The translations under genes and the position numbers were made by a program. The notes beneath the pieces are model-generated. The model was given only the letters and a program-made list of their open reading frames with translations, was not told where the DNA came from and searched no databases. Source: an uncultured Actinomycetes bacterium (GTDB lineage: Bacteria > Actinomycetota > Acidimicrobiia > Acidimicrobiales > Microtrichaceae). Taken from it: DNA of 34,335 nucleotides. This document shows positions 1 to 34,335 of the stretch, piece after piece; within the stretch, counting starts at the first letter, position 1; each line of letters opens with the position of its first letter. The DNA lies in NCBI GenBank assembly GCA_903925745.1, contig CAIYGQ010000025.1, positions 1 to 34,335 on the forward strand, given 5' to 3'.

Positions 1-192
1 AGGTTGAGGGGTGTGCCGGTGGGTGTGCCGGTGGGTGGTGGGAGGTTGAGGGGTGTGCCGGTGGGTGTGCCGGTGGGTGTGCCGGTGGGTGGTGGGAGGT
101 TGAGGGGTGTGCCGGTGGGTGTGCCGGTGGGTGGTGGGAGGTTGAGGGGTGTGCCGGTGGGTGTGCCGGTGGGTGGTGGGAGGTTGAGGGGT
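1..192. repeat. 42-bp in-frame tandem repeats with 12-bp internal repeat
   Basis: Units run 1-42, 43-96, 97-138 and 139-180, with a partial unit at 181-192. Three full units are 42 bp. The second is 54 bp because it carries one extra copy of the internal 12-bp motif GTGCCGGTGGGT. Both periods are multiples of three, so on the minus strand the array stays in frame and encodes LNLPPPTG(TPTG)nTP-type repeats. The units appear identical apart from the 12-bp insertion, which suggests recent expansion or homogenisation. The array continues beyond the window, so its copy number is unknown. Confidence 0.95.
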
Positions 193-611
193 GAGCTCAT
201 GGCGTCCGGATGGACGCCGACGGGGTCGGCGGTGATACCCGTCGCCGGTGCGACGTGATGCATCGCCGGTCCAGCCCCGAGCACCTGCTGGAGTCCGGCC
301 AGGACATTGGGCAGCACCGACCCGTGTACCCGCACCCGAACACTGCGGTGATCCTCCTCGAGCGTGGCCACCCACTGCTCGGTCGTGCGTACGAACACCA
401 GCAGGATGATGCCGACGAGCACCGGGATCAGGATGATGCCCACCACCAAGGCCCAGGTCGGCCGGTACACGCGTTGGAACTGGAACTGGTTGGCGCCGAC
501 CTTCACGGCCTTGTACTCGTTGGCGGCGATGCCCAGCAGTCGATCGGTCGCCTCTCCGGCGCCCAGGGCGCCGCAGCCGATCGTCAGGTCGACGGCCCTA
601 CCGGCGGCCAT
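1..611 (-). CDS. Membrane protein with Pro/Thr-rich tandem-repeat tail (3' end outside window)
   Basis: Last visible gene of the minus-strand signalling run; its 3' end lies beyond the left edge. The start is ATG at 611, or GTG at 623 four codons earlier in frame. About 55 N-terminal residues (MAAGRAVDLTIGCG...) lead into a hydrophobic stretch at roughly residues 56-75 (WALVVGIILIPVLVGIILLV), so a single-pass membrane anchor is likely. About 60 polar residues follow, then a repetitive tail of a 14-residue unit (LNLPPPTGTPTGTP) encoded by the 42-bp repeats. The start lies about 50 bp after the FHA/winged-helix gene, consistent with cotranscription. I do not recognise the family. The neighbours suggest a membrane component or substrate of the kinase/FHA system, which is inference only. 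Confidence 0.75.
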   Translation of the reverse strand, partial: MAAGRAVDLTIGCGALGAGEATDRLLGIAANEYKAVKVGANQFQFQRVYRPTWALVVGIILIPVLVGIILLVFVRTTEQWVATLEEDHRSVRVRVHGSVLPNVLAGLQQVLGAGPAMHHVAPATGITADPVGVHPDAMSSPLNLPPPTGTPTGTPLNLPPPTGTPTGTPLNLPPPTGTPTGTPTGTPLNLPPPTGTPTGTPLN

Positions 612-664
612 GGTGAGCCCCACTCCGGTTGCTGGCCCGGCCCCGGTGACTGGTCAGGGCGGCG

Positions 665-1375
665 TCAGGTCGCACGGTCGACCTCCAGGAGTTCCAGGTC
701 CTCTCGGGTCACGATCCGTGCGGCGAGCGCGTACTCGACGAGACGGGTACGCCGGTTGGACGCCAGGGCCCCAGCCCCGCCGTGGAGTCCTCGGACCCCG
801 ACCTTGGTCAGTTTCTGGCACACGTTGTCCAGCTTGCGGTTGAACTTGGTGATGGTCCAGCCGAGTCGCCCGGCGGCCTCGGCCGACGCCGGGATCGACC
901 CGGCTCCGATGCCGTCGCCCAGCAGCAGTGGCTCGGCCAGCGCCAGGATCAGTCGGAGTTGGTCGGGGGTGAAGGCCATGGGCCCGATCGTGGTGTCCCC
1001 GTGCGGATCCGACTGGAGCGGACTCGACTCGAAGGTCGGCTGATCGAGTTCGAGGGCCAGTTCGTAGGTGGTGGGGCCGGCGGTGAACCTCACGACCGTC
1101 TCGGCGAAGACGACCGGGATCTGGCCGCCCGGTGCCAGCCACGACTGCATCGACCCGCCCGAGTCCGAAACGGTGGCGGTGAGCTGGGCACCCACGTTCC
1201 GCAGCCACCAGAGTCCGTCCCGGTGGTCGACGACCAGGAAGCGGCGGTGGAGGTACGGGTTGTCGTCCACGACGACATCGCCCTCCCTGCCGATCGTGAA
1301 CGACGACGACGGATCCACATCGTGCCGCTCTCCGCAGAAGTCCACGGTGAGCCGCGGGGTCCGGGCCGTCGCCAT
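665..1375 (-). CDS. FHA-domain protein with C-terminal winged-helix-like domain
   Basis: 236 residues. The ATG at 1375 overlaps the kinase stop as TGATG; a GTG two codons upstream (1381) is an alternative. Residues about 9-105 form an FHA-type phosphothreonine reader: the IGRE turn (28-31) and the PYLHRRF segment (40-46) match the GR and SxxH-like positions, although the usual Ser is replaced. Residues about 130-236 are helical, with conserved-looking text (LGWTITKFNRKLDNVCQKL, GVRGLHGG, RLVEYALAARIVTREDL) that reads like a winged-helix/HTH domain. It probably links phosphorylation by the adjacent kinase to a protein or DNA target. The FHA call is firm; the HTH role is inferred. Confidence 0.85.
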   Translation of the reverse strand: MATARTPRLTVDFCGERHDVDPSSSFTIGREGDVVVDDNPYLHRRFLVVDHRDGLWWLRNVGAQLTATVSDSGGSMQSWLAPGGQIPVVFAETVVRFTAGPTTYELALELDQPTFESSPLQSDPHGDTTIGPMAFTPDQLRLILALAEPLLLGDGIGAGSIPASAEAAGRLGWTITKFNRKLDNVCQKLTKVGVRGLHGGAGALASNRRTRLVEYALAARIVTREDLELLEVDRAT

Positions 1376-2955
1376 CAGCACAACCCCCGGGCCTTGACCG
1401 CCTCGCCGACGGGCTCTCCGGCGCGGACCGGCTGGACGAAGAACTCCGAGGGTTGGTCGGGTTGGTCGACCTCGAACTGCTGGAGTTCCGCGTCGGTCCC
1501 CGCGGGCTGCTTGCTCGACTGGTCGGTGATCTCGACGGTGTCCCCGGGGACGTGGTCATCGGTGATCACCCAGGTCACGAGACAGCGACCGTCCGTCCCC
1601 GTCGGCGCCACGGCGACGTCCCCGACCACCTGGATCGGCCCGGAGTCACGCAGCAACATGAAGCCGACGCCGGCGACGGCAGCGACGAGCGCCACCGCCA
1701 GCACGGCCACCAGGATCCAGGCGCGGCGGCGGCCGCCACCCGGCAGCGCAATCGTGGCCGGCTGCGCCGCGATGTACGTGCCCGCCGCCGGGTCGCCCGT
1801 GTCGTGGACGCCACCGACCCGTGGTTGGATCGGCGCGCTGCCGTCGCTGGCAGGTGCGGTCGGCACGTACGGGGTCTGGTGGATGATGCCGCTCGGACCA
1901 GCGCCGTTCGCGCCGGATGGTGCTCGCATCCCCGACGGAGGCCTGACGAAGGTTCGGCTGAAGGTGTGCTGGGCCCGGAGGTTGGTGGTGGACCCCGAGC
2001 CCTGCGCGTCGATCACCGTCGGCTGCTTGACCCGGGTGGCTCCGGCGTCAGGATCGATCGGCGTCCCCGGGTCGTCGGTCGGTCCGACGTCGCTCACCTC
2101 GAACTCCGTCATCGAGAACCGTTGCTCGACCTCGATGGCCTGGAGCTCCCGGGCGAACGCCGCAGCCGAGGCGGGACGGTGTGACGGATCCTTTGCCATG
2201 GCCAGGGCGAGGAGTCGTTGCAGCGAACCCGGCACGTCCGGGCGGTCAACCGCCGGTACCGGCAGTTGCTGGATCCGACCGATCAGGTCGATCGCCCGGT
2301 TCTGCCCGCCGACGACCTCGAACGGCGAGCGTCCGGCGAGCAGGGTGTGGAGCGTCGCGGCCAGCGAGTAGACGTCGGAGCGTTCGTCGCCGACCCCGTC
2401 CCCCACGACCACCTCGGGGGGCGACCACGGAATCGACATCCCCTCGGCCTCGTCCGCCCGGTGGTCCTTGGCGGCGGCGATGCCGAAGTCCGTCAGTCCG
2501 GGTCGGCCGTACTCGCTCGTCAGGATGTTCGCAGGCTTGATGTCGCGGTGGAGGATCCGGATCCGGTGGGCGGTCTCCACCGCCGAGGCGATCTGCACCC
2601 CGACGCGCAGCACGTCGGCCACCTGGAACCGTTCCGTCCGGGATCGCGTCGAGAAGTTCGGCCGCGGGTAGTACTCCATGACCATGTACGGGTACCCCTC
2701 GGGTGACACGTCCGCCCGGAGGATGCTCACGATGAACGGATGGTTGGAGACGCTCGCCATGGCGTTGGCCTCATCGGTGAACCGCCGTCGCTGTTCGTTG
2801 CCCACGGAGTCGCCGACGAGGAACTTGATGGCGACGCGCCGGCGAGGGAACTCCTGCTCGTACAGGAACACGTCCGCGAACCCGCCCGAGCCGAGCAGTT
2901 CGACGTGCTCGTAGCCGTCGAGGACCGGAGGTTCGATGGTCGCCCGGGTGCTCAC
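1375..2955 (-). CDS. PknB-like receptor Ser/Thr protein kinase
   Basis: 526 residues with a GTG start overlapping the upstream stop (GTGA). The kinase domain spans about 13-275: glycine loop GSGGFADVF (22-30), VAIK lysine K44, catalytic HRD with D138 followed by IKPAN, DFG at 156-158, and SPPE in the P+1 region. All catalytic residues are present, so it should be active. A Pro/Thr-rich linker of about 135 residues leads to one transmembrane helix (about 412-434) and an extracellular domain of about 90 residues with two Cys and no PASTA repeats. It probably senses an envelope signal and phosphorylates the FHA proteins encoded on either side. It lies between two FHA genes and is translationally coupled to both. 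Confidence 0.95.
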   Translation of the reverse strand: MSTRATIEPPVLDGYEHVELLGSGGFADVFLYEQEFPRRRVAIKFLVGDSVGNEQRRRFTDEANAMASVSNHPFIVSILRADVSPEGYPYMVMEYYPRPNFSTRSRTERFQVADVLRVGVQIASAVETAHRIRILHRDIKPANILTSEYGRPGLTDFGIAAAKDHRADEAEGMSIPWSPPEVVVGDGVGDERSDVYSLAATLHTLLAGRSPFEVVGGQNRAIDLIGRIQQLPVPAVDRPDVPGSLQRLLALAMAKDPSHRPASAAAFARELQAIEVEQRFSMTEFEVSDVGPTDDPGTPIDPDAGATRVKQPTVIDAQGSGSTTNLRAQHTFSRTFVRPPSGMRAPSGANGAGPSGIIHQTPYVPTAPASDGSAPIQPRVGGVHDTGDPAAGTYIAAQPATIALPGGGRRRAWILVAVLAVALVAAVAGVGFMLLRDSGPIQVVGDVAVAPTGTDGRCLVTWVITDDHVPGDTVEITDQSSKQPAGTDAELQQFEVDQPDQPSEFFVQPVRAGEPVGEAVKARGLC

Positions 2956-4598
2956 GTGCTGACCTCGTAGACGAACTCGACCTCGTCGGCCAGGTTGACC
3001 GAGCCACCGACCGGGAGTGGGAACGGCTCTCCGGCGCGCAGACGCTGCGGCTGGCGACCGGGGATGGTGATCACGGTCCCGTTCGTCGATCCCCGATCCA
3101 CGACGAGCACCTGCCAGCCTTCGACACGGACCTCCACGTGGGTGCGGGAGATGTCGTGGCGGGGGCTCGGCACCTCCACGAGCTCGACCGGGCCCGAATG
3201 GCCGCCAGCCGGTTTCGGGGACCGGCCGATGAGGATGGTCCCGGTGACCGGTACGTTGCGGCCGCTGGAGAAACGGAAGGTACCGAGCTCGATCTGGTCG
3301 ACGCGGAACGTCTCACCGTCGACCGGTCGGCCACACACGCGGCAGGCCGTCGCCTGGGGTGGATTGAGGTGGCCGCCCTGGCACTGGCGGGTGACGTGCT
3401 CGCCATCGGCGCTGGCGGTTGCGGGAGGGGGTGGGGGGGTGCCGGAAGGTGCGACCGGATCCGACTCCCGGAGACGACGGAGTTCCGACACCGTGATGGT
3501 CAGTCCGTCGTGGTCGATCGGATCCCGCTGGTGGCGCTCCGCGGGACCGGCTGGGACGTCCGCTCCGATCCCGGTCGGCGTGTCCGTGCGGACCGCAGCG
3601 CCCTCCACCGACTTCACGATGGTGGATCCGAAGAGGTGGTCGTAGCTCCCGTCGTCATCCGGGTCCGCCGGACCATCGGCCGGGGTGTGGACGTCGGTCA
3701 CCGGCGTTCCGGGTGGAGGCGGGGGAGAGGGCGGGGGAGCGAAGGGAGGGGGGCTGGGTGGCTCGAGGACCTGCACGTCGTCGTCCCCGGAGGCCGCGCC
3801 CGGTTCGTTCCCCGGATCCGTCGGCGGGACGAGGGTGTGTCCGTCGTCGGGGTCGCCACCGGGTTCCGAGCCCGGGTCGAAACCGGTCGGATCGGACCCC
3901 GGCGGGACGTCCGAGATCGGAGATGCGGGCGGCGGTGGTGGTGGGAACGCCGCAGGCCCTGGCTCCGGGAGCGAGGACGCCGCCGCGTCCACCTCCGACT
4001 GGTCAGCGCGGCTGTCCGACGGGTCGTCCGACGGCTCGACCGACGGCTCGACCGACGGCTCGTCCGGTGGCTGGTCCGCCCTCCCGGTCGGCGAACCGCT
4101 CGCCGGGGTCGCAGCATTCGGGGCCGGTGGACCGCAGGTGATCGATCCGGCTGCGACGACACCTCCGACTGTCCAGAATCCCTCCACTTCGCCCGATCGG
4201 CCCTCCGGCGGGAGGCGGAGCGTGACGGCCGTGGCGTCGGTGAGCACGTGCTCGGTCCAGGTCAGGACCCCGGCGCTGTCGACCAGGGCGGGAGCCTCGT
4301 CCGGGACGTCGATGACCTCGGCCACCATGCCACCACGGAGCAGCAGTCGGCAGGTGCCCGAGTCCCAGGCGACGACTCCGAGCGGCGGCAGCACGTCGAA
4401 TCCCTGTCGTCCGAGCTGCTCGAGGACCGTCCCCGGGGTGGCGCCGGCCTGCTGCGGGCCCGGGTACCGACCGAACCCCAGCTCGGCGAGGAGTTCGACG
4501 GTCGGGTGCGACCGGTCGGCGAGGACCAGTGCCGTCCAGTTGATGGTCACGACGGCGATACCTGCGCCGGGTGAGAACGAACCCTCAGGACGGGTCAT
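2952..4598 (-). CDS. Zinc-ribbon plus FHA-domain protein with long Pro-rich linker
   Basis: 548 residues; the ATG at 4598 overlaps the PP2C gene by 14 bp. The first ~155 residues form a globular domain I do not recognise. Residues about 155-400 are low-complexity Pro/Asp/Ser with PPPPP runs. A short zinc-ribbon-like knuckle (CQGGHLNPPQATACRVCG, about 406-423) precedes a clear C-terminal FHA domain (about 440-548) with IGRS, SRTH (484-487) and GSTNG (503-507), i.e. intact phosphothreonine-binding signatures. It is probably a cytoplasmic adaptor or effector bound after phosphorylation by the neighbouring kinases. The layout recalls actinobacterial FhaA/GarA-type substrates, but the zinc knuckle and N-terminal domain differ. 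Confidence 0.9.
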   Translation of the reverse strand: MTRPEGSFSPGAGIAVVTINWTALVLADRSHPTVELLAELGFGRYPGPQQAGATPGTVLEQLGRQGFDVLPPLGVVAWDSGTCRLLLRGGMVAEVIDVPDEAPALVDSAGVLTWTEHVLTDATAVTLRLPPEGRSGEVEGFWTVGGVVAAGSITCGPPAPNAATPASGSPTGRADQPPDEPSVEPSVEPSDDPSDSRADQSEVDAAASSLPEPGPAAFPPPPPPASPISDVPPGSDPTGFDPGSEPGGDPDDGHTLVPPTDPGNEPGAASGDDDVQVLEPPSPPPFAPPPSPPPPPGTPVTDVHTPADGPADPDDDGSYDHLFGSTIVKSVEGAAVRTDTPTGIGADVPAGPAERHQRDPIDHDGLTITVSELRRLRESDPVAPSGTPPPPPATASADGEHVTRQCQGGHLNPPQATACRVCGRPVDGETFRVDQIELGTFRFSSGRNVPVTGTILIGRSPKPAGGHSGPVELVEVPSPRHDISRTHVEVRVEGWQVLVVDRGSTNGTVITIPGRQPQRLRAGEPFPLPVGGSVNLADEVEFVYEVST

Positions 4599-5631
4599 CG
4601 TCGGAACCTCCTCGATCCTCCGTCGGCCCGCTGGCGAGTTCGGTCGGCATCGCCTCGATCAGGGTCGGTGCCGGATCGGTTCTCCCGTCCGCGTCGTTGT
4701 GTCCGCTCGACTCCTCGATCCGGAGCACGGCCGGGAGCTCGTCGATCAGCCGCGGTGGCGCTTCGTCTCGGGCCGGGGCGCCGGCCGGGACCTCGGCGGG
4801 CACGAATCGGATCATGGACGAATCGGTCTCGACCCCTTCGTGGACCCGGTTGCGGGTTTCGGTCGTGACGTCGATGGTCTCGCCGACAGCGGTGACCTGG
4901 AGGACGACGACGGTGACGTTGTCCCGCCCGCCGTGGTCGAGGGCGAGTTCGACGAGCCGGTCGGCCGTCTCGGCCGGGTCCCGTGACTCACCGAGCAGGG
5001 AGGCGATCCGGCCGTCATCGACCTCTCCGGTCAGCCCGTCGCTGCAGATGACGAACCACTCATCGCAGCGGATCGGACGGATCCAGTAGTCGGCGTCGAC
5101 GTCGGGTTCGGCTCCCAGTGCCCGGGTGATGACGTTGCGTTGGTGGTGGGTCCTCGCCTCGGACGGATCGAGCTGGCCGCTGTCGACCAGTTCCTGCACG
5201 TAGGAGTGGTCCTTGGAGACCTGCAGCAGCTCACCGGCGAACCAGCTGTAGATCCTCGAGTCCCCGACGTTGAAGGCCAGCCAGGCCGGGACGCCCGAGT
5301 AGTCAGCGATCGCCAGCCCGGCCACCGTGGTGCCCATGGTGTGGCCGCCCTCGCCGGCGGCGAAGAGATCCGAGTTCACCGATCGGATCTCGGCCGAGAG
5401 CAGGTCGATCGAGGCGGGCCGGTCCTCGGCGTGCTCGGCCAGCACGCCCAGTCGCGAGGTGGTCAGTCCGCTGGCCACCTCGCCAGCCTCGTGTCCTCCC
5501 ATCCCGTCGGCCACCATGAACAGCGGTGGCCGGGCGAGCACGGCGTCCTCGTTGAGCGACCGGACCCGCCCGACGTCGGTGCGCGCCGCCCAACGCACCG
5601 TCGTCGCCTCGATCACGGCCTGCTCCGTCAC
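4585..5631 (-). CDS. PP2C-family Ser/Thr protein phosphatase
   Basis: 348 residues from GTG 5631, chosen because GGAG lies 6 nt upstream and the PP2C fold begins about 14 residues later; in-frame ATGs at 5676 and 5688 are alternatives. PP2C signatures appear in order: TDVGRVRSLNEDAV, VADGMGGHEAGEVAS, GTTVAGL, NVGDSRIY, ITRALG, ICSDGLTGEV, GGRDNVTVVVL. The metal-binding aspartates are intact, so it should be an active Mn/Mg-dependent phosphatase. It resembles PstP but has no membrane segment; instead it has an acidic, Pro-rich tail of about 100 residues. It is the expected antagonist of the kinases in this run. Its 3' end overlaps the FHA gene by 14 bp. Confidence 0.95.
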   Translation of the reverse strand: MTEQAVIEATTVRWAARTDVGRVRSLNEDAVLARPPLFMVADGMGGHEAGEVASGLTTSRLGVLAEHAEDRPASIDLLSAEIRSVNSDLFAAGEGGHTMGTTVAGLAIADYSGVPAWLAFNVGDSRIYSWFAGELLQVSKDHSYVQELVDSGQLDPSEARTHHQRNVITRALGAEPDVDADYWIRPIRCDEWFVICSDGLTGEVDDGRIASLLGESRDPAETADRLVELALDHGGRDNVTVVVLQVTAVGETIDVTTETRNRVHEGVETDSSMIRFVPAEVPAGAPARDEAPPRLIDELPAVLRIEESSGHNDADGRTDPAPTLIEAMPTELASGPTEDRGGSDDDPS

Positions 5632-5666
5632 AGCTCGCTCCGCCTCCTCGCCGGCGCACCAAAGGG

Positions 5667-5699
5667 CCCGTCCCATGTCGAGTCCCATCGTGGGACGGG
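5667..5699 (-). other. Hairpin in the leader of the PP2C gene
   Basis: A perfect 9-bp inverted repeat (CCCGTCCCA at 5667-5675, TGGGACGGG at 5691-5699) with a 15-nt loop lies in the 124-bp gap between the two phosphatase genes. Both alternative upstream ATGs (5676, 5688) fall inside it, and GTG 5631 is about 36 nt beyond it. It could be an attenuator, an mRNA-processing site or a weak terminator separating upstream and downstream halves of the operon. No T-tract follows. Confidence 0.4.
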
Positions 5700-5755
5700 G
5701 CGCCGGGTTCGGGCCATGGGGAGGACTTCCCGTCCCCTCGACCACACGAGGGGGG

Positions 5756-6982
5756 TCATCGGAGCGCTGCCGGATCGATGGCCGGCTGCAGGGCCGAGAC
5801 CCGGACCAAGGTGACATCGTCATCGACCAGGGTGCCGTCCGACCTGCCCGCCGATACGAGGGCCTCCAATTCGGTGCCCGTCGCGCCCAGCAGCCACGTC
5901 CACGGCGCCCGGCCCTCGGCCTCACTGCGCAGCGCCCACTGCGCGAGCGCGTCGGTCATCACCAGGAGCGAGTCGCCCGGCTCGGCGGTCCCCTCCGTGA
6001 ACCGGAGCGCTGGAAGCTCGGCCACGTCGAGGGTCGCCGTGGTCGGCAGCAGCTCGGGCGTTGCATCGAAGGTGTCCGCGCCCTCGATGGGGAACGATCG
6101 GATGAGCGCAACGCCACCGTCCTGTGGGTTCGATCGGACCTGGGCCACGATGGTGTCCCCGATGGCGATCGCCGACCAACGGAACCCCGACCCGGTCGGG
6201 ACCAGTCGGAGACCGAGGATCGTCGCCGACGACCCACGGTCGGTCGATGCCTGGTTCCACCACTCCTCGGTGCCTCGTTCCCCGGTCGCGTCGGACGCAA
6301 TCTGCCCCCAACGCTCCGACATCCGGACGGTCCACTCATGGAGGGAGTCCAACGTGGGGGCCGGCGGTTGTTCGACGAAACCTGCGACCAGGATCCTCGC
6401 CCAGGCCCGCGACATGAATGCGCTCGACGCGCCGTCGCTCACGGCGACGACCAGGCCGGAATCGTCCGCGTCGACGGCGTCCTCGCAGGTGGAGAGGTCA
6501 CTCGTGGACTTCGGGATCTGCACCGCTGTGATCTCGGTGGACGCCGACAGCCGGGACCGCTCCAGTATCCGGTCGCTGCGTGGGTCACCAGCAGCGTGCG
6601 GCACCGACGGTGCGACGACCCGGGGTCGCTGCTGGGTCACCTCCTCGGCAGGAACGGCGAACTGCGCAGGCGCGGCCGGCAGCGGGGGCACGGGGGGTGT
6701 TGCGGGGGGTGCCACCGGCGTGTCGTCGACAGCGGACGCCGTCCTGTGTCGAGTTCGCCCGCCGGCTGACGACGTCGCTGGTTGGGCAGCTCGGCGTCGG
6801 CGCCACTCGAGTGCGAGCTCGACCACAGCAGGCGCAGCCACCGCCAGCATCAGCAGCCACCAGAACACCTTGACCTGGCCTGCGCCGACCAGGACGACCG
6901 CAGCAAGTGCGAGCGCAGTGACCGCCACGATCGGCCCGAGCAGTCGCAACTGCTCGTCGTCAGTCGCCGTCTCGACGCTCAC
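5756..6982 (-). CDS. Membrane-anchored divergent PP2C-like phosphatase
   Basis: 408 residues; the GTG start overlaps the vWA stop (GTGA). Two transmembrane helices (about 14-58) precede a Pro/Ala-rich linker and a PP2C-like domain (about 150-400). Recognisable motifs are EDAVDADDSGLVVAVSDGAS, GSSATILGL, IAIGDT and DDDVTLVRV. The first two supply metal-binding acids, but the canonical DGMGGH box is replaced by SDGASSAFMSRAWA. That variant is typical of the YegK-like PP2C branch paired with vWA proteins and YegI-like kinases. It is probably the phosphatase partner of the vWA and dual-kinase genes just upstream. Whether it is catalytic or only a phospho-sensor cannot be told from sequence. Confidence 0.85.
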   Translation of the reverse strand: MSVETATDDEQLRLLGPIVAVTALALAAVVLVGAGQVKVFWWLLMLAVAAPAVVELALEWRRRRAAQPATSSAGGRTRHRTASAVDDTPVAPPATPPVPPLPAAPAQFAVPAEEVTQQRPRVVAPSVPHAAGDPRSDRILERSRLSASTEITAVQIPKSTSDLSTCEDAVDADDSGLVVAVSDGASSAFMSRAWARILVAGFVEQPPAPTLDSLHEWTVRMSERWGQIASDATGERGTEEWWNQASTDRGSSATILGLRLVPTGSGFRWSAIAIGDTIVAQVRSNPQDGGVALIRSFPIEGADTFDATPELLPTTATLDVAELPALRFTEGTAEPGDSLLVMTDALAQWALRSEAEGRAPWTWLLGATGTELEALVSAGRSDGTLVDDDVTLVRVSALQPAIDPAALR

Positions 6983-7851
6983 CTGAGTGTCCGTCCGACC
7001 GCCGTGCCGACATTCAGGAAGGTGACCACCGCCCGGAGGTCGGCGTTGAAGCCGAAGCCCCGGGCCCCCGGTGCGACCTCGAATCCCTGCGAACGGGCGG
7101 CATCCAGCATGAATCCTGGGAGTGGACTCGACATGTGGAAGAGCGCCTGTGCGTGCACGTTGGGGAGCGCTCCCGGGTCGTTGGGGAACAGCACGGGCCG
7201 GGCGATCACCTCGCTCAGGCCGAGGTTGAACACGAGCGCGGCGCCGTCGCTCGAGCGCAGGTTCCGCAGTCGCTCCGCCAGGCCTGCCGGGTCACCGTCG
7301 GTGGACTCGCCGTCGGTGATGTTGATGACGATCGGCGGGAACGACTCGGGATACGAGTCGATCCAGGACTTGGCGATCAGGCCGGCCCGATCGAATGCTG
7401 CCATCATCGGAGTGCCGCCCCCAGCCACGGGCTCGATCCAGATCGGCGTGGCCACCTCGCCCCTGCCGCTGCCGGTCTGCTTGCGCTCGACGCGGAGCGG
7501 ATGCTTCGCCAGGTCCGGCGTCCACACGATGTCGTGCTCGTCCAGCGGTGGGCCGAGCGCCGTCGAGACAATCGGGGTGCCCTGTCGATCGGTCTGGTAG
7601 CCGACAACCGCCACCGCGAAGTACGGGCGGGGACCCTCCTGGGGTGACTTCACGGATCGCAGCACGATCTCGTAGAGCAGGCCATTCAGCGTCTCGGCGA
7701 GTGCCACGTGCTTCGGACGTTGGGCGTCGCCGCCCAGCGGATCGCGCATGGAGTCGGACTGGTCGAGGAGGAAGATCAGGCAGGCCGGGTGCTCTCGGTC
7801 GACCCGACTGCTGTACTCGGCCGGCCGGACTCGTGTGTCGTCGTCACTCAC
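6979..7851 (-). CDS. von Willebrand factor A (MIDAS) protein, TerY/YegL-like
   Basis: 290 residues from GTG 7851, which has a strong GGAGGT ribosome site four bases upstream and overlaps the preceding gene by 8 bp. A vWA domain fills the protein: DQSDS at 30-34 is the DxSxS metal-ion site, GGGTPM supplies the MIDAS Thr, and ITDGESTDGD supplies the Asp, so metal coordination looks intact. It has no signal peptide or membrane segment, so it is probably cytoplasmic. Its place between a YegI-like kinase and a YegK-like PP2C matches the TerY-P/YegIKL arrangement. A scaffold or protein-complex switch is the likely role; the binding partner is unknown. Confidence 0.9.
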   Translation of the reverse strand: MSDDDTRVRPAEYSSRVDREHPACLIFLLDQSDSMRDPLGGDAQRPKHVALAETLNGLLYEIVLRSVKSPQEGPRPYFAVAVVGYQTDRQGTPIVSTALGPPLDEHDIVWTPDLAKHPLRVERKQTGSGRGEVATPIWIEPVAGGGTPMMAAFDRAGLIAKSWIDSYPESFPPIVINITDGESTDGDPAGLAERLRNLRSSDGAALVFNLGLSEVIARPVLFPNDPGALPNVHAQALFHMSSPLPGFMLDAARSQGFEVAPGARGFGFNADLRAVVTFLNVGTAVGRTLR

Positions 7852-8392
7852 CTTGACCTCCTCGGGTCTGACTGCCCGACCTGCCAGCGCCCGAGTCGAC
7901 CTGCTCGCCCGGCGCAGTGCTTGTCGGCGAAGTAGGGAACGGCATGTACCAACGCTGCTCCTGGCCGTCATCGGCCGAACCGGACCGACCGGCACCATCC
8001 GGATCGACTTCCCGTCTGTCCTCGGACTGCGTTCGGTAGCAGAAGGACACGAGGTCCCGTCCGAGCCTCGCAGTCGCAATGGAGCGTTCCGCCGGTGTCG
8101 TTCCCTGGCTCTTCGCGACCTGCTCCCACGCATCCTGGTAGGAATCAACGAGTTCCCCGTTGCTGAGCTGCTCGCACAGTCGTTCGGCCGGCGTCGACGC
8201 CATGGTCGTTGTCGTCGTCGTGATGGTGCTGGTCGTCGGCGGCACCGAGGTCGTCGTGCTGGACGTCGAGGTGGACGTGGGTGTGCCGCCGGACTCGGCG
8301 GCCAGGAGCCGCTCGGCACCGACCGCAGCGGCCAGACCGATGAGCCCGACGGCCAGTATCCGCACCGTGGCGATGGTGGTTCGGGAGCTCAT
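7844..8392 (-). CDS. Small secreted/membrane-anchored Thr-rich protein
   Basis: 182 residues. The ATG at 8392 lies one base after the dual-kinase stop and is preceded by GGAGG at ideal spacing. An N-terminal hydrophobic segment (about 10-30, VRILAVGLIGLAAAVGAERL) is a signal anchor or uncleaved signal peptide. A run of Thr/Ser (about 37-63, including TITTTTTT) follows, then a small domain with two Cys (AERLCEQLSNGE and LVSFCYRTQ) and a polar tail. I do not recognise the family. The Thr-rich stalk is typical of exported actinobacterial proteins. Tight coupling with the kinase and vWA genes makes it a candidate dedicated extracytoplasmic partner. Confidence 0.8.
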   Translation of the reverse strand: MSSRTTIATVRILAVGLIGLAAAVGAERLLAAESGGTPTSTSTSSTTTSVPPTTSTITTTTTTMASTPAERLCEQLSNGELVDSYQDAWEQVAKSQGTTPAERSIATARLGRDLVSFCYRTQSEDRREVDPDGAGRSGSADDGQEQRWYMPFPTSPTSTAPGEQVDSGAGRSGSQTRGGQGE

Positions 8393-8393
8393 C

Positions 8394-11300
8394 TCAACGC
8401 CTCCGGTAGGTGACCGACGGACCATCCGGCCGGCCCAGGTGGAAGGTGGTCTCGCCGAAGGGCAGAACCGCGCCGGTCGACAGCTGCTGTCCATCGAGCC
8501 ACGTCGGTCCGATGGGGGTCAGTTGGTCCACCTGGGGTCGACCCGGTACGAGGTCGATGCGAACGTGTGCATCGAGGACGCCGGGCCCCACCACCTGGAC
8601 GAGTCCGGTCGCATCGGCCCCGATGATGCCGTTGCGGCTCCCGACCGGGATCCATCGACCGGCCCGCCATCCGGAACCGGGGATGAGGCACCGTCGGCAG
8701 GCGACCACGTGCCCGAGGCCGAGCGAGGCGCCAATGAGGCCTCCGACCAGGAATCCCCCCAGCAATGCTGAGAGCCCAGGCAAGGAGACCCAGTTGCCTG
8801 CCGTGCCCGATAGCGCCACAGTGCTCTCGGCCAGGATTGCACCGGCGATCGCGCCACCGGTGAGCCCTGCGACCGACTGCAGCGCAGCGGACCGCCAGCT
8901 CATCCACTGCGCAGGGGCGAGGCCGACCAGCGCGCCGACGGTCGCAGCGCAGAGCGTGACGACGACGGTGTTGGGGTTGGCCGAGGCACCGGTGACATCG
9001 AGGCCTGCGAACCATCGACTGATGACCAAGAGGGCGCCAGCAATCAGCGGTCCGATGACGACGAGCGACTGGACGGCCCAGCGGACGGCGCCGGCGGGTC
9101 GCTGTGCCCGCTCGCCGATCCAGCCCATGCCGAGGCACAGGCAGACCGCCAGCGCGCCGACGAGGAAGGGGAAGGCCAGATTCCCGTCGTCGTTCGATGA
9201 GCCGGCAGCCAGTGCGACGACCCCGGCGACGATTCCGCTGGCGGCCCCGACGATCGTCCGGCTGACCAGGGGTCGGGTCAGGATCGATGCCGACGGCTCG
9301 TTTCCTGCCAGCGATCCGGAGCCACCCGTGGTTCCGTACAAGGCGGATATCGGGCTGGCCCATTCGGCCTCACCCGTAGCGGCCGATGTGCTCGATCCGG
9401 TCCAGTCGGCCGCCGCATCGACCACCGGGGTGACCGGGACGAATGGCGCCGCAGGGTCGGCGATCGGCTCGGCGTGGTTGGTCGCGGTCGGCGGCGGGGC
9501 GGCGAAGAGGGGCGTTGAGTCGATCAGGTCCCTGGCCGACCCGACCGGGGGGTCCGAGGAGGCGCAGCACTGCTCGAGGATCGAAGCCTGCCGCCGCACC
9601 CGGACGTCGGGACTCTGCAACAGGTCGAGCCACGCCGGTGTCCCGCCCGGGTGCCGCAGGTCGTCGTCACCGAGGACGAGGTTCTCGCCGACGTGGTGCC
9701 GCCACAGCGACGGGTCGGCGGCCAGGGCGATCAGCGTCGTGTGGATGAGGGCGCCTGAGAACGAGTCGAGGTCCGGACCCCACGTGTCGTGGTCCCGCCA
9801 AGGGTGCTGGAAGCTCGGGTGGCCGGTCTCGCGGCTGGGGTGGTCCGCCAGCGCCGGAACCCAGACCCCGTCCAGGTCGATCAGGCGGATCGTCAGGTCG
9901 TCGTCGACGAGGACGTTCCCGTGCTGCAGGTCGCCGTGCGCGATCTGGGCGGCCCGCAGTTCCTCGCACACCCTCAGCCACTGATCCGCCAGCTCGAGGA
10001 GTTCGGCGGGTCGCCGGAGCCGATCCTCGATGGCGACGTCGAGCGGCAGCCCGGGCACCCACGGCATGCTCACGGCCGGCCACAGGGTGCCGTCCGCCTC
10101 GACGGCCTCGTCCAACCAGACGGCGGGCACCAAGGCATCGCAGGGCTGTCGCTGCAGGTGCCGGGCGAGCGCCCGGTAGCGCAGCGCGCCCTCGGCCGGT
10201 GGCCGGGTGAAGCACCGCAGGGCGAGCGGGCCGGATGCCCTGGTGAGGTGGAACACGATGGCGCTCTGGCCGGCGGCCGACATGGGCATTCCGAGCAGGT
10301 CGCGATCCAGTTCGCTACCCGCCAGGTCGGCGTGTCGGAGCGAGACCGGGTCCTGGATGGCGGTCGCGTAGTCCGAGGAGGTCGGCCAGGAGCCCTCCGG
10401 GTACTCAACCTGCACGAACGACTCGTCGAGCTGGTCGTCGCCGGTCGACTCCTCGGATGCACCCGCGGGTGGTACGAAGGGCGGCGGGTTCGGAGCGGCC
10501 CCCGTGCTGCCAGCGCCGTGTTGCGCAGCGAACGCCTCGGTCACCCAGTCGATCGGACCTTGGTCGGCGACCCGGTCACCCTCCGGTCCCGGTTCGGGGG
10601 TCGAGCTCAATGCGGCGGTCACCCACTCGATGCCCCCGGCCGGGGCCACGTTTCCGGATGGGGGAATGACGACCGCGCCCGCACGATCCTGGGGCTCCCC
10701 CGGTGGGGCACAGACACGGAGGCGTTCCAGCACCTGGCTCATGGAGCCCGGCCGATCCGACGGGTCCTTGGCGAGCATGTCGACCACGAGTGCCTCGAAG
10801 TCGGACGGAATGTCTGCCCGGCCCGTCGGCGGGACGGGCCACGTGGCCACCCGATCACTCAGGCCCGCCACGCCGCCCTGGGCTGCGGTACCGAACGGTG
10901 CCCGTCCGGTCAGGGAGAAGTAGATGGTGGCACCGAGGGAGTAGACGTCGACCGTCGGCTCGCTCGAGACCTCGCCGAGGAAGCTCTCGGGAGGCGAGTA
11001 CGGGGGTGACAGCGAGTCACTCGTCTCGGTGGACGAGCGGAGATCGTCGATCACCGCGATGCCGAAGTCGGCCAGTGCGACGTCGCCGTTGGCCGAGATC
11101 AGGACGTTGCCGGGCTTGATGTCACGGTGGACGACCCGTCGTTCGTGGGCTCGGACCAGCGCTTCGGCCAGGACGAGGGCTGCGTCGTGGGCCTGGCCCG
11201 GGCTGAGGGGACCGTTCCGGCGGACGTGCTCGTCCAGTGACCCGCGTGCCATGTGCTCCATGACGATGCAGGGCCGGCCGTCCAGGGTGAATGCGCTGGT

Positions 11301-11522
11301 GTGGACGGGCGTGATCCCGCGGACTCCGGCCAGCTTGCCGACGACCCGGCACTCCCGGAGGAACCGGCGTCGGGTCGACTCGTCACTCGTGTCCAGGTTC
11401 AGGACCTTGATCGCGACCTTGCGGCCCAGGTCCACCTGCTCCGCCGCGTAGACGGTGCTGAATCCGCCGCGGCCGATCGTCTCCAGATTGTCGAATCCCT
11501 CGATGACCGGCGCAGCGCCCAC
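8394..11522 (-). CDS. Dual kinase-domain membrane protein with C-terminal FHA-like domain
   Basis: 1042 residues from GTG 11522, preceded by a GGGGG ribosome site. Domain order: (1) canonical Hanks kinase (about 9-270) with GRGGFSTVY, VAIK K39, HRD D134, DFG 152-154 and SPPE; (2) Pro-rich linker; (3) a second kinase-like domain (about 390-650) of YegI type with HGDLQHGNVLV (529-539) and IDLDG (548-552), followed by GHPSFQHPWR; the VAIK position appears to be R436 (LALRCF), so activity is uncertain; (4) six predicted transmembrane helices (about 755-942); (5) an FHA-like C-terminus (about 955-1042) with VGSRNG, GVLDAHVRI and PTWLDG. It heads the operon. The layout suggests self-recognition of phosphothreonine and membrane-tethered signalling. 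Confidence 0.9.
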   Translation of the reverse strand: MGAAPVIEGFDNLETIGRGGFSTVYAAEQVDLGRKVAIKVLNLDTSDESTRRRFLRECRVVGKLAGVRGITPVHTSAFTLDGRPCIVMEHMARGSLDEHVRRNGPLSPGQAHDAALVLAEALVRAHERRVVHRDIKPGNVLISANGDVALADFGIAVIDDLRSSTETSDSLSPPYSPPESFLGEVSSEPTVDVYSLGATIYFSLTGRAPFGTAAQGGVAGLSDRVATWPVPPTGRADIPSDFEALVVDMLAKDPSDRPGSMSQVLERLRVCAPPGEPQDRAGAVVIPPSGNVAPAGGIEWVTAALSSTPEPGPEGDRVADQGPIDWVTEAFAAQHGAGSTGAAPNPPPFVPPAGASEESTGDDQLDESFVQVEYPEGSWPTSSDYATAIQDPVSLRHADLAGSELDRDLLGMPMSAAGQSAIVFHLTRASGPLALRCFTRPPAEGALRYRALARHLQRQPCDALVPAVWLDEAVEADGTLWPAVSMPWVPGLPLDVAIEDRLRRPAELLELADQWLRVCEELRAAQIAHGDLQHGNVLVDDDLTIRLIDLDGVWVPALADHPSRETGHPSFQHPWRDHDTWGPDLDSFSGALIHTTLIALAADPSLWRHHVGENLVLGDDDLRHPGGTPAWLDLLQSPDVRVRRQASILEQCCASSDPPVGSARDLIDSTPLFAAPPPTATNHAEPIADPAAPFVPVTPVVDAAADWTGSSTSAATGEAEWASPISALYGTTGGSGSLAGNEPSASILTRPLVSRTIVGAASGIVAGVVALAAGSSNDDGNLAFPFLVGALAVCLCLGMGWIGERAQRPAGAVRWAVQSLVVIGPLIAGALLVISRWFAGLDVTGASANPNTVVVTLCAATVGALVGLAPAQWMSWRSAALQSVAGLTGGAIAGAILAESTVALSGTAGNWVSLPGLSALLGGFLVGGLIGASLGLGHVVACRRCLIPGSGWRAGRWIPVGSRNGIIGADATGLVQVVGPGVLDAHVRIDLVPGRPQVDQLTPIGPTWLDGQQLSTGAVLPFGETTFHLGRPDGPSVTYRRR

Positions 11523-11541
11523 GCATCCCCCTTCGATCCTC

Positions 11542-11571
11542 AGGTTAGGGATGACCCTCTGTCGGCGCCAA
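11542..11571 (-). promoter_or_regulatory. Candidate promoter of the signalling operon
   Basis: On the minus strand TTGGCG (11571-11566) is followed after 18 nt by TAACCT (11547-11542), 19 nt before GTG 11522. Only the TTG and TAnnnT core positions match housekeeping actinobacterial consensus, so this is a modest candidate. Confidence 0.35.
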
Positions 11572-11619
11572 GGGAGCGCGGTGGTCGCGCCCTGTTCCCA
11601 GACGGGTCGATCACTCCGC

Positions 11620-11667
11620 CGCGCAAGTGCGCGAGGTGGTCGTGGGCCATCGTGGTCGTGGGCCATC
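11620..11667. promoter_or_regulatory. Palindrome and 16-bp tandem repeat in the divergent control region
   Basis: The 304-bp gap between the divergent dual-kinase and zinc-ribbon genes holds a perfect palindrome CGCGCA-AG-TGCGCG (11620-11633). Three bases later comes a perfect tandem duplication of the 16-mer GTGGTCGTGGGCCATC (11636-11651, 11652-11667). Either could be a regulator site shared by the two transcription units. The rest of the gap (about 11668-11826) shows no recognisable signal to me. Confidence 0.45.
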
Positions 11668-11826
11668 GCCCCGGTCGTCGGCGGGCCAGGACTCGGGAGG
11701 ACCGGACGTTGTCGACCGGCGGCCCGGCGTGTCAGTATCCGGGCGACGCGGAGGGAGCGGAGTGGGCACTGGAGGCATCGGTCCTGCGGGCTGGGTAGTC
11801 GGGGTGCTCGGCGTGGGGTGGTCGAG

Positions 11827-12759
11827 GTGAGGCGCTGTCCAGCGTGTGACCGGCCCGTGACCGGGAGGTTCTGCCCCGGATGCGGCGCCGAGCCGGTCGA
11901 CACCACCCCTGCGTCGTCTGGTTCCCCCGGCGCCGGATCGGCCCAGGGGTCGGCGGCCACCGTGCCCGTGGCCGCACCGGTGGCGCCGCCACCTGCCGCC
12001 GGAGTCGTGCAGCCCGGTCGGGTCGTTCCGCCGGAGCCGACGACGGGCTACCAGACGGCCCCAACTCCACCGCCGGATGGCACGACCGGGAACAGGTCGA
12101 CGGCGGTCGCCGCCCTGATCGGAGGGCTCAGTGTGGCGGTGGTCGCGGCGCTGATCGCCATCGTCGCCCTGCTGGTCGCCCGAGGCGAGGACGAGGGCGA
12201 GGCCACGACGCGATCCGACCGGTCCGGAACGGACGTGCCGTCGGCGGGAACCTCGCCGACCTCGCCCGCACCGAGCGCGCCGACGACCTCGACCGTGGTG
12301 AACCTTCCGCCTCCGTCGGCGGCCCCGACGACGATCCCCCCGGTGCTGATCGGGGCACAGCAGTACCTGGAGGTGAGCGCGCAGGGCCGTGAGGCCGTCC
12401 AGCAGGGTGTGGCCGCCTGCTACGACGCCGACCCCTCGAGGGCGCTCAGCGGGCTCCAGATCGGAAAGGTCAATCGTCAGGAAATCCTGAACGGCCTGTC
12501 CGGAGTGAACATTCCGGGCTTCCAGTCGCTCTTCGTGGACATGCAACGGGCCATGGAACTCTCGATCGAGGCTGATGACCTGTACCAGGAGTGGGTGCGG
12601 AGCACCGGGTGTTCCTTCGGGCTGGAGTCCAACTTCTACAAGCAGCAGGCCGACGCCACGTCGGGTGAGGCGACGGCGGCGAAGCGGCGCTTCGTCGACG
12701 CGTGGAACCCGGTGGCCCGGCAGTACGGTCTGCGTCAGTTCAGTGATGAGGACATCTGA
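11827..12759 (+). CDS. Zinc-ribbon membrane protein with extracytoplasmic domain
   Basis: 310 residues. GTG 11827 places the zinc ribbon at the very N-terminus (MRRCPACDRPVTGRFCPGCG, two CPxC knuckles); GTG 11818 is an alternative. A Pro-rich cytoplasmic linker runs to one transmembrane helix (about 99-122, ALIGGLSVAVVAALIAIVALLVA), followed by a Thr/Pro stalk and a helical extracytoplasmic domain of about 135 residues with two Cys. The double-zinc-ribbon plus single-TM plan occurs in many actinobacterial envelope proteins, but I cannot name the family. It is divergent from the kinase operon and overlaps the amidase gene by 14 bp, so the two are probably cotranscribed. It may be an envelope partner or target of the kinases (inference). 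Confidence 0.85.
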   Translation: MRRCPACDRPVTGRFCPGCGAEPVDTTPASSGSPGAGSAQGSAATVPVAAPVAPPPAAGVVQPGRVVPPEPTTGYQTAPTPPPDGTTGNRSTAVAALIGGLSVAVVAALIAIVALLVARGEDEGEATTRSDRSGTDVPSAGTSPTSPAPSAPTTSTVVNLPPPSAAPTTIPPVLIGAQQYLEVSAQGREAVQQGVAACYDADPSRALSGLQIGKVNRQEILNGLSGVNIPGFQSLFVDMQRAMELSIEADDLYQEWVRSTGCSFGLESNFYKQQADATSGEATAAKRRFVDAWNPVARQYGLRQFSDEDI

Positions 12760-13699
12760 GCGGGTGCGGTGCCGGATTCGTCGGACGGCGCTGCTCCTCG
12801 GCATCCCGGCCGTGATCGCTGCATCCACCACCGGGTGCGGATCCGGCCCGGACAGCGCGACTCCGACGGCGGTGCTCACCGTCCCGGCCACGGAGCCCTC
12901 CACCTCGACGACCGTGCCGACCACCCTGCCGGCATCGACCAGCACGGTGCCGGTCGTGACGCTTCCGCCGATCGGATCGGCCGGCGTGTCCGTCCCGTCG
13001 ACCCCCAGCACCACCACCGACCAGGCGGTAGGCGGAGGATCACTCGATGGGCGGGTGGTGGTGATCGACCCCGGGCACAACGGTGGGAACGGGGGCGCCA
13101 CGTCGGAGATCAACCGTCAGGTGGAGGCCGGGGGGTTCCGGAAGGCCTGTGACACCACCGGGACCTCCACGAACGGCGGCTACAGCGAGTCGGCGTTCAA
13201 TTGGGATGTCTCGAACCGGCTGGCCGAGTTGCTGCGCGCCGGCGGAGCGAAGGTCATCCTGACCCGGGATTCGGACCGGGGCGTGGGACCGTGCATCGAC
13301 CGACGGGCCGGGATCGGCAATCTGGCCGGGGCCGACGTCGCCGTGTCGGTGCACGCCGACGGGTCGGACGCCGGCAACCGGGGCTTCCACATCCTGGTTC
13401 CCGGCGCGCTCCCGGGATACACCGACGACATCGCCGGCCCATCCCGCGACTACGCGCGGATCCTGCGGGAGGAGTTGCCCGCTGCCGGCATGCCGCCGTC
13501 GAACTACATCGGCAGCGATGGGATCATGCTCCGCACCGACCTGGGGGGCCTGAACCTCTCGGACGTCCCGAAGGTGTTCGTGGAGAGCGGAAACATGCGC
13601 GACCCCACCGACGCCGCCCTGCTCACCAGCCCCGAGTTCCGGCAGCGCTGGGCCGAGCGCATCGCTGCAGCGACGACGAGGTTCCTGCAGCAGCGGTGA
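12746..13699 (+). CDS. Exported N-acetylmuramoyl-L-alanine amidase (Amidase_3)
   Basis: 317 residues from ATG 12746, overlapping the previous gene; GTG 12764 is an alternative. A Sec signal with a lipoprotein-like Cys (LLLGIPAVIAASTTGC) is followed by a Thr/Pro-rich spacer and an Amidase_3 domain (about 98-317). Zn-ligand motifs are visible: VIDPGHNG (His), a Glu in TSEINRQVE, SVHADG (His), and the catalytic-type Glu in VFVESGNMRD. It should cleave the lactyl-Ala bond of peptidoglycan at the cell surface. Coupling to a zinc-ribbon membrane protein, divergent from a kinase/FHA operon, suggests cell-wall remodelling under phospho-control, though that link is inferred. Confidence 0.93.
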   Translation: MRTSERVRCRIRRTALLLGIPAVIAASTTGCGSGPDSATPTAVLTVPATEPSTSTTVPTTLPASTSTVPVVTLPPIGSAGVSVPSTPSTTTDQAVGGGSLDGRVVVIDPGHNGGNGGATSEINRQVEAGGFRKACDTTGTSTNGGYSESAFNWDVSNRLAELLRAGGAKVILTRDSDRGVGPCIDRRAGIGNLAGADVAVSVHADGSDAGNRGFHILVPGALPGYTDDIAGPSRDYARILREELPAAGMPPSNYIGSDGIMLRTDLGGLNLSDVPKVFVESGNMRDPTDAALLTSPEFRQRWAERIAAATTRFLQQR

Positions 13700-13700
13700 G

Positions 13701-13735
13701 TGGCCCCCGGCGCGTCCCCGTCAGGGCCGGGGCCA
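13701..13735. terminator. Bidirectional terminator-like hairpin
   Basis: A 7-bp stem TGGCCCC/GGGGCCA (13701-13707, 13729-13735) with a GC-rich 21-nt loop lies in the 42-bp gap between the convergent amidase and DUF2510 genes. No T-tract is present. Confidence 0.4.
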
Positions 13736-13741
13736 GGGGTG

Positions 13742-14707
13742 TCACCACTGCCCGTACTGCTCCGGGGTCCGTGGGCCGAACGATCCTGCGGATGGTCGCG
13801 GTGCCGCTCGGGGGACGTTGCCCGGGGTTGGCTGGACCGCTGGGGGTGGTGGTGCAGGCTGATGTACCGGAACGCCAGGCTGCGCCGCCGGTACCGGTGG
13901 GGCGTCGACTGCCCCCGCAGGAGTCGATCCGATGGATGTCGATCCGACGGATGTCGACGGGGCTCCGCGCCGTCGAGCGCCAACGTGTTGGAGCATCGCC
14001 AGTGAGGCGATCACCCCGATCAGTGAGCCGATGGTCGGCAGGATGACCCCCGGTCCCGGCAGGAGCACGCTCTCAACGTTGTCGAGTCCGATGGTGTCGC
14101 TCTGCAACCTGGCGACCTCGGCCGAGATGGCGATCGCGTACACGCTGTTGAGTCCAGTGACCGCCACGGTGAGCAGGCAGATCACTGCGCCGACGATGGA
14201 CGCCGCCGTCGCCCGCAGCACGATGACGGCGAGGCAGGCTGTGGCCGCGACGAGGCAGGCGGCGAACTGGAACCAGAACGAGAGGATCCCATCGGTGTCG
14301 TCGCTCAGGGTCGGCAGCGGCCAGAGCGCCTGGAGGCCGTCACTGGAAGGGCCGATGAACCACGGCGTGAGGACCGTGAGAAGGAGCGCGATCGCGAAGC
14401 CGAGCCAGAGCGGCGAGCGCGGTCTCCGGATCCGACCCGACCCCGTCCCGGCCTCGGCCGGAGCACCCGTCCCGGCTGGGGTCGATCCCGGGAATTCCGG
14501 CTGGCGGGTCACCGGGGTTGGCGGGATCGGCGGCGTCGGCGTCTGCGTCGTCGGAGGTGTCGGAGGTGTCGGGGCCGTCTGGGGCGCTGCGGGCGTCTGA
14601 GGCTGCAGGTTCGGATGGGCCTGGACATGGTCGGTCCAGGCCTCGCCGTCGAAGAATCGGATCACTGCGGGATCGTTCGGATCCGGGTACCAGCCCGCTG
14701 TGCTCAC
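13742..14707 (-). CDS. DUF2510 membrane protein
   Basis: 321 residues from GTG 14707. The N-terminus is a DUF2510 module (GWYPDPNDPAVIRFFDGEAW, about 5-24), a short Trp-rich motif common on actinobacterial envelope proteins. A Pro/Thr linker follows, then four likely transmembrane helices (about 98-118, 145-165, 170-192 and 222-242), and a cytoplasmic Pro/Gly-rich tail. Function is unknown; such proteins are often linked to envelope stress or secretion. Convergent with the amidase. Its start codon lies inside the first copy of a 26-bp tandem repeat that duplicates the ribosome site and start (separate entry). Confidence 0.85.
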   Translation of the reverse strand: MSTAGWYPDPNDPAVIRFFDGEAWTDHVQAHPNLQPQTPAAPQTAPTPPTPPTTQTPTPPIPPTPVTRQPEFPGSTPAGTGAPAEAGTGSGRIRRPRSPLWLGFAIALLLTVLTPWFIGPSSDGLQALWPLPTLSDDTDGILSFWFQFAACLVAATACLAVIVLRATAASIVGAVICLLTVAVTGLNSVYAIAISAEVARLQSDTIGLDNVESVLLPGPGVILPTIGSLIGVIASLAMLQHVGARRRGAPSTSVGSTSIGSTPAGAVDAPPVPAAQPGVPVHQPAPPPPAVQPTPGNVPRAAPRPSAGSFGPRTPEQYGQW

Positions 14708-14771
14708 GACACCGTCCCCTCTCGCCCGCTCACGACACCGTCCCCTCTCGCCCGCTCACGACACCCTCCCC
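14702..14771 (-). repeat. 26-bp tandem repeat duplicating a ribosome site and GTG start
   Basis: Perfect copies at 14702-14727 and 14728-14753, with a third diverging copy from 14754. Read on the minus strand, each carries GAGAGGGG then GTGAGC. GTG at 14707 begins the DUF2510 gene. GTGs at 14733 and 14759 each begin a nine-residue frame (MSGREGTVS) whose TGA overlaps the next GTG as GTGA. The result is a chain of two mini-frames leading into the real gene. Confidence 0.85.
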
Positions 14772-14913
14772 GCCCGCCCGACGGTGACGGCTCGACCCTC
14801 GCTGGATTCGCTCCACCCGGGCAACGTGAGTGGTTAGCTCCCCGAATGGCGGACCATCAAGTCGTGCGGCCGGAGTCGGGCCGCGCCGGGCGACCCCAGC
14901 AACTCCCGCCGCG

Positions 14914-14931
14914 CAACTGTTCGAACGGTTG
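14914..14931. promoter_or_regulatory. 18-bp near-perfect palindrome upstream of permease
   Basis: CAACTGTTC-GAACGGTTG is an inverted repeat with one mismatched pair, centred on TTCGAA, ending 6 nt before the permease ATG. It resembles a dimeric-repressor operator. Its place over the ribosome-binding region would also let it act on the mRNA. The rest of the gap (14772-14913) shows nothing clear. Confidence 0.35.
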
Positions 14932-14937
14932 GACCTG

Positions 14938-16185
14938 ATGGCGTCCGATCCGCCGAGTCGCCTGACGCGTCGGCTCGGCACGGCTGACGCGGTCGTCGTG
15001 GGGCTCGGCGCCATGGTGGGGGCCGGGGTCTTCGCGGCGATCGGCCCGGCGGCGGCTGCTGCCGGGTGGTGGCTGTTGGCCGGGTTGGTCCTGGCCGCTG
15101 CGGTCGCCGCGGCCAACGCGTCGTCGTCCGCCCAACTCGCCGCGGTCCACCCCGAATCGGGTGGGACCTACGTCTACGGGCGTGAACGTCTGGGCGAGGC
15201 CTGGGGGTTCCTGGCGGGTTGGGCGTTCGTCGTGGGCAAGACGGCGAGCTGCGCAGCGATGGCCACGACCTTCGGCGCCTACCTGTGGCCCGGTGGGGCC
15301 ACGTGGGTGGGAGTCGCCGCGGTGCTGGTCCTGACCGCGGTGAACCTGTGCGGGGTGTCGCGCACCGTGGTGGCCACGGCGGTGATGCTGGTCGTCGTGT
15401 TGGCCTCGTTGGGGGCCGTCGTCGTCGGTGGGGTGGTGGGCGGGCTGTCGTGGCCCGCCACGACGGACGGCCGGTCGGCCTCGGTGTCGGTGCGCGACGT
15501 GCTCGGGTCGGCCGGCCTGTTGTTCTTCGCGTTCGCCGGATACGCGCGGATCGCCACGCTCGGCGAGGAGGTGCGCGACCCGGTGCGGACCATCCCCCGT
15601 GCCGTGCCGATCGCGCTCGGGCTGGCGACGGTGGTGTACGCGGTCGTGGCCGTCGTCGCGTTGGCTGCGGTCGGCCCGGACGTCCTGGCCCGGTCCGATG
15701 CCCCGCTCGTCGACGTGGTCCGTCATGGACTCCCGGCGCTCGAGCCGTTCGTGGTCCTCGGCGCGGCCGTCGCGTCGCTCGGGGTGTTGTTGTCGTTGCT
15801 CGCCGGAGTCGGACGGACGGCCTTCGCCATGGCGGACCGGCGCGACCTGCCCGCGGCCCTGGCGCACGTCGGGGCGCGCTCCCGCGTACCCGACCGGGCC
15901 CAGGTCGCGCTCGCCGCCGTGGTGGTCGCCGTGGTGCTGACCGTCGACCTGCGAGGCTCGATCGGGGCGAGCTCGTTCGCCGTGCTGGCCTACTACGCCA
16001 TCACGAATGCCTCGGCCTGGCGGATGGAGCCGAGCGAGCGGCGCTGGCCCCGTTGGGTGTCGGGCGTCGGAGCGGTGGGCTGTGTGGTGGTGGCGCTCTC
16101 GTTGCCGGCCTCGGGGGTCGCCGCCGGCGTCGTGCTGCTCGCCGTCGGCGGGGCGGTGCACGCCGTCCGGCGCCGGGCGGTGTGA
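14938..16185 (+). CDS. APC-superfamily amino acid permease
   Basis: 415 residues from ATG 14938. The protein is almost wholly hydrophobic, with about 12 transmembrane helices. The N-terminus carries the APC signature: LGTADAVVVGLGAMVGAGVF (helix 1 with the G-A-G unwound segment) and AAVHPESGGTYVYGRERLGE after helix 2. GEEVRDPVRTIPRAV matches the conserved E-x3-P-x-R-x-IP loop after helix 6. It should import an amino acid or amine by cation coupling; the substrate cannot be read from sequence. It stands alone, ending 24 bp before a leaderless-type lipoprotein gene. Loss of the upstream TTG (14929) costs nothing in homology. Confidence 0.92.
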   Translation: MASDPPSRLTRRLGTADAVVVGLGAMVGAGVFAAIGPAAAAAGWWLLAGLVLAAAVAAANASSSAQLAAVHPESGGTYVYGRERLGEAWGFLAGWAFVVGKTASCAAMATTFGAYLWPGGATWVGVAAVLVLTAVNLCGVSRTVVATAVMLVVVLASLGAVVVGGVVGGLSWPATTDGRSASVSVRDVLGSAGLLFFAFAGYARIATLGEEVRDPVRTIPRAVPIALGLATVVYAVVAVVALAAVGPDVLARSDAPLVDVVRHGLPALEPFVVLGAAVASLGVLLSLLAGVGRTAFAMADRRDLPAALAHVGARSRVPDRAQVALAAVVVAVVLTVDLRGSIGASSFAVLAYYAITNASAWRMEPSERRWPRWVSGVGAVGCVVVALSLPASGVAAGVVLLAVGGAVHAVRRRAV

Positions 16186-16197
16186 CGGACCCACCGG

Positions 16198-16203
16198 TAC
16201 GCT
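16198..16203 (+). promoter_or_regulatory. -10 element of a leaderless start
   Basis: TACGCT lies exactly 6 nt before GTG 16210. That spacing places transcription start at or next to the start codon, the classic actinobacterial leaderless arrangement. Confidence 0.45.
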
Positions 16204-16209
16204 CACGCC

Positions 16210-17373
16210 GTGGCAGGTCGGTGGGACGAGCGGGGACGGCGGGGCGCGCCGTGGGTCCGGCTCCTCGCCGTGCCGGCGGTCGCGTTCGTGGCGATCGCCT
16301 GCTCGAGCACGGGGACGACCGAGGTGGGCCAGGCACCCTCCACCACGGTGGTCACCGCCGACGAGCCGGCGACCGTCCCGACCTTCCAGCCCGGTGCGCG
16401 CACCGGAGCCTCCGGGGTTGGGTCGACCACCGTTCCGGTGCCCGCCGGGGCTCCGGGCCAGCGCCTCGGAATCGGTCCGTGCCCGATGTTCCCGGCCGAC
16501 CACTCGTTCAACACGCCGATCACCGGACTCCCGGTCGCCGCGGACTCCGAGCGGGTGATCGCTGCGATCGGACCCGACTCGACGCTGCGCCACGGCTTCT
16601 CGAGCACGGTCCGTGACGGCACCCGCCGCGGGTATCCGATCAACGTGGTGGACCCGGCGACGTCGACACCGACCGACTTCATGGTGGCCGCTGCATACCT
16701 GTACTTCTCCGACGGCTCGGACGTCCCCATGCCGGAGTTCCCGCGCTTCGAGGGGTGGCCTGGCCGCGAGTGGGACAAGCACCTGCTGCTCGTGGACACC
16801 AGCAGCTGCCGCACTCGCGAGTTGCTGAACGTCCAGCCGCCGGGCGAGAACGACACCGCCCGGCCATTCAACATGTGGTACGCGGACGCGGTCGTGAGCT
16901 TCGACCTGCGCAGCAACGAGCGCCCCGAGGGGTCGGCGAACGCGGCCGGCGTGTCGATGCTGGCCGGGTTGGTCCGCTACGACGAGGTGGCCAGCGGCCG
17001 GGTCCGCCACGCCATCGGATTGACGATGCCGGTGATCCGCGGCGACGGACCGGTGTGGCCCGCCCACCGCAGCGACGGTCGTTCGACCGACCCGGCCGCC
17101 CCGCCGATGGGGGCCTGGTTCCGTCTGCGTGACGACGTCGACATCTCGACGCTCGGGCCGCAGGCGCGAGTGGTCGCCGAGGCGCTCCGGGAGTACGGCG
17201 GGGTGCTCGTCGACACGGGACCCGGCATCACCCTGACCGGGGAGCCCGACCTGCGCTGGAACGACGCCGACCTGGACGGCCTGGGTTCGCTGACCGCCTC
17301 GGACCTGGAGCTCGTCGACCCGTCGTCGCTCATCGTCGACCCGGCGACGAACCAGGCCCGGATCCGTGGCTGA
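16210..17373 (+). CDS. Secreted lipoprotein of an uncharacterised widespread family
   Basis: 387 residues from a leaderless-type GTG. An N-terminal signal ends in a lipobox-like AFVAIAC (Cys about 31), and a short Thr-rich tether follows. The mature domain reads CPMFPADHSFNTPITGLPV, then GYPINVV, DKHLLLVDTSSCRTREL, AAGVSMLAGLVRYDEVASG, RHAIGL, STDPAAPPMGAWFRL, and LRWNDADL near the end. I recognise this pattern from uncharacterised secreted proteins in several bacterial phyla (N-terminal FPxDNxWN-like, then LVRYDEVxxGxIxHAL and PPMGxxxRL), but I know of no assigned function. It overlaps sua5 by 8 bp, so the two are coupled. Confidence 0.85.
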   Translation: MAGRWDERGRRGAPWVRLLAVPAVAFVAIACSSTGTTEVGQAPSTTVVTADEPATVPTFQPGARTGASGVGSTTVPVPAGAPGQRLGIGPCPMFPADHSFNTPITGLPVAADSERVIAAIGPDSTLRHGFSSTVRDGTRRGYPINVVDPATSTPTDFMVAAAYLYFSDGSDVPMPEFPRFEGWPGREWDKHLLLVDTSSCRTRELLNVQPPGENDTARPFNMWYADAVVSFDLRSNERPEGSANAAGVSMLAGLVRYDEVASGRVRHAIGLTMPVIRGDGPVWPAHRSDGRSTDPAAPPMGAWFRLRDDVDISTLGPQARVVAEALREYGGVLVDTGPGITLTGEPDLRWNDADLDGLGSLTASDLELVDPSSLIVDPATNQARIRG

Positions 17374-18451
17374 GTCGACCCCCACCGCCCTCGGTGCCCC
17401 GCCGGTCGCACCGGCCTCGTCGTCGACGACCATCCGGGCGGCGGAGCTGCTCGACGCCGGTGGCATCGTCGCCTTCCCCACCGAGACCGTCTACGGGCTC
17501 GGCGCCCGCGTCGACCGCCACGACGCGTTGGCGAGGGTGTTCGCCGTCAAGGGTCGACCGCACGCGGATCCGCTCATCGTGCACGTGGACGACGTCTCCG
17601 AGGCGAGGCGTCTGACGGCGGAGTGGCCGGCGGCCGCCGACGAACTGGCGGCCAGGTGGTGGCCCGGTCCCCTCACCATCGTGGTTCGCCGCCTCGACGG
17701 TCTGGACGACCTGGTCTGTGCGGGCGGCGACTCGGTCGGCATCCGGGTGCCCGCCCACCCGGCCGCCCGCGACCTGCTGCGGGCTGCCGGCGCGCCGGTT
17801 GCGGCGCCGTCGGCCAACCGGTTCGGCCGGATCAGCCCGACGACGGCGTCCCACGTGGTGGACGAGTTCGCCGACCGGGCCCCGGCCGACCGTCCCGACC
17901 TGGTCGTGGACGGGGGCGCGTGTCCGCTCGGTGTCGAGTCGACCGTCGTCGACCTCACCGGTGACACCCCCACCGTCCTGCGACCCGGTGGGCTCGCAGT
18001 GGAGGACCTGCGTGGGGTGCTCGGCGAGGTCACCGTCGCCGAGCGCGTCCACGACGGCCGTGTCGCCGACGGGTCCGGCCACCAATCACCCGGCGGGTAC
18101 CTGCGTCACTACGCGCCCGGGACCCCGCTGGTGGTCCTGGACGGACCGCCGGGAACGGCCACCCGGGTCGTGACCGAGCTCTCGGCCCGTGGCGTCACCG
18201 CGGCGGCGATCGCCCCGGACGGAGCCGACCCGGGGGCCTTCGCGGCGTCGCTGTACGCGTCGCTGCGGGCGGCCGACGGGGGGTCGGCATCCCTGCTCGT
18301 GGCCGAGTTGGTCGATCCGGCGGGGTTGGGGCGGGCCGTCAACGACCGGCTGTTCCGGGCCGCGCACGGGAGGCTCGCCCCGGCCGGGGGCGGCGATGCC
18401 GCAGCGCTCGTCGATCGGGTCCTCGAGCTGACGGCGGCGCACCGGCCGTGA
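17366..18451 (+). CDS. sua5: Threonylcarbamoyl-AMP synthase, two-domain Sua5 type
   Basis: 361 residues; GTG 17366 overlaps the lipoprotein stop by 8 bp. The YrdC/TsaC domain (about 20-220) has FPTETVYGLGA, KGRPHADPLIVHV, SANRFGRISPTTASHV and ESTVVDLTGDTPTVLRPGG, the residues binding ATP, threonine and bicarbonate. The SPGGYLRHYAPGTPL linker (about 232-246) and the ~110-residue C-terminal domain identify the Sua5 rather than single-domain TsaC form. It makes threonylcarbamoyl-AMP for the t6A37 modification of ANN-decoding tRNAs in the cytoplasm. Usual actinobacterial proteins are about 210 residues and single-domain, so the long form is notable here. Flanked and overlapped by two lipoprotein genes. 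Confidence 0.95.
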   Translation: MAESTPTALGAPPVAPASSSTTIRAAELLDAGGIVAFPTETVYGLGARVDRHDALARVFAVKGRPHADPLIVHVDDVSEARRLTAEWPAAADELAARWWPGPLTIVVRRLDGLDDLVCAGGDSVGIRVPAHPAARDLLRAAGAPVAAPSANRFGRISPTTASHVVDEFADRAPADRPDLVVDGGACPLGVESTVVDLTGDTPTVLRPGGLAVEDLRGVLGEVTVAERVHDGRVADGSGHQSPGGYLRHYAPGTPLVVLDGPPGTATRVVTELSARGVTAAAIAPDGADPGAFAASLYASLRAADGGSASLLVAELVDPAGLGRAVNDRLFRAAHGRLAPAGGGDAAALVDRVLELTAAHRP

Positions 18452-19326
18452 GGGACCGTCGCGCCGCGTGGCGTCGGGCCCCGGTGCTCGCAGTGGTGGT
18501 GCCCCTGGTGCTGGCCACGGCGGTGGCGTGTGGCAACGGCGCGTCGACCGCGGCGAGCTCGCCGGAGTCGGTGCCGTGGGGCGCGCTCGGCCCGGCCGGA
18601 CTCGACGACAGCCCGGATGGCCTGGTCCCGGTCGGACCCGGCGTGGATCCGGGCCCGCAGGTCATGGCCGAGGTCACCCTCCCCGGAGGCGCCGTCCCCA
18701 CGGTGCCGCAGCCGAGCGTCCCGGCACCCGAGGTGTTCGTCACGCCGGGCGATGGTCCCACGGCGGGCAGCGGGGGAGGACCGGACGCGGTCGCACCTCC
18801 GTCGACCATCACGCCGACGACCGCTCCCGCGCCACCGGCCGGTGGCGCCCGCGCCGTGGAGCGACTGGGGGACGACGGGTTGCGCAGCACCGCGGCCCGG
18901 GCGCTCGGCCTGGTCCGCTACGACTGGCAACGACGCCTGCCCGGGTGGCAGCTACGGTTCCTGCCGGGGCGAAGTGGGGTGCGCGGTCTGACCTACCCGG
19001 ACGCACGCGTGATCGAGGTGTTCGTCCGCACGGCGGACTCTCCCGAGGCGCTCGCTCACGTCGTCGCCCACGAACTCGGCCACGCCGTCGACGTGACCCA
19101 CCTGGACGACGGCGAGCGGGGTGCGTGGCGCTCCGCCCGCGGTCTCGACGGCAGGGTCCCGTGGTTCCCGGGCGTCGGCGGAGCGAGCGACTTCGCCACG
19201 GCCGCGGGTGACTTCGCCGAGTCGTTCGCCTGGCAGGCCGCCGGTGGCGGCGGGTGGTACTCACAGTTGGGTCCGCCGCCCGATGCGACCGAGTCGGCGC
19301 TGCTGGTCCGTCTCGGCACGCCATGA
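18448..19326 (+). CDS. Secreted lipoprotein with zinc-metalloprotease-like HExxH motif
   Basis: 292 residues; GTG 18448 overlaps the sua5 stop (GTGA). The signal sequence ends with a lipobox-like ATAVAC (Cys about 28), followed by a Pro-rich low-complexity region to about residue 135. The C-terminal domain holds AHVVAHELGHAVDVTH: HELGH is the HExxH zinc-binding helix, and DFAESFAW about 50 residues later can supply a third Glu ligand (gluzincin-like). The YPDARVIEVFVRT strand before it fits an edge strand of the protease fold. It is probably a surface peptidase, substrate unknown; the whole domain is only about 150 residues, so it is a minimal fold. A hairpin follows the stop. Confidence 0.8.
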   Translation: MRDRRAAWRRAPVLAVVVPLVLATAVACGNGASTAASSPESVPWGALGPAGLDDSPDGLVPVGPGVDPGPQVMAEVTLPGGAVPTVPQPSVPAPEVFVTPGDGPTAGSGGGPDAVAPPSTITPTTAPAPPAGGARAVERLGDDGLRSTAARALGLVRYDWQRRLPGWQLRFLPGRSGVRGLTYPDARVIEVFVRTADSPEALAHVVAHELGHAVDVTHLDDGERGAWRSARGLDGRVPWFPGVGGASDFATAAGDFAESFAWQAAGGGGWYSQLGPPPDATESALLVRLGTP

Positions 19327-19353
19327 GCTCGGCGGCTCGACGCGACGAGGGAG

Positions 19354-19376
19354 GGGTGGGGAGCTGTCCCCGACCC
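19354..19376 (+). terminator. Terminator-like hairpin after the lipoprotein operon
   Basis: GGGT-GGGGA (19354-19362) pairs with TCCCC-G-ACCC (19367-19376): 9 bp with one bulged base and a 4-nt loop, 28 bp after the lipoprotein stop. No T-tract, as is common in high-GC genomes. Confidence 0.5.
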
Positions 19377-19377
19377 T

Positions 19378-20000
19378 GTGTTCATGCGACCCTGGGTCGC
19401 GGTTCGTGGGCGCGGTTCCTGTGTCGAACCCTGCAGAGGCGCCCACACGAACCCTGTCCTCAGTGACTCCCGGACCATCTCGGTGACCGACGCCAGTGCC
19501 CGTGGTGTGTCGGGTCCGCTCCGCGACGCCGGGGGTGGGAACGACATCATCGTGGAACGTCACGGCCGTGCGGTGGTTGCAGTGGTCAGGATGGACCGGC
19601 TCGCTGGGATCGCCAACCTCGAGGCCGGTCTCCGCAGCGCCGCCCTGGTCCTGGCACGCGCCGCGAACGACGACGGGACCCGGTTCGACCTCGACGACGT
19701 CATCGCAGCCCTGGGATCCGTCCGCGCCCGGCTCGAGGCGGAACTCGACGCCGAGCCCGCAGTCGAGGATCTCCGGCGTCTGCTCGCCGGGGACCCCCAG
19801 GTCGTCCGGAACGCGCTCGAGAGGATGCTGACGATCGAACGTGCCCACGAAGCCGGGGAACCGCGGCTCGGCAGCCTCGTCGGATGGCGCAACCTCGTCG
19901 TGGGCGACAACCACTGGCGGATCGTATGGAGGTGACCACCGGCGACGGTCGCACATCGGCGCTGGCCGAGGTGATCGCGCTGCTCGGTCGGCGGATCGAC
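19378..20000 (+). pseudogene. Phd-type antitoxin fused to RelE/ParE-type toxin, frameshifted
   Basis: One open frame (GTG 19378 to TGA 19935) reads like an antitoxin followed by a toxin. TISVTDASARGVSG...ERHGRAVVAVVRMDRL with FDLDDVIAALG (about codons 33-120) matches Phd/YefM antitoxins. AVEDLRRLLAGDPQVVRNAL...GEPRLGSLVGWRNLVVGDNHWRIVWR (about 125-185) matches the actinobacterial RelE/ParE toxin core. The expected toxin C-terminus (VTTGDGRTSALAEVIALLG) follows directly, but in the -1 frame (19932-20000). No start codon stands at the expected antitoxin N-terminus: GTG 19483 is two residues too late. A perfect 15-bp palindrome GCGACCC-T-GGGTCGC lies at 19386-19400. It is most likely a decayed toxin-antitoxin pair; a native fusion with programmed frameshift or a sequencing error are alternatives. 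Confidence 0.6.
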
Positions 20001-20022
20001 CGGGGTGGACGGGGCGTCCCGG

Positions 20023-20028
20023 TACACT
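20023..20028 (+). promoter_or_regulatory. Candidate -10 for the ubiA-dprE1 pair
   Basis: TACACT lies about 75 nt before GTG 20104. No good -35 is seen at 17-18 nt. AGGA five bases before GTG 20104 is the likely ribosome site. Confidence 0.3.
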
Positions 20029-20103
20029 CTCAGGGCCGACCGGACGGCTGGATCCGGTGGGCCAGCGGAAGCGCACGACCGACCCCCTCACGACAGGACG
20101 ACC

Positions 20104-21024
20104 GTGACCGATCCCGCCACCAGGGCGAACTCAGTGGACCTCGGCGCCCGCCCGGCCCTGCCCGTGGCGATGCTCAAGGCGTGCCGCCCGAAGCAGTGGG
20201 CGAAGAACGTGCTGGTGTTCGTGGCGCCGGGTGCGGCGGGTGTGCTCACCGAGACCCTCGAGCTGCGACTCACGCTGCAGGCGTTCGTCGCATTCTGCGC
20301 GGTCTCCTCGGCGACCTACCTGCTGAACGACGTGCTCGACGTCGAGTCCGACCGGCGCCATCCGACGAAGCGGAACCGTCCGATCGCCAGCGGTGCGGTG
20401 CCGATCCCCGTCGCGATCGGTCTGGCCGTCGTCCTGTTCGTCGCCGGTGTGGCGCTGGCGGTGTGGACCAACTGGACGCTCGCCGGCATCGTCGCGGGCT
20501 ACGCGGTGCTCACCACCTCGTACTCGATGTTCCTGAAGCAGGTCGCCGTGCTCGACCTGGTGATCCTGTCGGCCGGGTTCATCCTGCGCCTGCTCGGAGG
20601 CGCGTACGCCACGGGCGTCGAGGTATCGGAGTGGTTCCTGCTCGTCTCCCTGTTCGGGTCGTTGTTCATCGCCGGCGCCAAGCGGTTCGCGGAGAAGAAG
20701 GAGCTCGGAGAGGAGGCGGCGGCCCTGCGCCCCACGCTCGGGGCCTACAGCGTGGAGTACCTGGGCTTCATCCGCTCGGTCGCGGCGGCGGCCGTGACCA
20801 TCTCGTACTGCCAGTGGGCCGTCGAGAGCGGTGGCACGGATCGTTACGCGACCCCGTGGGTGCAGCTGTCGATCATCCCGTTCGTCATCGCGATCCTGCG
20901 GTACGCCCTGCTGGTCGACCAGGGCCAGGGCTCGGCCCCCGAGGAGGTCTTCGCGAAGGACCGCCAGATGCAGCTGATGGGGGTCCTGCTGGTCGCGTGC
21001 CTGCTCCTGGCGGTGTACCTGTGA
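20104..21024 (+). CDS. ubiA: Decaprenyl-phosphate phosphoribosyltransferase (DPPR synthase, UbiA family)
   Basis: 306 residues from GTG 20104 with AGGA upstream. A UbiA-family integral membrane prenyltransferase with about nine hydrophobic helices. Near the N-terminus CRPKQWAKN, then the first Asp motif NDVLDVESDRRHPTKRNRP (NDxxDxxxDxxHPxKxxRP), are specific for the Rv3806c-like branch that moves phosphoribose from PRPP onto decaprenyl phosphate. YSMFLKQVAVLDLVILSAGF and RLLGGAYATGVEVSEWFLL match the second conserved loop. This is the first committed step towards decaprenyl-phospho-arabinose for cell-wall arabinans. It overlaps dprE1 by 4 bp. Family call firm; lipid specificity inferred. Confidence 0.93.
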   Translation: MTDPATRANSVDLGARPALPVAMLKACRPKQWAKNVLVFVAPGAAGVLTETLELRLTLQAFVAFCAVSSATYLLNDVLDVESDRRHPTKRNRPIASGAVPIPVAIGLAVVLFVAGVALAVWTNWTLAGIVAGYAVLTTSYSMFLKQVAVLDLVILSAGFILRLLGGAYATGVEVSEWFLLVSLFGSLFIAGAKRFAEKKELGEEAAALRPTLGAYSVEYLGFIRSVAAAAVTISYCQWAVESGGTDRYATPWVQLSIIPFVIAILRYALLVDQGQGSAPEEVFAKDRQMQLMGVLLVACLLLAVYL

Positions 21025-22409
21025 GCGACTCGCTGGAGGCCGCGGCGACCCGCGAGCTGCTGGCCGGTTGGGGCCGCACCGCACCCACCCACGCCACCGT
21101 CGTGCACCCGCACAGCGCCGAGGCGGCCGCCGAGCTGGTCGCGTCGGTCGACGGTCGGGACGCCCACGGCCGGGGCCTGGTGGCCCGGGGCCTGGGTCGT
21201 GGGTACGGGGACTGCGCCCAGAACGCCGGCGGCACCGTCCTCGACGGTCCGAGCCTCTCCGGACTCATCGACCTGGACTGGGAGCGGGGCATCGTCCGGG
21301 TCCAGGCCGGGACGAGCCTGGACGACCTGATGCGGTGGCTGGTGCCGTTGGGCTGGTTCGTCCCCGTCACCCCGGGCACGCGGATGGTGACCGTCGGCGG
21401 CGCCATCGCCGCCGACATCCACGGGAAGAACCACCACGTGAAGGGGTCGTTCGCCGAACACGTGCTGGGCCTGCGCCTGGTCGACGGCAGGGGAGAGGTG
21501 CGTGACGTCACCCCTGACGGCAGCCCCGAGGTCTTCCGGGCGACGGCGGGCGGCATGGGCCTCACCGGGGTGGTGCTCGACGCCACGGTCCGGATGACGC
21601 CGATCACCTCCAGCCTGATCAGCGTCGACACCGACCGGACCGCCGACCTGGACGAGGTCATGCGGCTCATGGTCGAGGGCGACGCCGACTACGAGTACTC
21701 GGTCGCGTGGATCGACCTGATCGCCACCGGCCGCAGCATGGGGCGTTCGATCCTGCAGCGGGGGCGGTTCGCCACCGCCGAGGAGGCCCGGGCGGCGGGC
21801 CACGGTGACCCGCTCCGCTACCGGCCCAAGCAGCTGCCGTCACCGCCCGACCTGTTCCCCTCGGGCCTGTTGAACCGGCTGACGGTCCGGGCGTTCAACG
21901 AGCTCTGGTACCGCAAGGCGCCGGCATGCCGGCGTGACGAGCTGCAGACGATCGAGCAGTTCTTCCACCCATTGGACATGATCGCCGAGTGGAACCGCAT
22001 CTACGGGCCCCGCGGGTTCCTGCAGTGGCAGTTCGTCGTCCCCGACGAGGCGGGAGAGGTCGTGCGCACCGCGGTGGAGCGGCTGTCGGGTTCGGGGGTG
22101 TCGTCGTTCCTGGCGGTCCTCAAGCGGTTCGGGCCTGGCAACGACCACCACCTGTCGTTCCCCCGGCAGGGCTGGACCCTGGCGCTGGACATCCCCGTGC
22201 TGCCGGGTCTGGACCGGCTGCTCGACGAGCTCGACGAACTGGTCGTCGAGGCCGGCGGCGCGGTGTACCTGGCGAAGGACAGCCGGGTGCGACCGGAGCT
22301 GGTCCCGGCCATGTACCCGAGACTGGACGAGTGGCGGGGGATCCGGGACGAACTGGACCCACACGGGCGGTTCCGTTCCGACCTGGCCCGCCGGCTCCGG
22401 CTCTGCTGA
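21021..22409 (+). CDS. dprE1: Decaprenylphosphoryl-beta-D-ribose 2'-oxidase (DprE1)
   Basis: 462 residues, almost the M. tuberculosis length (461); GTG 21021 overlaps the ubiA stop. The N-terminal FAD domain has ARGLGRGYGDCAQNAGG, PGTRMVTVGGAIAADIHGKN then HH, and GGMGLTGVVLDATVRM. The C-terminal substrate domain has LKRFGPGNDHHLSFP and YLAKDSR with the catalytic Lys (K419, equal to K418). At the benzothiazinone-target position (C387 in M. tuberculosis, text GWNICVDFP) this protein reads GWTLALDIP, i.e. Ala388. It should oxidise DPR to the 2-keto intermediate. The reductase DprE2, usually next door, is absent; convergent transporter genes follow instead. Confidence 0.93.
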   Translation: MSDSLEAAATRELLAGWGRTAPTHATVVHPHSAEAAAELVASVDGRDAHGRGLVARGLGRGYGDCAQNAGGTVLDGPSLSGLIDLDWERGIVRVQAGTSLDDLMRWLVPLGWFVPVTPGTRMVTVGGAIAADIHGKNHHVKGSFAEHVLGLRLVDGRGEVRDVTPDGSPEVFRATAGGMGLTGVVLDATVRMTPITSSLISVDTDRTADLDEVMRLMVEGDADYEYSVAWIDLIATGRSMGRSILQRGRFATAEEARAAGHGDPLRYRPKQLPSPPDLFPSGLLNRLTVRAFNELWYRKAPACRRDELQTIEQFFHPLDMIAEWNRIYGPRGFLQWQFVVPDEAGEVVRTAVERLSGSGVSSFLAVLKRFGPGNDHHLSFPRQGWTLALDIPVLPGLDRLLDELDELVVEAGGAVYLAKDSRVRPELVPAMYPRLDEWRGIRDELDPHGRFRSDLARRLRLC

Positions 22410-22415
22410 GCGCGG

Positions 22416-22435
22416 CGCCGACGGGCCGCTCGGCG
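22416..22435. terminator. Terminator-like hairpin between convergent genes
   Basis: CGCCGA/TCGGCG (22416-22421, 22430-22435) with an 8-nt loop lies in the 45-bp gap between dprE1 and the ABC binding-protein gene. A second short palindrome GCTCCGAGGAGC follows at about 22438-22449. No T-tract. Confidence 0.35.
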
Positions 22436-22454
22436 ATGCTCCGAGGAGCTGGGC

Positions 22455-23981
22455 TCAGCCGCCCACGTCGGCGGCGTAGGCGTCCAGCGCCGTCTGGAAC
22501 TTGGCGTTGGCACCGTCGAGCGCGGCCTGGATCGGCGCGTTCGACAGCATCACGTTGTCCATCGCGGCCCTGATCTCGGTGCGGAACGAGTTGTAGGGGC
22601 CGATCACCGGCCCGGGGACCTCGGGGTCGAGCGACTTCAGGCTCTCGTAGGCGACGCTCAGACCCTGGCCCTTCGGCGTGGTGTTGAACTCCTGCTGGAG
22701 CACCGGGTCGTCGGCGGCGGACTGCAGGATGGGCAGGTACGAACCCTGGAGGGTCCACGCGACCTGGTTGGGGGTCTGCAGGAAGAACTCGAGGAAGTCC
22801 CAGCGCGCCGCCACCGTGGCGTCATCGGTGCCGTCCACCAGGTACCAGGCTGACCCGCCGATCTGGCCCTTGCCGGCGCCGGTCAGCCCCGGGGTCGGGC
22901 CGAAGGAGATCCGGAGGCTCTGGTCGACGTCGGCGTTGACGCCCTCGGAGGACAGGGCCGACTCGTCCACCTGTCCCGACAGGAGCGCGGCAACGGTCGA
23001 GATCGCCGTCGAGGTCTGGATCAGCATGGCCGAGGTCTTGTTGTTGATGGCCAGGTACTCGTCGACGCCGCTGGCGGTCGACGGGATCGCCTTCAACAGG
23101 CCGTCAGCGACCATGCCCTGGAGCCACTCCATGATCTGCGTGGTGGTCGGCTGGAGCAGCTCGGACTGGGTCGCCAGCGCGGCCCGGCCGTTCTCGTTGT
23201 TGACGAGCGCCTTGTCGTCGCCGGTCATCCAGTGCTCCAGGTACCAGGAGTCGACCTTCATCACGAGTGGCGCCTGCAGGCCGGGGATGTTCGCCGCCTT
23301 CAACTGCTCGGCGGTCGTCCGCAGCTCGTCCAGCGTGCCGGGGAGCTTGGTGGGGTCGAGGCCGGCGGCCTTCAGGATGTTCTCGTTGGCGTAGAGCACC
23401 GGGGTGGACACGCTGAACGCGCCGGGCCACAGCACGCCGTCGACGGTGTAGGCCGCGGTGACGGCCGGCAGGATCGCGTCGTAGACCGACGCGGCGTCCG
23501 GGTCGGCGGCGATGCAGGCGGCGGCGGGCACCACGGTCCCGGAGTCGATCATGAACTGGGTCGTGGTGTCCTCGGTGAGCACGATGTCGGGCAGCGACGC
23601 CGGGTCGGCGAGCCGGTCCTCGTACTTCTTGAGCAGCTCCTCGTAGGAGCCCTGGGACTCGACGACCACCTGCACCTTCGGCTGCGACGCGTTGTACTTG
23701 GCGGCGAGCTCCTCCAGGGTGGTCTTCGTCAGGCCCGCGTAGGCGTGCCACAGCGTGACCTGCACCGGACCGGTCGCCGACTCGAGCGCCGCCAGCGGGC
23801 ACTGCGCCGGGTCGACCTGCGCCGCCGACTCCTCGCCGCCGGAACCGCCGGAGCCGCCCGATCCGTCGCCGGACTCGCTGCCGCCACCGCAGGCGGCCGC
23901 GACCAGGGCGAGGGCCGCCACGGCGGCGACCCACCAACGTGACCGGCGTCGCAGGTGGAGTGGTGCGGGGGTTGGGTGCAT
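22455..23981 (-). CDS. UgpB-like ABC transporter substrate-binding lipoprotein
   Basis: 508 residues from ATG 23981, with AGGAG six bases upstream. The signal ends in a lipobox (ALVAAAC), followed by a Gly/Ser spacer. The mature protein is a family-1 extracellular solute-binding protein. Stretches match UgpB of the glycerol-3-phosphate importer: VTLWHAYAGLTKTTLEELA, KYNASQPKVQVVVESQGSY, FSVSTPVLYANENILKAAGL, then IGGSAWYLVDG, DFLEFFLQTP and GSYLPI. It is the last gene of a four-gene importer (ATPase, two permeases, binding protein). Substrate is glycerol-3-phosphate/glycerophosphodiester or a sugar; UgpB likeness is by eye, so specificity is open. Confidence 0.9.
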   Translation of the reverse strand: MHPTPAPLHLRRRSRWWVAAVAALALVAAACGGGSESGDGSGGSGGSGGEESAAQVDPAQCPLAALESATGPVQVTLWHAYAGLTKTTLEELAAKYNASQPKVQVVVESQGSYEELLKKYEDRLADPASLPDIVLTEDTTTQFMIDSGTVVPAAACIAADPDAASVYDAILPAVTAAYTVDGVLWPGAFSVSTPVLYANENILKAAGLDPTKLPGTLDELRTTAEQLKAANIPGLQAPLVMKVDSWYLEHWMTGDDKALVNNENGRAALATQSELLQPTTTQIMEWLQGMVADGLLKAIPSTASGVDEYLAINNKTSAMLIQTSTAISTVAALLSGQVDESALSSEGVNADVDQSLRISFGPTPGLTGAGKGQIGGSAWYLVDGTDDATVAARWDFLEFFLQTPNQVAWTLQGSYLPILQSAADDPVLQQEFNTTPKGQGLSVAYESLKSLDPEVPGPVIGPYNSFRTEIRAAMDNVMLSNAPIQAALDGANAKFQTALDAYAADVGG

Positions 23982-24016
23982 GGGGTGCTCCTGTGTGGTC
24001 GGGGGTGGGTGCACTC

Positions 24017-24919
24017 TCAGCCCTTGACGGCCCCGGCCGTGAGGCCGCGGATCATCTGGCGCTGGAAGAAGATGAGCAGGGCGAGCAGGGGAAGGGCGGC
24101 CAGGATCGCGGCGGCGAACCCGATGTTCAACCGGTCGACCCGGTCGGAGCCGATGCTGCGCAGCGCGACCTGGACGGTCTGCCAGGTCCGCTGGTCGGTG
24201 GAGAACCGCGGCCACACGTACTGGTTCCAGGCGCCCAGGAAGGCGATGACGACGAAGCTCCCGATGATCGGCTTGGTCATGGGGACCGCCACCCTGAACA
24301 GGAACCGCATGTGTCCGTACCCGTCGAGCTGGCTCGCGTCGAGGAGGTCGCGGGGGACGCCGGCGAAGCCCTGGCGGATCAGGAAGATGCCGAAGGCCGT
24401 CGCCAGGAACGGCACGGTGAGCCCCTCGAGGCTGTTGAGCCAGCCCAGGTTCCGGACGGTCTCCAGGTTCGAGATCAACGTGACCTCGATCGGCAGGAGC
24501 AGGGTCCCGATCACCACGACGAAGGCGACCGTCTTGCCGGGGAAGTCCAGGAACGCGAACGCGTAGGCGGCCAGGACGGAGGTGAACAGCTGGACCAGGA
24601 CGATGATCGTCGTGACGATCAGGGACAGCGTCATGGCCCGCCCCAGGTCGGCCTCGGTGAACGCCTTGACGAAGACGTCCCACTCGATGTCCACCGGCCG
24701 GAGCGGCTGTCCCTGGGCGACGTACTGGAGCGGGTTCGACAGGGCCCGCAGGACCAGCATGTAGATGGGGAACAGGATGATGAGGGACAGGGCGCTCAGG
24801 ACCACGTACCACCCGATGTCGGCGGGTCGGATCCGGCGCCGGGGGCGCCCGTCCGCCGTGCCGGTCACGGTGCCGGTCGGGGCGTCGGTCGGGCCGTCGA
24901 TCGGGAGGTCAGTCGCCAT
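24017..24919 (-). CDS. ABC transporter permease, MalG/UgpE type
   Basis: 300 residues; ATG 24919, overlapping the previous permease by 11 bp. Six transmembrane helices after an N-terminal Thr/Pro-rich tail of about 30 residues. The CUT1 cytoplasmic loop (EAA motif) reads DASQLDGYGHMRFLFRVAVP, which docks on the ATPase. Helix 1 ends in ALSLIILFPIYMLVLRALSN, typical of MalG/UgpE. It forms the inner-membrane channel together with the gene upstream; the binding protein gene begins 36 bp downstream. Confidence 0.93.
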   Translation of the reverse strand: MATDLPIDGPTDAPTGTVTGTADGRPRRRIRPADIGWYVVLSALSLIILFPIYMLVLRALSNPLQYVAQGQPLRPVDIEWDVFVKAFTEADLGRAMTLSLIVTTIIVLVQLFTSVLAAYAFAFLDFPGKTVAFVVVIGTLLLPIEVTLISNLETVRNLGWLNSLEGLTVPFLATAFGIFLIRQGFAGVPRDLLDASQLDGYGHMRFLFRVAVPMTKPIIGSFVVIAFLGAWNQYVWPRFSTDQRTWQTVQVALRSIGSDRVDRLNIGFAAAILAALPLLALLIFFQRQMIRGLTAGAVKG

Positions 24920-25847
24920 AGTGCACCCGCTTGGAGAGCAGGGAGTACTGCACCGCGGCCACGATGGCCGTGAGCGCGAAGAGTCCGATCGAGAGGCCGG
25001 CCCGGACGTCGAGTGACCGGGTGCCCTTGGGGTCAGCGATCTTGTAGAGCAGCGTCTCGGTGCTGTCGCCCGGCCCGCCGCCGGTGAGGAACTCGATCTG
25101 GGCGTAGGCCTGCAACGCGCTGATGACCAGCACGACCGCCAGGAACAGCAGCGCCGGCGAGATGAGCGGCACCGTGATGCGGAAGAAGCGCCGGGTGGCG
25201 CTGAAGCCGTCGAGTGTGGCGGCCTCGGTGAGTTCGTCGGGGACGGCCTGCAGGGCGGCCAGGATCACGATGAAGGTGAGTCCCAGGTTCTGCCACACGG
25301 TCGTGAGCGCGACCGAGAACATGGCCGAGCGTGGGTTGTTGAGGCTCAGCCACGGGACGTCCTTGAAGTAGCCGACCTCGGGGTTGACGAGCGTGAAGAA
25401 CACCACCGAGGCCACGGCGACCGAGGTGGCGACGGTGGAGGAGAAGATCGTCTGGAAGATCTTGATGCCCTTCAACCGCCGGTGGGCCGCGACGGCGAGC
25501 AGGACGCCGAGCACCAGGCCCAGCGGCACCGTGTAGACCATGAACTGGAACGAGTGGAGGAGCCCGGAGGTGAAGTCGCTGCTCCGGAGCGTGTCCCAGC
25601 GTTGGCCGAATCCGACCCAGGTGGCCTCCTTGTTCCGGAACCGTGGCTGGCGGTGCGTGGCGTACCAGAACAGTCGGTAGAGCGGGTAGTAGGAGAAGGC
25701 CGCGAACAACAACACCGCGGGCGCCAGGAAGGCGTACGCCATCAATGCGTCGCGGCCCCGTCGGCCGCCCCCCCGGCGCCGTCCGCCGGTTCCGGCCGGG
25801 ACGGCCAGGTCCTCGGCTGCGGCCTCGGCGGTGGGCAGGTCGCTCAC
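24909..25847 (-). CDS. ABC transporter permease, MalF/UgpA type
   Basis: 312 residues; GTG 25847, seven bases after the ATPase gene. An Arg/Gly-rich cytoplasmic N-terminus (GGRRRGGGRRGRDAL) is followed by six transmembrane helices. The FAAFSYYPLYRLFWYATH opening segment and the EAA loop EAATLDGFSATRRFFRITVP are characteristic of CUT1 MalF/UgpA subunits. FLTGGGPGDSTETLLYKI is the usual periplasmic loop. Pairs with the MalG/UgpE-like permease in one importer. Confidence 0.93.
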   Translation of the reverse strand: MSDLPTAEAAAEDLAVPAGTGGRRRGGGRRGRDALMAYAFLAPAVLLFAAFSYYPLYRLFWYATHRQPRFRNKEATWVGFGQRWDTLRSSDFTSGLLHSFQFMVYTVPLGLVLGVLLAVAAHRRLKGIKIFQTIFSSTVATSVAVASVVFFTLVNPEVGYFKDVPWLSLNNPRSAMFSVALTTVWQNLGLTFIVILAALQAVPDELTEAATLDGFSATRRFFRITVPLISPALLFLAVVLVISALQAYAQIEFLTGGGPGDSTETLLYKIADPKGTRSLDVRAGLSIGLFALTAIVAAVQYSLLSKRVHYGD

Positions 25848-25854
25848 GGTGCGG

Positions 25855-26937
25855 TCAGTTCGTCCGCCACGTCGTGGCCCGGTCGAAGAGGTGGACCCGC
25901 TCGGCGTCGACGGTCAGGTGGACGGTCTCGCCGGGTCGGACGTCGGGCCCGTCGCTCGGCTCGCGCACCACGAGCCGCTCACCGCCGCAGCGGACGATCA
26001 CGTGGCGCTCGTGGCCGAGCAGCTCGACGTTCTCGGCGGTGCCCTGCAGGTGCGACGGTGCCGTGGCGACGTGGAGGTGCTCCGGTCGGATCCCTGCGAC
26101 CACCTCGACGCCCTCACGGGCCGACCCCGGGTCGCTGACCGGCACGACACCGGTCTCGGTCCGCACTGCGGCGCCATCCGGGGCGTTGACCGCGACCCCG
26201 GGGAGGGTGTTCATGGGTGGGCTGCCGATGAAGCCGGCGACGAACAGGTTGGCCGGCCGCTCGTAGACCGCCTGGGGCTCGCCGACCTGCTGCAGCCGCC
26301 CGTCGCTCATGATCGCGATCCGGTCCGCCATCGTCATGGCCTCCACCTGGTCGTGGGTGACGTAGACGAACGTCGTGCCCAGCCGGCGGTGCAGCTCGAC
26401 CAGCTCGAGTCGCGTCTGGGTGCGGAGCTTGGCGTCCAGGTTGGACAGCGGCTCGTCCATCAGGAACACCTCGGGGCGCCGCACGATCGCCCGGGCGAGT
26501 GCGACCCGTTGCCGCTGGCCGCCCGACAGCTCGCCGGGTTTGCGCCCCAGGTACTCGGTGAGCCCCAGTGTGTCGGCCGCCTCGGCGACACGTTGTGAAC
26601 GCTCGCCGGCCTCCACCCGCGCGTTCCGGTTCGCGACCAGCGGGGACTCGATGTTCTGCGCCACGGTCATGTGCGGGTACAGCGCGTAGCTCTGGAACAC
26701 CATGGCGATGTCACGGTCCCGGGGCGGAACGTCGTTGACGACCCGGTCACCGATGCTGAGCGTGCCGCCGCTGATCTCCTCGAGTCCGGCGATCATCCGG
26801 AGTGCGGTGGACTTCCCGCAGCCCGATGGTCCGAGCAGGACCATGAACTCTCCGTCGAGCACCTGCAGGCTCAGGTCCTCGACGGCGACGACGTCACCGA
26901 AGCGCTTGGTGATCCCCGCGAAGCTGACTCCGCTCAC
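25855..26937 (-). CDS. ABC transporter ATPase, UgpC/MsmK/MalK type
   Basis: 360 residues from GTG 26937. Nucleotide-binding domain: Walker A GPSGCGKST (about 37-45), Q-loop MVFQSYALYPHMTV, signature LSGGQRQRVALARA, Walker B VFLMDEPLSNLDAK, and switch His in VTHDQVEAM. The C-terminal ~120 residues form the TOBE/OB regulatory domain typical of CUT1 ATPases (GIRPEHLHVA, VELLGHERHVIV). In UgpC and MsmK such ATPases may serve several importers. It is the first gene of this importer operon, an unusual but known order. Confidence 0.94.
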   Translation of the reverse strand: MSGVSFAGITKRFGDVVAVEDLSLQVLDGEFMVLLGPSGCGKSTALRMIAGLEEISGGTLSIGDRVVNDVPPRDRDIAMVFQSYALYPHMTVAQNIESPLVANRNARVEAGERSQRVAEAADTLGLTEYLGRKPGELSGGQRQRVALARAIVRRPEVFLMDEPLSNLDAKLRTQTRLELVELHRRLGTTFVYVTHDQVEAMTMADRIAIMSDGRLQQVGEPQAVYERPANLFVAGFIGSPPMNTLPGVAVNAPDGAAVRTETGVVPVSDPGSAREGVEVVAGIRPEHLHVATAPSHLQGTAENVELLGHERHVIVRCGGERLVVREPSDGPDVRPGETVHLTVDAERVHLFDRATTWRTN

Positions 26938-27034
26938 GGTCGGTCCCCGTTCGTCCCCGACTCGTCCCCAGTTGGCACGTTGGTGCTCGCTCCCTGCATC
27001 GTCCCGGCCGCCCGGTCCGTTCCCGGTGCGCCGC

Positions 27035-27064
27035 AGGATAGGCGAGCATCCGACCGTCCGTCAG
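27035..27064 (-). promoter_or_regulatory. Candidate promoter of the ABC importer operon
   Basis: On the minus strand CTGACG (27064-27059) is followed after 18 nt by TATCCT (27040-27035); 4/6 matches to each consensus hexamer. It overlaps the stop of the upstream gene and gives a leader of about 90 nt. That leader contains three spaced GGGGAC repeats just before the start codon. Confidence 0.4.
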
Positions 27065-27966
27065 CGGCAGCGGCGACGCACCTCCCGGAACCCGGCGAGG
27101 GCCGGAGCCCTGTTCGCCAGGAGTTCACCCTCGAGCCACTCGGGCGACGGCAGGCCGCCCAGGTACCACCGGCCGAACGTCGTGGCGTCCATCCAGTCGG
27201 CGTCGGATGGACGCAGGTCGACGACGTGGGATCCGGTGGCGACCCGGCGCCGGAGCGACTCCCAGCGTGACGGCGCGTCGACGGCGGTGGTCCACTCGGC
27301 GATCGACTCCGGGGAAGGCGGCGGGTGCTCGAGTGGTGACGTCGACGGGTGGGACGACACCGCGGGGTGCAGGGCCGCGGCCCGTGGCCAGGTGAGGGGG
27401 CCTCCGGCCCTGAGCGCGGCGGCCAGTCCGGCACACCACACCCCGAGCACCAAGCGGCCGAAGGGGGGAGGCGGACCGGGTGCGGCCAGCCCCAGCACGC
27501 GGTGGAGGGCGTCGACGAGCAACCCGGACGCGTCGTCGTCCTCGACGAGCACGTGTCCGTCGGCTGCCGACCGGACCCGGCTGCGGAATCGGCCGTCGGC
27601 ATCGACGGCCACCTCCACCCGGACCCGGTGTGGGGCTGCGTCCGTGTCGGCCCGACCGGTCAGGGCCACCGCGACCGCCTGCGTCCCGGGCGGGGCCAGC
27701 AGGCCGAACAGGTCGGTGGTGGAGGCCCGGCCGCCGGGACGGAGCGGCCGGATGAACAGGGCGCCCGGGCCGGGCGCCTGCCCGGCGTGGGGGGTCCGGG
27801 CGTGGGGGGTCCGGGTGTGGGGGGTCCGGGTGTGGGGGGTGGCGGCGTCCCGCCGCGGCCGCCCGATCGGGCCTGCGATCAGGATGCCGGGTTCGAGCTC
27901 GGCCACCAGCCCGAGCAGGTGCCAGGCGTCCGGGTGGGGGATCGAGGGGTCATCGGCGGGGTCCAC
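27061..27966 (-). CDS. Hypothetical protein with RTPHx repeat
   Basis: 301 residues from GTG 27966. The amino-terminus (HPDAWHLLGLVAELEPGILIAGPIG) precedes a short tandem repeat of RTPHT/RTPHA (about residues 43-61). A mixed alpha/beta region follows, with VRVEVAVDADGRFRSRVRSA, LFIRPLRPGG and FGRWYLGGLPSPEW. There is no signal peptide or membrane helix. I do not recognise the family. It lies 40 bp after the exonuclease gene and is probably cotranscribed with it and the DUF429 gene. That context (nuclease, RNase-H-like) suggests nothing specific. Confidence 0.7.
   Translation of the reverse strand: MDPADDPSIPHPDAWHLLGLVAELEPGILIAGPIGRPRRDAATPHTRTPHTRTPHARTPHAGQAPGPGALFIRPLRPGGRASTTDLFGLLAPPGTQAVAVALTGRADTDAAPHRVRVEVAVDADGRFRSRVRSAADGHVLVEDDDASGLLVDALHRVLGLAAPGPPPPFGRLVLGVWCAGLAAALRAGGPLTWPRAAALHPAVSSHPSTSPLEHPPPSPESIAEWTTAVDAPSRWESLRRRVATGSHVVDLRPSDADWMDATTFGRWYLGGLPSPEWLEGELLANRAPALAGFREVRRRCR
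27787..27840 (-). repeat. 15-bp in-frame tandem repeat
   Basis: About 3.6 copies of GTGGGGGGTCCGGGC/T at 27787-27801, 27802-27816, 27817-27831 and a partial copy from 27832. On the minus strand it encodes RTPHT/RTPHA pentapeptides inside the hypothetical gene. The period keeps the frame. Confidence 0.9.
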
Positions 27967-28005
27967 GGTCGGCGCCGGCCATGGTCGCGGTCCGGGGCCG
28001 CTCTG

Positions 28006-28635
28006 TCAGTCCTCCGGCCCGGGTCGCGGTGCCCGGTCCACCCATCCGGCGACCGCCGGCCACCGTCGGTCGACCAGCGCCACCGCCAACCGGGCATCGC
28101 TCAGCACGTAGGCCCGGAGCTCGTCGGCGTCGAGCTCGTGGATGCGTCGGCGGTCCACCTCGACCGGCCGCTCGCCCACCAGGCGAGCCAGGGGCTTCAG
28201 CGCACAGCTCAGGCCGAGGGTCCGGCCGACGTCGGCCCGGTAGGGACGCAGCCCGTCGAGGTGTCGGTGCCCGTGCCAGGTGGCCTCGCCGGTGTCACCG
28301 TCGATCCGCAGACCGATGGGCACCCCGAGCAGCTCGGCCCGACGACGCAGGAACGGGAGGTCGAAGCCACGGCCGTTCCAGGTGACCAGCACGCCGGGCG
28401 GGAGCGCAGCCAGGAGCTCGTCGAGGTCCGCGAGCAGTTCGGGCTCGCCGCTCCCGCGGGGCTCGACGACCCGGGCGACCCCGGGTCCGACCACGGCCAC
28501 GGCGACCACCGACGACCGCTCCGGGTCGAGTCCGTCCGAGGTCGTGTCGGTCTCGATGTCGAGCCCGTACCTGGGCGCTGTGGCCAGGCCGGATCCGTCC
28601 GGCGCAACCCGGGTCACCTCGCCGTCCTCCAGCAC
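28006..28635 (-). CDS. DEDD-family 3'-5' exonuclease-like protein
   Basis: 209 residues from GTG 28635, which looks leaderless. Motifs: ExoI YGLDIETDTTSDGLD (Asp and Glu), ExoII LVTWNGRGFDLPFLRRR (Asp), ExoIII YVLSDARLAVAL (Tyr and Asp). All four metal-binding acids of a DnaQ-like fold are present, in the arrangement of the PolB-type/RNase-D-like ribonuclease-H exonucleases. No polymerase domain is attached, so it is a stand-alone nuclease for DNA or RNA; substrate unknown. Followed by the unknown protein, preceded by the DUF429 gene 43 bp away. Confidence 0.85.
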   Translation of the reverse strand: MLEDGEVTRVAPDGSGLATAPRYGLDIETDTTSDGLDPERSSVVAVAVVGPGVARVVEPRGSGEPELLADLDELLAALPPGVLVTWNGRGFDLPFLRRRAELLGVPIGLRIDGDTGEATWHGHRHLDGLRPYRADVGRTLGLSCALKPLARLVGERPVEVDRRRIHELDADELRAYVLSDARLAVALVDRRWPAVAGWVDRAPRPGPED

Positions 28636-28641
28636 GGTCGC

Positions 28642-28647
28642 ATGCTA
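28642..28647 (-). promoter_or_regulatory. -10 element of a leaderless start (exonuclease)
   Basis: TAGCAT on the minus strand (28647-28642), then 6 nt, then GTG 28635: the same spacing as at 16198 and 29417. Confidence 0.4.
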
Positions 28648-28678
28648 CGGGTGCGCTGCGACGGGTCCCGCTGCGCGT

Positions 28679-29410
28679 TCAGCCCCGGATGCGCACCAGG
28701 CGGCCGGCCCGGTCGCGCCGGCCACCACCCAGTTCGACGACCGAACCGTCCCGGATCCACGCGGCGGCCCGAACCGCCAGCACGAGTGCGTCCAGCACGT
28801 CGTCGGCGGCCGATCCGGTGGGCACGGCCGTCGGCCGCGTCCAGCGGCGATCGACCGTCCGGTGGAGCACGGCCAGGCGTTCCCGACGTCCTGCGACCGT
28901 CCGCTTCGGATGCCGCATGGGGGCCCCGGCCAGGGTCGCGAAGGCCAGCTCCGGGTGCGTCTCGACGACCCGATCGGCCCGACGGGGACCCACGATGTCG
29001 AGCGCCGCGTCGAGCTCGGCGATCTTCGGCACCAGGTTCCAGCTCTGCAGCGACAACCCCGAACCGGTGGCCCTCCGCTGGCGCGCCAGGGCGTCGTCGA
29101 AGGTGACTGCACCCAGGACCTCCCGCACCGGCGAGGGGAAGACCGAGCTGCGACGGGGGCCGAGCCGCTCTCGGCAGTCCCGGTCGCAGTCACGAGGCCC
29201 GTCGTCGAGCAGTCCGACCGGCATGTCCACCGCGACGACCGACAACGACCGGTCTCGCACGGTGTGCTCGATGCCGACCTCGACCACGATCGAGTCGATC
29301 GAGAAGGGCTCCACCGTCGCCGTCGCCACCACCCACCCACGGCGGCAGCCGTCGACGCCGGCCACCAACGTCGGCCCGGTCGTGCGGGCGGACCGGGATC
29401 TGGACGGCAC
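28679..29410 (-). CDS. DUF429 (RNase-H-like) protein
   Basis: 243 residues from GTG 29410. After ~14 leading residues it reads VAGVDGCRRGWVVA, followed by VVAVDMPVGLLDDGPRDCDR, PSPVREVL, WNLVPKIAELD, ETHPELAFATLAG and DDVLDALVLAVRAAAW. These are the DUF429 signatures: paired Asp in strand 1 (GVDGC) and strand 4 (DMPVGL), the E-x-HPE segment, and the C-terminal DALxLA helix. The fold is predicted to be RNase-H-like, but no activity has been demonstrated to my knowledge. The start lies in the left arm of a 31-bp inverted repeat. Confidence 0.9.
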   Translation of the reverse strand: MPSRSRSARTTGPTLVAGVDGCRRGWVVATATVEPFSIDSIVVEVGIEHTVRDRSLSVVAVDMPVGLLDDGPRDCDRDCRERLGPRRSSVFPSPVREVLGAVTFDDALARQRRATGSGLSLQSWNLVPKIAELDAALDIVGPRRADRVVETHPELAFATLAGAPMRHPKRTVAGRRERLAVLHRTVDRRWTRPTAVPTGSAADDVLDALVLAVRAAAWIRDGSVVELGGGRRDRAGRLVRIRG

Positions 29411-29435
29411 CCGACCAGCCTACGGTCGGGTGCCG
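29405..29435. promoter_or_regulatory. 31-bp inverted repeat overlapping divergent -10 elements
   Basis: Perfect 12-bp arms CGGCACCCGACC (29405-29416) and GGTCGGGTGCCG (29424-29435) flank AGCCTAC. On minus, TAGGCT (29422-29417) ends 6 nt before GTG 29410. On plus, TACGGT (29421-29426) shares the same TA. It could be an operator controlling the DUF429/metG pair, or an mRNA hairpin. A second plus -10-like TACGAT lies at 29465-29470. Confidence 0.55.
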
Positions 29436-29522
29436 GGTGGTCCGGGTCGGACGGGGACGACCGGTACGATCGAGCGGCCGGTGAACGCCGCCGGTCGCCC
29501 GTCGCCGAGGAGCCCGCCGTCC

Positions 29523-31283
29523 GTGGCCCGCCACCTGATCACCAGCGCGCTGCCGTACATCAACGGCGTGAAGCACCTGGGCAACCTGGTCGGATCGATG
29601 CTGCCGGCGGACGTGGCGGCGCGGTACCTGCGGGCCCGCGGTCACGAGGTGCTCGCGATCTGCGCGACCGACGAGCACGGCACCCCCGCCGAGATCGCGG
29701 CGGCCGAGGCCGGCCTGCCCGTGGAGGAGTACTGCGCCCAGCAGTACGTGGTCCAACGTGACCTGGGGGAACGCTTCGCCCTGTCGTGGGACCACTACGG
29801 CCGGACGTCGCGTCCCCAGAACCGGGCGCTCACCGACCACCTGGCCCGGCGGCTCCACGAGGAGGGGTACACCGAGATCCGATCCACCTCGCAGATCTAC
29901 TCGGTGGCCGACGGCCGGTTCCTGCCGGACCGCTACGTCGTCGGGACCTGCCCGAACTGCGGGCACGACCGGGCGCGCGGCGACCAGTGCGAGCAGTGCG
30001 GCAAGCAGCTCGACCCGACCGAGTTGATCGACCCCCGCTCCGCGGTCTCGGGCAGCACCGAGCTCGAGGTCAGGGAGAGCGCGCACGTCTTCATGCGTCA
30101 GTCGGCGCTCGCCGGGCGCATCCGTGAGTGGGTCGACGGACAGGAGGAGTGGCCCCAGCTCACCCGGTCGATCGCGTACAAGTGGCTCGACGAGGGCCTG
30201 CAGGACCGGGGGATCACGCGTGACCTGGACTGGGGCTTCCCGGTCGACCCCGAGGTCTTCCCCGAGGCGGCCGGCAAGGTCTTCTACGTCTGGTTCGACG
30301 CCCCGATCGGCTACCTCGGCGCCACCCGGGAGTGGGCCGACGAGCACTTCGCCCCCGAACGGGCGCCGACGGAGTTCGACCGCTGGTGGCGGACCGACCG
30401 GGGGGCCGACGACGTCACCTACACGCAGTTCATGGGCAAGGACAACGTGCCCTTCCACACGATCGGCTTCCCCGGGACGCTCCTCGGCTCCGGTGAGCCG
30501 TGGAAGCTGGTCGACCGCCTGAAGTCGTTCAACTGGCTCACCTACGAGGGCGGCAAGTTCTCGACCTCCGAGCACCGCGGGGTGTTCATGTCGGACGCAC
30601 TCGAGCTGCTGCCAGCCGACTACTGGCGCTGGTACCTGATGGCCAACGCCCCCGAGTCCGACGACACCGACTTCACCTGGCCGCTCTTCGGCGACGCCGT
30701 CAACAAGGACCTGGTCGGGACCTTCGGCAACTTCGTCAACCGCACGGTGTCGCAGGTCGTCCGGCACTTCGGCGAGCACGTCCCCGAGGGCGGAGATCCC
30801 GGAGACGCCGAGGCGGCGCTGGCAGCTGCCGTCGACGCCCGACTGGTGGAGTACACCGGGCACATGGAGGCACTCGAGTTCCGCAAGGCGGCGGCCGCGC
30901 TCCGGGCACTGTGGGCCGAGGGCAACTCCTACCTCGAGCAGCGTGAGCCATGGCGCACGATCAAGGTCGACCGGGACACGACCGCCTGCACGCTGCGGAC
31001 CGCGCTGCAGCTCGCACTCGTCGACGCCGTGGCCGCCATCCCCTTCATCCCTGCCACCGCCGGTCGGCTCCGAACCTGTCTGGTCGGTGACCGCGAGTGG
31101 ACCGACCGGATCGACGCGGACCTGCCGGCGACGGCGCGGTCTGCCCTGACCCCTGGTGCGCCGATCATCCCGCCGGGACTGTTGTTCGAGAAGCTCGACG
31201 ACGAGCGTCTGTCCGCCTGGGCCGAGCGCTTCTCGGGAGCCGACGACGCTCGAGGAGCCACCACACCGGAGGTTGCGACGTGA
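29523..31283 (+). CDS. metG: Methionyl-tRNA synthetase
   Basis: 586 residues from GTG 29523, where homology begins (ARHLITSALPYINGVKHLGN); GTG 29481 is in frame, and GAGGAG lies 10 nt before 29523. Class I catalytic core: HIGH-type KHLGN (about 15-19), inserted zinc knuckles CPNCGHDRARGDQCEQCG, WFDAPIGYLGA with conserved active-site aromatics, MGKDNVPFHT, and KMSKS-type loop GGKFSTSEHRG. An anticodon-binding helix bundle (about 380-550) with NTVSQV-like NRTVSQVVRHF follows; there is no C-terminal tRNA-binding (EMAPII) domain. KFSTS is a known variant of KMSKS. The stop overlaps the next gene (GTGA). Confidence 0.95.
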   Translation: MARHLITSALPYINGVKHLGNLVGSMLPADVAARYLRARGHEVLAICATDEHGTPAEIAAAEAGLPVEEYCAQQYVVQRDLGERFALSWDHYGRTSRPQNRALTDHLARRLHEEGYTEIRSTSQIYSVADGRFLPDRYVVGTCPNCGHDRARGDQCEQCGKQLDPTELIDPRSAVSGSTELEVRESAHVFMRQSALAGRIREWVDGQEEWPQLTRSIAYKWLDEGLQDRGITRDLDWGFPVDPEVFPEAAGKVFYVWFDAPIGYLGATREWADEHFAPERAPTEFDRWWRTDRGADDVTYTQFMGKDNVPFHTIGFPGTLLGSGEPWKLVDRLKSFNWLTYEGGKFSTSEHRGVFMSDALELLPADYWRWYLMANAPESDDTDFTWPLFGDAVNKDLVGTFGNFVNRTVSQVVRHFGEHVPEGGDPGDAEAALAAAVDARLVEYTGHMEALEFRKAAAALRALWAEGNSYLEQREPWRTIKVDRDTTACTLRTALQLALVDAVAAIPFIPATAGRLRTCLVGDREWTDRIDADLPATARSALTPGAPIIPPGLLFEKLDDERLSAWAERFSGADDARGATTPEVAT

Positions 31284-32086
31284 CGACGACCAGCCCACCG
31301 ACGCCGCGACCGCGCCGCCGGTCCCGCCCCGAGCCGACCCGGGGACCGGTGGTCCGGGCGCTGCTCCGGGCGCGGCTCCAGTTCGTGCGCATCCTGGCCC
31401 TGCTGCTCCTGCTCGCCGTGAGCGGGGTGGCGGTGGGCCTGTTCGTCGGGTTCCCCCTCAGCCGCGTCCAGTTCAACACGAGCGGAGCCGTCCGACTCGA
31501 CCAGGCGAACCTGGTCGGGAAGGCCGACACGCAGGCGGCCCTGGTGGCCCAGGAGGACCTGCCCATCGAGTGGGTGCCCGGCAACGAGGAGCTGGGGGCC
31601 TTCGGTGTCCTCGGGTCGTCGTTCTGTGGCACCGAGGTCCCGTTGCCGACGGCACTGTCCGAGGAGAAGGTGGCGGTGTTCCAGAACCCCGCCACGGGCG
31701 CCACGCTCATCGGTGAGGCACTCCGGGTCGACAAGTGGCAGGCGGCACGCGACTACGTCGCCTCGGTCGACCGCGCGTTGAAGGACTGCGACGAGTTCTA
31801 CCAGGCGAGCTTCGCCGGCCCGATCCGGTCCCGGATCGAGGACCCGCCGGGGAGTCAGGCCATCACCGACTCGGTCGGTGCGACCTACCGTTCGCTCGAG
31901 GAGCCGCCCGGGGTCACGGAGTGGTCGATCCTGGCCGTCGGCGACCTGCTCTTCGCCGTCTCGATCGGCGGGCCGACCGAATCGTCCGAGTCGTTCCTCG
32001 ACACGGTGGAGAACCGGATCCTCACCCGGGTCAGTCCCGAGGAGTTCGCACCGTCCGCGTCCAGTACCACGGTGCCCGGCGACTGA
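31280..32086 (+). CDS. Membrane-anchored extracytoplasmic protein, unknown
   Basis: 268 residues; GTG 31280 is preceded by GGAGG and overlaps the metG stop. An Arg/Pro-rich cytoplasmic start is followed by one transmembrane segment (about 35-60, FVRILALLLLLAVSGVAVGLF). The ~205-residue outer domain has Cys in SSFCGTEVP and LKDCDEFYQ, which could form a disulfide, and a SILAVGDLLFAVSIGG strand near the end. The alternating W/A/Y pattern faintly recalls the extracellular sensor domain of PknH-like proteins, but I cannot support that. Coupled to metG, as often seen for small envelope genes in actinobacteria. Confidence 0.8.
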   Translation: MTTTSPPTPRPRRRSRPEPTRGPVVRALLRARLQFVRILALLLLLAVSGVAVGLFVGFPLSRVQFNTSGAVRLDQANLVGKADTQAALVAQEDLPIEWVPGNEELGAFGVLGSSFCGTEVPLPTALSEEKVAVFQNPATGATLIGEALRVDKWQAARDYVASVDRALKDCDEFYQASFAGPIRSRIEDPPGSQAITDSVGATYRSLEEPPGVTEWSILAVGDLLFAVSIGGPTESSESFLDTVENRILTRVSPEEFAPSASSTTVPGD

Positions 32087-32093
32087 CCCGGAA

Positions 32094-32116
32094 CCGGCCG
32101 TCGACCCCATGGCCGG
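32094..32116. terminator. Terminator-like hairpin between convergent genes
   Basis: CCGGCC/GGCCGG (32094-32099, 32111-32116) with an 11-nt loop in the 39-bp gap between the metG-linked gene and the PIG-L gene. Confidence 0.4.
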
Positions 32117-32125
32117 GCGTCGATC

Positions 32126-32911
32126 TCAGAGCTGGTCGTCGATGAGGTGGAACGCCTCGGCCAGGCCCACCCCGGCCCAGGTTCCGGCGTCCTCGGCGAG
32201 CGTCCACTCCCGACGCCGGAACGCCTCGTAGGGATCCTCGTCCCCGGCCGCGGCGCTGTGTGGCAGGTGGGTGGTGTGGTGCTGGCTCTCGTGGGCCAAC
32301 AGCGCCTCGATCCTCCGCTCCAGGTCGGCGGGCGTGAGCGACTCGGCGTGGTCGGCCACATCGGGTTCGAACAACAGGATGGCCCCGGGCCGATGCGGTT
32401 CCAGCCCCTCCGCCAGCTGCTCCGGTGCGAACCACGGGTCGCGGGCGGCGACGACCCCCTCGATGCACAGCCGACCCGCGGCCGCGTGGTCCGGGTGCAG
32501 GCGGTAGCGCGCCCACGGGTCGTGTCCGACCACGACGTCGGGCCGGACCCGGCGCATCACCTCGCAGACCAGGTCCCGGGTCGCCAGGTCGCTGACGAGC
32601 TCGCCGTCGATCCGATCGAGGAACGTCACGTCGCCGCTCCCGCCCAGCGCGCGGGCGGCCCGGACCTGTTCCCCCCGACGCCTGGCCGCCAGCTCTGCGG
32701 GATCGACTCCGGTGTCCCAGGTTCCCTTCGAGCCGTCGGTCAGCACCAGGTGGTGGATCACCGCGCCCAGTCGGGCCCACTTGGCCAGCGTCCCACCGCA
32801 CTGGAACTCGGCGTCGTCCGGGTGGGCGACGACGGCGAGTGCGACGTGCGGCACGGGCAGGTCGACGCGCGACGGTGGTGGGGCACCACGGAGGTCGGCT
32901 CGACGGACCAC
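32126..32911 (-). CDS. PIG-L family deacetylase (MshB/Mca-like)
   Basis: 261 residues from GTG 32911, two bases after the fbiD stop. The zinc-binding AHPDDAEFQCGGTLAKW motif (about 30-46) and HPDH (in RLHPDHAAAGRL) define the PIG-L/LmbE fold. HDPWARYRLHPDHAAAGR matches the MshB-type branch acting on GlcNAc-inositol or mycothiol conjugates. In M. tuberculosis such enzymes are MshB (mycothiol synthesis) and Mca (detoxification). It is probably cytoplasmic. The product name beyond PIG-L deacetylase is inferred. Confidence 0.92.
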   Translation of the reverse strand: MVRRADLRGAPPPSRVDLPVPHVALAVVAHPDDAEFQCGGTLAKWARLGAVIHHLVLTDGSKGTWDTGVDPAELAARRRGEQVRAARALGGSGDVTFLDRIDGELVSDLATRDLVCEVMRRVRPDVVVGHDPWARYRLHPDHAAAGRLCIEGVVAARDPWFAPEQLAEGLEPHRPGAILLFEPDVADHAESLTPADLERRIEALLAHESQHHTTHLPHSAAAGDEDPYEAFRRREWTLAEDAGTWAGVGLAEAFHLIDDQL

Positions 32912-32913
32912 GC

Positions 32914-33591
32914 TCAGAGTGTGCCACCGGGCTCGCCGGCCCGGTCCAGTCCGGACAGGTCGTCGGGCAGGTCGACGTCCCAGCCCAGGTCCTCGTCCGC
33001 GTCGGTGCGGACCTCCAGGTCGAGTCGGCGGGCCTCCTGGTCGTGCGCCGCGGCGGATCCCGGTCCGTAACGGAACCGGAAGGCGAGGCCCGCCGGGAGC
33101 GACAGCAGGTTGGTGCCGTCCCGACGTCGGTCGGGTACGACGATGACCAGCCGGTCGGTGTGCAGGTCGGTGTTCCGGTCGGTCCGGGCGCCGAGCTGCT
33201 CGGCCAGGAACGCTCCCAGTCGACGGGGCCGGGCCAGGTCGCCCGGAGCGATCGTCACCCGGTCGGCGCCGCGGGCCGAGACGGCCCGGTAGGCATCGGA
33301 GACGTCGTCGACGAGTCCGTCGCCGCGGCACCGGTGCACGGATGCGCCGCGCTCGATCGCCCAGCCCGCGGTCGCGTCGTCGGCACACACGACGACCACG
33401 TGCAGGCCGGCGCCGGCGGCCAGGACCCCGTCGGCGAGTCGCTCGGCGAGGTCGCGACGGCCGGTCCGGCCCAACGATCCGGTGAGGCGCTCCTTGGCCT
33501 GGTCGAACCGCTTCAGGGGAACCAGGAGCACGTGCGTGTTCGGCGGGGCCTCGTCGCCACCCGGTGCCGGGGTTCCGTCGGGCGCGTCCAC
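32914..33591 (-). CDS. fbiD: Phosphoenolpyruvate guanylyltransferase FbiD (CofC family)
   Basis: 225 residues from GTG 33591. A nucleotidyltransferase fold: VLLVPLKRFDQAKERL near the N-terminus (the P-x-KxxxxAKxRL motif), VVVVCADD, DRVTIAPGDLA, and VPDRRRDGTNLL (the D-x-G-TNxL guanylyl site). It matches CofC/FbiD, which activates phosphoenolpyruvate (FbiD) or 2-phospho-L-lactate with GTP for coenzyme F420 synthesis. In M. tuberculosis the fbiD gene (Rv2983) also lies beside gpsA (Rv2982c), as here. The GTG is 8 nt after a -10-like TACGCT and looks leaderless. Confidence 0.92.
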   Translation of the reverse strand: MDAPDGTPAPGGDEAPPNTHVLLVPLKRFDQAKERLTGSLGRTGRRDLAERLADGVLAAGAGLHVVVVCADDATAGWAIERGASVHRCRGDGLVDDVSDAYRAVSARGADRVTIAPGDLARPRRLGAFLAEQLGARTDRNTDLHTDRLVIVVPDRRRDGTNLLSLPAGLAFRFRYGPGSAAAHDQEARRLDLEVRTDADEDLGWDVDLPDDLSGLDRAGEPGGTL

Positions 33592-33599
33592 GACGGTGC

Positions 33600-33609
33600 A
33601 GCGTAGGGT
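33600..33609. promoter_or_regulatory. Bidirectional promoter: two -10 elements sharing one TA
   Basis: AGCGTAGGGT reads TAGGGT on plus (33604-33609) and TACGCT on minus (33605-33600); the central TA is shared. Eight nt separate each hexamer from its start codon (GTG 33591 minus, ATG 33618 plus), so both transcripts would be leaderless or nearly so. The 26-bp gap is 8+10+8, mirror-symmetric in layout. Confidence 0.5.
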
Positions 33610-33617
33610 TCGTGGCC

Positions 33618-34335
33618 ATGCGGATCCGTGTCGCCGTCGTCGGAGGTGGTTCGTGGGGCACGACGGTGGCCCACCTGGCCGCCCAGCACGTGCCCACCGT
33701 GTTGTGGGCCCGGCGCACCGACCTGGCGGACGAGGTCGTGACCTGCCATACGAACGAGCGCTACCTGCCGGGCTACCGGCTCCACGAGGACCTCCAGGCC
33801 ACCTCGGACCTGGCCGAGGCCGTCTCGACCGCCGACGTCCTGGTCATGGGTGTGCCATCGCTCGGGTTCCGGAGCGCTCTCGAGGCCTGCGCCGAGCACG
33901 TCCGGGCCTGGGTGCCGGTGCTGTCGCTGACGAAGGGATTCGAGCAGGGCACCCGGTTGCGGATGACCCAGATCGTCAACGAGGTCCTGCCGGGCCATCC
34001 GGCGGCGGTCCTCACGGGCCCGAACCTGGCCAAGGAGATCCTGGCCGGGGACGCTGCCGCGGCCGTCATCGCCAGCCCGGACCCGATCGTCGCCCAGCAG
34101 CTGCAGCGCATCTTCCACCAGAACCTGTTCCGGGTCTACGTGAACCCCGACGTGGTGGGCTGCGAGGTCGCCGGTGCGCTCAAGAACGTCGTCGCCATCG
34201 CCGCCGGCATGGCCGACGGCCTGGGTGCTGGCGACAACACCAAGGCCGCGGTCATCACCCGCGGGTTGGCCGAGCTCTCCCGGCTCGGCGAGGCGATGGG
34301 TGGACAGTTCGCCACGTTCTCCGGGCTGGCGGGGA
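33618..34335 (+). CDS. gpsA: NAD(P)-dependent glycerol-3-phosphate dehydrogenase (3' end outside window)
   Basis: About 239 residues visible of ~330. N-terminal Rossmann motif VAVVGGGSWGTTVAH; VLSLTKGFEQG, TGPNLAKEILAGDAAAAVIA and the catalytic segment VAGALKNVVAIAAGMADGLG-AGDNTKAAVITRGL, with the conserved Lys. It makes sn-glycerol-3-phosphate from dihydroxyacetone phosphate for phospholipid synthesis. GPNLAKE is a variant of the usual GPSxAKE. Gene order fbiD-gpsA is conserved in actinobacteria. Truncated by the right window edge. Confidence 0.97.
   Translation, partial: MRIRVAVVGGGSWGTTVAHLAAQHVPTVLWARRTDLADEVVTCHTNERYLPGYRLHEDLQATSDLAEAVSTADVLVMGVPSLGFRSALEACAEHVRAWVPVLSLTKGFEQGTRLRMTQIVNEVLPGHPAAVLTGPNLAKEILAGDAAAAVIASPDPIVAQQLQRIFHQNLFRVYVNPDVVGCEVAGALKNVVAIAAGMADGLGAGDNTKAAVITRGLAELSRLGEAMGGQFATFSGLAG

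Follow-up and report, generated by a model that had tools for sequence, protein, structure and literature searches.

A fused two-kinase membrane protein at the head of a TerY-P-like operon in an uncultured Microtrichaceae bacterium

The 34,335-nucleotide stretch of DNA analysed here (the window), from an uncultured member of the Microtrichaceae, contains on its minus strand a reading frame, open throughout, that runs from 11522 to 8394, stop included, and encodes a protein of 1042 residues, which we call the hub. A first-pass annotation saw in it two kinase domains, six membrane helices and an FHA-like end, and the locus thus raises the question of what kind of protein this is and what such a combination may be used for. 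The start codon is GTG, with a Shine-Dalgarno-like sequence (GAAGGGGG) 5' of it, and the start position is shared with an orthologue, L020. The parts follow each other in the order Hanks kinase, second kinase-fold domain, six helices and FHA-fold end:

8394..11522 (-), hub, fused two-kinase membrane protein of 1042 residues, GTG start, stop included; orthologue of equal architecture at L020 948-4256
10728..11492 (-), domain 1, residues 11-265, PknB-like Hanks kinase (Pfam Pkinase, E 1.1e-46; M. tuberculosis PknB, 2e-32)
9492..10403 (-), domain 2, residues 374-677, TerY-P (STK_OB-type) atypical kinase (PADLOC STK_OB, AlphaFold2, fold match)
10215..10217 (-), Arg436, at the beta-3 (VAIK-lysine) position of domain 2 (Arg in 69/89, Lys in 20/89 of the family)
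9915..9938 (-), catalytic loop of domain 2, HGDLQHGN at residues 529-536 (sequence and family alignment)
9867..9881 (-), metal-binding motif of domain 2, IDLDG at residues 548-552 (Asp549 and Asp551 invariant in 89)
8694..9272 (-), six membrane helices predicted at residues 751-943 (hydropathy; AlphaFold2, moderate pLDDT)
8397..8681 (-), FHA-fold domain at the C-terminus, residues 948-1042, lacking the phosphothreonine-site residues

An extension of the reading frame upstream to 11960 was dropped, as that sequence is not coding-like and the plus strand encodes a zinc-ribbon protein at this place. The divergent gene in question (11455-12759, plus strand, coding from about 11820) specifies a single hydrophobic segment besides the zinc ribbon (CPACDRPVTGRFCPGCG), with no Pfam family above cut-off, and the frame at 12575-13699 (plus strand), whose true start lies inside the ORF, resembles by eye an N-acetylmuramoyl-L-alanine amidase.

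Domain 1 is an ordinary member of the actinobacterial PknB-type kinases, its best solved relative being M. tuberculosis PknB (chain 1mru), and the catalytic residues previously listed for it are all present (Lys39 of VAIK, Asp134 of HRD and DFG at residues 152-154). It differs from those kinases in that the hub has no PASTA domains and domain 1 is joined to a second kinase. Domain 2 required more attention. The kinase-like nature suspected for residues 390-650 was borne out by an AlphaFold2 model of residues 374-677, built with 74 homologues (mean pLDDT 94.5), which has a kinase fold and for which all Foldseek and VIA-align matches are kinases (top Z 16.3, rmsd 3.4, 237 residues). The domain scores 36.4 bits against Pfam APH (cut-off 23.2), and hub residues 379-683 match PADLOC STK_OB, the TerY-P kinase, with E 2.2e-46. 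Only positions 3-310 of the 562 in this profile align to the hub, which has no OB-fold; as the three relatives checked (L022, L024 and L055) also match just to position 291, this end of the kinase varies. The hub ends in six helices and an FHA fold and not in a zinc ribbon or OB-fold, so we class it as a TerY-P variant. The domain had been called YegI-type; the motifs behind that name (HGDLQHGN and IDLDG) are there, but the label is imprecise given the PADLOC assignment. E. coli YegI aligns weakly with domain 2 (hhalign probability 49%) and has no PADLOC match, and a Pfam search found no helix-hairpin-helix in the hub. Judged from these comparisons, domain 2 and E. coli YegI are not closely related.

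It is the operon, overlooked in the first-pass annotation, that defines what the hub protein is. The hub heads a set of eight minus-strand genes, most of which overlap or adjoin and have Shine-Dalgarno-like sites; the other seven are:

7844..8392 (-), small protein, Thr-rich in one stretch and with a single hydrophobic segment, starting 1 nt after the hub stop; weakly similar counterpart at the same place in L020
6979..7851 (-), TerY-like vWA protein (PADLOC TerY, E 7e-63), 70% identical in L020
5756..6982 (-), triad PP2C phosphatase with an N-terminal hydrophobic segment (PADLOC PP2C, E 1.6e-30; Pfam PP2C_2), 4-nt overlap with the vWA gene
4585..5688 (-), second PP2C, Stp1/PrpC-like, start codon uncertain (NCBIfam Stp1, 210.3 bits, just below the 230 cut-off)
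2952..4598 (-), zinc-ribbon-like protein with a canonical FHA domain (Pfam FHA, 26.8 bits, cut-off 20.7)
1375..2955 (-), second Hanks kinase with one hydrophobic segment (Pfam Pkinase, E 1.9e-36), 4-nt overlap with the FHA gene
665..1381 (-), protein with a degenerate FHA domain and, at its end, a possible helix-turn-helix; contigs C89 and C337 carry homologues

The vWA protein has an intact MIDAS (DQSDS, GGTPM and ITDG), and the motifs of both PP2C phosphatases are intact as well. The FHA domain of the 2952-4598 protein carries the canonical residues (IGR, ISRTH and GSTNGT), by which it is the likely phosphothreonine reader of the operon. In the 665-1381 protein the helix-turn-helix was seen by eye and had no match in a Pfam search, and the comparison with solved structures gave only chance-like matches. 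Elsewhere in the same genome, Hanks kinases at L109 (3534-6441, contig C89) and L110 (7659-11192, contig C337) each lie beside a homologue of this protein, which suggests a repeated pairing of Hanks kinase and degenerate-FHA/possible-HTH regulator. A scan for promoters and terminators found none.

All three proteins of the TerY-P triad, including the PADLOC anti-phage set STK_OB/PP2C/TerY, are thus matched within one operon. TerY-P triads have been portrayed as switches that depend on phosphorylation and are connected with tellurite resistance and DNA-processing systems, with kinase architectures that include a C-terminal zinc ribbon or OB-fold (PMC11090510). According to PMC7699616 and PMC11090510, Gao et al. 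2020 found TerY-P with an OB-fold kinase to protect against T7-like phages. The hub kinase departs from these in its N-terminal PknB-like kinase and in its C-terminal six helices and FHA fold; its operon adds extra kinase, phosphatase and FHA genes, and the gene order is kinase-vWA-PP2C instead of the usual vWA-PP2C-kinase. The partnership itself is common around the domain-2 family. Among 84,980 species genomes, a scan recovered at least 545 homologues, the best 80 of which, with the finds in the order and family of the window, make up 89 loci (L020 and L029 being one contig), a vWA gene lying beside the domain-2 gene in 78 of them and a PP2C_2 gene likewise in 78. The L029 record, CAMDLX010000137.1 (5912 bp), has the gene coordinates and domain hits of L020 (contig C137, genome G207); it is titled as a Bifidobacterium breve MAG, while G207 is placed in the window's own family, and the title looks mislabelled. 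A more distant likeness is seen in E. coli YegI, PphC (YegK) and YegL, also a kinase, PP2C and vWA partnership with a membrane kinase, in which GD..N and DxD align with those of domain 2; YegI, however, keeps a lysine (VAKIY), ends in a helix-hairpin-helix, and has neither a second kinase nor an FHA domain.

Could the joining of two kinases be an assembly or frameshift artefact? The draft genome is fragmented (338 contigs) and one relative, L035, has the genes apart, but the frame is open along the whole hub and the same architecture was recovered in a separate genome. L020, on a 5.9-kb contig from the window's family, has an equal part order with 50% identity over residues 1-669, followed downstream by the vWA gene, with the remaining operon off the contig. 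This diverged orthologue indicates that the fusion is real; an artefact would require the same error in both assemblies and has a negligible probability. L035, an Acidimicrobiia contig, points to how the hub arose: a separate Hanks kinase gene (1462-2547) lies directly before a gene for domain 2, six helices and FHA fold, then come vWA and PP2C, an arrangement that identifies the hub as a gene fusion. Since, in addition, two further genomes of the class encode the six-helix/FHA module alone, the hub looks to be built from three modules. The stand-alone proteins at L141 (4758-5903) and L142 (293-1906), with six helices and a degenerate FHA domain, are relatives of the hub C-terminal module. The parts of the hub are known already, and this fusion is rare: it is known from two genomes, both fragmented, and no further case was found among the best 80 of at least 545 homologues or in samples of the order, class and phylum. 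Plasmid records gave two weak cyanobacterial matches, annotated 'hypothetical protein', and a literature search, whose scope did not include the original Anantharaman 2012 and Gao 2020 papers, returned no account of this fusion.

The arginine previously noticed at the likely VAIK lysine of domain 2 does align with the beta-3 lysine position (Arg436), and it had led to the proposal that the domain is a pseudokinase, acting as an allosteric regulator of domain 1. In well-studied kinases, replacement of this lysine by arginine usually abolishes activity, and across the domain-2 family alignment we saw no conserved glutamate in the helix-C region, both of which would agree with that proposal. Nevertheless, arginine is the commoner state in the alignment of homologues, in which the window protein is counted and the duplicate contig omitted, and arginine and lysine have interchanged at least eight times on a 74-sequence tree, unlike one-way decay. 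The catalytic Asp, the catalytic Asn and both Asp residues of DxDG are invariant across the 89 homologues. The scan was seeded with HGDLQ[HN]GN and L[VI]DLDGVW, so that the conservation seen within these motifs is in part a product of ascertainment and some bias in the Arg/Lys ratio is possible, but Gly418, Glu565 and Asp586, which lie outside the seeds, are nearly or fully invariant too. Moreover, most homologues are the sole kinase seen in their triad. A lysine of the VKM strand (column 485) was considered as a stand-in for the beta-3 lysine and rejected, as it occurs in Lys- and Arg-type members alike and is a serine in the hub; no other lysine that compensates for Arg436 was found in domain 2. 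With arginine common at beta-3, no compensating lysine and no helix-C glutamate, the domain-2 family is, by its alignment, atypical as a whole, and Arg436 is in this comparison no sign of decay in the hub. A regulatory role of domain 2 is possible, but Arg436 gives no indication of one, and we regard a true pseudokinase as rather improbable. For E. coli YegI, PMC13232886 describes autophosphorylation on serine and dephosphorylation by PphC; this kinase may serve, by analogy, as a precedent for an active atypical kinase in a distantly similar triad. It is tempting to go further and propose that TerY-P kinases are catalytically active with a natural beta-3 arginine that switches repeatedly with lysine, and that the hub is a two-step relay of Hanks and TerY-P kinase at the membrane under a vWA adaptor; we put this forward as a speculative reading.

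The C-terminal part of the hub had been taken to make it a membrane-tethered, self-organising protein. Tethering stands, by prediction: there are six hydrophobic segments, as first noted, between residues 751 and 943, and AlphaFold2 models six helices there, albeit with moderate confidence (pLDDT about 50-85). The FHA-like character assigned to residues 955-1042 is also supported, since the model of the C-terminus superposes on GarA (6i2r_B) with a VIA Z of 11.4 over 86 residues (rmsd 2.2), with Z values of about 11 for GarA/OdhI and of 10.3 for PscD; a profile match to OdhI has E 1.7e-4. As a caveat, the alignment used for this region contained canonical FHA rows, which helps the model towards such a fold. 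If this domain bound phosphothreonines of its own or neighbouring copies, the hub would cluster on the membrane, and a chain that holds both an FHA fold and a kinase invites that reading. However, the hub end reads IGA, VLDAH and IGPTWLDG, lacking the Arg of GR, the Ser of SxxH and the Asn of STNG, whereas canonical FHA domains of the same class keep IGR, S..H and GSTNGT. The same contacts are missing in four relatives with six helices and an FHA fold (L020, LGC/IHSEH/HAPILVNG; L035, IGS/VLGEH; L141, VGS/VALQH; L142, VGA/VTRRH), and this shared absence makes phosphothreonine reading by the hub unlikely. The modules of L020, L035 and L141 score above the Pfam threshold for FHA, and those of L020 and L141 also above that for Yop-YscD_cpl, the FHA-like cytoplasmic domain of YscD; the hub C-terminus has no Pfam match. 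In the YscD-type FHA fold phosphothreonine is known to be dispensable. The hub resembles YscD/PscD of type III secretion in having an FHA fold that adjoins membrane helices, but in the hub this fold follows six helices at the C-terminus of a chain that includes kinases, and no secretion genes were found among the neighbours examined. The idea of writer and reader in one chain is therefore not upheld, the intact FHA domain being that of the separate protein at 2952-4598; self-binding or clustering on phosphorylated neighbours found no support either, and we consider it very improbable.

We hypothesize, with a probability of about 0.6, that the hub represents the TerY-P phosphorylation switch in a two-kinase form anchored in the membrane, is used for signalling and arose by fusion of Hanks and TerY-P kinase genes. 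A PknB-like Hanks kinase gene would have joined a TerY-P kinase gene that already bore the six-helix segment and the FHA-fold end. Both kinase domains would be cytoplasmic and held together at the membrane, with the Hanks domain as main writer; the TerY-P kinase domain may phosphorylate or gate neighbours, the TerY-like vWA protein acting as the metal-dependent partner that handles it. The two PP2C phosphatases would reset the marks and the separate zinc-ribbon/FHA protein (2952-4598) would read phosphothreonines, while the second kinase and the degenerate-FHA/possible-HTH protein may relay the signal, perhaps to transcription. The FHA-fold end of the hub is probably a phosphate-independent docking module, as in YscD/PscD. 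The domains, their folds and residues, the operon, the orthologue and the split relative are observed; in this proposal we infer the enzymatic activity of each domain, as well as interactions, signal and output.

In PADLOC the triad is listed as a defence system, and the word signalling rests, for that reason, on the content of the operon and on its neighbours. That the operon is an anti-phage system, like the TerY-P modules with an OB-fold kinase, is suggested by the matches of all three triad proteins to PADLOC models and by a patchy distribution (2/33 genomes of the family and 9/198 of the order, own genome included). On the other hand, no effector or nuclease was recognised in the operon, the OB-fold is absent, with only positions 3-310 of the STK_OB profile matched, and the neighbours tested outside the operon belong mostly to housekeeping or transport and not to defence (Sua5, UbiA, an ABC sugar transporter and MetRS are among them). 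It is these neighbours that lead us to treat defence as the rival and not as the first choice, and we judge it unlikely.

The swapping of lysine and arginine in the domain-2 family makes it possible to test cleanly whether a natural kinase family can do without its beta-3 lysine, and both this position and the FHA-fold end caution that a single motif is too little for calling a pseudokinase or a reader domain. Fusions reveal cooperating proteins, and the hub links the TerY-P switch directly with a kinase of the PknB type; it suggests that TerY-P modules can act in membrane signalling, beyond defence or tellurite response.
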